From the NCBI RefSeq assembly GCF_013401435.1, contig NZ_JACBGN010000024.1, positions 1 to 46,480 of the forward strand: a stretch of DNA of 46,480 bases, written 5' to 3'. The translations under genes were made by a program, and so were the position numbers. Positions 1-46,480 of this stretch are shown here, piece by piece. This stretch comes from Streptomyces sp. BR123 (GTDB lineage: Bacteria > Actinomycetota > Actinomycetes > Streptomycetales > Streptomycetaceae). The notes under the pieces are model-generated. The model saw nothing but the letters and a program-made list of their open reading frames with translations. It was not told the origin of the DNA and did not search any database. Every line of letters starts with the position of its first letter. Positions within the stretch are counted from its first letter, which is position 1.

Positions 1-24
1 CGGGTGAACAGGTGGTTGGGCAGG
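1..24. repeat. 24-bp exact copy of 834-857 at the left edge
   Basis: The first 24 bases (beginning cgggtgaacagg, ending gggcagg) are identical to 834-857 inside arcA, where they encode part of LPNHLFTR on the minus strand. Identity ends at base 25. Bases 25-85 are a G-rich low-complexity stretch before the arcA stop codon. A repeat of about k-mer length exactly at the edge suggests an assembly break rather than a biological repeat. Confidence 0.7.
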
Positions 25-85
25 TGGGCGGTTGGCGGGCGGGTGGAACGGAGGGATGGAGGGGTGGATGGGCCGTCCTGGGCGG

Positions 86-1309
86 TCAGGCGGCCTCTCG
101 CTCGATGGGGCAGGTCATGCAGCGCGGACCGCCGCGACCGCGGCCGAGTTCGCTGCCGCGCACGGTGATGACCTCGATCCCGCTGCGGCGCAGGTGGGTG
201 TTGGTGGTCACGTTGCGCTCGTAGGCGACGACCACGCCGGGTTCGACCGCCAGTACGTTGCAGCCGTCGTCCCACTGCTCCCGCTCGGCGGAACGGATGT
301 CCTGGGTCGGGGTGAGGACCGTGACGGCGGGCAGCCCCAGGGCGTCGGCGATGACCTCGTCGAGGGAGCCGGGGGCGTGATCGGTGACTTTCAGGCCCTG
401 GCCGCCGGCGCCCGGTTCGATCGTGGAGGACGAGAGCGTGCCGAGGCCGGCGTAGCGGGTGAAGGTGTCCGCACTAACCATGGTCATGACAGTGTCGAGG
501 TGCATGAAGCTGCGGCTCTTCGGGAGGTTGACAGCCACCACCCGCCGGGCGGAACCGGCCGCGAACAGGCGCAGGGCGAGGTTCTCCACGGCCTGCGCAG
601 TGGTGCGCTCGCTCATGCCGACGAGCACCGCGCCGTTCCCGATGACGAGGACGTCACCGCCCTCGATGGTGGCGGGATAGGCGTCCTGCCCGTCCGTCCA
701 CCGGTGGAACTCGCCCTTCTCGAAAAGGGGATGGTGCCGGTAGACGGCCTCGAAGTGGACCGTCTCACGGCGGCGTGCCCGCTTGTTCATCGGATTGACG
801 CTCACGCCGTCGTACACCCAGCAGGAGGTGTCACGGGTGAACAGGTGGTTGGGCAGGGGCGCGAGCAGGAAGTCGTCCGGGGCCATGGCGTGGAGCCGTA
901 CGCTCGGTATCGTCCCGATGCGTGCGAGCAGCTCCGCCTTGGTGACGCCACCGATGAGGCAGGCGGTCAGAGCCGCCGGCTCCAGGGAGTCGAAGTACGC
1001 GCGGAGCCGGTCGGTGCCGAGGACCCCGAACTCCCGCTCGTCGAAGACGCGGTCCAGGACGAGCCGGCGCGCGTCGAGGGCGGCCAGGGTCTCGGTGAGC
1101 AGGTCCGCGAGGAGGTGTACGCGGACCCCGCGGTCGCGCAGGGCGTCGGCGAAGGCGTCGTGTTCCTCGCGGGCGCGCTTGACCCACAGCACGTCGTCGA
1201 AGAGGAGGACGTCCTTGTTGCTGGGGGTGAGGCGTGTCAGTTCGAGGTCCGGCCGGTGCAGGATGACCTGCTTCAGCCGGCCGGTCTCGGAGTCGACGTG
1301 GAAGGGCAT
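86..1309 (-). CDS. arcA: arginine deiminase
   Basis: Arginine deiminase (407 aa) hydrolyses arginine to citrulline and ammonia in the cytoplasm, the first step of the ADI pathway. The start [20 protein letters not shown] matches the usual family N-terminus; a longer upstream reading frame is rejected because it runs into a decayed gene. Visible family motifs include [16 protein letters not shown] near residue 30, [12 protein letters not shown], the histidine in [12 protein letters not shown], and the C-terminal RCMTCPI whose first cysteine (about C397) corresponds to the nucleophile of the family. No ornithine carbamoyltransferase, carbamate kinase or antiporter gene lies beside it, although the window begins just past its 3' end. 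A DosR-like site sits about 200 bp upstream of the start, and pflA/pflB lie upstream on the same strand. The identification is secure. Confidence 0.96.
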
Positions 1310-1502
1310 GGAGCCACCAGGAGGCGAGAAGGGACGTGCGCGCAGAGGACGGCACGGGGACGGCGCTCGACCGGGCGGCCCAGTGGGGCGCCTCGGGAGC
1401 CAGGGAAACTCTGTCACCCGTCTCCCGGCCGCACCGGTCGGCAACGGTCCCTGGCGGCGGGCCGTTCGGCTCCTCGCGGACGGCCCCCTCGGCCGTGCCC
1501 CA

Positions 1503-1516
1503 GGGACTTTCGGCCC
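1503..1516. promoter_or_regulatory. DosR/DevR-like box upstream of arcA
   Basis: GGGACTTTCGGCCC fits the DosR-type pattern GGGNCNNNNGNCCC. It lies about 200 bp upstream of the arcA start, between arcA and a decayed universal stress gene. The pattern is degenerate for such GC-rich DNA, so the call rests on the good match (GGGACTTTCG core) and on a promoter context next to an anaerobic-metabolism gene. Binding is inferred. Confidence 0.45.
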
Positions 1517-1547
1517 CGGCGCACTGGCCGGGGTGCGCCCGAGCGCG

Positions 1548-1950
1548 TCAGGCGTCCTCGTGCGGCACCACGACCACCGGGGCCGCCCCCCGCTCACGTC
1601 GGCCCTGCGGCCGAACCGTGCTCGTCCGCTGCGCCGGGCGTGCTCGGCCAACAGCACGGTGCAGGCGGTGGCCAGGCATACGGCCCCCTGCACGGGACCG
1701 AGCGGGAAGGTGCCGGCCACCGCGGAGCGGGTGATCTCGATGCCGGGCGCGACAGCCTGCGCCCGCTCCTCGGCCCGGGCCCGTACGCCTTCCGCCATCT
1801 GCTCCGGACCGCGTCCGGCCGCGCTCCACGGTGCGGCACCCGTCGGCAGGTGCGCGGAGGGGCGGCCGAAGGCGTGCACGACACGCAGCGGCGCCCCGCG
1901 CGGCCCGTGCCACTCCGTCCCCGGGGCGGCCGCCCACGGCAGGGCCCATC
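1548..1950 (-). pseudogene. decayed universal stress protein (UspA-type)
   Basis: Usp-like segments are spread over two minus-strand frames. One frame reads [10 protein letters not shown] and then [27 protein letters not shown], as in the first half of a Usp. The typical C-terminal end [11 protein letters not shown] followed by a stop lies in another frame, ending at 1548. The ATP-binding glycine motif and the N-terminal GVDGS region are not recognisable. I read this as a frameshifted remnant of a roughly 150-residue Usp. Its position between arcA and pflA is typical of Usp genes in anaerobic-stress clusters. It may reach a little further, towards 2070. Confidence 0.5.
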
Positions 1951-2081
1951 GGGGCGCCCGAGGGCCCGCTCGGTCCTGCCGGCGCGTCTCCGAGCACAGC
2001 GGCCCCGGCAGTGGACCGCGGTGCGCGTCGGGTCCGCGGCCCCGCCTCCCGTCGCGGAGGCGCCGGACGGCTCGTCGGCGC

Positions 2082-2828
2082 TCACAGGGCCCGCAGGCCG
2101 TGTTCCCTGAACTGTTCGCGGACGCGTTCGACCAGCTTCGGGCCCGGGGTGGGGTTGTCGCGCAGGCGGAAGGGGATGCCGAGCGCGTCGTACTTGTGGG
2201 CGCCGAGCTTGTGGAAGGGCAGGACGTCGACCCGATCGACGTTGCCCAGCCCGGCGAGGAATCCGCCGAGGCCGTCGACGGCGGCCGGGTCGTCGGTCCA
2301 GCCGGGGACGAGGACGTAGCGGATCCACACGGGGACGCCGAGGCGGTCCAGGCGGGTGGCGAAGCCGAGGGTGGGGGCGAGGTCTCCGCCGGTCAACCTG
2401 CGGTGGGTGCGGCCGTCGAACGACTTGACGTCCAGCAGCACCAGATCGGTGTCGGCGAGCAGGGCGTCGCTCGCGCGGGCGCCGAGGAAGCCGGAGGTGT
2501 CCAGGGCGGTGTGCAGACCGAGCTCCTTGCAGCGGCGGAAGACCGCAGCCGTGAAGGCTGGTTGGAGGAGGGCCTCACCGCCGGTGAGGGTGACGCCTCC
2601 ACCGGCGGTGGTGACGAACGCCCGGTACTTCCCGATCTCGGCCATCACCTCGTCGACGGTGGCCGGTGTCCCGTCGCGCATGTGCCAGGTGTCCGGGTTC
2701 GCGCAGTACAGGCAGCGCAGCGGGCAGCCGCTGAGGAACAGGACGAACCGGGTCCCGGGACCGTCCACTCCCGTGGAAAGGTCCCAGGAGTGGACCCGGC
2801 CCACCACCGGCTCGACCGTGGTGCTCAC
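2082..2828 (-). CDS. pflA: pyruvate formate-lyase activating enzyme (radical SAM)
   Basis: This 248-aa radical SAM enzyme installs the glycyl radical on pyruvate formate-lyase. The [4Fe-4S]/SAM motif CPLRCLYC (C35, C39, C42) and the SAM-contacting [10 protein letters not shown] are present, and length and overall pattern match PflA. The start is a GTG that overlaps the pflB stop codon as GTGA, so the gene is translationally coupled to pflB and comes second in a two-gene operon. Other glycyl-radical activases usually carry an extra ferredoxin insert after the SAM cluster; none is seen, which favours a true PFL partner. Confidence 0.95.
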
Positions 2829-5086
2829 AGCGATCCGTGGAAGGTGCGGCTGATCACGTCGAGCTGCTGCTCACGGGTCAGCCGGACGAAGTTGACCGCG
2901 TATCCGGAGACGCGGACGGTCAACTCCGGGTACTTCTCGGGGTGTTCCATGGCGTCCTCCAGGGTCGCCCGGTCCAGGACGTTGACGTTCATGTGGAAGC
3001 CGCCGGAGGCCGTGTAGGCGTCCAGGATGCCCACGAGGTGGCCGGCGCGCTCCGCCGGGTCGTGGCCCAGCCCCTCGGGTGTGATCGTCGTGGTCAGCGA
3101 GATCCCGTCGCGGGCCTGCTCGTACGGCAGCTTGGCCACCGAGAGGGCCGAGGCGGCCACACCGTGCCGGTCACGGCCGTTCATCGGGTTGGCGCCCGGC
3201 GCGAACGGGGTTCCGGCTCGGCGCCCGTCGGGCGTGTTCCCGGTGTGCTCGCCGTACACCACGTTCGAGGTGATGGTCAGCACCGATTGCGTGTGCTCGG
3301 CGTCGCGGTACGTCGGGTGCTTGCGCAGCTTCGCCATGAACGACTTCACCAGGTCGGCCGCGATGGTGTCCGCGCGGTCGTCGTTGTTGCCGTACGCCGG
3401 GTAGTCGCCCTCGGTCTCGTAGTCGACGGCCAGACCGGAGTCGTCCCGGACGACCTTCACGCGGCCGTGCCTGACGGCGGAGAGACTGTCGACGGCGACC
3501 GACAGACCGGCGATACCGCATGCCATGAAGCGGTGCACCGGGTGGTCGTGCAGCGCCATCTCGATGCGCTCGTAGGCGTACTTGTCGTGCATGTAGTGGA
3601 TGACGTTCAGCGCGTCGACGTAGGTGGCCGCCAGCCACTCCAGCATGCGGTCGTACGCCGCGGACAGCTCCTCGTGGTCCAGGTAGTCACCCGTCAGTGC
3701 GGGCACCTCCGGGGCGACCTGCTCGCCGGTCATCTCGTCCCGGCCGCCGTTGATCGCGTACAGCAGCGCCTTGGCCAGGTTGACGCGCGCTCCGAAGAAC
3801 TGCATCTGCCTGCCCACCGCCATCGCCGAGACGCAGCAGGCGATCGCGGTGTCGTCGCCGGTGCGCGGGCGCATCAGGTCGTCGGACTCGTACTGGATGG
3901 CACTGGTGTCGATGGACACCTGCGCGCAGAACCGCTTGAAGCCCTCGGGCAGCCGCGGCGACCACAGGACGGTCAGGTTGGGCTCGGGGGCCGGGCCGAG
4001 GTTGTAGAGGGTCTGCAGGAAGCGGAAGGAGGTGCGGGTGACCAGCGGGCGGCCGTCGGTACCGATACCTCCGATGGACTCCGTGACCCATGTGGGGTCA
4101 CCGGAGAACAGGGCGTCGTACTCGGGGGTGCGCAGGAAGCGGACGATCCGCAGCTTGATCACGAAGTCGTCGATCAGCTCCTGGGCGCGCATCTCGTCGA
4201 TGAGGCCCGCGTCGAGGTCCCGCTGGAGGTAGACGTCCAGGAAGGTGGAGGTGCGGCCCAGCGACATCGCGGCGCCGTTCTGCTCCTTCACCGCGGCCAG
4301 GAAGCCCAGGTAGAGCCATTGCACGGCCTCGTGGGCGGTCGCCGCGGGGCGGGTGATGTCGCAGCCGTACGCGGCTGCCATGCCGGCCAGTTCCCCCAGC
4401 GCCCGGATCTGCTCGGCGAGCTCCTCGCGGTCCCGGATCGCGTCGGAGGTGGAGGGTTGCGCGTCCAGAAGGGCCCGCTCGGCACGTTTGGCCTCGATGA
4501 GCCGGTCGGTGCCGTACAGCGCGACGCGCCGGTAGTCGCCGATGATCCGGCCCCGGCCGTACGCATCGGGCAGGCCGGTGATGACGCCCGCTTTGCGGGC
4601 GGCCCGCATCTGCGGGGTGTAGGCGTCGAAGACGCCTTCGTTGTGGGTCTTGCGGTAGGTGCCGAAGACCTTGGTCACGAACGGGTCGGGCTCGTAGCCG
4701 TACGCTTTGAGCCCGTTCTCCACCATCCGCAAACCGCCGTTGGGCATGATCGCGCGCCTGAGAGGGGCGTCGGTCTGCAGGCCGACGATCAGCTCGCGGT
4801 CACGGTCGATCCAGCCCGGCGCGTGCGAGGTGATGGTGGACGGCGTGGTGGTGTCGACGTCGAGCACCCCCCTGCGCCGCTCCTCCGGGAACAGGGCACT
4901 GACCTTGCGCCATACCGTGAGCGTGCGCTCGGTCGGTCCGGCCAGGAACCGCCCGTCGCCCTCGTACGGCGTGTAATTGGCCTGGATGAAGTCGCGCACG
5001 TCGATGTGCCCCCGCCAACGTGTGCCGGCGAAGCCCCGCCATGCTCCGGTCGGCGTCCGGGGCCCAGCTGTCACCGTTGCCGTCAT
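2825..5086 (-). CDS. pflB: formate C-acetyltransferase (pyruvate formate-lyase)
   Basis: PFL (753 aa) converts pyruvate and CoA to acetyl-CoA and formate by glycyl-radical chemistry, without making NADH. The active-site cysteine pair is IACCVSAM (C417, C418) and the glycyl-radical site is RVSGYAV near the C-terminus (G728). Long stretches such as [33 protein letters not shown] and NTPDGRRAG are as in enterobacterial PFL (760 aa), so this is a true PFL and not a diol dehydratase-type relative. The ATG at 5086 follows a gggagag ribosome binding site. The gene overlaps pflA by 4 bp, and two DosR-like boxes lie about 100-130 bp upstream. An oxygen-labile enzyme of this kind is unusual in an obligately aerobic genus. 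Confidence 0.97.
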
Positions 5087-5181
5087 CGCCGTCTCTCCCT
5101 CGTGGTGCGCGTGAAGTGTCTGCACTTGGATGGTCGCCGCCTGCCATGGCCCCGAAGAGGGTCTGTCGGCGCACCGCCGAC

Positions 5182-5219
5182 GGGCCACCGGTCCCGGTCC
5201 GCCCCGGGCCGTTGGGCCC
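5182..5219. promoter_or_regulatory. tandem DosR/DevR-like boxes upstream of pflB
   Basis: Two 14-bp matches to GGGNCNNNNGNCCC lie at 5182-5195 (GGGACCGGTGGCCC read on the minus strand) and 5206-5219 (GGGCCCAACGGCCC on the minus strand). Their centres are 24 bp apart, close to two helical turns. The nearer one is centred about 102 bp upstream of the pflB ATG. Tandem boxes at such spacing are common at DosR-controlled promoters. No other gene is seen in the 345-bp gap 5087-5431. Function is inferred. Confidence 0.45.
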
Positions 5220-5431
5220 GGTCGAGCCGCCGGGGGAAGGAACGAGGGGGCGCGTCCGGGCAGCCGCTGTGACGCCGCGGCCGCCGGTCCCCGATGTGCA
5301 GACCGGCCGGGTGCGGATGTTCGACACCGGCGGAACACCTGCAGCGATGTCGGGAGCGGAATTCCGGGAGTGGGGCCGGCAGCGCACCCGGACGAGGCGT
5401 CGCCGGCGCTCCGTGGAAGCCCGCTACCGGC

Positions 5432-6412
5432 TCACACCACGTCCAGTACGTCGCTCACCGGCCGGCGCGGGGTCGGGGGCACGCCCGGGCCGTAGCCCAG
5501 CCGGATCAGCATCTGCGGGTGGCCGGTCGGCGAGAGGGGATCGCGCATCGCCCAGCGCAGTTCCGGCCATTCGAGGGCCTGCGAATTGAGGGACGTGGAG
5601 AGCCCGTCCAGCGTCGCCTGCAGCAGCACGCGTTCCATCGCCTGCCCGGCCCGCAGCCAGTCCTGCGGCCCGTCATCGCGGGTGCCGAGAACGGCCAGGC
5701 AGGGTGAGTGCTCGAAGACGGCGTAACCGCGCCCTTCGACGGGGCGGTCACCGGCGAAGTCGCGCACGGGCGCCCGGCCGCCGTAGCGGACCGGACCGAA
5801 CGCCGAGGACGGCACTCCCTGGTGCGTCGTGTCCTCGGTTCCCGTCCCGGTCCACCGGGCGACCTCGGCCCGTGCCTCGGGCGACAGCGTCTCCGCGTAC
5901 GCGGCGTCCCGCACCAGGTCGAGCATCGCCTGCACCTGCCAGGCACCGGGAAAGCTCAGGTGCGCGCCTTCGATCCGTGCGGCGCCGATCAATCCGTCGA
6001 GAACGGCCTGGGGTACCGCCTCCTGTGAGAACGGCTCCCTGCTCGTACGGCGTCTGCTGATCGCCGGGTACAGGGCGCCGAGGCCGTCCCCGGTGTCGGC
6101 GAGGGCGAAGGTGACCGCGGCCAGTGCCTTCGGGTCGGCCGGGTCGGGCAAGAGGTCGGCCCGCGCCTCCCAGCCCGCGTGGGCAGCCGCGACGCGCAGG
6201 TTGAGCAGCGCGGCGCCACAGCCGACGTGCAGGCCTCGGGTCGAGGGGTCGGTCTGCGGCATGGCCCGCGACAGGTCCATCGTCAGCAGCAGTTCGCCGC
6301 TGTCGCGCGTGAAGCGGAACAACCAGGGCTGGGCGTTGTGCATGGACGGCGCCGCGGTGGCATCGGCCACCCAGGACGTCACTGAGTCCGTGTCCGGTGT
6401 ACGGGTGGACAT
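5432..6412 (-). CDS. nitroreductase-like protein, Acg family
   Basis: This 326-aa protein resembles the Acg/Rv3131-type nitroreductase-fold family, flavin-binding proteins of uncertain activity that are induced by hypoxia in mycobacteria. Family features are APSMHNAQPWLFRF near residue 21, the SRRRTSREPF segment mid-protein, and a C-terminal half with FEHSPCLAVLGT, AGQAMERVLLQATLDGLSTSLNSQ and GHPQMLIRLGYG. The ATG start is preceded by only a weak ribosome binding site. The gene lies upstream of pflB on the same strand, separated by 345 bp holding the DosR-like boxes, so it has its own transcript. The family assignment is firm; the physiological substrate is not known. Confidence 0.85.
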   Translation of the reverse strand: MSTRTPDTDSVTSWVADATAAPSMHNAQPWLFRFTRDSGELLLTMDLSRAMPQTDPSTRGLHVGCGAALLNLRVAAAHAGWEARADLLPDPADPKALAAVTFALADTGDGLGALYPAISRRRTSREPFSQEAVPQAVLDGLIGAARIEGAHLSFPGAWQVQAMLDLVRDAAYAETLSPEARAEVARWTGTGTEDTTHQGVPSSAFGPVRYGGRAPVRDFAGDRPVEGRGYAVFEHSPCLAVLGTRDDGPQDWLRAGQAMERVLLQATLDGLSTSLNSQALEWPELRWAMRDPLSPTGHPQMLIRLGYGPGVPPTPRRPVSDVLDVV

Positions 6413-7022
6413 GGCGGGTCACTTTCCGGGGAGCAGGGCTGCCGGCATCGGGTGGGGGCACCGCGAGGCGAGGTGATCGCCGGCATTCTGCCGCAGCCGG
6501 CGCCGCTCGGCGTGGGCGGTGTCCATCCGGTGATGCTGCCCGGGGCGGTCATCGGGTACGCGCATTGGTGAGGGCGGGTGAGGGTCTGCGCCACAGCGCT
6601 CCGGAGCCCGGCGGGGAGCAGGATCCGCCGCCACTGTGCGTGACGGGCCACTGCGGTGCGTGGCCTACGTTCCGTTCCCCCTCCCCCGGCTCCGCACAGC
6701 GGGCGGCCCACCCCACCGCAGCGATCGGTTCCGCGAGCCGTCGGCCCCGTGGTCGTGGTGGGTCTGCTTGGCATGACCGTCTCCGAAAGGCGAGGGATGC
6801 GCCGTGTGCTCCCACGTCCAGCATCCACCCGCCGCAGGGAACCGGCAGGAGCCCGCTGCTCTTCGTCGGGCGCCGAACGCCGCAGACGCGGGGTGCGACC
6901 GGTGTCTCGTCATCCCGGCCCGGGCAGTCCTGGCCTGCGACGTATGGGCCGAGGCCGCCACGACCTCCACGACCGCCACGGGACAGCCCGCATGGTGCAG
7001 GGCGTGGGCGACCGACCCGGGG
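6413..7022. other. 610-bp gap without a convincing gene
   Basis: No reading frame here has both a homologue I recognise and a plausible start. A plus-strand frame from 6804 (GTG) begins CSHVQH and later reads GCDRCL and ATGQP, faintly like a UBP-type zinc finger, but the other cysteines are missing and it runs antisense into the sigma-factor gene. No DosR-like site was found upstream of the nitroreductase start. Confidence 0.5.
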
Positions 7023-7991
7023 TCACCACAGGGGGACGAGCGGCGCGTCCGGTTCCTGCTGCCGCCAGGCTTCGGTGATGCGGGCGAGGCGGGTGGGGGC
7101 GGCGACGCCGCGCACGGTTGCGATCTTGCCGCCTGTGATGTCGAACGTCGCCGCGCCGACAACCCGGGCATTGACCACGAAGAGGATGGCGGGGGCTCCG
7201 TTGACGAGCGCGTAGTGGATGGCGGGCGTGCCGCCGGCCAGTCGCCGCTTCGCGGGTGTGGGTTTGAAGCCGGCCCGTACGACGGCGGCGATGCGCCGCG
7301 GGCCCTCGTACTGCAGCAGCTTCTCGGCCAGGCCGCCGGCGCCGTCGGAGATCGCGGTCGCGTCGTCCGTGAGCAGCGCCACCAGCCGTTCGGTACGGCC
7401 CGAGGAGGCAGCGGCGAGGAACTCCTCGACGATCCGGCGGGCGGATGCCGGGGCGACTTCGCCGCCGTCGCCGCGGCGCGCGGCGGCGATGCGGCGCCGG
7501 GCCCGGTGGAGGTGCTGCTGGCTCGCGGACTCGGTGATGCCGAGGATCTCGGCGATCTCGGCGTGGCCGTGGGAGAACGCCTCGCGCAGGACGTAGACGG
7601 CCCGCTCGAACGGGGACAGGCGCTCCATGAGCATCAGCACGGCCAAGGAGACCGACTCGCGCTGCTCGAAGGTGTCGGCCGGGCCGAGCATCGGGTCGCC
7701 GTCGAGGAGCGGTTCGGGCAGCCAGGCGCCGGCGGTGCGTTCGCGGCGGGCCTGCGCCGAACGCAGCCGGTCGAGGCACAGGTTGGTGACGACCTTGGTC
7801 AGCCATGCCTCCGGAACCTTGATCCGCTGCCGGTCGGCGGCCTGCCAGTGCAGGAACGCGTCCTGCACGGCGTCTTCGGCGTCGGTGGCGGAGCCCAGCA
7901 GTCGGTAGGCCAGCGAGGCCAGCCGGGTCCGACCGGCCTCGAACCGGCTTGTGTCGAAGCGATCGATGGCGGTGCTGTCCACGCGGACCAC
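7023..7991 (-). CDS. ECF41-type RNA polymerase sigma factor with SnoaL-like C-terminus
   Basis: A 322-aa sigma factor with sigma-2 in residues 15-75 (YRLLGSATDAEDAVQDAFL) and sigma-4 around residues 115-170 (LMERLSPFERAVYVLREAF, SASQQHLHRARRR). The linker holds WLPEPLL (W90-P94), a signature of the ECF41/SigJ group. A SnoaL/NTF2-like domain of about 120 residues follows and acts in cis in place of an anti-sigma factor. The longest start is GTG at 7991; an AGGGTGG sequence favours the GTG at 7982. ECF41 genes usually neighbour an oxidoreductase, decarboxylase or epimerase target; here an FAD oxidoreductase lies two genes upstream with a possible cognate promoter. Confidence 0.92.
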   Translation of the reverse strand: MVRVDSTAIDRFDTSRFEAGRTRLASLAYRLLGSATDAEDAVQDAFLHWQAADRQRIKVPEAWLTKVVTNLCLDRLRSAQARRERTAGAWLPEPLLDGDPMLGPADTFEQRESVSLAVLMLMERLSPFERAVYVLREAFSHGHAEIAEILGITESASQQHLHRARRRIAAARRGDGGEVAPASARRIVEEFLAAASSGRTERLVALLTDDATAISDGAGGLAEKLLQYEGPRRIAAVVRAGFKPTPAKRRLAGGTPAIHYALVNGAPAILFVVNARVVGAATFDITGGKIATVRGVAAPTRLARITEAWRQQEPDAPLVPLW

Positions 7992-8107
7992 CCTAAGCGT
8001 GTTTCAGAAGAGGATCGAGGGCGGGCTGTACCGAGGTGCCGGCTGTCGTGGGTCGACGACGGAAGAGATCCGGGGGTGATGCCCGCAGGCTCTGTCTCGA
8101 CCGTTCG

Positions 8108-9127
8108 TCAAGGACCGGTCGACGGCAGGTCCTCGTGCGGTGGGTGCTGTGGGCGGCGGCGCAGGCCGCCGGCCAGGCACAGCACCATGCCGAGCATGAG
8201 CCACGTCGTCAGGACGGTGGCGGAGCCGATGGCGCCGTGACCCTCGAAGAAGGCGGTGGAGCGCAGCAGTTGGCCGCCGGCCCCGGGCGGTAGCAGTCGG
8301 CCGAGGGTGCCGGACCAGCCGGGCAGCATCTCGGGGGCGCTCGCGGTGCCCGACAGGGGGTTGCCGATGAGCATCATGGTGGCGGCGCCGAGGCCCAAGC
8401 CGACGTACCCGAGCAGTGACTCGAGACCGAGGATGGTCAGGGAGGTGGCCGCGATGGTCAGCGCGACGGCGCCGCTGTTGGCCCAGTAGGAGCCCTCGAT
8501 TGAGCCGAACCAGAACTGCAGGATCGCCGCCACGGCGAGCCCGCCCGTGAGGGCGAAGGCGTACGCTCCGGTGACGCGGCGGACGCTGCCGCGGACGAGC
8601 CTGGTCAGCAGCAGGGCGGCGAGCAGGCCGCCCATGACCAGCGGCAGGGCTCCGGCGGCCAGTCCGGCGCCGCGCGGGTCGTCGGCCGGCAGCGGGACGA
8701 GGTCGCGGGTGGCAACCGCGGTTCCGGTCCTCTGCGCCTGGCCGAGGACGGTCGCGATGCCGTTCAGGCTCTGGGCGACGGCCGTGCTTCCGGCGGATGC
8801 GGTGATGACCTGTGGAGTTCCCGAGCCGAGGTCTATCGCCCCGTACACCTTGCGGTCGCGGATCAGTCGTTCGGCGGCGGCGTCGGCGACCTCCGTGACC
8901 TCGAAGCCATCGGGGATCCGCTGGTCGAGTACGAGCGTCAGCTGTTCGACGGCCGGGCCGGGCCCGGCGACGGCGATCGGCACACCGTGCACCGATGAGC
9001 GTACCGATGGCCAGGCGAAGGCGGTGAGCAGCAGGCTGATGCTCACCGTGAGCAAGGCGACCGCCATGGCCACGGTCGGCCAGGGTGAGGGCGACTCGTT
9101 GGCTGCGGGCGCGGCCGGAGTGGACAT
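8108..9127 (-). CDS. ABC-2/YhgE-like integral membrane protein
   Basis: A 339-aa membrane protein. Residues 17-42 form an N-terminal membrane helix, followed by an extracytoplasmic region of about 110 residues and then about five further helices (for example GALPLVMGGLLAALLLTRLV, VAAILQFWFG, SATVLTTWLMLGMVLCLAGG). One N-terminal helix, a large loop and a C-terminal helix bundle is the layout of YhgE/Pip and ABC-2 permease-like proteins. No ATPase gene is adjacent. AAGGAGAAG immediately precedes the ATG. It lies between the ECF41 gene and the FAD oxidoreductase on the same strand, so it may share their control. The substrate is unknown. Confidence 0.75.
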   Translation of the reverse strand: MSTPAAPAANESPSPWPTVAMAVALLTVSISLLLTAFAWPSVRSSVHGVPIAVAGPGPAVEQLTLVLDQRIPDGFEVTEVADAAAERLIRDRKVYGAIDLGSGTPQVITASAGSTAVAQSLNGIATVLGQAQRTGTAVATRDLVPLPADDPRGAGLAAGALPLVMGGLLAALLLTRLVRGSVRRVTGAYAFALTGGLAVAAILQFWFGSIEGSYWANSGAVALTIAATSLTILGLESLLGYVGLGLGAATMMLIGNPLSGTASAPEMLPGWSGTLGRLLPPGAGGQLLRSTAFFEGHGAIGSATVLTTWLMLGMVLCLAGGLRRRPQHPPHEDLPSTGP

Positions 9128-9313
9128 GTCTTCTCCTTCGGAGGAGGAAGTTCGTCGCCGGGTGGACGAGGGGCGGGCTCGGCACGGGCCGCCCTCCCGG
9201 ATTGGGGACGGAGCGGAAAGCCGCTGATGCCGTCCCCTCCGGGTAAGACCGCCAAGGACGCCGTCGAGTCGGCCGGCGGCCTGGTCGCATGCCCGGTGAG
9301 CTGGGAGACCTGG

Positions 9314-10516
9314 CTACGCGACTGCCTTCTCGGCAGGCGCAACCTGCGCGGCGGCCAGGCGGTGCTTGCGCTTGGGCAGGCCGAAGGTCGGGTGCGAGGT
9401 GCCCCACAGCGACATCTTGACGATGCCCGCCTTGATCCGCGCGGCCTTTCGACCACCCACGTACTTCGGCTTTGCCTGCCCTTCGTCGTCGACCATCTGC
9501 AGGATCCCGTCCCGCCGCCCGAGACTGATGTGGTTGCCCACGTACTCCAGCTTGGTCTTCGCGATCTTACGGCCGGTCAGGCGCCCCACGATCGCGTCCA
9601 CGGCCTGCCGGCCGGTGTAGCCCGCCGAAGCACAGGACATGGGCAGCGGCCGGCCGTTGTCGCCGAGGGCGTAGGCGCTGTCGCCGACGGCGTAGACGTC
9701 CGGGTGCGAAACCGACCGCATCATGCGGTCGACGACGATCCGGCCGCTCTCCGTGACCTCGAGACCGCCGGCGGCGGCGATGGGGCCGGCCGCGAACCCG
9801 GCCGTCCACACGGTCGCGTCGGAGGCCAGAGTGGTGCCGTCGGCACATGTCACCCGGCTCGCTTCGACGGCTTCGACACCGGTGTGCTCCAGGATGGTGA
9901 TGCCCAGGCGGTGGCATGCCTCGCGCACGTGGCTGCGGGCTCCGGCGGAGAGCGGAGCGCCCAGCTCGCCGCGCGCGATCAGCGTCACCGCCAGGCCGGG
10001 CCGGGACTCGGCGATCTCGGCAGCGGTCTCGATGCCGGTCAACCCGTCGCCGACGACCAGCACGTTGCCGCCGCCGTCCCGCGCGCTCAGGCCGTCCAGG
10101 CGCTCGCGCAGGCGCAGCGCGGAGGGCCTGGCAGCGACGTCGAAGGCGTGCTCGGCCACGCCGGGAACACCGTGGTCAGCGCCGTGGCTTCCGAGTGCGT
10201 AGAGAAGCGTGTCGTAGCCGAGCTCGCCACCACCGCCCTCGGCGTCGGTCACGGCGACGGTCCGGCGCTCGGGGTCGACGGCGTTGACGTGGGCCAGTCG
10301 CAGCCGTATTCCCGTGCCCGCGAAGACGTCGGCGAGCTTCGGAGCCTCGATCTCCTGACCGGCCGCGAGCTGGTGCAACCGCAGCCGCTGGACGAAATCC
10401 GGCACGGCGTTGACCACGGTGATCTCGGTGTCCGCCGGGGACAGCCGGCGAGCCAGGGTCCCGGCCGCGAAGGCCCCTGCGTAGCCGGCGCCGAGGACGA
10501 CGATGCGGTGCTTCAT
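9314..10516 (-). CDS. FAD-dependent NAD(P)/pyridine nucleotide-disulphide-type oxidoreductase (NDH-2-like)
   Basis: This 400-aa protein has an N-terminal FAD-binding motif VVLGAGYAGAFAAG, a second dinucleotide motif VLVVGDGLTGIETA near residue 155, and the FAD-contacting VYAVGDSAY in the C-terminal third, as in type II NADH dehydrogenases and related single-subunit oxidoreductases. No redox-active CxxxxC is seen, so it is not a disulphide reductase. It is preceded by an unusual regulatory region with a possible ECF41 promoter and a GGGAC inverted repeat. The neighbouring ECF41 sigma gene makes it the probable regulatory target. The exact electron acceptor is open. Confidence 0.85.
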   Translation of the reverse strand: MKHRIVVLGAGYAGAFAAGTLARRLSPADTEITVVNAVPDFVQRLRLHQLAAGQEIEAPKLADVFAGTGIRLRLAHVNAVDPERRTVAVTDAEGGGGELGYDTLLYALGSHGADHGVPGVAEHAFDVAARPSALRLRERLDGLSARDGGGNVLVVGDGLTGIETAAEIAESRPGLAVTLIARGELGAPLSAGARSHVREACHRLGITILEHTGVEAVEASRVTCADGTTLASDATVWTAGFAAGPIAAAGGLEVTESGRIVVDRMMRSVSHPDVYAVGDSAYALGDNGRPLPMSCASAGYTGRQAVDAIVGRLTGRKIAKTKLEYVGNHISLGRRDGILQMVDDEGQAKPKYVGGRKAARIKAGIVKMSLWGTSHPTFGLPKRKHRLAAAQVAPAEKAVA

Positions 10517-10561
10517 GTGATGCTCCTGTGCTCTGGTCGGTTCCCTTGGTCTCGGTGACTT

Positions 10562-10589
10562 GAGCGGGACAGCGTCCCGATTCCTGACA
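10562..10589 (-). promoter_or_regulatory. candidate ECF41 promoter overlapping a GGGAC inverted repeat
   Basis: Reading the minus strand, TGTCAGG (10589-10583) is followed after exactly 16 nt by CGCTC (10566-10562), close to the ECF41 promoter form TGTCACA-N16-CGTC. It lies about 50 bp upstream of the FAD oxidoreductase start. Inside it, CGGGAC-AGC-GTCCCG (10565-10579) is a perfect inverted repeat. Its 3-nt spacer differs from the 4-nt spacer of DosR sites. Both readings are inferences from sequence. Confidence 0.35.
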
Positions 10590-10918
10590 GGAGTCGTGTG
10601 TGACGTGGGTCACGGAGTCGGCGGTGGTGGCGCCCGACGGTGCTCTTGACGCCGAGACGGCCCAGACGCGGGCCGAGCCGAACGAGGTGAGGACGGCGAG
10701 CCTCCCGCCCACGCGCAGGCAACGGCCGGATTCGGCCCTGCGCTACGAGGACATCCGCCCGGCCCTCAAGAGGGGGAGAACCGCGAGGGACAGGCGATGG
10801 CAGTTCGTCTCAACCACAACGAACGCCTGGCCACCACGTAGCGAGCGGGGACACGCGGATTCACTGACCCGCCTGTCGTTCCTCCGGTGGCCCGGCGCCC
10901 TGTATTCCCGTATGCGCG

Positions 10919-10937
10919 TTCGGTTAGGCTGGCCTTG
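10919..10937. promoter_or_regulatory. possible iron-box (DmdR/IdeR-type) sequence
   Basis: TTCGGTTAGGCTGGCCTTG matches 14 of 19 positions of the DtxR-family operator TTAGGTTAGGCTAACCTAA, including the central TTAGGCT. It lies about 190 bp upstream of the VTT-domain gene. The match is partial and the neighbouring gene has no obvious role in iron metabolism. Confidence 0.25.
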
Positions 10938-11127
10938 CTTGACGCGTGGGCGTGCCGGTTCGGGTGCCGGTGCCGCAGGTGGCGACCCATGGGACGGAAC
11001 GGGCAGAGGCAGGGCGCAGGTGAGAGGTGGTGACCGGGCTTGTGCAGGTCGTGCGCCCGCTGGGGCGGGACGCCCGTGCGGGTGACGGGCACCCCGGATT
11101 CCGGCCCGGAACTCGGGACGATGCCCC

Positions 11128-11610
11128 GTGGATAAGATCGCGCTCGCGGCCGGAGCCCTGTACGTCATCGTCCTGCTCCGTGCCGGAGGGACGTTCGCCG
11201 TCGGGTGGCTCGCCGGCGCCGGTGCCCGGCGCAGCAGGTTCGCCGGGCGGATCTCCTCGGCGAAGTTCCGGCGCGCCGAACGGGCGATCCAGCGGTGGGG
11301 CGCGCCGGTGGTCGCCGTCTCCTTCCTGACCGTCGGTTTCCAGACCGCCGCCAACTTCCTCGCGGGCAGCATGCGCATGCCGTTGCCGCGCTACCTCCCC
11401 GCCCTGTTCGTGGGCGGAGCGGCCTGGGCGCTGATCTACGCGACGGCAGGTCTCGGCGTGCTCGAAGTGCTGGGAAGGCTCTTCGCCGAGCGGACGGCCC
11501 TCGGCGTGTCCGCGGTGGCCGTCCTCCTCCTCTCGGTGGGCGGGGTGGTGGTGTACCGCAGAAGAAGGGCGACCCTGCCCTGCGGTGACACCGCGGCCGA
11601 GGAACCGTGA
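11128..11610 (+). CDS. VTT/DedA-like small membrane protein
   Basis: A 160-aa membrane protein. A first helix at residues 4-30 is followed by a charged loop (RRSRFAGRISSAKFRRAERAI) and the VTT-type core RWGAPVVAVSFLTVGFQTAAN, with further helices at PRYLPALFVGGAAWALIYAT and VSAVAVLLLSVGGVVVY. This resembles half-length DedA/SNARE-associated proteins, a family linked to lipid scrambling and membrane homeostasis. GTG start. The same frame stays coding-like for about 50 codons after the TGA stop at 11608-11610, so the gene may once have been longer. Confidence 0.7.
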   Translation: MDKIALAAGALYVIVLLRAGGTFAVGWLAGAGARRSRFAGRISSAKFRRAERAIQRWGAPVVAVSFLTVGFQTAANFLAGSMRMPLPRYLPALFVGGAAWALIYATAGLGVLEVLGRLFAERTALGVSAVAVLLLSVGGVVVYRRRRATLPCGDTAAEEP

Positions 11611-12009
11611 GCCGCCGCCCTGCTCGCCGTGGCCGCCGTCGTCCACCGGCTGCAGCCCCGGCTGCGCACCCGCCGCCGGGGACTGGTCGCGGTCGAGGAC
11701 CTCGGCCCGGCCTTCGGCAGCGCCGGCCTGCACGCCGAGCTGGATGAACGCCCGCGGCGCTGCGGACATACTGAGCCCGGACCGGTGCTCGCCCGGGGCC
11801 AGAACCCCAGGAACCGGCTCCGGCCGGTACGGAAGTGATCCGGCGTTCCGTGCCCGGAACAGGCCGCACCTTCACCGCGTCGTCACCCGGGCCTTCGTCC
11901 GGTCACCGCCCACCCCCTGTAGGCCGCACGCGCAGCATCGCCGCGAAGCCGCACGAGTCAGTGCTGATGGAGGACAGGAACTGACCTATATGGCGGCCAC
12001 ACTGTCCGC
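11611..12009. other. gap with coding-like remnant directly downstream of the VTT gene
   Basis: In the same frame as the preceding gene, codons from 11611 to about 11757 have G or C in almost every third position. They read AAALLAVAAVVHRLQPRLRT and then RRRGLVAVEDLGPAFGSAGL. The pattern dissolves after that. It could be a separate small gene starting at the GTG at 11629 or the lost C-terminus of the VTT protein. I do not recognise the protein. Bases 11840-12009 hold nothing evident except the leader of the next gene. Confidence 0.3.
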
Positions 12010-12393
12010 ATGACGACGTTCCGTGGCCTCGCCACCATCCGCTACCACGCCGACGACCTGGCCGCCGCCCGCGCCTGGTACACCGAAGTCCTGGGCGTGG
12101 AGCCGTACTTCGCACGGCCCGACTACATCGAGTTCCGGCTCGGCGACCACCTGCAGGAGTTGGGCATCTCGCGTACCCCCTCCGCCCCGGCGGGCGTGGT
12201 CGCGTACTGGCACGTGGACGATGTCGACGCGGAGATGGCCCGGCTGCTCGGGCTCGGTGCGAAGGAGCACGAGCCGCTGCGCGACTACGGCGGCTTCCGG
12301 GCCGGAGCCGTGCTCGACCCGTTCGGCAACGTCCTCGGCGTGATGTACAACCCTCACTACCTGGAGGTCCTGGGCGCCCGCCGCCCCGGATGA
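12010..12393 (+). CDS. VOC-family (glyoxalase/dioxygenase-fold) protein
   Basis: A 127-aa single-domain vicinal-oxygen-chelate protein with the paired beta-alpha-beta-beta-beta layout. The first module has RYHADDLAAARAWYTEVLG and ends near YIEFRLGDHLQELGI. The second begins AYWHVDDVDAEMARLLGLG and ends AVLDPFGNVLGVMYNPHY. The DPFGN-LG-NP ending is typical of uncharacterised VOC proteins that resemble glyoxalase and bleomycin-resistance proteins. The start ATGACGACGTTCCG has no strong Shine-Dalgarno. The substrate cannot be inferred. A flotillin fragment follows. Confidence 0.88.
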   Translation: MTTFRGLATIRYHADDLAAARAWYTEVLGVEPYFARPDYIEFRLGDHLQELGISRTPSAPAGVVAYWHVDDVDAEMARLLGLGAKEHEPLRDYGGFRAGAVLDPFGNVLGVMYNPHYLEVLGARRPG

Positions 12394-12523
12394 CCATCCT
12401 CGCAGGCGCCGGCACCGTCCGGGCACGGGTGCCGCGCCCCGTCGCATCCGTCCAGGGACCCCACCGACCGGCAGGACTGAGTGGTTCGCCGCCCCTGGCG
12501 CGCCGCCGAAGGTTGCGCATCGG

Positions 12524-13048
12524 GTGCTTGCAAAGCCCGCCGGCGCCCGCGGCTACGAGGCCGAGGCGGAGCGGCTTGCAGCGATCGCCGCCGCAGAGGC
12601 GGCAGCCGAGTGGGCTCGTCGGGCCGCCGTCGCCGACGCCGTGCGCCTGGAGGGCGACGCCGAGGCGGCCGCCATCGCCGCCAAGGGCACGGCCGAGGCC
12701 GCGGCCATGCAGGAGCGGGCCGACGCCTTCGAGCGGTACGGGGAGGCAGCCACGCTCCAGATGCTGGTCGAGGCACTGCCGCAGATCGTCGCCAAGGCGG
12801 CCGAACCACTCGGCGCCATCGACAAGATGACCGTCATCTCCACCGACGGTGCCACGAAGCCCACCCGCACTGTCACCGACAACGTCGCCCAGGGCGTGGA
12901 GCCGCTGGGCTCCACCACGGGCATCGACCGCAACAGGATGCTATGCGGGCTGACTGCCGAGAAGGCCGCGGCGAGATATGGACCCCTTGACCGCACGTGT
13001 CCTTCGCCGAGGGGCGGCCCGGCGAGCGAAGGTCCGATATCGGGGTAG
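12524..13048 (+). pseudogene. C-terminal fragment of a flotillin/SPFH protein
   Basis: The frame reads an alanine/glutamate-rich coiled coil (RLEGDAEAAAIAAKGTAEAA) and then LQMLVEALPQIVAKAAEPLG, IDKMTVISTDGATK, TRTVTDNVAQGVEPLGSTTG. This is the conserved C-terminal part of actinobacterial flotillins. The whole N-terminal half, including membrane hairpin and SPFH domain, is absent; upstream frames show nothing like it. The GTG at 12524 has no ribosome binding site. The end beyond STTGID departs from the family and runs on for about 40 residues. I read it as a 5'-deleted relic of a gene of about 480 codons. Confidence 0.8.
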
Positions 13049-13067
13049 GGCGGGGCCGGTCGATTTG

Positions 13068-13081
13068 GGGCCACTCGGTCC
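13068..13081. promoter_or_regulatory. weak DosR-like site upstream of the CBS-BON gene
   Basis: GGGCCACTCGGTCC differs at two positions from the flavodoxin-upstream box GGGCCATTCGGCCC and breaks the GGGNCNNNNGNCCC pattern at one fixed base. It lies about 140 bp upstream of the CBS-BON start. Confidence 0.2.
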
Positions 13082-13216
13082 TCCGTCCTGGCCCACAGGG
13101 CCCTGCGCATGCACCTGCGCGAGTGTTCAGATGGAGGAAGGGTTCGCCCCTGCCTGCACGTCTCCCCGGGGCGGGCGGCAGGACCCATGGCCGAACACAC
13201 GGCGAAGGAGCCGGTC

Positions 13217-13861
13217 ATGCCCGCATCCCGCTACACCGTCAGCGACGTCATGACACACACCGCCATCGGCATAGGCCGCGAGGCGTCGTACAAGGAAATC
13301 GTCGAGCTCATGCAGGAATGGAAGGTGAGTGCGGTCCCCGTGCTGGAGGGTGAGGGCCGCGTGGTCGGCGTGGTCTCCGAGGCCGACCTGCTGCCCAAGG
13401 AGGAGTTCCGCCGCAAGGAGCCCCTCCTGCCGGACCAGCTGGAGGAAGCCTCCAAGGCCGGTGGCGTGCTCGCCGAGGACCTGATGTCCAGCCCGGCGGT
13501 CACCGTCCACCCGGACGCCACCCTTGCCGAGGCGGCCCGCATCATGGCCCACAAGCACGTCAAGCGCCTGCCGGTGGTGAACGGAATCGGCATGCTGGAA
13601 GGCGTCGTCAGCCGCAGTGACCTGCTGAAAGTCTTCCTGCGCCCGGACGGGGAACTGGAGGAGGAGATCCGACAGGACGTGCTGGCCGAACTCGCGCCGG
13701 ACGTGTCCCTGGACTTCTCCGTGAAGGACGGTGTCGTCACCCTCCGAGGACCCCTGCACGACCGCGCTCTGGTCCCCCTGCTGGCTCGCGCCATCCGCGC
13801 CGTCGAGGGCGTCGTCGACGTGCGGATGGAACTCGACGGGGATGCCTCGGCCACTGCATAG
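13217..13861 (+). CDS. CBS-pair protein with C-terminal BON domain
   Basis: A 214-aa protein. Two CBS motifs occupy residues 1-60 (YTVSDVMTHTAIGIGREAS, VVGVVSEADLL) and 85-140 (VLAEDLMSSPAVTVHPDATL, MLEGVVSRSDLLKVFL). A BON domain of about 60 residues follows (EEEIRQDVLAELAPDVSLDF, VSVKD-type loop, VRMELDG end). CBS pairs bind adenosyl ligands; BON domains associate with membranes or small ligands. The start at 13217 (MPASRYTVSDVM) is chosen because GAAGGAG lies 8 nt upstream; an in-frame ATG at 13187 has no such site. The gene is convergent with the P-type ATPase, 26 bp away. CBS-BON proteins recur in actinobacterial stress islands. Confidence 0.92.
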   Translation: MPASRYTVSDVMTHTAIGIGREASYKEIVELMQEWKVSAVPVLEGEGRVVGVVSEADLLPKEEFRRKEPLLPDQLEEASKAGGVLAEDLMSSPAVTVHPDATLAEAARIMAHKHVKRLPVVNGIGMLEGVVSRSDLLKVFLRPDGELEEEIRQDVLAELAPDVSLDFSVKDGVVTLRGPLHDRALVPLLARAIRAVEGVVDVRMELDGDASATA

Positions 13862-13887
13862 GCTGCCGGCGTGGGCCGTCCGTGGGG

Positions 13888-16554
13888 TCAGGGGCGGTGG
13901 CGGCGGGCCCAGCGGCGGAGTTCGTCGGTGCCCCACACCAGCGGCGGGAAGGCCGCGATGAGGAGGACGACGTCCAGGGGGAGGGCCGCGGTGCCGAAGA
14001 GGTGCTGGAGCGGGGGCGCGTAGACGAGCGCCGCGGTGAAGGCGAGTTCGAAGGCGATGCCCGCAAGGAGCAGGGGGTTGGTGAACAGGCCGATGTCGTG
14101 CAGGGCCGCGTGGTCGGTGCGGGCGGCGAAGGCCGTCCCGACCTGGCAGGTGACGATGCCGGCGAAGGTGGCGGTGGTCGCGGTGAGGTAGGCGTGGTGC
14201 AGGGGTGTGCCCGGGCCGGTCGGGTCGCCGGGGTGCCATCCCGCGCGCCAGAGGACGTAGAAGAAGGCCGTCATGACGAGGGCTGCGGAGACGGTGCCGA
14301 GCCAGCCCCAGCTTCGGATCAGCATGTCCTTGTTGATCACGCCTTGGGAGCTGGGGCGCGGCGGGCGGCACATCACCCCCGGCTCGGCGCGCTCGCGGCC
14401 GAGGGCCAGGGCGGGGAGGGTCTCGGTGCCGAGGTCGATGGCGAGGATCTGGAGCACGGTCAGCGGCAGTGGAACGGCCCCGGCGGAGAGGGCGAAGACG
14501 AGGAAGGGAACGACTTCGGGGGTGAGGTGGGCGAAGATGTAGACGATGAACTTGCGGACGTTGTCGTAGACCCGGCGTCCGGATTCGATCGCGGTGACGA
14601 TGGTGGCGAAGTTGTCGTCCGTCAGGACCATGGTCGAGGCCTCGCGGGCCACGTCCGTGCCCGATCGACCCATGGCCACGCCTATGTGGGCGCGGTGCAG
14701 GGCGGGGGCGTCGTTCACCCCGTCGCCGGTCATGGCGACGATCTGTCCGTGAACCCGCAGGGCGTCAGCCACCTTCAGCTTCGTCTCGGGCGAGGAGCGT
14801 GCGAAGACGATCTCGGTGTCGCCCTTCCGGAGGAGGCGGTCGAGCTGGTGGTCGTCGACCGCCTCGGACTGGGCGATCACGCGCAGCCCGGGTACGCCGA
14901 TGCCCACGGCGCGGGCGATCGCGGCGGCCGTGGCGCCGCTGTCGCCGGTGACGATGTGCACGGTCAGGCCCGCCTCGTGGCAGCGCCGTACCGCTGCCGC
15001 GACTTCCGGCCGCGGCGGATCGTAGAGGCCGACCAGTCCGAGCAGGTGCAGGTCCCGCTCGGCCTCCTGACGCCGCTCCGGGCCGTCGGCACCGGCCGGC
15101 AGGTCCCGTACGGCGACGGCCAGCACCCTCATCCCGTCCGCGGCCAGGACCTCGGCGGCGTCCTGTGCCGGCCGGGCCGGCTCCCCGGCGGCCAGCAGCG
15201 ACAGGACGGCTTCCGGGGCGCCCTTGACGATGATGCGGAGGCGGCCGTCGTCCGAGGCATGAACCACCGACATCCGGCGCAGGCGCGGGTCGAAGCGGAA
15301 GGAGGCCCGTCGGCGGGCGTCCCGGGCGGCCGGGTCCACGGGCGCGGCGTGCTGTGAGGCTCCGTCGCACAAGGCGATCTCGGTCGGGTCGCCGTGCAGC
15401 CGGCCGTCGGTCTCACGGGTCACGGTGGTGCACAGGGCGGCTGCACGGATGAGCTCGGCGCTCCAGGGCCCGGTCTCCGTGAGGTGTTCGGGCGTCCACA
15501 GGGCGTGCAGTCGCATCTCGTTCTGCGTGAGGGTGCCGGTCTTGTCGGTGCAGATGACGTTGGTGGATCCGAGGGTCTCCACGGCGCTCAGCCGCTTGAT
15601 CACCGCGCCCTGCCGGGCCAGCACCCGGACGCCGACGGCCAGGGCGAGGGTGATGGTGGGCAGCAGCCCTTCGGGCACGTTGGCGACGAGCAGGCCGATC
15701 GCGAACATCAGCGAGTCGGTCAACGGCAGGCCGACCGCCACACCGGTCACGAGGAAGACCGCGCTCATGGCGACGGCGACCGCGGCGATGAGCCAGGCGA
15801 CCTTCTTGACCTGCTTCTCCAGGGGGCTCGGCTCGCGGCGGGTGCGCTGGCTGAGGGCGGCGATCCGGCCGAGCTCGGTGTGGCTGCCGGTGGCGAAGAC
15901 GATCGCCTGTGCCTGGCCTTCGGTGGCGGTGGTGCCGCTGAAGACGAGGTTGGGCTCCTGGAGCAGCGGCAGGCCCTGCAGCCCGGGACCGGCGAGGCGT
16001 TCCACGGGGGTGGACTCGCCGGTCAGCATGGACAGGTCCGCTTCGATGCCGCCCTCGGTCAGACGGGCGTCTGCAGGGACCCGCCCTCCCTCTTCCAGGA
16101 CGATGAGGTCGCCGGGCACCAGGTCCCGGGCCGGGACGTGCTGGGGCCGCCCGTCGCGGACCACTTCTGCCTGTGCGGGAAGGTAGCGCGCCAGGGTCTC
16201 GACGGCCCTCTCGGCCTGCCGTTCCTGAACGAGGGCGAACCCGGCGTTGACAAGGACGACGGCGATGATCGCCCAGCCGAGCACGTCGACGGCGGCCGCG
16301 AACGCGAGGGCGGCGGCAGCCCACAAGAGCAGGGCCAGCGGGTGCACGAGCTGGCGCAGGAGTTCGCGCACGATGCTCGTGCGCGCTGTCCGGCGGACCT
16401 CGTTGGGGCCGTAGACGGCCAGGCGGCGTTCCGCCTCCCGGCTCGACAGGCCCAACGGACCGGTGTGCAGTTCGCGGCGGAGCAAGGGGAGGGGCTCCAG
16501 GGGGTCCGGCACGGTGTCACGTGCCCGGTCCGGGCCGGCGGCGGCCTCAGTCAT
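13888..16554 (-). CDS. P-type cation-transporting ATPase (P2 type, CtpF-like)
   Basis: An 888-aa P2-type ATPase. It has an N-terminal cation-ATPase domain (residues 20-65), the actuator LTGES near 177-181, the M4 motif VANVPEGL (P294-E295-G296), phosphorylation motif DKTGTLT (D337), the hinge [12 protein letters not shown], and a C-terminal helix bundle with [13 protein letters not shown]. The NVPEGL motif and C-terminal domain resemble Ca2+ and Na+/K+-type pumps and mycobacterial CtpF, not heavy-metal pumps (no CPx). The ATG at 16554 has GGGAG 7 nt upstream and is preferred to the GTG at 16557. It overlaps the upstream Rv1733c-like gene by 8 bp, so the two are coupled. CtpF and Rv1733c both belong to the mycobacterial DosR regulon, which supports a role in oxygen limitation. 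The ion is not determinable. Confidence 0.94.
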
Positions 16555-17146
16555 CACCGGCTCCCTGACCGGGACGGAGGCGGCCGGACCAGAGGGGTTC
16601 GACCTCCTCCCACTCGGCTTCCCAGGCCCGGGCGCTGCGCGCGTCGACGATCCGGAGGCGTGCGAAGACCAGGGCGCCGACCACGAGCACGGTGCCGCAG
16701 AGCGCTCCCGTGCCCAGGCCCACCGCGTTCATCGCCAGGTCGTGGCTGCGGGGCGGGGCGGGAGCCATGTCGCCCCTGTCGTCCACCCACACGCGGACGG
16801 TGTCGCCCTTGCGCGTTTCGGCCGGGACGGGAACGGTCTGCGTGTGCGGGCGGTGGGCAGGGTAGTCCCAGGTGGCAGGGGCCACCGTGACCGGCGGCCT
16901 GCCCGGCTGCCGGGCATCGGCCAGGGAGGTGGTGTCGCCGACCGTGGTCGCCGTCGTGGAGTGCCGGTGGCGGGCGGTCTCCGCAGCGGCGCGGCCGCCG
17001 TCGGCCCACACGGCCCGCCCCACCGCGATCCCGCAGATCACGGCCAGCAGGCAGCCCAGCGCGAAGGCGACGTACAGGCGGGTGCGGGTGCGGTCGGCGT
17101 CCCGCCTGAGCGGGTTGGCTCCCGTCCCTGTCGTCCGGTGGTGCAT
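16547..17146 (-). CDS. Rv1733c-like two-helix membrane protein
   Basis: A 199-aa protein with an N-terminal charged segment ([15 protein letters not shown]), a first membrane helix ([21 protein letters not shown]), an extracytoplasmic stretch of about 95 residues holding [20 protein letters not shown], and a second helix ([20 protein letters not shown]) followed by a cytoplasmic tail with [14 protein letters not shown]. This is the layout and motif set of the Rv1733c family, a dormancy-induced membrane protein of unknown function. The ATG at 17146 has GGAGG directly upstream. The gene overlaps the ATPase gene by 8 bp and is probably its operon leader. Confidence 0.9.
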
Positions 17147-17190
17147 GGCGCGCCTCCGCGTGGTCCTGCACGTGCCGGGCCGCCGCCCGT

Positions 17191-17691
17191 TCAGGCGGCG
17201 GCGAGCTCGGCGCTGATGTGGTGGGCCCACCCCTCGATCCGTCGGGGGTTGCGGTAGTCCCCGCCTTTGCCCTGGCGGAGCAGGGATCGGGCGAGCAATC
17301 CGGGGGTGCGGGCCGTGACGCTGCCGCCGAAGGTCTTGTGCTCCCGTGCGCCGATGAGCTGCATCTGCCGGGCGACGGCGGGGGTCGGGGGGACCTCCCG
17401 CTCCTCGGCGGAGCGGTCGAGCGGGCCGCTGCTGAACAGCCAGACCGGGCGGTGCCGCAGGGAGTCGGCGTTGCGTTCCGCGCAACGCATGGCTTTGCTG
17501 CTCCAACGCCCGGCGTAGAGGGCGCCGCCGAGAACGACGGCGTCGTAGTCACGGACGTCGTGGACATCGTTGGCGGGCAGTACGACAGCGTCGAGGCCGT
17601 CCTCGCGAAGGGTCCGGCCGATCTGCTCGGCGATGCCCTCGGTGCCTCCGTGCTTGGTGCCGTAGGCGACCAGGACACGCTTGGTGGTCAT
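17191..17691 (-). CDS. flavodoxin-domain protein
   Basis: A 166-aa flavodoxin-fold protein. It has the FMN phosphate-binding loop VAYGTKHGGTEGIAEQIG at the N-terminus, the DAVVLGGALYAGRW segment of the second FMN loop near residue 50, and WLFSSGPLD near residue 85. It resembles the HemG-type flavodoxin (protoporphyrinogen oxidase-like) proteins that are common in actinobacterial stress clusters. The ATG follows a perfect AAGGAGG. A DosR-like box is centred 94 bp upstream. It is the gene before the Rv1733c-like/ATPase pair, 44 bp away, so all three may be co-transcribed. Confidence 0.92.
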   Translation of the reverse strand: MTTKRVLVAYGTKHGGTEGIAEQIGRTLREDGLDAVVLPANDVHDVRDYDAVVLGGALYAGRWSSKAMRCAERNADSLRHRPVWLFSSGPLDRSAEEREVPPTPAVARQMQLIGAREHKTFGGSVTARTPGLLARSLLRQGKGGDYRNPRRIEGWAHHISAELAAA

Positions 17692-17778
17692 GACGGGCCT
17701 CCTTGTCTCCCCGTGCGGCCTGATGCCACTGTCACGCCGCCGGCGGCGTTTCCGCTTGGGTCGGACGGTTCCCGGCGG

Positions 17779-17792
17779 GGGCCATTCGGCCC
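17779..17792. promoter_or_regulatory. DosR/DevR-like box upstream of the flavodoxin gene
   Basis: GGGCCATTCGGCCC fits GGGNCNNNNGNCCC and shares 12 of 14 bases with the arcA-upstream box. Its centre is 94 bp upstream of the flavodoxin ATG, close to the 102 bp seen at pflB. It would control flavodoxin and probably the Rv1733c-like and ATPase genes behind it. Confidence 0.45.
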
Positions 17793-17813
17793 TCCCGTCC
17801 CTGCGCTCCTCGG

Positions 17814-17834
17814 CCGCTTGCCGCTTGCCGCTTG
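17814..17834. repeat. three tandem copies of a 7-bp unit
   Basis: CCGCTTG is repeated three times without interruption, 22 bp beyond the DosR-like box on the far side from the flavodoxin gene. A second, unrelated 7-bp array lies about 770 bp away. Confidence 0.8.
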
Positions 17835-17918
17835 CCGCGCGACGGCCCGTGAGCCGGACAGGAGTCAGCTTCATCCACCGGGTACGCGCGCCGGGTTCCA
17901 GCCCGTGGCGGACCCCCG

Positions 17919-18257
17919 TTACACCTCCGGCTCGATGCCGATCTCCGGCGGTTGCCGAAGCGTGGTGTGGACGGTGCAACGGGCGGCCACGGCCAGGGGG
18001 TCGGCCGCGGCGCGGCTCGGGCGGTCCGAGAGGTGGCACGATCACCATGCGCACGGCAGCGACGCGGGCCGGGCGGTCGGCCGCCACGGTGAACTCCGTA
18101 CGCCCGCGCAGGCCCTTCCGTGGCAGGAAGGCGACGCACCTGGCCAGCGACGCGGCGAACAACTCGGTGGGTGTCGGCGCACGGTCCGTCCCGCCCGCGT
18201 CCACAGGCTGGTCGACCAGGAGCCGGTGCCCGCGGATGTCGACGGCGTGCCGGCGAC
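17919..18257 (-). pseudogene. frameshifted OsmC-family protein
   Basis: The minus strand reads HAVDIRGHRLLVDQPVDAGG, then PTPTELFAASLARCVAF and ADRPARVAAVRMVIVPPL, the N-terminal two thirds of an OsmC-type hydroperoxide-detoxification protein. The end of the family (ADPLAVAARCTVHTTLRQPP, EIGIEPEV, stop) continues in a different frame, so a single frameshift near 18015 breaks the gene. About eight residues also appear to be missing after CVAF compared with typical members. The 5' end is fused to a decayed Usp instead of having its own start. The cysteine pair of OsmC (ARC and ARC) is split between the two frames. Confidence 0.75.
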
Positions 18258-18682
18258 GGGCCAGCGCGCGGTCGATTGCGGTCCGGGCGACGGAGCCCAG
18301 GCGTGGTGCCGGAAGCGGACGGTGTTTGCGCCGTCCGACGACCAGGAGTGCGGCTCCGCCGCGGCCCGTGCCGGGACCCTGGCGGGGCTTTCGAGGGCGA
18401 CGAGCTCGCCGACGGCCGACAGCCCGGGGCAAGTCACCTGGAGCGCTGCCCGCGCTTCGTGCACGAGCTTCTTCGCCCAGTGGTTCTGGTCGAACTCCGA
18501 GGGAACGCGTGTCGGTTCGAGAGCCCGCATGGGCCCAGGCATGGAGCGGACGCAGCGTGTGCCGGCCGGTCGGCCTGTCGGCGGCCCAGCGGGCAGCGGG
18601 CAGCGGGCAGCGGGCAGCGGGCAGCGGGCAGCGGGCAGGCTCTCCGGCAAGTCGTCGGGCCCCACGGTCACGAAGGGTCCAT
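18258..18682 (-). pseudogene. decayed universal stress protein with heptanucleotide expansion
   Basis: Usp-like pieces occur in order on the minus strand: PFVTVGPDDLPESLPAARCP, then MPGPMRALEPTRVPSEFDQN, KKLVHEARAALQVTCPGLSA, GELVALESPARVPARAAAE. In a shifted frame follows AALLVVGRRKHRPLPAPRLG, SVARTAID, the ATP-binding end of the family. The ATG at 18682 has a good GAGGAG site, but its frame stops after four codons; one missing C in the following CCC run would restore the VTVG frame. A 7-bp tandem repeat replaces part of the first helix. At its 3' end it runs straight into the OsmC relic. Confidence 0.7.
18588..18636. repeat. seven tandem copies of a 7-bp unit
   Basis: AGCGGGC is repeated seven times without error (49 bp). 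Read on the minus strand it encodes the run PAARCPLPAARCPLPA inside the decayed Usp. The unit is not a multiple of three, so each gain or loss of a copy would shift the frame. Confidence 0.95.
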
Positions 18683-18824
18683 GGCGCCGGTCTCCTCTCG
18701 CGACACCTCTGGAATCACAGTGCACGAATCGCCTGTCCAAGCGGAGCCGGCGCATCGGAACGGCCTGCCTTTGCGCGGCTGTACCCGGCGCCGGCCCAGG
18801 GCGATCGAGGAGTGCGCCGCGGGC

Positions 18825-19244
18825 TCACCGAGTGGCGCAGATCGCCTCCACGAAGTGGCCCACCTGGTCGTCGGAAAGGTGCCGGGCGAGATCGGCTTCG
18901 CTGATCATGCCGACGAGGCGGTGGTCTGCGATGACGGGCACACGCCGGATGCGGTGGTCCTGCATCGTGGCCAGGACCTGGTCCGCTCCTGCTTCGGCGT
19001 CGACCGTCACGGGCTTGCCCTGCGCGAGCTGCCCGGCCGTCATGTGGGCCGGGTCCTTCCCCTTGGCCAGGCACTTGAGGACGATGTCACGGTCGGTGAT
19101 GATTCCGTGCAGACGGTCGTCGGGGCCACAGATGGGGAGCGCGCCGACATCCAGCTCGCTCATCCGTCGTGCCGCATCCATGAGCGTCTCGGTCTCCTGC
19201 ACGCAAGCGGCGCCAGCGTGCATGATCTCCCGCGCGGTTTTCAT
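18825..19244 (-). CDS. CBS-pair protein, Hrp1-like
   Basis: A 139-aa protein made of two CBS motifs: residues 1-65 (AREIMHAGAACVQETETLMD, LHGIITDRDIVLKCLA) and 70-135 (MTAGQLAQGKPVTVDAEAGA, RIRRVPVIADHRLVGMISEA). Size and sequence resemble hypoxic response protein 1 (Rv2626c) of mycobacteria, a DosR-regulon member, and many Streptomyces homologues. The ATG has GAGGAGGCAG upstream. No convincing DosR-like box was found in the 250 bp before it. The ligand is not determinable from sequence. Confidence 0.9.
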   Translation of the reverse strand: MKTAREIMHAGAACVQETETLMDAARRMSELDVGALPICGPDDRLHGIITDRDIVLKCLAKGKDPAHMTAGQLAQGKPVTVDAEAGADQVLATMQDHRIRRVPVIADHRLVGMISEADLARHLSDDQVGHFVEAICATR

Positions 19245-19447
19245 GTCTGCCTCCTCACATCACCCCCTGTCCAGTCTGGCTTCGGATGCACCCGTCCCGC
19301 GCGTCGGGCAGGGTGCTCCTGTGTCCGGACCACCAAGACCGGCCCGAGCGAACGGCGCCCGCGTCTGGCAGGACGGTACGTGGGGCAGCGTCGGCCACGC
19401 CTCGCGGTGGAACCGCCTCCCCGCCGGTAACTGAACGGTCCCGACCA

Positions 19448-19651
19448 TCACTTCCTGGTCGTCGGGATCCCCGGCGCGGGGACCCTGCAGCCGAACCCGT
19501 AGGCGCGCAGTGACGGGGTGTGTCGGTGGTGCACATCCGGTGATCGAAGGTCTCGTCCGGCATCCGGGCGGCCGTTCGGGCCGGTGAGGAAGCCGAGTTC
19601 TGCGACGACGTCCTCGTGGCGCACGTACGGGGCTGACGGGCGACCCGCCAT
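19448..19651 (-). CDS. possible small hypothetical protein, perhaps frameshifted
   Basis: A 67-aa frame starts MAGRPSAPYVRHEDVVAELG with GAAGGA about 10 nt upstream of its ATG, and its first 35 codons mostly end in G or C. After GFGCRV the coding signal seems to pass to another frame (DPDDQEVMVGTVQLPAG), so the gene may be broken near 19480. I recognise no family. The rest of the interval 19245-20168 holds only a strong hairpin. Confidence 0.3.
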   Translation of the reverse strand: MAGRPSAPYVRHEDVVAELGFLTGPNGRPDAGRDLRSPDVHHRHTPSLRAYGFGCRVPAPGIPTTRK

Positions 19652-19688
19652 GTTCGGTGTTCCTTCTGCGACGCCGGGACCGGTGGCC

Positions 19689-19730
19689 CCGAGGGTCTTG
19701 TCCGATCGCCGGATCGGACAAGACCCTCGG
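19689..19730. terminator. perfect 19-bp stem hairpin
   Basis: CCGAGGGTCTTGTCCGATC (19689-19707) is followed by the loop GCCG and the exact reverse complement (19712-19730). No U-tract follows on either strand. In Streptomyces such structures can terminate without one. It lies between the small minus-strand frame and the GCS2 relic, so it could serve either strand. A longer-than-usual perfect stem could also mark a mobile-element end or a protein-binding palindrome. Confidence 0.55.
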
Positions 19731-20168
19731 TGAGCCCGTCACCCTGGCCACCGCACCGGACAGTGCGGCCGAAGCGACCGGCGAGCCCGTCGAGCGTGGG
19801 GGCGTTTCCCGGGCCGTCCCGAAGGGCCGAACATCCCGACCCGGCGCGGATCTCGTCGGGGTAGCCGCCGTACCGGGTCCGCGAGGCTGCTCCCGGGCAT
19901 CCACAGCCGTCGTTCCGTGCCGGCGCGGCGCCCGTGGCGCCCCGGGCCGGATCGCTCGGGGGCCGGTTCCCTGTGGGACCGCCGCGGCAGCGCCCCGAGA
20001 TGCCGCCGATGCGGCGCTTCGTCGTTCCCGGTCCGGGAACGACGGGCTTCATGGCCGGACCGGCCGGACCGGCGTAGCGTCGTAAGCCCCGCGGTCGCGC
20101 AGGCCTCGATCCCTCGCCGAGGCACAGCCACGTGAACCACCGCTGATCGATCGAAGGGCCGGGATGCG

Positions 20169-21326
20169 ATGCCGAGCAGCACGCCCCGCTGCCGCGCGCC
20201 GGCAGCCGCTGCGCGGCCGGTCGGCCCGCTGACCGTCGGGGTGGAGGAGGAATTCCTCCTCGTGGACCGCCGGACCAGAGCCCCCGGCAGGACGGGCGCC
20301 GGGCGTGCTCGCCGACGCACGGCACGCCCTGGGGGAACGCGCGCATGCCGAGTTCTTCACCGTGCAGGTGGAGGCCTGCACCATGCCGGCGACACGCCTG
20401 GCCGACCTGCGCGCCGACCTCGCCCGCTCGCGTCTGGTGACGGCCGACGCCGCAGCCGCCCACGGCTGCCTGCTGATCGCGTCGGGCACCTCACCCCTCG
20501 CCCCGCCCACCCCCCTCGTCGTATCGGAGGGTGACCGCTACCGGCGGATCTCCGAGCGCTACGCACCGATGCTCGCGGACCGACCGCAAGCTCTGTGCGG
20601 CTGCCACCTGCACGTGGGCGTGGACAGCCGCGGACAGGCCCTGGCGCTCGCCGGCCACATGGGCCCGTGGCTTCCCGTGATCGCCGCCCTCGCCGCGAAC
20701 TCGCCGTACCTCGACGGCCGCGACACCGGCTACGCCAGCCGGCGTGCCGTGGAGAACACACGATGGCCGACGACGGGTCCCGCACCCCTCCCGGACGAGG
20801 CCGGCTACGAACGCACCGTCTCCGATCTGGTACGACGTGGCGTGCTCCTCGACCGCAGAATGCGCTACTGGTACGCCCGCCCCAGCGAGCACGTACCGAC
20901 GCTGGAGATCCGCGTCGCGGGCTCCAACGCCGAGCTGGACACCGTCGTCCTGCTGGCAGCCCTCGTCCGCGGGCTCGCGGCGACCTTCCTGCCCCGTATC
21001 GACGCAGGGTTCCCCCCGCCCCACCCCGACGAGCCGCGGCTGCGGCACGCCTACGACACCGCGGCCCGGTACGGCCTGTCGGAGCCGACCCCGGCCGCCG
21101 CGGAGCCGGGCTGGGCCGGACGGTCCCGACTCGGCAGGCTGCTGGCCTCACCGCAACGGCCGAGGCCGCACACGGCGACCTGGCCTGGTGTACGGATGCC
21201 GTCGCCCGTTTGCTGGCCGAAGGCCCCGGTGCCGACGGGCAGCGGCGCGCGTACCGGGTCGGCGGCCGGGGTCTGGCCGGCGTCGTGGACCACCTCGCCT
21301 CGACCACGGCCGCCGTCGGCGGCTGA
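20169..21326 (+). pseudogene. ybdK: carboxylate-amine ligase / GCS2-type glutamate-cysteine ligase, frameshifted
   Basis: Three frames together give a full GCS2/YbdK protein of about 385 residues. Frame one starts with ATG after AAGGG and holds LTVGVEEEFLLVDRRTRAP. Frame two, from about 20300, holds VLADARHALGERAHAEFFTV, QALCGCHLHVGVD, RYWYARPSEHVPTLEIRVAG. Frame three, from about 21130, holds HGDLAWCTDAVARLLAEGPG and GLAGVVDHLASTTAAVGG with the stop. The shifts are near 20290 and 21110-21180. Catalytic-region motifs survive, so decay is recent or the shifts are sequence errors. Intact family members make a gamma-glutamyl bond to an amine, often cysteine. Confidence 0.8.
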
Positions 21327-21687
21327 GCCGTCCGAGCCACCAGTGGCTCCCCGGTCACCTGGTCCACCCGGACACCGGCGAACCGCGCCCCGAAGGCATG
21401 CGGTGCGTACGGTGACCGCTGCTTCGCCGACGCCGTGGTGTCCTCGGAGAGGCCCCACGAACACCTCCCCGACGGCATCGACCACCGCAGCGGGACATGG
21501 CCGGCCGACCCACGTCAACGCCGCGACCGACTGCACTCCGACGACTCGCCGCGCTCAGCGACCTGGGAGTGCAATGGGCGCGGTAGGAATGCCAGGGAGG
21601 CAAGTCCTCCTCGTACGCCGTGCCATACACCTGCGAAACGACACGAGCCTGCACCGGGTCAAGGACGCGCTCGCAGATTTTCATGGA
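21327..21687. other. gap with an unidentified coding-like remnant
   Basis: Between about 21409 and 21590 a plus-strand frame with high G or C in third codon positions reads YGDRCFADAVVSSERPHEHL and then PDGIDHRSGTWPADPRQRRD. The preceding piece HPDTGEPRPEGMRCV lies in another frame. I recognise no family, and no intact start or full-length frame exists, so it looks like another relic. The leader of the aquaporin gene follows. Confidence 0.35.
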
Positions 21688-22452
21688 GTGACATTGACAT
21701 CCTTCGAAACCCAGACGCCGCCACCTCCTGACGCACCTGCGCCCGCGCCCGCGCGGTGCACCCCGCTCGCCCTGGTCGTCGTCCACGAGTTCACGCTGAC
21801 CACCGGCATGCTGTTCATCGTGGTCACCGCCGCGCGGTGGATGGCCGGGCCCGGCACGCCGCTGACCGGTCTGCTGCCCACCCTCACGTCCCGGCTGCTG
21901 GTGATGGGCCTGCTGGTCGGCGTCATCGTGACAGCCGTGCTCGGCCCGTCCATGCGCCACGAGACCGCCGGTCACCTCAACCCGGCCGTCAGCATCGGCC
22001 TGTGGATGCTGCATGTCTTCCCCGGCAAAGCGGTGTTGCCGTTCGTGGTGGCCCAGCTGGCCGGCTCGGTGGCCGGTGTGGCCTTGGCCGATCTGGTGTG
22101 GGGCGACGCCGCTGCGAAGGTCGGGTACGCGGCACTGGCGCCTGCCCGAGGATGGGGCTCGGGTGCCGTGTTCGCGCTGGAGGCCTCGGCCATGGCCGTG
22201 ATCATGCTGATCGTGGCGTTCTTCGGGACCCGCCCCCCGCTCCTGCGGTTCCTGCCGCCGGTGATCGGCGCTTGTGTCACCGCCGTCATCGTCTTCCTCG
22301 GACCGCTGTCGGGCGGCGGCGGGAATCCCGCCCGGCAGTTGGGGCCGGCGGTGTTCTCGGGTTCCACCGGTCATCTGTGGGCGTACCTGCTCGCTCCCGT
22401 CGCCGGCGCCTCATCCGCAGCGGCGCTCGCCCCCCTCATGCGACGCCGCTGA
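21688..22452 (+). CDS. MIP-family channel (aquaporin/glycerol facilitator)
   Basis: A membrane channel of about 254 residues with six predicted helices and two half-helix motifs, GHLNPAVSIG near residue 95 and GGGNPARQLGPA near residue 215. These are the two NPA boxes of the MIP family. The helices include VVHEFTLTTGMLFIVVTAAR, LLVMGLLVGVIVTAVLG and AMAVIMLIVAFFG. Start choice is uncertain: GTG at 21688, TTG at 21694 (GGAG 5 nt upstream), or ATG at 21574 with GGGAG, which would add 38 residues of weak codon bias. Selectivity for water or glycerol cannot be set from sequence alone. No metabolic partner is adjacent. Confidence 0.88.
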   Translation: MTLTSFETQTPPPPDAPAPAPARCTPLALVVVHEFTLTTGMLFIVVTAARWMAGPGTPLTGLLPTLTSRLLVMGLLVGVIVTAVLGPSMRHETAGHLNPAVSIGLWMLHVFPGKAVLPFVVAQLAGSVAGVALADLVWGDAAAKVGYAALAPARGWGSGAVFALEASAMAVIMLIVAFFGTRPPLLRFLPPVIGACVTAVIVFLGPLSGGGGNPARQLGPAVFSGSTGHLWAYLLAPVAGASSAAALAPLMRRR

Positions 22453-22611
22453 GCGGCCGTACGCCCCGCGCTGCCCCCTTCGCCCTGCCCCGGCGCCCTC
22501 GCGGAGGACAGCCGCCGACGGCCTTGAAGGCGCGTTCCACGCCCGCTCCTTGCCACGCGTCGACGGTGACGGGCGACGGTTCGCGCCCTGGGCACACGCC
22601 GTTGGGCGGGT

Positions 22612-24231
22612 TCAAAGGGTGAAGCGGTCGGGATCGGCCGCTTCCCAGTCGGCTGCCCACGTTTCCGGCGCAGCCGCGAGGAGCTGTCCTGGTGCGAGCC
22701 ACTCGTGCAGTTCGGCGTAGGAACGGACGGTGTGCGGGTCGACTCGTTGGAGCAGCATGTGGGGGCGCAGTCCCGCCGGGCCGTCAACGCCCATCGCCGC
22801 CATGATCTGCAGAGCGCTCCGGAGCGTCGCCTGCTGGTAGCGGCGTACGCGCAGTGCCTTGTCGGCGACGTCGAGGGCCCGGGCGCGCCGCGCGTCCTGG
22901 GTGGCGACGCCGACGGGGCAGGTGTTGGTGTGGCAGCGCTGAGCCTGTATGCAGCCGACGGCGAACATCATGGCGCGGGCGGCGTTGGTGTAGTCGGCGC
23001 CCTGGACGAGCCGGGAGACGAGATCGCTGCCGGTGGCGACTTTGCCGCTGGCCCCGATACGGATGCGGTCGCGCAGTCCGCTGCCCGAGAGCGCGTTGTG
23101 GACGGTCACCAGTCCTTCGCCGAGCGGAAGGCCGACGACGTCAGCGAACTCCAGGGGAGCCGCGCCCGTTCCGCCCTCCGCGCCGTCGACGACGATGAAG
23201 TCCGGGGTGGTGTTCTCTTCCAGCATGGCCCGGCACACGGCGAGGAACTCCCGGCGCGAGCCGACGCACAGTTTGAATCCGACGGGCTTGCCCGCGGCCA
23301 GTTGCCGCATGCGGGCCAGGAAACGCACCAGCTCGCGCGGCGTGCTGTACACGCGGTGGTAGGGCGGGGAGATGACGGTCCGTCCCCGCGGCACGCCGCG
23401 CACCCTCGCGATCTCCGCGTTCACCTTGGCACCCGGCAGGACACCACCGATGCCCGGCTTGGCGCCTTGGCTGATCTTCAGGGACACCGCTTTGACGTGC
23501 GGATGTGCGGCCTTCCGGGCGAACTGCCGCTCGTCGAATCCGCCGTTGTGGGTGCGGCAGCCGAAATAGCCGGTGCCGATCTCCCATACGAGATCGCCGC
23601 CGGGTCGCAGGTGGTACTCCGACAGGCCGCCCTCGCCGGTGTCGTGGGCGAATCCGCCCAGAGCCGCTCCCGTGTTGAGCGCCAGTATCGCGTTGGCCGA
23701 CAGGGAGCCGAAGCTCATCGCCGAGATATTGAGCAGAGCCATGTCGTACGGCTGGGCGCAGTCGGGGCCGCCCACGCGGACGCGGGGCGGATCGGTGCGC
23801 ACCGGCCGCGGCGCCATCGAGGGGGCGAGGTACTCGCTGCCGGGCCGGTACAGGTCGCGTTCCGTGCCGAAGGGCTCCTCGGCGTCGGTGCCCTTGGCCC
23901 GCTCGTAGACGATGCTGCGGGTGTCGCGGTCGAAGGGGCGCCCGTCGAAGTTCCGCTCGACGAAGTACTGCTGGATCTCGGGGCGCACTGCCTCCATCGC
24001 GAAACGCAGGTGCCCGAGGACGGGGTAGTTGCGCAGTACGGAATGGCGGCGTTGCAGGATGTCGTACCCGGCCGTGAGGAGGGCGAGCACCAGGGGCGGG
24101 GCCACGATCCACCAGCCGGGTGAGACCGCGAGAGCGAGGGCGATCGCAGCACAGGCCCCTGCCGCGAGGGCCGACGGCAACAAGGATGTCTTCAGCACGA
24201 TGCTCGTGTGTCCCCTGTACCGCTCTTTCAT
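22612..24231 (-). CDS. FMN-binding glutamate synthase-family protein (GltB-like domain)
   Basis: A 539-aa protein of the membrane-associated GltB-domain family. Two N-terminal helices (residues 15-58) precede a TIM-barrel synthase domain with NISAMSFGSLSANAI, HDTGEGGLSEYH, KISQGAKPGIGG, DFIVVDGAEGGTGAAP and RIGASGKVATG. The iron-sulphur cysteines are C427, C433 and C438 (CIQAQRCHTNTCPVG), as in the 3Fe-4S site of glutamate synthase. No glutaminase domain is present, so it is not a full glutamate synthase; the natural reaction of this family is poorly known. The ATG is at 24231. The gene is convergent with the aquaporin gene. Confidence 0.9.
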   Translation of the reverse strand: MKERYRGHTSIVLKTSLLPSALAAGACAAIALALAVSPGWWIVAPPLVLALLTAGYDILQRRHSVLRNYPVLGHLRFAMEAVRPEIQQYFVERNFDGRPFDRDTRSIVYERAKGTDAEEPFGTERDLYRPGSEYLAPSMAPRPVRTDPPRVRVGGPDCAQPYDMALLNISAMSFGSLSANAILALNTGAALGGFAHDTGEGGLSEYHLRPGGDLVWEIGTGYFGCRTHNGGFDERQFARKAAHPHVKAVSLKISQGAKPGIGGVLPGAKVNAEIARVRGVPRGRTVISPPYHRVYSTPRELVRFLARMRQLAAGKPVGFKLCVGSRREFLAVCRAMLEENTTPDFIVVDGAEGGTGAAPLEFADVVGLPLGEGLVTVHNALSGSGLRDRIRIGASGKVATGSDLVSRLVQGADYTNAARAMMFAVGCIQAQRCHTNTCPVGVATQDARRARALDVADKALRVRRYQQATLRSALQIMAAMGVDGPAGLRPHMLLQRVDPHTVRSYAELHEWLAPGQLLAAAPETWAADWEAADPDRFTL

Positions 24232-24663
24232 GCGACGCGGGCGCCGCGCCGGTCAGGGATGGACCGGTGGGCCGTGCCGGGCCTGACGTCCTTTCAGGGT
24301 GAGTGCGGACGTTTGGCGACGGACAGTCGGGTCACACGCGTGGATACGCAAGTACGCCCTCGTGCGGGCCGCTTGCGGAGCGGGCCGCGCCGTACGATGC
24401 CGTCCCTTCGGTTTCATGCGGCCGGTACGCGTGTACGACAGGCTGCCGCCCGGGTCCGGAACGGCACCCGAACGCCCCGCTTCCCGGTCTCCTCCCCGGC
24501 CGGAATCCGGCAGTGTCCGGCAAGCCCCCGGCGAAGGCGCTCAGACCGTCCTCCCCGGGAAGCGGACCCGCGGCCGCAGCCTGGCGCGCGCGGGCCGTCG
24601 ACAACGGGGGCGCGCCGGGCTGTCCGGGTCCGGGCGCAGGCGTGTCGGTCACGGTGTCTCCGG

Positions 24664-24694
24664 TGGGCGGGGGCGGAGGCGGTGCCCCCGCCCA
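24664..24694. terminator. GC-rich hairpin upstream of hsp20
   Basis: TGGGCGGGGGC (24664-24674) pairs with GCCCCCGCCCA (24684-24694) across a 9-nt loop, an 11-bp perfect stem. It sits about 140 bp upstream of hsp20 and could insulate the promoter from read-through. There is no U-tract. Confidence 0.4.
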
Positions 24695-24747
24695 TCGTCG
24701 GTCCACCAGCATTTCGACCATGTCGTCCATTCGATGCGCGCACGGCT

Positions 24748-24766
24748 TGTCATCTTCTCGACGACA
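24748..24766. promoter_or_regulatory. RheA-type heat-shock operator
   Basis: TGTCATC-TTCTC-GACGACA matches the RheA inverted repeat TGTCATC-N5-GATGACA of Streptomyces albus hsp18 with one mismatch. It lies 65 bp upstream of the hsp20 ATG, where repression would be effective. No rheA gene is in the window, so the regulator would act from elsewhere. Confidence 0.65.
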
Positions 24767-24830
24767 TGTTACAAGAGAGGTACCTGACGCGCACTGGCAT
24801 CCGCTGCAGACACATCAGGAGGTGTTTTCC

Positions 24831-25259
24831 ATGCTGATGCGCACCGACCCCTTCCGTGAGTTCGACCGCCTCACCCAGCAGCTGCTGGGCTCGGGTACCT
24901 GGTCGAAGCCGTCCGCGATGCCGATGGACGCCTACCGCGACGGCGACGCGTACGTGATCGCCTTCGACATCCCCGGCGTCGGCAGGGACGCCATCGACAT
25001 CGACGTCGAACGGAACATGCTGACCGTCAAGGCCGAACGCCGGCCGGCCCCGAGGTCGGACCAGGCCCAGGTGGAGCTCTCCGAGCGCCCGCTGGGTGTG
25101 TTCTCCCGGCAGATCGCGCTGGCCGACACCCTCGACACCGAGCACATCGACGCCGACTACGAAGCCGGCGTGCTGACCCTGCGCATCCCGATCGCCGAGC
25201 GCGCCAAGCCCCGCAAGATCGCGATCGGTGACGGCACACGCAAGCAGCTCAGCAGCTGA
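24831..25259 (+). CDS. hsp18: small heat shock protein, Hsp20/alpha-crystallin family
   Basis: A 142-aa Hsp20 chaperone that binds unfolding proteins without ATP. The short N-terminal arm [20 protein letters not shown] is followed by an alpha-crystallin domain at residues 35-130 ([58 protein letters not shown]). The family IxI/V-type tail appears as RKIAIGDG. The ATG at 24831 has AGGAGG 8 nt upstream. A RheA-type operator and a following terminator define a monocistronic unit. It resembles the Streptomyces Hsp18 group; the symbol is given on that resemblance. Confidence 0.95.
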
Positions 25260-25301
25260 CCGCCCGGCCCCGCCGGATCTGCCTCCTCCCCCAGACGTGC
25301 C

Positions 25302-25338
25302 GAAGGACGGGAGGGCCCCTCTTTGCCTCCCGTCCTTC
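25302..25338. terminator. hsp20 terminator
   Basis: GAAGGACGGGAGG (25302-25314) and CCTCCCGTCCTTC (25326-25338) form a perfect 13-bp stem with an 11-nt loop, beginning 43 bp after the hsp20 stop. There is no U-tract, as is usual in this GC-rich group. Confidence 0.75.
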
Positions 25339-25488
25339 CCGCCCGTCCGTCGTCTCCGCACCGAGCGCACCGGCGCTGCGATCTGCCGTTCGACCGCCCA
25401 CGCCCCGTCTGATCGGCCCTTGCAACCCGCCGCCGGCGCCGGCGCACAAGCCCGTCCGTCCTCCCTACCGAAACGAAAGGCACACCCC

Positions 25489-25929
25489 GTGTTCGACCAG
25501 CCCGTCATCCACCGGCCGGCCCCGGACATGACCTACGAGCAGATGCTGCAGGCCGTGCAGTACGAAGGCGCCTACGCCGACCCCGGCCGGACGGCCGAAG
25601 CCGTCCGCCGGGTACTCGCCGCCCTCGGCCGCCAGCTGACCGGCCGGGAACGCGCGGACCTGGCCGCCCGCCTCCCCATGGAGGCCGCAGTGTCCCTCAC
25701 CGCCCAGATCCCCGAGTTCGACCGGCTCACCGGCTGGGGCTTCGTGAAGGACCTCGCCGCCCGCACCGGAACCAGCCCGGCCACCGCCCGCTGGGACACC
25801 GGCGCCGTGCTCGCCGTCGTGGCCCGCCTGGCCGGACCCGAACTCCTGGCCCGCATCCTGAAGTCCCTGCCCGACGGGTACGCCCTCCTTTTCGGACAGA
25901 TCGACCTCACTGCGGCCCGGGCGTCATGA
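25489..25929 (+). CDS. DUF2267 protein
   Basis: A 146-aa all-helical protein with DUF2267 features: TYEQMLQAVQYEGAYADPGR at the N-terminus, RRVLAALGRQLTGRERADLA, ARLPMEAAVSLTAQIP, and a C-terminal repeat of the fold (DTGAVLAVVARLAGPELLAR, LKSLPDGYALLF). The start is a GTG with AAAGG 8 nt upstream; no ATG fits. DUF2267 proteins often sit with Hsp20, CBS and Usp genes in actinobacterial stress clusters, and their role is unknown. A terminator separates it from hsp20, so it needs its own promoter in 25339-25488. Confidence 0.88.
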   Translation: MFDQPVIHRPAPDMTYEQMLQAVQYEGAYADPGRTAEAVRRVLAALGRQLTGRERADLAARLPMEAAVSLTAQIPEFDRLTGWGFVKDLAARTGTSPATARWDTGAVLAVVARLAGPELLARILKSLPDGYALLFGQIDLTAARAS

Positions 25930-25990
25930 CAGGCGGGTGAGGGCCGGGCCGGTCCTTGCCGTCGCCCGCCCGGTTCGGCACGGAGCGCGG

Positions 25991-26989
25991 TCAGCCCGGA
26001 AAGCGGCCCGAGGCGCGCAAGGCCCAGCGGCGTTCGGCGTAGGCCAGGTCGTCACGCCACAGTCGGCCGGCGGCTGCCCGCATCAGGGGCCGCAGGAGAG
26101 GGGCGGCTCGGCGGACCGCGGTGAAGCCGGGTCGGTCGGACGTGGCGACGACGGCCTCCACCACCGCCGTGCGGGGCCGGCCCAGGGCATCCGGCCCGAG
26201 CGGGGTGGCATGCGTCTCCACGACGGACCCCTCCCCCTCGCCGCCGGCGATCCGCATCACGACCGTGCGCGGCCCGGGCGCCGTGAAGACCGCGCGGACC
26301 GGGACGACCAGCCGCCCGGCGACCTTGAAGGAGACGTCCACCCAGAAGGAGTCGTCTTCGTCGGCCTCTTCGGGAGTGCGGACGACGGTGAGGTCCACGA
26401 AGGAGTGCGGATGGAACCAGGCCCCGTGCCAGGGGTCGAGGCGGTTGGCCACGACGTCCTCCGGCTCGCAGACGCCCACCGCGGTGTACACGGCGGCAAG
26501 CGCCCGGCCCCCCGTCGGACGCTCGGGCACCGGTGGACCCTCGCCGGGCTCCTGCGCGCCGCCGTCCAGGCGTACCCAGAGCAGTACGCCGTCGTCGTGG
26601 GCGGGCCAGGGCTCCCAGTCGGCGAACGGCCGTCCGGTCAGGGCCAGTCCGTGCCAGTGGCACACGAGGGTGCCGCAGTGTACGGGGCTGTCGGCCAGGG
26701 GGGCTCCCAGGTGGGGGCAGCTGCCCGGCCCGGCCGCGACGCTTCCTGCGGCGTTCCGCCACAGCACCACCTCGCGGCCGGCGACGGTACGGGCCAGCGG
26801 CCGGTCGGAGCGCAGGGCGCGGGAGTCCGCCACGGCGTACCAGTCGCCCCCGGGGCGGGCCTGGGCTCGCTTGAGGGCGTCGGCGATCAGGGTGGGCCGG
26901 GCCTCACGCCATGTGGGGCGCTGCCGCTCCCAGGCAACCGGGCTGCGGCGCAGGAGGAGCGGCAGGCGGGACCGCCGTGCGGGCTTCAC
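25991..26989 (-). CDS. Rieske [2Fe-2S] protein of the carotenoid cluster
   Basis: A 332-aa protein with a Rieske domain in residues 45-135; the cluster ligands are CPHLGAPL and CHWHGL. The C-terminal 190 residues ([51 protein letters not shown]) form a domain typical of Rieske proteins beside actinobacterial crt genes and may house the catalytic site. It starts with GTG overlapping the crtB stop as GTGA and ends the crtE-crtI-crtB arm, the position where other Streptomyces clusters carry crtV. A role in oxygenation or desaturation of the carotenoid is inferred, not shown. Confidence 0.85.
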
Positions 26990-28029
26990 GCCACCTCCCG
27001 GTGCGGCGAGGACGGCCGGACGGGGCCGTCGGTCCCCGACGGTTCGGCGGGGAGGGGCGGCCGTGCGGCGGGCGCGGGCGGGCCGCCGCGGGCGCGCCGG
27101 GCGGCCGTGCGGGCCGCGGCCGTTCTCAGCACGCCGTCCGCGGCCACGAGGGCGCGGCGCCGCCGGGGGACCACCGCACGCCGGTCGAGCACCGCGTAGC
27201 CGGTGGCGGCCACCGCGTCGAGGATGGCGCCGTACAGGACGAACGCCGTACGGATGCAGGGCCGGGAGACCGGGTGGAGCATGGCGAGGCCGGGTGCGGC
27301 CCGCCGGTAGGCGGCACGGGTCAGGCTCTCGAACGCCTTCAGCGCGGATGTGACCCGGTTGTCCGTGTGGCCGGTGTCCCGGCAGTGGCGGAGCAGGTCG
27401 TGGTGGACGCCGTGGGCTTCGAGGAGGTCCTGTGGAAGGTAGACCCGGCCGCGGTCGAGGTCCTCGCCCACGTCCCGCAGGAAATTGGTGAGCTGGAAGG
27501 CGACGCCGAGCTCGGCCGCGTGGGGTGCGGCCTCCTCGCGGAACGTCACGGTGCCGAGCACGGGCAGCATCTGCAGCCCGATCACCGCCGCCGAACCGTG
27601 CATGTAGCTGCGCAGGGCCTGGTAGTCCGCATACGAGCTGACGGTGAGGTCGCTGCGCATGGAGGCGAGGAAGTCGGTGAAGAGGCCGGGCTCGATGGCG
27701 TGGCAGCGGGCGGTGTGGGCGACTGCCTGCACCACCGGCTCGGTCCCGGCGTCGTCCGCCAGCCCGCGGGCGAGGTCGTCCTCCAGGCGGTCCAGGGCGA
27801 GGGCGCGTTCGGCCGGTCCGGCTTCGCTCCCCAGGCCGTCGACGATGTCGTCGGCCCGGCGGGCGAAGCCGTACAGGGCGTGCACTGCGGGCCGCCGGTC
27901 GGGGGTGAGCAGGCGGGTGGCGAGGAAGTAGGTGCGGCCGTGCCGGGCATTCAGCTCACGGCAACGGGCGTAGGCGGTCCGCAGTTCCGGATCGGTGATG
28001 CCTGCGGCGTCCAGTTCCCTGTGGGTCAT
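26986..28029 (-). CDS. crtB: phytoene synthase
   Basis: Phytoene synthase (347 aa) joins two geranylgeranyl diphosphates head to head to make 15-cis-phytoene. Substrate-binding aspartate motifs are [10 protein letters not shown] near residue 60 and the second [18 protein letters not shown] near residue 185. YGFARRADD and [12 protein letters not shown] are as in the squalene/phytoene synthase family. The ATG overlaps the crtI stop as ATGA, and the stop overlaps the start of the Rieske gene. A long Arg/Pro/Ala-rich tail (about 50 residues) extends beyond the catalytic domain. Confidence 0.96.
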
Positions 28030-29567
28030 GGACAGGCTCCTTGCGGGTGGGGCCGGGGGTTTCGGCCGGGGGACGCGGTCGTGCGGGCCGATCCGGTGAT
28101 CCGGGCGGCGGCGAGCTTGCCCGAGAGCAGGACGGGAGGCACTCCGACGCCTGGGGTGGTACCGCAGCCGGCGAGAACGGCGTTCGCGGTGCCGCGCACC
28201 AGGTTGCGGGGGCGGAACGGGCCGGTCTGGGCGAAGGTGTGGGCCGCGGAGAACGGTGTGCCGGCGGCGTGGCCCCGTGCCGTCCAGTCGGCGGGTGTCA
28301 CCAGGCATTCCTCCTCGATCGCCGAGGCGATCCCGCCCATTCCCCGGCGGTCCAGTACGCGCAGCAGTTCGTCGCGGTAGCGGGGGCCGAGGGAGTGCCA
28401 GTCGGCGGGACCGGGGCCGATGCCGGTGTGGGGGCAGGGCGCCAGGACGTAGTGCAGGTGGCGGCCCGGTGGGGCCAGGGCGGGGTCGGTCGCGGTGGGT
28501 CGGGTGATCAGCAGGGAAGGGTCGCGCATCAGCTCGCCGGTGCGGGTGAGCTCGTCGAAGGTGCGCCGCCAGGCATGTCCGAAGGAGAGGGTGTGGTGGG
28601 CCAGGTGCGGCCAGGTGCGGTCGCAGCCGGCGTGCAGGACGACGGCCGAAGGGGCGTACCGCAGCCGCACCGGGCGGCGTGGGGTACGGCCCAGGAGGCC
28701 GTAGGCCACCGGCAGGTCGGGGGTGAGGACGACGCAGTCACAGGGGATGCGCTCTTCGCCGGTGATGACCGCGGTGATGCGGTCGCCGGTGCGTTCGAGC
28801 CGGGTCACCGGGCGGCCGTAGTGGAAGACCGCTCCGGCGGCCTCGGCCGTCTCGGCCATGGCACGCGGCAGGGCGTACATGCCGCCGCGCGGGAAGTGGA
28901 CGCCGGCGACGGTGTCCATGTAGGCGATCACTGCGTACGCGGCCAGGGCGCGTGCAGGGGGGACGCCCGCGTAGAGGGACTGGAAGGTGAACACGCGGCG
29001 CAGCCGCTCGTCGCGCAGGTGGCGGGCGATCTCGGTCTCCCAGCGGCCGAAGCCGCCGAGCAGGGCCAGCCGCAGGAGGCCGGGGCCGATCAGCTGCCGG
29101 GGCGAGTCGAAGTCGGCGTCGAGGAAGCGGTGCCGTTCCGCGCGGTACAGCTCGGTCAGCCAGTGCCGCAGTCGGCGGTAGCCGGCCGCTTCGGCGGGGC
29201 CGGCGAAGCGTTCCACCTCCGCCTCCATCGCGTCGGCGTCGGTGTGGACGTCCAGTGTGCCGCCGTCGGCGAAGCACGCCCGATAGGCGGGATGCAGGGG
29301 GACGAGCTCGACGCGGTCGCGCAGTGAGGAGCCGACCGCGGCGAACGCCTCGTCGGCGATCTCGGGCATCGTCAGCACGGTGGGGCCGGTGTCGATGTGG
29401 TAGCCGCCGCGGACCAGCCTGCCGGCGCGACCGCCGGGTCCGGAGTCCCGCTCGACGACCGTCACCCTGCGTCCGGCACCGAGCAGGTGCAGTGCGGCGG
29501 ACAGACCGGCAAGGCCGGCCCCGACGACGACCACGTGGTCGGTCGGCCCCTTCAAGGTGCCCGTCAC
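28026..29567 (-). CDS. crtI: phytoene desaturase
   Basis: A 513-aa CrtI-type phytoene desaturase, an FAD enzyme that converts phytoene to lycopene through four desaturations. The N-terminal dinucleotide motif is [20 protein letters not shown] followed by [17 protein letters not shown]. The C-terminal FAD/membrane region carries [20 protein letters not shown], the CrtI signature with a GTTPGVG core. It starts with GTG overlapping the crtE stop (GTGA) and ends overlapping crtB (ATGA). The four genes of the arm are thus translationally coupled in the order crtE, crtI, crtB, Rieske. Confidence 0.96.
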
Positions 29568-30982
29568 CGGCGGACCCCCATGGCTGCGGGGGCGGGCGTC
29601 GTGCCTCCGGGCGGGCCGTCGACCGGCTCGGGACGCCGGCCGGGCGCGCCGGCGGTCTCGGCGAGGAGGGCCTGCAGTATCGCCGCGGGGCCCGGCGGGA
29701 GGTCGGCTGCGGCGAGGTGGCTCCGCGCCCGGCAGAACAGCCGTTCGATCCTCTCCCGGACCAGGTCGCGGGTGCCGGTGGCGGTCAGGACGTCGCGGAC
29801 GCGGTCCAATCCGCGCTCGGTGAGGTCTGCGCGGCCCGCCGACTCGTGCAGGACGCCGAGCACGGCTGTGTCACCGGCGACGACGGCGCGGGCCCGGGCC
29901 AGGGCCATGAGGTACGTGGGCTTGCCGGCGCGTACGTCGCCGCCGGACGGCTTGCCCGTGGCGTCGGGGTCCGCGAAGAGGTCGTCGAGGTCGTCCCGCA
30001 GCTGGAAGGCGAGGCCGGCGCAGCGGCCGGCGCGGCACAACGCCCGTGTGACCGCCGTGTCGGCCCCGGCGAGGGCGGCCCCGAGTTCGAGCGGGCGGGC
30101 CACCGTGTACAGGGCGCTCTTGAGGCAGGCCGCGTTGAGCGCGCGGGGGACCGTCAGCTGTGCGGTGGCCTGGCCGTGGACGTCGAGGTACTGCCCAGCG
30201 ACCATCTCCGTCCGTGTGGCGCGCCAGAGGTCGCGGACGCGGTGCACGGCACCGGGAGGCAAGGTGCCGCCGTCCAGGAGGAGGTCCGTCATGACGTCGT
30301 CCGACCAGGCGAGCGCCAGATCACCGGCGAGCACGCCGGCCGCGTCGCCCAGCCGGCGCGCCCCGCCGCGGGGGGCGCCTGCGTACCGGGTGGCGCCGGC
30401 GTACTGGCGGGCGACGGCAACGTGGAGCGCCGGGCGGCCCCGGCGCGTGTGCGCGGCGTCCATCAGGTCGTCGTGGAGGAGCGCGCAGGTCTGCAGGAGC
30501 TCCATTGCCGCACCGGCCTGCAACGCCGCCCGGGTCTGGTCCCGGTCGCCGCCTCCGCAGGCGCGCAGCGCCCACCACAGCAGCCGGGGGCGGACGCGGT
30601 GTCCGCCGTGCAGGGTGAAGTCCGTGACGCGCCGGGCCAGGTCCTGGACGAAGAGGGCACCGCGCCCCTCGGCGTCCGCCAGCCGGGTGGCGAGCAGGTG
30701 CGCCAGGACCGTCCGGACCGCCATGGTGACGTCGGCGTCGACGGCGGCCGCATCGGGGCAGGCTCCACCGGTTCGAGAGGCGTCGTCGGCAGCCGCCGGG
30801 TGCGGGTGGTCTGCGGTCTCGCCGGCCGGCGGCCCGGCCTTTGCCATCGGTGGCCGAGGTGGCGGCGCGCCCGGCAGGCCTGCTGCTGCGGTGGGCGCGG
30901 CCGGGGCCGTCCGCAGGGCGCCCGCAGGGGGCGGCGCATGCCCGAAAGTCAGCTGGGTGGCGCTCATCCGGGTGGAGCTCAT
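29564..30982 (-). CDS. crtE: geranylgeranyl diphosphate synthase (polyprenyl synthetase)
   Basis: A trans-prenyltransferase of about 472 aa that supplies GGPP. The first aspartate-rich motif is LLHDDLMDAAHTRRGRPALH and the second is FQLRDDLDDLFADPDATGKP; GGHRVRPRLLWW is the isopentenyl diphosphate-binding GxxxRP-type region. The N-terminal extension of about 85 residues rich in Ala and Pro is unusual in length. The start at 30982 (MSSTRMSATQL) is chosen for GAGAGGATCT upstream; 31009 and 30967 are alternatives. It is the first gene of the minus-strand arm, divergent from crtY. Confidence 0.94.
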   Translation of the reverse strand: MSSTRMSATQLTFGHAPPPAGALRTAPAAPTAAAGLPGAPPPRPPMAKAGPPAGETADHPHPAAADDASRTGGACPDAAAVDADVTMAVRTVLAHLLATRLADAEGRGALFVQDLARRVTDFTLHGGHRVRPRLLWWALRACGGGDRDQTRAALQAGAAMELLQTCALLHDDLMDAAHTRRGRPALHVAVARQYAGATRYAGAPRGGARRLGDAAGVLAGDLALAWSDDVMTDLLLDGGTLPPGAVHRVRDLWRATRTEMVAGQYLDVHGQATAQLTVPRALNAACLKSALYTVARPLELGAALAGADTAVTRALCRAGRCAGLAFQLRDDLDDLFADPDATGKPSGGDVRAGKPTYLMALARARAVVAGDTAVLGVLHESAGRADLTERGLDRVRDVLTATGTRDLVRERIERLFCRARSHLAAADLPPGPAAILQALLAETAGAPGRRPEPVDGPPGGTTPAPAAMGVRR

Positions 30983-31011
30983 CGCAGATCCTCTCGGCCG
31001 ACGGCGCATTG

Positions 31012-31069
31012 CTCGTCAACACACATTCCGCGCGGGGCACCGGACCGGATGCGCCGATCGGTTGACGAG
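31012..31069. promoter_or_regulatory. divergent crtE/crtY control region with inverted TTGAC repeat
   Basis: CTCGTCAAC (31012-31020) and its exact reverse complement GTTGACGAG (31061-31069) face each other, 40 bp apart, in the 214-bp gap between crtE and crtY. Each arm contains TTGAC, so they may be paired operator half-sites or divergent -35 elements. In other Streptomyces, crt genes are light-induced through LitR (MerR family) and LitS. No lit gene is in the window. The regulator is unknown. Confidence 0.45.
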
Positions 31070-31196
31070 TTCGCGGTGCCGGTGTGGTGCAGCGTGACGA
31101 CACCGTGCGCCGCATCCGTTCGCCCTGTCCGGCCGGAACACTGGACGACAGCGGGTGACGTCCGGGAGAGCGGACCGGCAAGAGGGAGGAGCGGAC

Positions 31197-32393
31197 GTGG
31201 AGTGCAAGGCCGATGTCGCCCTGGTGGGGGCTGGGGCAGCCGGTCTGTCCCTGGCGTTGCGGCTGGCCCGGCCGCCTGCGGGCGCCGCGCGACTGGAGAC
31301 GGTGCTGTTCGCCGCCCCTCCGGGACCGGCCCGCGCCGCCCCGCGGACCTGGTGTTTCTGGGAGCCGGGTGGCGGCCCGTACGACGAGGCGCTCGCCGCG
31401 TCCTGGCAGCTGCTCCGTGTGCGCGGCGTCGACGGCACGGCGGTGACCTCGGCCATTGCGCCGCTGCGCTACAAGATGCTGCGTTCGGACGCTCTGGAGG
31501 AACTGACCGGGCGTGAGATCGCTGCGGGCGGCCGGGTGTCACGCGTGGAGGCTGCCGTCCACAGGATCACGCCGACGCCGGACGGCTCCCTGGTGGAGGC
31601 CCGCCGTGCCGATGGCGGCCGCATCGCCGTCCGCGCGCGATGGGTGTTCGACTCCCGTCCTGCCGACCGCCTCCCGCCCGCCCGGACGACGCTGCTGCAG
31701 CACTTCCGCGGCTGGTTCATCCGTACGGCGCGGCCGGTTTTCGACCCCTGCGCAGTGGAGCTGATGGATTTCCGCACACCGCAGCCCGCGCGCGGGCTCT
31801 CCTTCGGCTACGTGCTGCCCCTCGGCTCCTGCGAGGCTCTCGTCGAGTACACGGAGTTCTCCCGCCGGGTCCTCGGACGCGCCGAGTACGACCGGGCGCT
31901 GGGGCACTACGCGGAGCGGGTGCTCGGTATCGACGCCTATGAGGTCACCGCGTTCGAGCAGGGAGTGATCCCGATGACGGACGCCGACTTCGCCCGGCAG
32001 AGCGCGCCGGGCGTGTTCCGGATCGGGGCCTGCGCCGGCGCCACCCGACCGTCGACCGGGTACACCTTCAGCGGAGTGCAGCGGCAGACCGGCGCCGTGG
32101 CCGCCGCCCTGCACTCCGGGAGGCATCCGCTGCCGCCCCGGCCGTACTCCGCCCGCGCCCGCCTCATGGACGCGGTGCTGCTGCACGCTCTCGACAGCGG
32201 CCGGGTCGACGGCCCCGCCTTCTTCACCCGCCTGTTCGGCCGCGTCCCCGCACCGCGGCTGCTGCGGTTCCTGGACGGCCGTACCAGCCTGCCGGAGGAC
32301 ATCGGCATCGGAGCGCACGTACCCGTTGCCGCGATGCTCGCGTCCGCCGTCACCCTCCCCCTCGCCCCGCGCCGGCGCCTTCCCGCCGCCTGA
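31197..32393 (+). CDS. crtY: lycopene beta-cyclase
   Basis: A 398-aa CrtY-type lycopene cyclase that turns lycopene into beta-carotene. The N-terminal FAD motif is VALVGAGAAGLSLALRLARP, followed by PRTWCFWEPGGGPYD and, mid-protein, LLQHFRGWFIRT, PVFDPCAVELMDFRTPQ and SFGYVLPLG, all cyclase signatures. FRIGACAGATRPSTGYTFSG marks the C-terminal FAD-contacting region. The GTG at 31197 is chosen because GGGAGGAG lies just upstream; the in-frame ATG at 31155 has no such site. It is the first gene of the plus-strand arm. Confidence 0.94.
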   Translation: MECKADVALVGAGAAGLSLALRLARPPAGAARLETVLFAAPPGPARAAPRTWCFWEPGGGPYDEALAASWQLLRVRGVDGTAVTSAIAPLRYKMLRSDALEELTGREIAAGGRVSRVEAAVHRITPTPDGSLVEARRADGGRIAVRARWVFDSRPADRLPPARTTLLQHFRGWFIRTARPVFDPCAVELMDFRTPQPARGLSFGYVLPLGSCEALVEYTEFSRRVLGRAEYDRALGHYAERVLGIDAYEVTAFEQGVIPMTDADFARQSAPGVFRIGACAGATRPSTGYTFSGVQRQTGAVAAALHSGRHPLPPRPYSARARLMDAVLLHALDSGRVDGPAFFTRLFGRVPAPRLLRFLDGRTSLPEDIGIGAHVPVAAMLASAVTLPLAPRRRLPAA

Positions 32394-32415
32394 CCGACAC
32401 CGGAGCCGAAGTCGT

Positions 32416-33282
32416 ATGCCCCTCCTGCGTGACGCCGACCTGGCCGCCGCCTTCGACCACGCGGCCCGCAGCTACAACGCCCTGGTCGCGGCCAATCCCG
32501 GGTACCACGCCCACCTGCGCCGCTCGGCCCGGCGGCTCGGCCTTCCGCCGGACGGCAGGCGACTGCGGGTGCTGGATCTGGGGTGCGGCACGGGGGCGTC
32601 CACGGCTGCGTTGGCCGAGGTGCTGCCCCACGCGGACATCACGGCGGTCGACGCCTCCGCGGGCATGCTGCGGCGGGCGGCCGCCAGGTCGTGGGCGCGG
32701 CCGGTGCGGTTCGTGCACGCACCGGTGGAGCGGCTGGACGAGGCGGGGGTGAGCGGCCCGTTCGATGCGGTCTTCGCCGCGTACCTCCTGCGCAACGCCG
32801 CCGACCCGGACGCAGTGCTCGCCTGCGCCCGTCGGTTGCTCGCGCCGCACGGCCGCCTGGCGGTGCACGAGTACGCGCTGAGCGGGCGGGCCGCGCACCG
32901 GGCGGTGTGGAGCGCCGTGTGCGGGGGGCTCGTGCTGCCGGCGGCCACGCTGCTCGGCGACGGGCCCCTGTTCCGGCACCTGTGGCGCAGCGTCGTCACC
33001 TTCGACACCGCGGACTGCCTGGGCTCGCGGGTGGCGCGGGCCGGTTTCGAGCGGGTGCGGGTGCTGCCGCTGCCCGGCTGGCAGACCGGCATCACGCACA
33101 CCGTGGTGGGCCGTCGGCCGGCATACGGGCCGGAGGCGGCCGGCAGCGGGAAGGAGGACGGCGAGGGGGCCGGGGCCCGGCCCCTCGGCGAGGGGCCGCA
33201 GAAGACGAGAGCCGGCAGTCCGACCGTCGGGAGGAACCCGGCGACAGGCACGGAGCCGAGGAGCGAGGAGGACCCGCGATGA
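32416..33282 (+). CDS. crtT: carotenoid-cluster SAM-dependent methyltransferase
   Basis: A 288-aa class I methyltransferase with SAM motif I VLDLGCGTGASTAALAEVLP near residue 52, the acidic residue in ITAVDASAGMLRR, and motif III region LLAPHGRLAVHEYALSG. It matches the CrtT-type methyltransferase found next to crtY and crtU in Streptomyces; its substrate is not established from sequence. The last 55 residues (after VVGRRPAYG) are charged and low-complexity. The ATG at 32416 lies 22 bp after crtY, and its stop overlaps the crtU start (ATGA), so the arm is one operon. Confidence 0.88.
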   Translation: MPLLRDADLAAAFDHAARSYNALVAANPGYHAHLRRSARRLGLPPDGRRLRVLDLGCGTGASTAALAEVLPHADITAVDASAGMLRRAAARSWARPVRFVHAPVERLDEAGVSGPFDAVFAAYLLRNAADPDAVLACARRLLAPHGRLAVHEYALSGRAAHRAVWSAVCGGLVLPAATLLGDGPLFRHLWRSVVTFDTADCLGSRVARAGFERVRVLPLPGWQTGITHTVVGRRPAYGPEAAGSGKEDGEGAGARPLGEGPQKTRAGSPTVGRNPATGTEPRSEEDPR

Positions 33283-34841
33283 CGACCGGCACCCCGCGGC
33301 GCACGCCGCGCCCCGGCCGGGACCGGCTGGCGCGACCGGTGCCCGCGCCGCCCGGAGCTGCCCGCGCCGACCCCGCCACCGCACCGCACGCCGTGGTCGT
33401 CGGCGGCGGCATCGCCGGCCTCACCGCAGCCACGGCCTTGGCCGAGCGCGGGGTGCGGGTCACCCTGTTCGAACGCGAGGAGGTGCTCGGGGGCCGGCTG
33501 GCCGGCTGGCGCACCCGGCTCGCCGACGGGAGCACGGTGACGATGAGCCGGGGCTTCCACGCGTTCTTCCGCCAGTACTACAACCTGCGGGCCCTGCTGC
33601 GCCGCACCGACCCGGCCCTGACCCGGTTCACCGGCCTGCCCGACTACCCCCTGTGCCACGCGGGCGGCGGCCGCGACAGCTTCCGGCACGTACCGCGCAC
33701 GCCGCCGCTGAGCGCGCTCGGCTTCGCCGCGCTGAGCCGCTCCTTCCGGCTGCGCGACCTGGCCCGTGTCAACGCCCGGGCGGCGATGCCGCTGCTCGAC
33801 GTACGGGTGCCCGGCGTGTACGACCGGCTCGACGGCACGAGCGCCCACGACTTCCTGGAGGCGATCCGATTCCCGGCGCCCGCGCGGCACCTGGCCTTCG
33901 AGGTCTTCTCGCGCAGCTTCTTCGCCGACCCCCGCCGGCTGTCCGCGGCGGAAATGGCGCTGATGTTCCACATCTACTTCCTGGGCTCCTCCGAGGGGCT
34001 GCTCTTCGACGTGCCCGACGAGCCGTTCCCCCAGGCCCTGTGGGAGCCGCTCGCCGGCCACCTGACCCGTCGCGGGGCCGAGCTGCGTACCTCGACCGCG
34101 GTCGAGGCGGTCACGGCCCGGCCCGGCGGCGGCTTCACCGTGGCCGACGGCAGCTGCGAGCATCGATGCGACGCCGTGGTACTGGCCCTGGACACAGGGG
34201 GCCTTCGGGCCGTGGTGGACCGTTCGGGGACACTCGGTGACGGACTGTGGCGCGAGCAGGTGGCGCACCTGCAGTCCGCGCCTCCCTTCCTGGTCTCCCG
34301 ACTGTGGCTGGACCGGCCCGTGCGCGGCGACCGGCCCGGCTTCCTGGGTACCGGCGGATACGGACCGCTGGACAACGTCAGCGTCCTGAACCGGTGGGAA
34401 GGGGAGGCCTCCCGCTGGGCCGCTCGGACGGGCGGATCGGTGGTGGAGCTGCACGCCTACGCCCTGTCGGGGGACACCGATCGAAAGGTGCGGCAGAAGG
34501 AGCTCTTGGGTCAACTGCACCGGATCTATCCGGAGACGCGGTCGGCTCGGGTGGTGGACGCCCGCCACGAGTGGCGTGCCGACTGCCCGCTCTTCCCGGT
34601 CGCCGGGTACCGCGACCGGCCCGGCGTACGCACCCCCACACCGGGCCTGGTGATGGCGGGCGACCACGTGCGCACCGGTCTGCCGGTCGCTTTGATGGAA
34701 CGGTCCGCGACCAGCGGTTTCCTGGCCGCCAACGCCCTGCTGAGTGCCTGGGGCCTGCGCGGGCATCCGCTGTGGACGGTGCCGGACCGGGGCCGTGACG
34801 CCGTCCTGCGGTGGGCGGCGCGCAGGGCACACGGCCGATGA
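33279..34841 (+). CDS. crtU: carotene desaturase/methyltransferase (isorenieratene synthase)
   Basis: A 520-aa FAD protein of the amine-oxidase/carotene desaturase group. The dinucleotide motif AVVVGGGIAGLTAATALAER lies near residue 38, followed by LFEREEVLGGRLAGWRT and MSRGFHAFFRQYYNLR. The C-terminal FAD region is PTPGLVMAGDHVRTGLPVAL and MERSATSGFLAANALL. CrtU converts the beta rings of beta-carotene into aromatic rings by desaturation with methyl migration, giving isorenieratene. The ATG overlaps the crtT stop and has GAGGAGGAC upstream. Together with crtY it predicts an aromatic carotenoid product. Confidence 0.93.
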   Translation: MTTGTPRRTPRPGRDRLARPVPAPPGAARADPATAPHAVVVGGGIAGLTAATALAERGVRVTLFEREEVLGGRLAGWRTRLADGSTVTMSRGFHAFFRQYYNLRALLRRTDPALTRFTGLPDYPLCHAGGGRDSFRHVPRTPPLSALGFAALSRSFRLRDLARVNARAAMPLLDVRVPGVYDRLDGTSAHDFLEAIRFPAPARHLAFEVFSRSFFADPRRLSAAEMALMFHIYFLGSSEGLLFDVPDEPFPQALWEPLAGHLTRRGAELRTSTAVEAVTARPGGGFTVADGSCEHRCDAVVLALDTGGLRAVVDRSGTLGDGLWREQVAHLQSAPPFLVSRLWLDRPVRGDRPGFLGTGGYGPLDNVSVLNRWEGEASRWAARTGGSVVELHAYALSGDTDRKVRQKELLGQLHRIYPETRSARVVDARHEWRADCPLFPVAGYRDRPGVRTPTPGLVMAGDHVRTGLPVALMERSATSGFLAANALLSAWGLRGHPLWTVPDRGRDAVLRWAARRAHGR

Positions 34842-34852
34842 CGCGGGCCGGT

Positions 34853-34869
34853 GCGCCCCCGCGGGGCGC
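34853..34869. terminator. possible terminator between convergent crtU and FAD-Rieske genes
   Basis: GCGCCCC and GGGGCGC pair across a 3-nt loop within the 99-bp gap between the two stop codons. The stem is short (7 bp) but entirely G:C. No U-tract. Confidence 0.4.
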
Positions 34870-34940
34870 CGGGCGCCGTGCCTGCGCTCGACGCCGTGGG
34901 ACGGGCGGTGAGTACACCGCACCCGAGGGCGCCGGAGCTC

Positions 34941-36491
34941 TCAGCGGAGGGATTCGGGATCCGTCGGCTCCAGGTCCTCCAGGGCGGGGCCCTGGAGGAC
35001 CGTGCCGTCGACCGCGAACCGCGAGCCGTGGCAGGGGCATTCCCAAGTCCGCTCCGCGTTGTTGAAGCAGACGAGGCACCCCATGTGGGTGCACACGGCA
35101 GACACGGCGTGCAGCTGTCCTCCGTCATCGCGGTGGACGGCGTACGGCCGCCCACCGGACCGGACCACCGTTCCCTCTCCGGGCCCCAGCCCGGCAACGG
35201 GACCGCGAGTGCCGTCGCCCAAGGTCCGCACCCGGTCCTGGAGGGCATGCCTGCCCACGTCCCACTGCGCCTTGAGGAAGGCCGCCGCTTCGCGCACGAC
35301 CGGGCCGATCCGGCCCGGGTCGTAGAGACCGGCCCACGGCTCGGGGGAACCGCCGATGATCGAGGCGAGCAGCCGGCCGGACAGGACCCCGCCCGTCATG
35401 CCCCAGCCGCCGAAGCCGGTGGCCACGTACACCCGCTCGCCCGCGGCCGGCAGCGGACCGATCAGGGGGAGCGTGTCGGTCGAGGAGTTGTCCTGCGCCG
35501 CCCACCGGTGCGTGATCACCACACCGGGGAACCTGTCCTGCGTCCAGGCCTTCAACCGCCGGTACCGCACGCTGACATCGTCGTCCGAGCCGGGTGTGAA
35601 GGCTTCACCGGACACGATCAGGAGCCTCCGCCCGGCCTCGAACGGGGCGGTGCGCACGGAGCGGGTGCCGCTCTCGCCGGTGATGTACATGCCACCGGGA
35701 TCGGCCTCCCGGGGCAGCAGGCCCGCCACGACGAGGTCGCGGTGCTGGGTGAGCCGTGTGGCCAGCAGGGCGTGGTCGAACAGCGGGTGGTGGGTGGCCA
35801 CCACCACCGTGTCGGCCGTGACGGTCGCTCCGGAGGCAGTGGTCAGGTGGTGCGGTTCCCCCCGGCCGAGACCGGTGATCCTCGAGTGCTCGTAGATGCG
35901 GCCCCCTCGGGCGGTCAGGTCGGCGGCGAGGCCCAGCAGGTATTGCAGGGGGTGGAACTGCGCTTGTCCGGCAGCCTTCACCGCGCCCGCCACCGGGAAG
36001 GGCAGGCCCGTCTCCGTCACGAAGGACGCGTCGAGTCCGGCCGCCCGGGCGGCCTCCGCCTCGGCCCGCAGGTCCGCGACACCTGCCTCCTCCTCGCAAT
36101 AGGTGAAGGCAGGGCGGTCTTCGAGGCCGCAGTCGAGCCCCAGCGCTTCGGCCGTGTCCCGGACGTGCACGAGGGCGGCGCTGTGTGACCGCGCGTACTG
36201 CGCCGCGGCAGCCTCGCCGTGGGTGTCGCGCAGCTTCGCGTACACCGTCGAGTGCAGGGCGGTGAGCTTTCCGGTCGTGTGGCCGGTGACGCCCGAAGCG
36301 GTCCGTCGTGCTTCGAGCACGATCACGCTGCGGCCGGTCCGGGCCAGCTCCCATGCGGTGCTGAGACCGGCGATACCGCTGCCGATGACGGCGACGTCCG
36401 CCTCGGCCCTCCCCTCAAGGGCGGGGCGGGGAGGCATCGGCGCCGTCTTCATCCAGTACGAGGCCCATTGCGCAGGGGCGTCATCGTTCAT
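34941..36491 (-). CDS. FAD-dependent (DAO-type) oxidoreductase with C-terminal Rieske domain
   Basis: A 516-aa two-domain protein. Residues 28-400 form a DadA/glycine-oxidase-like FAD domain (VAVIGSGIAGLSTAWELART, then ASGVTGHTTGKLTALH, and VYVATGFGGWGMTGGVLSG). A Rieske [2Fe-2S] domain fills residues 425-510 with ligands CTHMGC and CPCHGSRF. This is a widespread fusion in actinobacteria and other bacteria; its substrate is not known. The start MNDDAPAQWASYWMKT is preceded by only a weak ribosome binding site, and the longer frame upstream is of non-coding character. It is not part of the crt operons but sits beside them. Confidence 0.9.
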   Translation of the reverse strand: MNDDAPAQWASYWMKTAPMPPRPALEGRAEADVAVIGSGIAGLSTAWELARTGRSVIVLEARRTASGVTGHTTGKLTALHSTVYAKLRDTHGEAAAAQYARSHSAALVHVRDTAEALGLDCGLEDRPAFTYCEEEAGVADLRAEAEAARAAGLDASFVTETGLPFPVAGAVKAAGQAQFHPLQYLLGLAADLTARGGRIYEHSRITGLGRGEPHHLTTASGATVTADTVVVATHHPLFDHALLATRLTQHRDLVVAGLLPREADPGGMYITGESGTRSVRTAPFEAGRRLLIVSGEAFTPGSDDDVSVRYRRLKAWTQDRFPGVVITHRWAAQDNSSTDTLPLIGPLPAAGERVYVATGFGGWGMTGGVLSGRLLASIIGGSPEPWAGLYDPGRIGPVVREAAAFLKAQWDVGRHALQDRVRTLGDGTRGPVAGLGPGEGTVVRSGGRPYAVHRDDGGQLHAVSAVCTHMGCLVCFNNAERTWECPCHGSRFAVDGTVLQGPALEDLEPTDPESLR

Positions 36492-36758
36492 GTGCGGCGG
36501 CTGCCCGGAAGCGGCCGCCGCAATCGTGTCCGTGGGATCCGCAGCTGCCCGACCGGCCGAAAGCCACCGCGGCCCGCTCGGCGGGCGCCGGGGCCACTCG
36601 CGGCGTCCGGTGCGGCGTCGCGGGGCGGAGGGCCGCAGCTCGTACTCGGCCCTGGCGCTCCGCGGTCTCGGCCGCCGCCCTGCGGACCCCGTGCGGGGGC
36701 TGGGCCGCCGGTGCCGCGGAGTCACTGCCCGGGCAAACGCACGGCCCGGGCAAACGCT

Positions 36759-37361
36759 CTATTCGGCGCGGTGGGCTTTGTGCGGGGCTACCTGCAGTTG
36801 CGCCCATGCCGGGAGTCGGGTCCGGCCCGTCGACTGACGGGCGCGTTCCAGCGGACCGTCGCACAGCCCTTCCAGGACGGGGCCGGGCTCGCCGTCGGGA
36901 TCGAGGGTGAGATGGAGGTGTGCCACCGGGTGCCCGGGGGAGCCGTCCATCCGTGCCCGGGCTCGTCGGACTCCGGGCTGTTGCCGGGCGTCGGCGGCCA
37001 GGACGTCTCCGAGGGCGCTCTCGCGCAGTTCCACACTCGCCAGGTCGGGTGGTCCTCCGAGCGGTATGCGGCCGGGGTGACGGCGGCGGAGCTGTGTCAG
37101 CAGCCACCACAGGGCGAGGAGGAGGACGATGGCGAGAGCGGCAATGACCGCAGGCCACCACCATCCTTCTCCGGTCCAGCGCGTGCGGTCGGCGTCGCGG
37201 AGGAGGACGTCGCGGGGAGTGGTCGGCCAGCCCTCTGCTGCTGTCAGGTGCCAGCGCCGGTACAGGTCGAAACCGCCGGCGAGGATCAGGAGGCCTGCTC
37301 CGAGCAGAACCGCTCCCGTCAGGGCGAGCAGGACCCGGTTGACTGCGGATTTCCTCTTCAT
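36759..37361 (-). CDS. amaP: alkaline-shock response membrane anchor protein AmaP
   Basis: A 200-aa protein with two membrane helices (LLALTGAVLLGAGLLILAGG near residue 12 and WWWPAVIAALAIVLLLALWW near residue 68) and a cytoplasmic C-terminal domain of about 100 residues resembling the Asp23 fold (DLASVELRESALGDVLAADA, RARMDGSPGHPVAHLHLTLD). AmaP tethers Asp23 to the membrane in Firmicutes. The ATG at 37361 (MKRKSAVNRVLL) with AGGA upstream is preferred to one 8 codons earlier. It is the last gene of the minus-strand Asp23 operon. Confidence 0.85.
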   Translation of the reverse strand: MKRKSAVNRVLLALTGAVLLGAGLLILAGGFDLYRRWHLTAAEGWPTTPRDVLLRDADRTRWTGEGWWWPAVIAALAIVLLLALWWLLTQLRRRHPGRIPLGGPPDLASVELRESALGDVLAADARQQPGVRRARARMDGSPGHPVAHLHLTLDPDGEPGPVLEGLCDGPLERARQSTGRTRLPAWAQLQVAPHKAHRAE

Positions 37362-37409
37362 GGGATCCGTTTCCTGTCTCTGCATGCCCGGCGAGGGCCC
37401 GCAGACGAG

Positions 37410-38072
37410 TCACTTCCGGCGTGCTCGGACGCGAACGGCAAGCGAAGGCCGGTGGGCGAGGGTGAGCCGGTCGAGTTCTTGCCCCAGCGCGGCCAAGAGG
37501 TCGGCTCTGACTCCGGAGGGGTCACGGAAGCGCACGTTCGCGCGTGCGCCGACGCGGTGCCGGCCCATCCGGATCCTGACGCCGCTGACGCCGGGGACCC
37601 GCATGGCGGCGTCCCTCAGAAGCAGAACCGCTGACTGGCGATCCAGCACGGCCCCCATCTGTGCGTCGGGAGTTCTGAGGGGCGTCCGGTGACGCAGGCC
37701 CGGCGTTGCCGCCAAGACGATCAGCCAGAGGCCGAGGACGGCGATGGCGGCGGCGCCGATCCGTATCCACGGGTCATCCAGCGGCCGGGTCGCCAGTTCG
37801 TCGGCGAGGCGGCTGCGCCAAGCGGCGGCGGGCAAACCGGCCCGGACCCTTGCGACGTCGTACAGGAGGATCCCGGAAGCGGCCCCGATGACCAGGGCCG
37901 TCAGCGCGGCAGGGATCCGTCGTGCAGACCATGGTCGACGCGTGAGGTGCGTGCCACGGGGGTGCGGCCCGCCCGAAGGCTGCTTCGTTACCTGTCCCAC
38001 CGTGCGGGAAGTGACCTCGTCGGACCGGGGCGGCTGCTCCATATCGGCCGGGGGGGCTTGGTCACGCCTCAT
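37410..38072 (-). CDS. DUF6286-type membrane protein of the Asp23 operon
   Basis: A 220-aa protein. About 50 polar N-terminal residues precede two membrane helices (RIPAALTALVIGAASGILLY near residue 52 and WIRIGAAAIAVLGLWLIVLA near residue 103) and a C-terminal domain (DRQSAVLLLRDAAMRVPGVS, RIRMGRHRVGARANVRFRDP). This is the pattern of DUF6286 proteins that accompany Asp23 and AmaP genes in Streptomyces. The ATG has AAAGGAGAG upstream. AmaP-like topology suggests another membrane partner of Asp23. Function is otherwise unknown. Confidence 0.8.
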   Translation of the reverse strand: MRRDQAPPADMEQPPRSDEVTSRTVGQVTKQPSGGPHPRGTHLTRRPWSARRIPAALTALVIGAASGILLYDVARVRAGLPAAAWRSRLADELATRPLDDPWIRIGAAAIAVLGLWLIVLAATPGLRHRTPLRTPDAQMGAVLDRQSAVLLLRDAAMRVPGVSGVRIRMGRHRVGARANVRFRDPSGVRADLLAALGQELDRLTLAHRPSLAVRVRARRK

Positions 38073-38108
38073 GTCGGCTCTCCTTTCGCGGTGGGACCGC
38101 CGTCGGGC

Positions 38109-38522
38109 TCAGTGCACACGTCGGTGCTCCAGCCCCTCGGAGAGGACCAGGTGCTCAATGGCGAGAGTGACCTCGGTGATGCGCATTCCGGTCAGTTGGG
38201 CCACTCGCTCGCCGACGTGGTTCTGCACGGCGCGGGAGGCATCGGCGAGGTTCGTCGGGTAGGGCAGGTCCAGGGTCAGGCCCAGCCGCGCCGTGCCGCC
38301 GCCGACCGTGGCCGAGGCGTGCGGAGGGGCGAGCTCTGCGTGGAGAGGTGAGGTGGCGGCGTGTTCGGCCAGAGCCTCCTGTGCGGCACGGACCGCGATG
38401 CGTGCCACCACCTTTTCGGGTATCACCGTGGCACCGCGTTCGGCCGCCGGTACGACCGGCGGGGTCGGCGGGGTCGGGGGTGCTGCTCCCGCAGGCGGAG
38501 CAGCGGCAGGCCGGGAGGTCAC
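38109..38522 (-). CDS. Asp23/Gls24 family envelope-stress protein (second copy)
   Basis: A 137-aa Asp23-domain protein. After a 25-residue Pro/Ala leader the domain runs GATVIPEKVVARIAVRAAQE, then TARLGLTLDLPYPTNLADAS and RAVQNHVGERVAQLTGMRIT with EVTLAIEHL. Asp23 proteins form a cytoplasmic layer at the membrane and respond to envelope or alkaline stress. The GTG start overlaps the stop of the preceding small membrane-protein gene as GTGA. The copy differs clearly from the Asp23 two genes upstream, so they probably form distinct subunits. Confidence 0.85.
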   Translation of the reverse strand: MTSRPAAAPPAGAAPPTPPTPPVVPAAERGATVIPEKVVARIAVRAAQEALAEHAATSPLHAELAPPHASATVGGGTARLGLTLDLPYPTNLADASRAVQNHVGERVAQLTGMRITEVTLAIEHLVLSEGLEHRRVH

Positions 38523-38698
38523 CGCCGGTCCCGGGAACCCGCAAAGTCGGACATCTTCAGGTCGCCCTGGAGCATGCGGCCGGCCACGAGGCCCGCGAGG
38601 CCCAAGAACATCACGAGCAGGAACGCCCAGAACCCGCCGAAGAATGCTGCGAAGCCCAGGGCCATGCCGGCAAGCAGGCCTGCGGTTGCTGCGCTCAT
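38519..38698 (-). CDS. small membrane protein (DUF2273-like)
   Basis: A 59-aa protein with one long hydrophobic hairpin (TAGLLAGMALGFAAFFGGFW, then AFLLVMFLGLAGLVAGRMLQ) and a short polar tail (GDLKMSDFAGSRDRR). Size and position between two Asp23 genes match the DUF2273 proteins of Asp23 operons. The ATG at 38698 has GGTGAG upstream. A GTG at 38764, overlapping the previous stop as GTGA, would add 22 residues and give translational coupling; I cannot decide between them. Confidence 0.8.
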   Translation of the reverse strand: MSAATAGLLAGMALGFAAFFGGFWAFLLVMFLGLAGLVAGRMLQGDLKMSDFAGSRDRR

Positions 38699-38760
38699 CT
38701 CACTCACCTGTTTTTCACGTAGATCGCTGCTCGCCCGGGCGGTGCCGGGCAGGTTGCGGA

Positions 38761-39237
38761 TCACTGCACGCGGCCCTCGCCCTCCTCTTCCTCTTCATCG
38801 GGAAGGTGGACGTCGCCGACGGCGATGTTCACTTCGACGACCTCCAGTCCGGTCATGCGCTCCACAGCCGTGATGACGCTGGTTCGGGTGTCGGCGGCGA
38901 TGTCCACGATGGAAACGCCGTACTCGACGATCACGTCGAGATCAATGGCGGCTTGCCGTTCGCCCACCTCGACCTTCACACCGCGACTCACGCTGGGACG
39001 GCCGCCGGGGACCTTGTCCGTCACCGCACCGAGCGTGCGGGCCATACCGGAGCCGAGGCTGTAGATGCCCGGAACCTCGCGGGTGGCCATTCCTGCGATC
39101 TTCTCGACCACGCTGTCGGAAATGGTCGTCCGACCCCGGGTCTCGGGCGGCGTCCCCGCGTTGGTGCGGCTCTCGGGAGCCGTCCCCTCGGGGCGCGGCT
39201 CACTCCCCTCCCCGGTGGGGTTGATCGTGTCCGACAT
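38761..39237 (-). CDS. Asp23/Gls24 family envelope-stress protein (first copy)
   Basis: A 158-aa classical Asp23 protein. A disordered leader of about 35 residues precedes RTTISDSVVEKIAGMATREV, PGIYSLGSGMARTLGAV, SRGVKVEVGERQAAIDLDVI and VEYGVSIVDIAADTRTSVIT, ending in an acidic EEEEEEG tail. This is the canonical Streptomyces Asp23, first gene of a five-gene minus-strand operon. GGAGG precedes the ATG. It is divergent from the ECF sigma gene across 142 bp, so the sigma factor probably controls this operon. Confidence 0.93.
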   Translation of the reverse strand: MSDTINPTGEGSEPRPEGTAPESRTNAGTPPETRGRTTISDSVVEKIAGMATREVPGIYSLGSGMARTLGAVTDKVPGGRPSVSRGVKVEVGERQAAIDLDVIVEYGVSIVDIAADTRTSVITAVERMTGLEVVEVNIAVGDVHLPDEEEEEGEGRVQ

Positions 39238-39289
39238 GAGGGCCTCCACAAGGTGTCCGTCCCGGGCGCCCGTAGCGGTGCCCAAAGCT

Positions 39290-39317
39290 TTAGACACACC
39301 CGCAGGGCATTCGTCAC
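39290..39317 (-). promoter_or_regulatory. candidate ECF-type promoter for the Asp23 operon
   Basis: On the minus strand GTGACG (39317-39312) is followed after 16 nt by GTCTAA (39295-39290), about 53 bp before the Asp23 start. The -35-like GTGAC element and spacing resemble ECF promoters. The divergent ECF gene makes it a plausible target. No matching element was found for the sigma gene itself. Confidence 0.3.
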
Positions 39318-39379
39318 CCCGTGCGCGTCGACGCCCCTCGCATACCATCGAAGAATGCGTACGCGGGCCGCGACGACCG

Positions 39380-40048
39380 ATGTCAGCAGAAAGCGAGCGG
39401 CGGATGCGCAACCGGACCGAGTCCCCGCCCCCGCACGGTGCCGGCCTCCCGCTGCGGCCGGAACAGCGGCCGCCCGTCCACGCCGAAACGAGCGGTGGCA
39501 CGCCCGCTGACCTGGACGACGGCGTGCTGGCCGTGCGGGCTGCCGAAGGGGACGAAGACGCCTTTGCCGTCCTGGTCCGCCGGCACAGCAGTCGCCTGAT
39601 CGCCTTGGCCCTGCATCTGCTCGGCAACCGGGCGGATGCCGAGGATGCCGTTCAGGACGCTTTCCTCAGCGCCTGGCGGCGGCTGCCGGAATTCCGTCAC
39701 GGCGCCTCATTCGGCACGTGGATGTACCGCATCGTCACGAACCGTTGCCTCAACACCATGCGTCGTCGGCCTCGGCCTCTGCCCTTGGACAGCGTCCCCG
39801 AACCCGCCGCCGCGGACGCGCACAGCTCACCGCCCCGCGTGGCCGAGTCGGACGCGGCGGCAGCCGCCCTGGAGCGAGCACTCCGAGAACTCCAGCCCGA
39901 TCTGCGCGCGTGCTGGGTCCTGCGGGAGCTGCACGGCCTGCATTACGACGAGATCGCCCATGTGGTGGGCGGCAGCGAACAAGCGGTACGAGGCAGACTC
40001 TTTCGCGCACGACGCGCTCTGATGGAGGCGATGCGCCCATGGCGCTAG
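39380..40048 (+). CDS. ECF RNA polymerase sigma factor
   Basis: A 222-aa ECF sigma factor. Sigma-2 lies at residues 55-130 (DEDAFAVLVRRHSSRLIALA, GNRADAEDAVQDAFLSAWRR, GTWMYRIVTNRCLN) and sigma-4 at 160-220 (LQPDLRACWVLRELHGLHYD, EQAVRGRLFRARRAL). ATG at 39380; the ATG at 39404 has a somewhat better upstream GAGCGGCGG and is possible. The 3' end overlaps the next gene, an HxxxCxxC/Asp23 protein, by 10 bp, as sigma/anti-sigma pairs usually do. It is divergent from the Asp23 operon. Confidence 0.93.
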   Translation: MSAESERRMRNRTESPPPHGAGLPLRPEQRPPVHAETSGGTPADLDDGVLAVRAAEGDEDAFAVLVRRHSSRLIALALHLLGNRADAEDAVQDAFLSAWRRLPEFRHGASFGTWMYRIVTNRCLNTMRRRPRPLPLDSVPEPAAADAHSSPPRVAESDAAAAALERALRELQPDLRACWVLRELHGLHYDEIAHVVGGSEQAVRGRLFRARRALMEAMRPWR

Positions 40049-40719
40049 ACGATCCGCACCGCACCTCCGGCAATGGTCCTGAGACCGTGGTGGGCACGCA
40101 GGCCGAATCGTTCCCGCGCTCCGACGCAGAGATGCTCGCCGGCGCGGAGCTGCTGCCCTGCGGACGCCCCCTCGGCCGGGCCTGGGAGCACGCCCGCGAC
40201 CCGGTCGGCGCGGCCGACCCGCACACCGCCCACTGCCCCTACTGCCGTGAAGCCGTCGAGGGGCTGGCAGTCCTGGACCGGGCCACCCGCGCTCTGCGCG
40301 CCGAGGAGGAACCGGACAGTCGAAGAGTCGTCAACCGGGTCATCGACGCCGTCCGGGCGGAGGTGCGACTCGGCGCCATGCTGCTGCTGGACGACCCCGG
40401 CCAGGACCTTCGCATCGCCGAGAGCGCCGCCGCGAAAGTGCTGCGCCGGGCCGCGGACAGCGTCCCGGGCACGCGCGCTGCCAGCTGCCGCCTCATCCCC
40501 GCCCGGGAGGGCCGTGCCGTCCACGTCGTTGCCATCACGATCGCAGCAGCGCTCGACCAACCGCTGCCGGAGCGGGCCGAAGAAGTACGCCGAGCCGTCC
40601 TCGACGCGGCCGAACACGTCCTCGGCCTCGCCGTCACAGCCGTCGATCTCGAGATCAACGGCGTGCTGGAGCTCGCCCACGTGCCGAGCAGTCGGCGGTT
40701 CGAGCTGAGCGAACGATGA
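40039..40719 (+). CDS. putative zinc anti-sigma factor fused to an Asp23-like domain
   Basis: A 226-aa protein. The N-terminal 75 residues hold LPCGRPLGRAWEHARD and PHTAHCPYC, in which H62, C66 and C69 form the HxxxCxxC signature of zinc-binding anti-sigma (ZAS) domains. Residues 80-110 are a helical linker. Residues 115-220 are Asp23-like (DLRIAESAAAKVLRRAADSV, HVVAITIAAALDQPLPERAE, EHVLGLAVTAVDLEINGVLE). There is no membrane helix, unlike most ZAS proteins. The gene overlaps the ECF sigma gene by 10 bp and the next Asp23-like gene by 4 bp. I infer that it binds the sigma factor and couples its release to the Asp23 layer. Motif and context are visible; the activity is inferred. Confidence 0.75.
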   Translation: MALDDPHRTSGNGPETVVGTQAESFPRSDAEMLAGAELLPCGRPLGRAWEHARDPVGAADPHTAHCPYCREAVEGLAVLDRATRALRAEEEPDSRRVVNRVIDAVRAEVRLGAMLLLDDPGQDLRIAESAAAKVLRRAADSVPGTRAASCRLIPAREGRAVHVVAITIAAALDQPLPERAEEVRRAVLDAAEHVLGLAVTAVDLEINGVLELAHVPSSRRFELSER

Positions 40720-41081
40720 CCGCAGCCGCACTCAGGCACATCCAGGGGGCCGCAGCCGAGGCGGCCCTCGCCGTTCCCGGTGTGGCCGCACTCCAGCCGT
40801 CGCTCGCCGCCCGGCTGGCCCGTGCGGCCTCCCGCGTCCGGCAGCTTGCGCAAGCCGAGGGAACGCCCGGACAGCCCGAGGCGGCCGGTATCCGCTGCGG
40901 CCACACGCCGGAAGGGGGCTGGCAGGTGGAGGTGCGCTGCATCCTGCGCGCCGACCACCGTGTGGTCGATGTCGCCCGGCATGTCCGCGAAGACGTGCGA
41001 GCCGCCGTCACCGCGTGCCTCGATCCGGACGACACGACCGGAGCCGTGACTGTCCTGGTCACGGTCACCCACACCCTGTGA
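40716..41081 (+). CDS. short Asp23-like protein downstream of the anti-sigma fusion
   Basis: A 121-aa protein. Its N-terminal helices (HIQGAAAEAALAVPGVAALQ) and C-terminal strand-helix pattern (WQVEVRCILRADHRVVDVAR, HVREDVRAAVTACLDPDD, VTVLVTVTHTL) follow the Asp23 fold, with weak sequence similarity. ATGA overlap with the upstream gene shows translational coupling. It would be a third Asp23-type subunit under the same sigma unit. The family call is moderately sure; function unknown. Confidence 0.65.
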   Translation: MTAAALRHIQGAAAEAALAVPGVAALQPSLAARLARAASRVRQLAQAEGTPGQPEAAGIRCGHTPEGGWQVEVRCILRADHRVVDVARHVREDVRAAVTACLDPDDTTGAVTVLVTVTHTL

Positions 41082-41390
41082 CGGGGCCGGGTTGCGGTGC
41101 GGGCGGAGGCGGGAGAGCCACGGGCCGCGGACAGGAACGAGCCGCCACCCCCAGCCGCCTCCGCGCCACCCCGGCCCGCAGCGCCCCGCACCGCCATCCG
41201 GGCCGGACCCGGACCGCCGCTGATGTCGGACAGCGCGGAGGCGTGTCGCTCTGCGCCTGCCGGGCGGGCGGAGGAGACGATGCGGCGTGTACGGCCGTTC
41301 CTTCCCGTCGGCTGTGGCCCGCCTCTGACGGGGCGGCCTGCCGGAGCCCGGCCGGCGGCGCTCGGCCCGCACGGAGGAAAAGAGGACGGC
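41082..41390. other. 309-bp gap upstream of the SDR gene
   Basis: No gene is seen. Frames open on both strands lack start signals and recognisable content. The only clear signal is the ribosome binding site AGAGGA of the next gene. Confidence 0.5.
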
Positions 41391-42320
41391 ATGCGCGACA
41401 TCTCCTCTGCCGGTCGAAACCGCCACCCCGGCACGCCGCTGCGCGGGCGGGTCGCCGTCGTGACCGGAGCCGCGCGCGGAATCGGGGCGGCACTGGCACG
41501 GAACCTGTCCGGGGCCGGGATGCTCGTGGCACTGCTGGGCCGAGAGGAGGCGTCCCTGCGGGCCACGGCCGAGACGCTGCCGAACCGGAGCCTCTGCTTC
41601 GAAGCGGACGTCGCCGACAACGCGGCACTGCAGGCCGCCGCCCGGCATGTGGAGGAGAACCTGGGGTCCGCCAGCGTGGTCGCCGCCAACGCCGGCATCG
41701 CCGTCGGCGGACCCTTCGACCGTACGCCGGCCGACCTGTGGCAGCGGGTCATCGACGTCAACCTCACCGGGTCCGCCAACACCGCCAGGGCTTTCCTTCC
41801 CCAGCTGACCCGCACGCGAGGCTACTTCCTGCAGGTCGCCTCCACCGCGGCACTGGGCTCCGCACCCATGATGAGCGCGTACTGCGCCTCCAAAGCCGGC
41901 GTGGAGTCCTTCGCCCAGGCATTGCGGGGCGAGGTCGAGCCGGACGGCGTAGGCGTCGGCATCGCCTACGTCCACTGGACCGGAACCGACATGATCAGCG
42001 GCATCGACGACCATCCCGTACTGCGGGCCCTGCGCCGCCACCAGCCCCGCTTCGCCCGTCGGGTCCGTCCTCCCGAGCAGGTGGCCGCTTGGCTCGCCGA
42101 CGGAATCAGGCGCCGCTCCCCCTACCTCTACGCGCCGCCCTGGCTGCGCTGGTGCCAACCGCTGCGACCGCTCTTCCCGGCGATCGTCGCCCGCATCGCC
42201 CGACGCGAACTGCGCGCGCAGGGGCCCGGTGAGCTGGCAGCCGACGTCGACGTCCTGGGCGCCGGAGGCCTCGCCGACTGGCACGCCCACCGGTCGGCCG
42301 GAGGCCCGAGTCGGTGGTGA
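41391..42320 (+). CDS. short-chain dehydrogenase/reductase
   Basis: A 309-aa SDR-family NAD(P)-dependent oxidoreductase. The cofactor motif is VAVVTGAARGIGAALARNLS (TGxxxGIG) near residue 24, followed by NAG in VVAANAGIAVGG, the catalytic serine in FLQVASTAALGS, and YCASK (Y and K of YxxxK). The C-terminal 90 residues are longer than in classical SDRs and contain a hydrophobic segment (YLYAPPWLRWCQPLRPLFPA), which suggests membrane association, as in SDR proteins acting on lipids or fatty acyl groups. The ATG at 41391 follows AGAGGA. The substrate is unknown. Confidence 0.92.
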   Translation: MRDISSAGRNRHPGTPLRGRVAVVTGAARGIGAALARNLSGAGMLVALLGREEASLRATAETLPNRSLCFEADVADNAALQAAARHVEENLGSASVVAANAGIAVGGPFDRTPADLWQRVIDVNLTGSANTARAFLPQLTRTRGYFLQVASTAALGSAPMMSAYCASKAGVESFAQALRGEVEPDGVGVGIAYVHWTGTDMISGIDDHPVLRALRRHQPRFARRVRPPEQVAAWLADGIRRRSPYLYAPPWLRWCQPLRPLFPAIVARIARRELRAQGPGELAADVDVLGAGGLADWHAHRSAGGPSRW

Positions 42321-42396
42321 GGCCGGGCGGCCGCAACCGGGCGGCCGGGCCCGGTGGCCACCCCACCGCCGCCCGTCCGGCCGGGGCGGACGCTCT

Positions 42397-42444
42397 GCGG
42401 GGGTGGTGCGGGCCGCGCCGTGAGCGGGGCCGCACCACCCCCGC
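42397..42444. terminator. bidirectional terminator between SDR and GlsB genes
   Basis: GCGGGGGTGGTGCGG (42397-42411) and CCGCACCACCCCCGC (42430-42444) make a perfect 15-bp stem with an 18-nt loop, midway between two convergent stop codons. Its symmetry suits termination from both sides. Confidence 0.8.
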
Positions 42445-42479
42445 TGACAGCAGTCGCGCGGGGGCGCTTCGTTCGTGCG

Positions 42480-42758
42480 TCAGACGTGCCGATGGCTCTG
42501 GCGGTTGCCGGTCACCGCACGGTAGAGGGCGAGGAGGATGACGGACCCGATGATCGCGGCGATCCAGGTGGACAGCTCGAAGAAACCGTCGATGGATTCC
42601 ACGCCGAGGATCACCTTGCCCAGCCAGCCCCCGAGGAGACCACCGGCGATACCTATGACCATGGTGACGACGACTCCCCCGGGATCCCTGCCCGGCATGA
42701 GGGACTTGGCGATGGCGCCGGCGATGAGCCCGATGAGGATCCAAGCGATGAGTCCCAT
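42480..42758 (-). CDS. GlsB/YeaQ/YmgE family stress-response membrane protein
   Basis: A 92-aa protein with three glycine-rich membrane helices: MGLIAWILIGLIAGAIAK, GGVVVTMVIGIAGGLLGGWL and TWIAAIIGSVILLALYRAV. The PGRDPGG loop after the first helix is the family signature. Members are general-stress membrane proteins of unknown mechanism and often accompany Asp23 (Gls24) genes, as here. The ATG at 42758 has AAAGGG upstream; an in-frame start 17 codons earlier lacks one. Confidence 0.93.
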   Translation of the reverse strand: MGLIAWILIGLIAGAIAKSLMPGRDPGGVVVTMVIGIAGGLLGGWLGKVILGVESIDGFFELSTWIAAIIGSVILLALYRAVTGNRQSHRHV

Positions 42759-43449
42759 GATGCGATTGCCCTTTCTCGATGTCACAGCTTTCCTGTCCCG
42801 TATGTGCAACGGAACTCACTTCAAACGTCCGAGTGCGTCCCCCTGTACCGGCCGGCGTTGCTCGAAGGTGCCGCGGGGCGGGGGCGCCGGCCGGTGAGGC
42901 CGGTGCGTCGACCGGTGACGGCAGCCGGGCGCCGGTGCCCTCGCAGGAGGCGCGGTGCGGTGTGCCGGCGGATACGGAACCGGTGGTCATAGGCCGCCCG
43001 GCGCAGGGGCCGTCACCCGTACTCTCCGGACCTGCGCGCATCCGTCGCCGGTCGTAGGCGTCGGGGGGCCGGGTGCCGCGCGCAGGAGCCGGGGCGGCCC
43101 TGCCGGGCATGCTCCGCCACGCGTGATCGGCAGCCGTCCCGGCGAGGGCCGGCAGTCGGAGGCTCGCTTCCATGTCCCGTGTGGCCGCCGACATCGACGT
43201 ACGGCCCACCGCCACAGGCCGTACAGCCGTGTCCCTCCATGCCCCGCCGGCCTACACCTCCACCGCCCCCTCGGCGTGACGAGAGGAGTTCTGCCGCGAC
43301 ACGCTGAGGCCAGGCGTGCCGGCTTTCCGACTGCCAGGCGCCGGCCGACGGACCACACCGGCCGTCGGGCAGGGTGCGTGCAGCCGCGGTAGGGCAACTC
43401 CCCTGTGCGGACGGCCCCCACGCCACCCGGAGGGGGTAACGGTGGTCGG
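42759..43449. other. 691-bp gap without a supported gene
   Basis: No frame gives a recognisable protein. A 35-codon frame at 43172 (ATG, GGAGG upstream, beginning MSRVAADIDVRPTATGRTAV) is the only one with a fair start signal and is noted without being called. The promoter of the GlsB gene must lie at the left end of this gap. Confidence 0.45.
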
Positions 43450-43638
43450 CTACATGGGATCCATGGTTGCGCTCTCAGGGCCGTTGTCCTGTTCGATCTT
43501 CTCCCGGATCCGCAGTGCCTTCTCCGTCAGTCGCTGCCGTGCTTCGGGATCGGTGGCCCGCTGCGCCTCCAGCTCCAGTTCCTCTGCCTCTTCCCGCATG
43601 CGCCGGGCCTGCTCGCTCGGCTGGTTCCCGCTGCTCAT
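43450..43638 (-). CDS. small DUF6381-type helical protein
   Basis: A 62-aa charged, fully helical protein: QARRMREEAEELELEAQRAT, then DPEARQRLTEKALRIREKIE. It matches the small DUF6381-type proteins common in Streptomyces, whose role is unknown. The ATG at 43638 (MSSGNQPSEQ) has AGAGGATCG upstream. It stands alone between two gene-poor gaps, near the CsbD and GlsB stress genes. Confidence 0.8.
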   Translation of the reverse strand: MSSGNQPSEQARRMREEAEELELEAQRATDPEARQRLTEKALRIREKIEQDNGPESATMDPM

Positions 43639-44302
43639 GATCGATCCTCTGGTCCGCCGCTCAGTAGGGGTGACATGCACGTATGCGGTGAGGCCCGGCC
43701 GGGGAAGCGCCACCGCCGGGGTCCACCGCCTCACGTCGGACGGCCGAGCGGCTCCGCTTCCCCGGTGTGACCACACCCGGGGCCTTCGATCGCCCCGTGC
43801 CCTCATGTCCTCATCCACATATCCGGCTCATTTCCGCTCATTCCTCATCCATGCACTCTGCCGACCACGTGCCCGCCCATGCGTGCGTTCCCCCGGCAAA
43901 GGGGGCGGCAGGCGGGAGCCGGCCATTCGGGCCGCGCTGCCTGCCCATCCGACACGGGGATGACCACGAGTGGTTGGAGGGCGACTGGCCCGCGGCTGCG
44001 GGGAGCAGGCCACGGACCCCGACACCGAGGGCCGGGAAACCTCACCGGTGCGGCCGTGCCCTGGCCGAGCCCGCCGGTCCCGAGCCGCACCTGGGCGGCC
44101 TCGAACGGCCTCTGCCGGTCGGGAGCAGCCGACGGAATCCGGACCTGACGACCCTTGTGGGCCCGGATCAATCGGAGGAAGTCGGGGCAGCACCCTGCCT
44201 GTCGCTGCTGCCCAGGGGCGCCCGTCCGAGGTGATGGCGCGCAGCCGACGAGGGCGGCCCCCGGCGCCGCGCGTCGGGGGCCGCCCTCGGGGACGAGCGG
44301 GG
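43639..44302. other. 664-bp gap with clustered CTCAT pentamers
   Basis: No gene is supported. Between 43802 and 43848 the sequence is unusually poor in G and carries five direct copies of CTCAT (starts 43802, 43810, 43827, 43837, 43844), including GCTCATTTCC next to GCTCATTCCT, a near-perfect 10-bp direct repeat. This could be a regulator site; the served gene is unclear because the flanking genes both read on the minus strand. Confidence 0.45.
44249..44289. terminator. csbD terminator
   Basis: CGAGGGCGGCCCCCG (44249-44263) and CGGGGGCCGCCCTCG (44275-44289) form a perfect 15-bp stem with an 11-nt loop, 13 bp beyond the csbD stop on its transcript side. Confidence 0.85.
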
Positions 44303-44506
44303 TCAGGGCTTCTGGCGGCGGCCGCGCAGGGAGTCGTTCACTCCGCGGGCCTGCTCCTCGGCCTTGGCCGCCGTCTCCCGCGCCTTTCCTTTGATCTGGT
44401 CCATCTCGCCTTCGGCTTCCATCCGCTCGCTGCCGGTCACCTTGCCGGCTGCTTCCTTGGCCTTGCCCTTGGCCTGCTCCATCTTGCCCTTGGCCTTCTC
44501 AGCCAT
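44303..44506 (-). CDS. CsbD family stress protein
   Basis: A 67-aa hydrophilic protein rich in K, E, A and G: EKAKGKMEQAKGKAKEAAGK, VTGSERMEAEGEMDQIKGKA. This is the CsbD pattern (general stress response, SigB-controlled in Bacillus). AAAGGAG lies just before the ATG at 44506. A strong terminator follows. Function in the cell is unknown beyond stress induction. Confidence 0.95.
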   Translation of the reverse strand: MAEKAKGKMEQAKGKAKEAAGKVTGSERMEAEGEMDQIKGKARETAAKAEEQARGVNDSLRGRRQKP

Positions 44507-44664
44507 GAAGAGTCTCCTTTTCGAGGAATGCACTTATCGCCACAAACTATGTGAGTTCCGGAGGTTTCGCGCGTTGAAGCGGACACCCTCGCACGGGGAA
44601 GGGTGCGTGCCGGCGCGGGCTTGTCCACGGCGCCGGCCGGCCTTCGGGGGCGTCGTCCCGGATT

Positions 44665-44760
44665 GCCGGGCGGGGTCAGCGTGAAGGGGTTCTTGCGGCC
44701 GTAGCGGTCCGTCAGTCGGCCGAAGAACAGCGCCCCGGAGCAGGCACCCGCCACGCGGAG
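44665..44760 (-). pseudogene. fragment of a major facilitator superfamily transporter
   Basis: About 30 residues (RVAGACSGALFFGRLTDRYG, RKNPFTLT) match the conserved loop between helices 2 and 3 of metabolite:H+ symporters of the MFS, including the GxLxDRxGRK signature. No other part of such a protein is found on either side, so this is an isolated scrap. It overlaps the 3' end of the WhiB gene in another frame. Confidence 0.65.
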
Positions 44761-45050
44761 GGCGGAGCGGGCGAGGGGCCCACAAGCAGGACATGGCGCT
44801 CGTCTGCCGTCAGGCCGCCCCGCACGCCGTGGGGAATGCGGGCGGCAAGGGCGTGGCGGCGGCACGGGATACGGACCGGGCAGCTCCCACAGACGGCCTT
44901 GGCGGCCTCCTCTCGCGCCCGGGCGGCTGCCGCGGGCTCGTGCGCGACCCGGGCGAAGGCCGCGTCCGCGGTGCGGCACGCCCCGTCGAGCGGCCGGTCG
45001 CCGTGCCGGTCGAACGATCCGGACGTGGGCGAGGAGTCGATGTCGGCCAC
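44712..45050 (-). CDS. WhiB-family iron-sulphur transcription regulator
   Basis: A 112-aa WhiB-like protein. Four cluster cysteines are C25 (GACRTAD), C54, C57 (VCGSCPVR) and C63 (IPC). The following turn is HGVRGGLTADER, with R instead of the usual W in GVWGG. WhiB proteins bind a 4Fe-4S cluster and the primary sigma factor and sense NO or O2. The GTG start at 45050 has GGAAGGAG upstream. The last 20 or so residues (PSPAPPSAWRVPAPGRCSSA) are not WhiB-like: they are read, out of frame, from DNA that resembles an MFS transporter gene. The native end was apparently lost in a rearrangement. Confidence 0.85.
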   Translation of the reverse strand: MADIDSSPTSGSFDRHGDRPLDGACRTADAAFARVAHEPAAAARAREEAAKAVCGSCPVRIPCRRHALAARIPHGVRGGLTADERHVLLVGPSPAPPSAWRVPAPGRCSSAD

Positions 45051-45636
45051 GGTGGCGGCTCCTTCCGGTGGAGGGCGGCCGTCCTGACCGCCCGGTCTCG
45101 TCCGTATCACCCGAACTCCTGCATCCATGCCCGGCACCTGGGAAGCGGCATGATCCGGGGCTTCTCCCGCCCCTGACGGGCGGGGTAGCCTCCGGATCCG
45201 TACCGGGCCCGCGTCGTGACCGAGGCCGGCGCCTGGAGGCCGACTCCGCGCGGGACGCGCAGGGATGAAGCCGGCCACTGACCGGACGTCCGGCGCAGGC
45301 GGCGTTCGAGGGCCGGCGCGACACCGCACGATGAACTGCGGAACTGCCCCCGGAGAGCCGGTGCCGGGGCTGCCCGGGCGCCGAGGCGGAGCTGCGGCTG
45401 CCGCTCGGCGGACAGGCCGAGGCCGAGGGCGCTCCGGCACTCGCGGCGGCTCACGGCATCGAGGGCGCGACCGGCATGGGACACGTGCCCCGTCGGCGTG
45501 TTCGTACGAGGAGGAGAAGGGAGGAACGTGCAGGTCCGCACGCCTCGACGCACGCTGCCGCGCAGGGGGTGTGGCCGTAGGTGTGGCCGTACGGGAACTG
45601 CTTGCGTAAGGTCGAACGGCGCTCTCCGGAAGGACG
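45051..45636. other. 586-bp gap with a coding-like relic
   Basis: From about 45383 to 45480 the plus strand shows strong third-position G/C bias in one frame, reading EAELRLPLGGQAEAEGAPAL and then AAAHGIEGATGMGH. It has no start and stops making sense after that. I recognise no family. It could be the lost upstream portion of a neighbouring gene. Confidence 0.35.
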
Positions 45637-46032
45637 ATGCCCATGTCGGCCGAGAACGAGCAGGGAGCCGGCGTGACCGCCGGGCAGCTGCAGGAGGCAC
45701 CGCTCACGGTGCGGGCCCGTCTCGCACGGGTCGGGTTCTGCGATGCGTCCGGCTTGGACCTGCTTCTCAAGACACGTGCGGCAGCCCCGGCGGCGGGCAT
45801 CGGCTTCCGGCTCGCCGCGATCGCCCCGCCGGTGATGCGCGTACTCGAACCCACCGGTGCGCAGGCCGACTTTTACCTCCACGATTCGGTCGACGCGGGC
45901 GTTCGTGGTGTGAGCGGCCCGTACGTCCGGGCGCGGAAGGGCATAATCCGAGCGCCCCGGGGCATCCGACCGGACGGACCGCATTGCGCCGTCCACGACG
46001 TCACGCCGACACCGGAGGGTACCCGCTCATGA
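45637..46032 (+). CDS. N-terminally shortened STAS (anti-sigma factor antagonist) protein
   Basis: A 131-aa frame whose central part is the second half of a STAS domain: RARLARVGFCDASGLDLLLK, with the serine of the DxSG-type phosphorylation motif, followed by GIGFRLAAIAPPVMRVLEPT. About 30 residues of the usual first half, including its first strands, are missing. The last 35 residues are atypical. Its stop overlaps the start of the next gene as ATGA, an arrangement common for STAS/ATPase partner-switching pairs. It may be a relic or a divergent antagonist. Confidence 0.6.
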   Translation: MPMSAENEQGAGVTAGQLQEAPLTVRARLARVGFCDASGLDLLLKTRAAAPAAGIGFRLAAIAPPVMRVLEPTGAQADFYLHDSVDAGVRGVSGPYVRARKGIIRAPRGIRPDGPHCAVHDVTPTPEGTRS

Positions 46033-46337
46033 CGACCAGCCCGGGCACCCTGGATGACGGCAGCCCCGGCAGGAGTCCGCTCCCGGCGGACGGCCGGCGA
46101 CGGTGCCTGCTGCTGGCCGGGCTGCCCACACCGGTGGCCCGCGCCCGGGCGTTCACCGCGCAGGCCCTCGACGACTGGTCCAGGTCCACCGTCGCGTACA
46201 GGGTGGACCAGCAGGTCACGGAAGACATCGTCCTCGTGGTGGCCGAGCTCGTGGCCAACGCCATGCTGCACGCCGGCGGACCCCTGGAACTGGCCCTCGA
46301 CGCCTCCCGGTCCCGGCTGCGCGTCGAGGTCAGTGAC
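46029..46337 (+). CDS. ATP-binding (HATPase_c, anti-sigma-like) protein, truncated by adapter
   Basis: The first 103 codons are genuine: a short leader, LLLAGLPTPVARARAFTAQA, then the N-box DIVLVVAELVANAMLHAGG and LRVEVSD, the start of the G1 region. This is the small GHKL ATPase type that phosphorylates STAS antagonists and binds sigma factors. The frame then runs into the sequencing adapter (LSLIHMSERTRPVRISYAV is adapter-encoded). The ATG at 46029 overlaps the STAS stop. The true C-terminal 40 or so residues are absent from the window. Confidence 0.85.
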
Positions 46338-46410
46338 CTGTCCCTTATACACATGTCCGAGCGCACGAGACCGGTCCGTATCTCGTATGCCGTCTTCTTC
46401 TTGAAAAAAA
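46338..46410. other. Illumina Nextera adapter, index, P7 and poly-A (artefact)
   Basis: From 46338 the sequence follows the Nextera transposase adapter (starting CTGTCTCTTATACACAT, ending CACGAGAC at 46371) with three mismatches. An 8-nt index, CGGTCCGT (46372-46379), follows. Then comes the P7 sequence beginning ATCTCGTATGCCGTC (46380-46403, one mismatch) and seven A (46404-46410). This is library-construction DNA, not genomic. Confidence 0.98.
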
Positions 46411-46480
46411 TAATCCTGTCACCGTTTGGTTCGGAGATGTACAGCAGTGCCACGGTTCGTCTGCGCACCGAACGCTGGAA
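46411..46480. other. 70-bp tail of doubtful origin beyond the adapter
   Basis: The 70 bases after the poly-A are of lower GC at first (taatcctgtcaccgtttgg) and show no homology I can see to the interrupted ATPase gene. They are joined through adapter sequence and should not be treated as contiguous genome. Confidence 0.8.

Follow-up and report, generated by a model that had tools for sequence, protein, structure and literature searches.

A predicted soluble anti-sigma factor with a ZAS-like module and an Asp23-like domain beside an ECF sigma factor gene in Streptomyces

Asp23 proteins are widespread and poorly understood. In a stretch of Streptomyces sp. BR123 DNA of 46,480 nucleotides (contig NZ_JACBGN010000024.1; the whole stretch is called the window here), the gene for an ECF sigma factor overlaps that for a 226-amino acid protein, in which the signature of a zinc anti-sigma (ZAS) factor is followed by an Asp23-like domain rather than by a membrane segment. 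The locus raises the question of whether such a protein could restrain the sigma factor from the cytoplasm, and, if so, which promoter the sigma factor would read and what would release it.

The gene pair and the domains of the 226-amino acid protein

The ECF gene and the genes around it form two divergent groups.

36759..37385, minus strand: AmaP-like membrane anchor (NCBIfam anchor_AmaP, E = 5.3e-12, 45.8 bits, below the cut-off of 55)
37410..38072, minus strand: DUF6286 membrane protein (Pfam, E = 1.4e-27)
38109..38522, minus strand: second Asp23-like protein of the divergent operon (Pfam Asp23, E = 2.4e-5, 25.1 bits, below the cut-off of 28)
38519..38764, minus strand: DUF2273-like small membrane protein (Pfam, E = 1.8e-4, 21.9 bits, below the cut-off of 25.4)
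38761..39237, minus strand: classical Asp23, first gene of the divergent operon (Pfam Asp23, E = 2.7e-30)
39380..40048, plus strand: ECF sigma factor gene (regions 2 and 4; Pfam Sigma70_r2, E = 2.4e-20, and Sigma70_r4_2, E = 1.8e-11)
40039..40719, plus strand: gene for the 226-amino acid protein, a predicted soluble anti-sigma factor with a ZAS-like module and an Asp23-like domain
40135..40368, plus strand: ZAS-like module, residues 33–110 (AF2 models, hhalign, ligand counts)
40372..40674, plus strand: Asp23-like domain, residues 112–212 (AF2 model, hhalign)
40716..41081, plus strand: gene for a 121-amino acid Asp23-like protein, ATGA-coupled to the preceding gene (Pfam Asp23, E = 6.5e-4, 20.5 bits, below the cut-off)

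The ECF gene is read from the ATG at 39380, alternative in-frame starts being possible, and its coding sequence shares the bases ATGGCGCTAG with that of the 226-amino acid protein. This overlap and the ATGA coupling of the 121-amino acid gene, both pointed out in the initial annotation, can be read directly in the sequence. On the other strand, asp23 starts with the ATG at 39237, preceded by GGAGG. Related loci number at least 49, drawn from named genomes, and among the matches listed 44 of the 49 keep the ECF, 226-amino acid, asp23, second asp23, DUF6286, and AmaP genes in the same strand arrangement, which is therefore more than a chance grouping. The ECF gene lies on the strand of the 226-amino acid gene and asp23 on the opposite one in 47 of these 49; the two exceptions (L065 and L066) are contig-end pieces. 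A DUF2273 match occurs in 45/49, again among the matches listed. The same genome has a second cluster of Asp23, DUF2273, Asp23-like, DUF6286, and AmaP-like genes on contig C8 (L007, 1708–4077), and the 9 kb analyzed there contain no ECF gene, no module match, and no promoter motif of the kind described below (best motif score 5.9).

The N-terminal part of the 226-amino acid protein contains the Hx3Cx2C motif named in the initial annotation (H62, codon at 40222; C66, 40234; C69, 40243), along with an upstream cysteine that it had overlooked, Cys41 (codon at 40159), which is a candidate fourth zinc ligand. All four residues are present in 118 of 122 homologues, aligned without filtering by motif; as the best 122 of about 350, these are close relatives. 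The module is predicted by AF2 to form helices at residues 45–53, 61–65, 67–87, and 94–109, suggesting a helical fold whose last helix may correspond to that of class I anti-sigma domains. Profile comparison by hhalign, using ZAS proteins collected independently via zf-HC2 (L008 left out), gave scores of 29.1 against all 31 proteins and 32.2 against the 22 that are not RsrA, as compared with at most 17.3 for 100 column shuffles against the 31; the RsrA subset by itself gave 15.0. The ZAS-type module of the initial annotation is supported by this comparison. No curated anti-sigma family (Pfam zf-HC2, NCBIfam anti-sigma) is matched by the window protein, and among 31 aligned module rows zf-HC2 found one (E = 0.079) and NF052375 two (best E = 2.4e-4). 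Because the window protein falls below the curated cut-offs, we call its module ZAS-like. The module profile also retrieves membrane ZAS anti-sigma factors elsewhere in the phylum; two such matches that were checked score above the cut-off for both zf-HC2 and RskA_C, and their genes adjoin an ECF gene.

By profile, then, the N-terminal half of the protein is a class I ZAS-like module, and it is predicted to grip the sigma factor in the manner known from that class. It shares with RsrA, ChrR, and RslA, which are zinc anti-sigma factors of class I, the Hx3Cx2C motif, the upstream cysteine, and a gene just downstream of that for the ECF sigma factor; by prediction, it may also resemble them in its helical bundle with a last helix. 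The 226-amino acid protein differs from this class in its scores below the curated cut-offs and in having an Asp23-like domain in place of a membrane or RskA_C part. Cys41 and His62 are 21 residues apart, as compared with 26 for the corresponding pair in RsrA orthologues.

The C-terminal domain is matched by Pfam Asp23 (PF03780) with E = 0.0074 and 17.1 bits, below the gathering score of 28, and for this reason is termed Asp23-like. Although weak by Pfam alone, the assignment stands by profile-profile comparison, in which the family profile scored 37.0 against classical Asp23 (best of 60 column shuffles, 16.75), and by the order of elements in the AF2 model, β-α-β-β-α-β. No membrane helix was detected by hydropathy in the 226-amino acid protein, whose best 19-residue mean is 1.49 (family maximum 1.93), as against 2.19–2.66 for the three membrane proteins of the cluster. 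The Asp23-like C-terminus and the lack of a membrane helix, as initially annotated, are hence both borne out.

Co-occurrence of the module with an ECF gene

A search of 150 Streptomyces genomes with the family profile returned 94 matches in 79 genomes, of which 93 were analyzed, the window's own being left out. Every one of the 45 loci with the module has an ECF gene upstream on the same strand, at a distance of 126 bp or less, and none of the 48 loci without the module has one within 500 bp. The latter count becomes 0/46 when L222 and L223 are set aside, as these are contig-end pieces that fall together inside a module-bearing group of the tree. At one module-free locus, L254, an ECF gene lies 1,362 bp off on the other strand. 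Since a classical asp23 gene was found in 38/45 module loci and 46/48 module-free loci, both classes belong to Asp23 clusters. Module-free proteins preceded by a short frame begin approximately where the last helix of the module lies; at some module-free loci the open frame upstream is longer and still lacks the module. In a quick tree based on few columns (L214, L216, and L220, being too short, were left out), the module label switches twice, at the split between the two classes and at the fragments L222 and L223, so the 45/45 and 0/48 counts are not independent events.

Many Streptomyces carry a module-free Asp23-like gene that is mostly divergent from asp23 (L224–L269). At L074 and L075, a module-free Asp23-like frame runs on into a stretch that by eye resembles the 121-amino acid partner.

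Farther from the window, 394 genomes of its class yielded 35 module matches in 34 genomes with eight family codes. Once more an ECF gene is present on the same strand in all 35, within 402 bp, which again supports a tight link of the ZAS-type module to an ECF gene. An Asp23 or Asp23-like domain (E up to 0.05) occurs in the module's own frame in 34 of the 35. The exception, L298, looks broken: another residue stands in place of its first cysteine, and the frame stops short of the Asp23-like domain, with the ECF gene still there.

In another class of bacteria, at locus L106, the module and a domain of the classical Asp23 type (Pfam E = 8.2e-17, 62 bits, passing the cut-off) are fused in one protein, whose gene lies beside an ECF gene; P0173 and P0198 combine the same two domains. 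The Asp23 domain of L106 clusters with classical Asp23 and not with the line of the window protein (SH-aLRT 99, for three rows with long branches and few columns). ZAS modules appear to have been joined to Asp23 domains at least twice, once in the Asp23-like line and once with classical Asp23. A module match was found in 4 of 66 genomes of L106's class. Two further loci, L104 (identical in position to L076) and L105, encode module proteins of about 111–115 amino acids just downstream of an ECF gene, in which no Asp23 domain is recognizable.

These distributions bear on one objection, that the 226-amino acid protein is an Asp23-layer protein with a zinc knuckle and no anti-sigma activity, co-transcribed with the ECF gene for another reason. 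The mismatch to every curated anti-sigma model would agree with this, sigma factor binding being itself a prediction. Such a protein would, however, hardly account for the strict co-occurrence of module and ECF gene (45/45 and 35/35), for module-free relatives that have no ECF gene nearby, for the profile link to ZAS anti-sigma factors, or for L104 and L105, where the module stays beside an ECF gene without a recognizable Asp23 domain. We consider this explanation very improbable.

Promoter motif and predicted target operon

The intergenic regions of 51 loci (L072 and L073, which have no shared intergenic region, were not used) align on a bipartite motif, present in its exact form in 42 of the 51 and in a slightly looser form in 46. 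Read toward asp23, it is GTGASG-N14/15-RTGTCYAA, with 16–17 bases separating GTGAS from TGTC. The window has one copy, which points at asp23.

39312..39317, minus strand: GTGACG, the -35 element predicted for the promoter of the asp23 operon (motif alignment)
39290..39297, minus strand: predicted -10 element GTGTCTAA, 14 bases past the -35 element and 52 bases upstream of the asp23 ATG

This copy, at 39290–39317, is the single occurrence of the strict motif in the 8.2-Mb genome, and the motif written backwards, as a control, has none. The looser motif is found in 55 of 150 Streptomyces genomes and its backwards control in 33, so single matches to the looser form are often due to chance. A matrix built from the 51 regions reached a score of at least 18 in 34/45 module loci and in 0/48 module-free loci (highest score 12.5). 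At 12 of these 45 loci, a stretch of 40 bases also occurs in the training regions; without these 12, 22/33 module loci reach this score. Among the 11 module loci below 18, five have a diverged GTAACG...GTGTC (L200, L203, L208, L212, and L214), three have a partial motif (L191, L194, and L218), and in L190, L198, and L210 nothing similar to the motif was found. Of 28 upstream regions from more distant members of the class, two had the motif, against a null with a mean of 0.44 and a maximum of 4, and we therefore claim it only for Streptomyces and near kin.

The direction of the motif was assigned mainly from L072 and L073, where the ECF gene and asp23 are not divergent neighbors. Only the reading from GTGASG to TGTCC aims at both genes there, with sites 12–51 bases before a start codon (the asp23 site of L072 is weak, scoring 11.2). 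The opposite reading, with TTGGACA as the -35 element, is less likely, as it points at neither gene in these two loci. Distance to the nearest in-frame start does not by itself settle the direction: for the chosen reading, 6–83 bases for ECF genes (15 sites) and, for asp23, 21–67 bases in 22 of 25 sites and 160–177 in the other three; for the opposite reading, 5–150 bases for ECF genes (26 sites) and 14–511 for asp23 (13 sites). By distance alone, the motif in the close relatives of the window would also allow an ECF promoter. L071 and L209 have two copies, one aimed at the ECF gene and one at asp23, which suggests autoregulation at those loci. A classical ECF promoter of the GGAAC type was also sought between asp23 and the ECF gene, and showed no excess over shuffles.

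The Asp23 operon is thus the predicted target of the sigma factor. A comparable layout has been described for ECF41, which has a bipartite promoter with a spacer of 16 ± 1 before its partner gene and few targets per genome (PMC3426412). The motif reported here is similar in its spacing, its placement before a partner gene, and its small number of targets; ECF41 differs in its -35 element, TGTCACA, and in being controlled by a fused C-terminal extension.

A proposed layer-coupled anti-sigma factor and its alternatives

On the evidence above, we think it probable that the 226-amino acid protein is a soluble anti-sigma factor that grips the ECF sigma factor through the ZAS-like module, and that its Asp23-like domain makes this binding depend on the condition of the Asp23/AmaP layer beneath the cell membrane. 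In Staphylococcus aureus, as described in PMC6954212, AmaP holds Asp23 at the membrane, Asp23 oligomerizes, and loss of either protein switches on the cell wall stress response; it is from this behavior that we infer a layer-reading role for the Asp23-like domain. The window cluster has in common with the staphylococcal system an Asp23 gene and a gene for an AmaP-like anchor in one operon, together with the link to envelope stress reported there (PMC6954212), and differs in having an ECF gene and a ZAS-Asp23 protein attached.

An intact Asp23/AmaP layer would let the 226-amino acid protein keep the sigma factor away from RNA polymerase. If the layer or envelope were disturbed, or Asp23 became scarce, this contact would be altered and the sigma factor released, whereupon it would read GTGACG-N14-GTGTCTAA at 39317–39290 and lead to more product from the Asp23/DUF2273/DUF6286/AmaP operon. 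Some relatives also have a motif copy aimed at the sigma gene itself, which would be read in the same way. A more specific form of this scheme, which we put forward tentatively, is a coat that measures itself: the copy-like Asp23 domain of the anti-sigma factor might co-assemble with the submembrane Asp23/AmaP layer, sense a damaged or missing layer directly from the cytoplasm, and free the ECF sigma factor to rebuild that same layer. If either holds, a soluble protein lacking any membrane helix would be sensing envelope stress by way of a protein layer that assembles itself. The decrease of an Asp23/Gls24 gene of S. venezuelae after ethanol shock (PMC9769785) is not easily fitted to layer sensing.

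The main rival to layer sensing is that the zinc site acts as a redox switch. RsrA has a ligand set of three cysteines and one histidine. The candidate set of the 226-amino acid protein matches it, RsrA orthologues of the genus have the same C...HxxxCxxC order, and a further cysteine, Cys150, is near-invariant (121/122 of the best 122 of about 350 homologues). The protein could then be a soluble redox anti-sigma factor of the RsrA type, in which the sigma factor is set free once the zinc cysteines are oxidized, and the Asp23-like domain serves only to position the protein near the membrane or to hold a dimer; a link to redox sensing is common among class I anti-sigma factors that are cytoplasmic and contain zinc (PMC7406223). 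Yet the predicted target is an envelope operon and not one for thiol repair, an Asp23 or Asp23-like domain is retained across the class (34/35) beyond the need of a mere tether, and 4 of the 35 class members (L302, L303, L304, and L307) keep the three cysteines but lack the zinc-motif histidine. We regard such a switch as unlikely.

We give similarly little weight to a module that is stabilized by zinc and binds the sigma factor without any sensing, the signal being another protein, such as the 121-amino acid partner, or a protease that attacks the complex. RsiW, which binds its sigma factor independently of zinc (PMC7406223), provides a precedent, and a match to the 121-amino acid Asp23-like protein follows in 42/49 related loci among the matches listed. 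Against this, family scans found no protease, kinase, or anti-anti-sigma protein among the eight genes of the conserved cluster.

The initial annotation had seen in this locus a new way of controlling an ECF sigma factor. What stands of this is a ZAS-like module fused to an Asp23-like domain in a protein without a membrane segment, and its tight link to an ECF gene; the idea that an Asp23 protein regulates an ECF sigma factor had been raised before, since ECF286 and ECF292 are encoded beside soluble Asp23-family proteins that a review gives as predicted anti-sigma factors, without experimental data, a lack for which it set these groups aside (PMC8999054). Going by the review's description of these groups, which were defined in the classification of Casas-Pastor et al. 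(2021), the likeness lies in a soluble Asp23 protein beside an ECF gene, and that description mentions neither a ZAS module nor a target promoter (PMC8999054). As far as our search reached, the new elements are the ZAS module, its co-occurrence with ECF genes, the apparently separate fusion to classical Asp23, and the predicted target promoter; no experimental study of an ECF/Asp23-anti-sigma pair was found among the titles and abstracts listed from outside the subscription literature. The Asp23-ECF pair now has an architecture, in the form of a ZAS-like module with an Asp23 domain, as well as a predicted promoter and target operon. The module-free relatives offer natural controls, and the cysteine and histidine set offers residues for mutation.

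Two minor observations concern the rest of the contig. Further neighbors on the minus strand encode a transglycosylase-associated small membrane protein (42480–42809), a CsbD-like protein (44303–44533), and a WhiB-like protein (44712–45296). At the contig end, positions 46338–46410 resemble Illumina Nextera adapter sequence, and the contig therefore appears to finish in read-through rather than genome.
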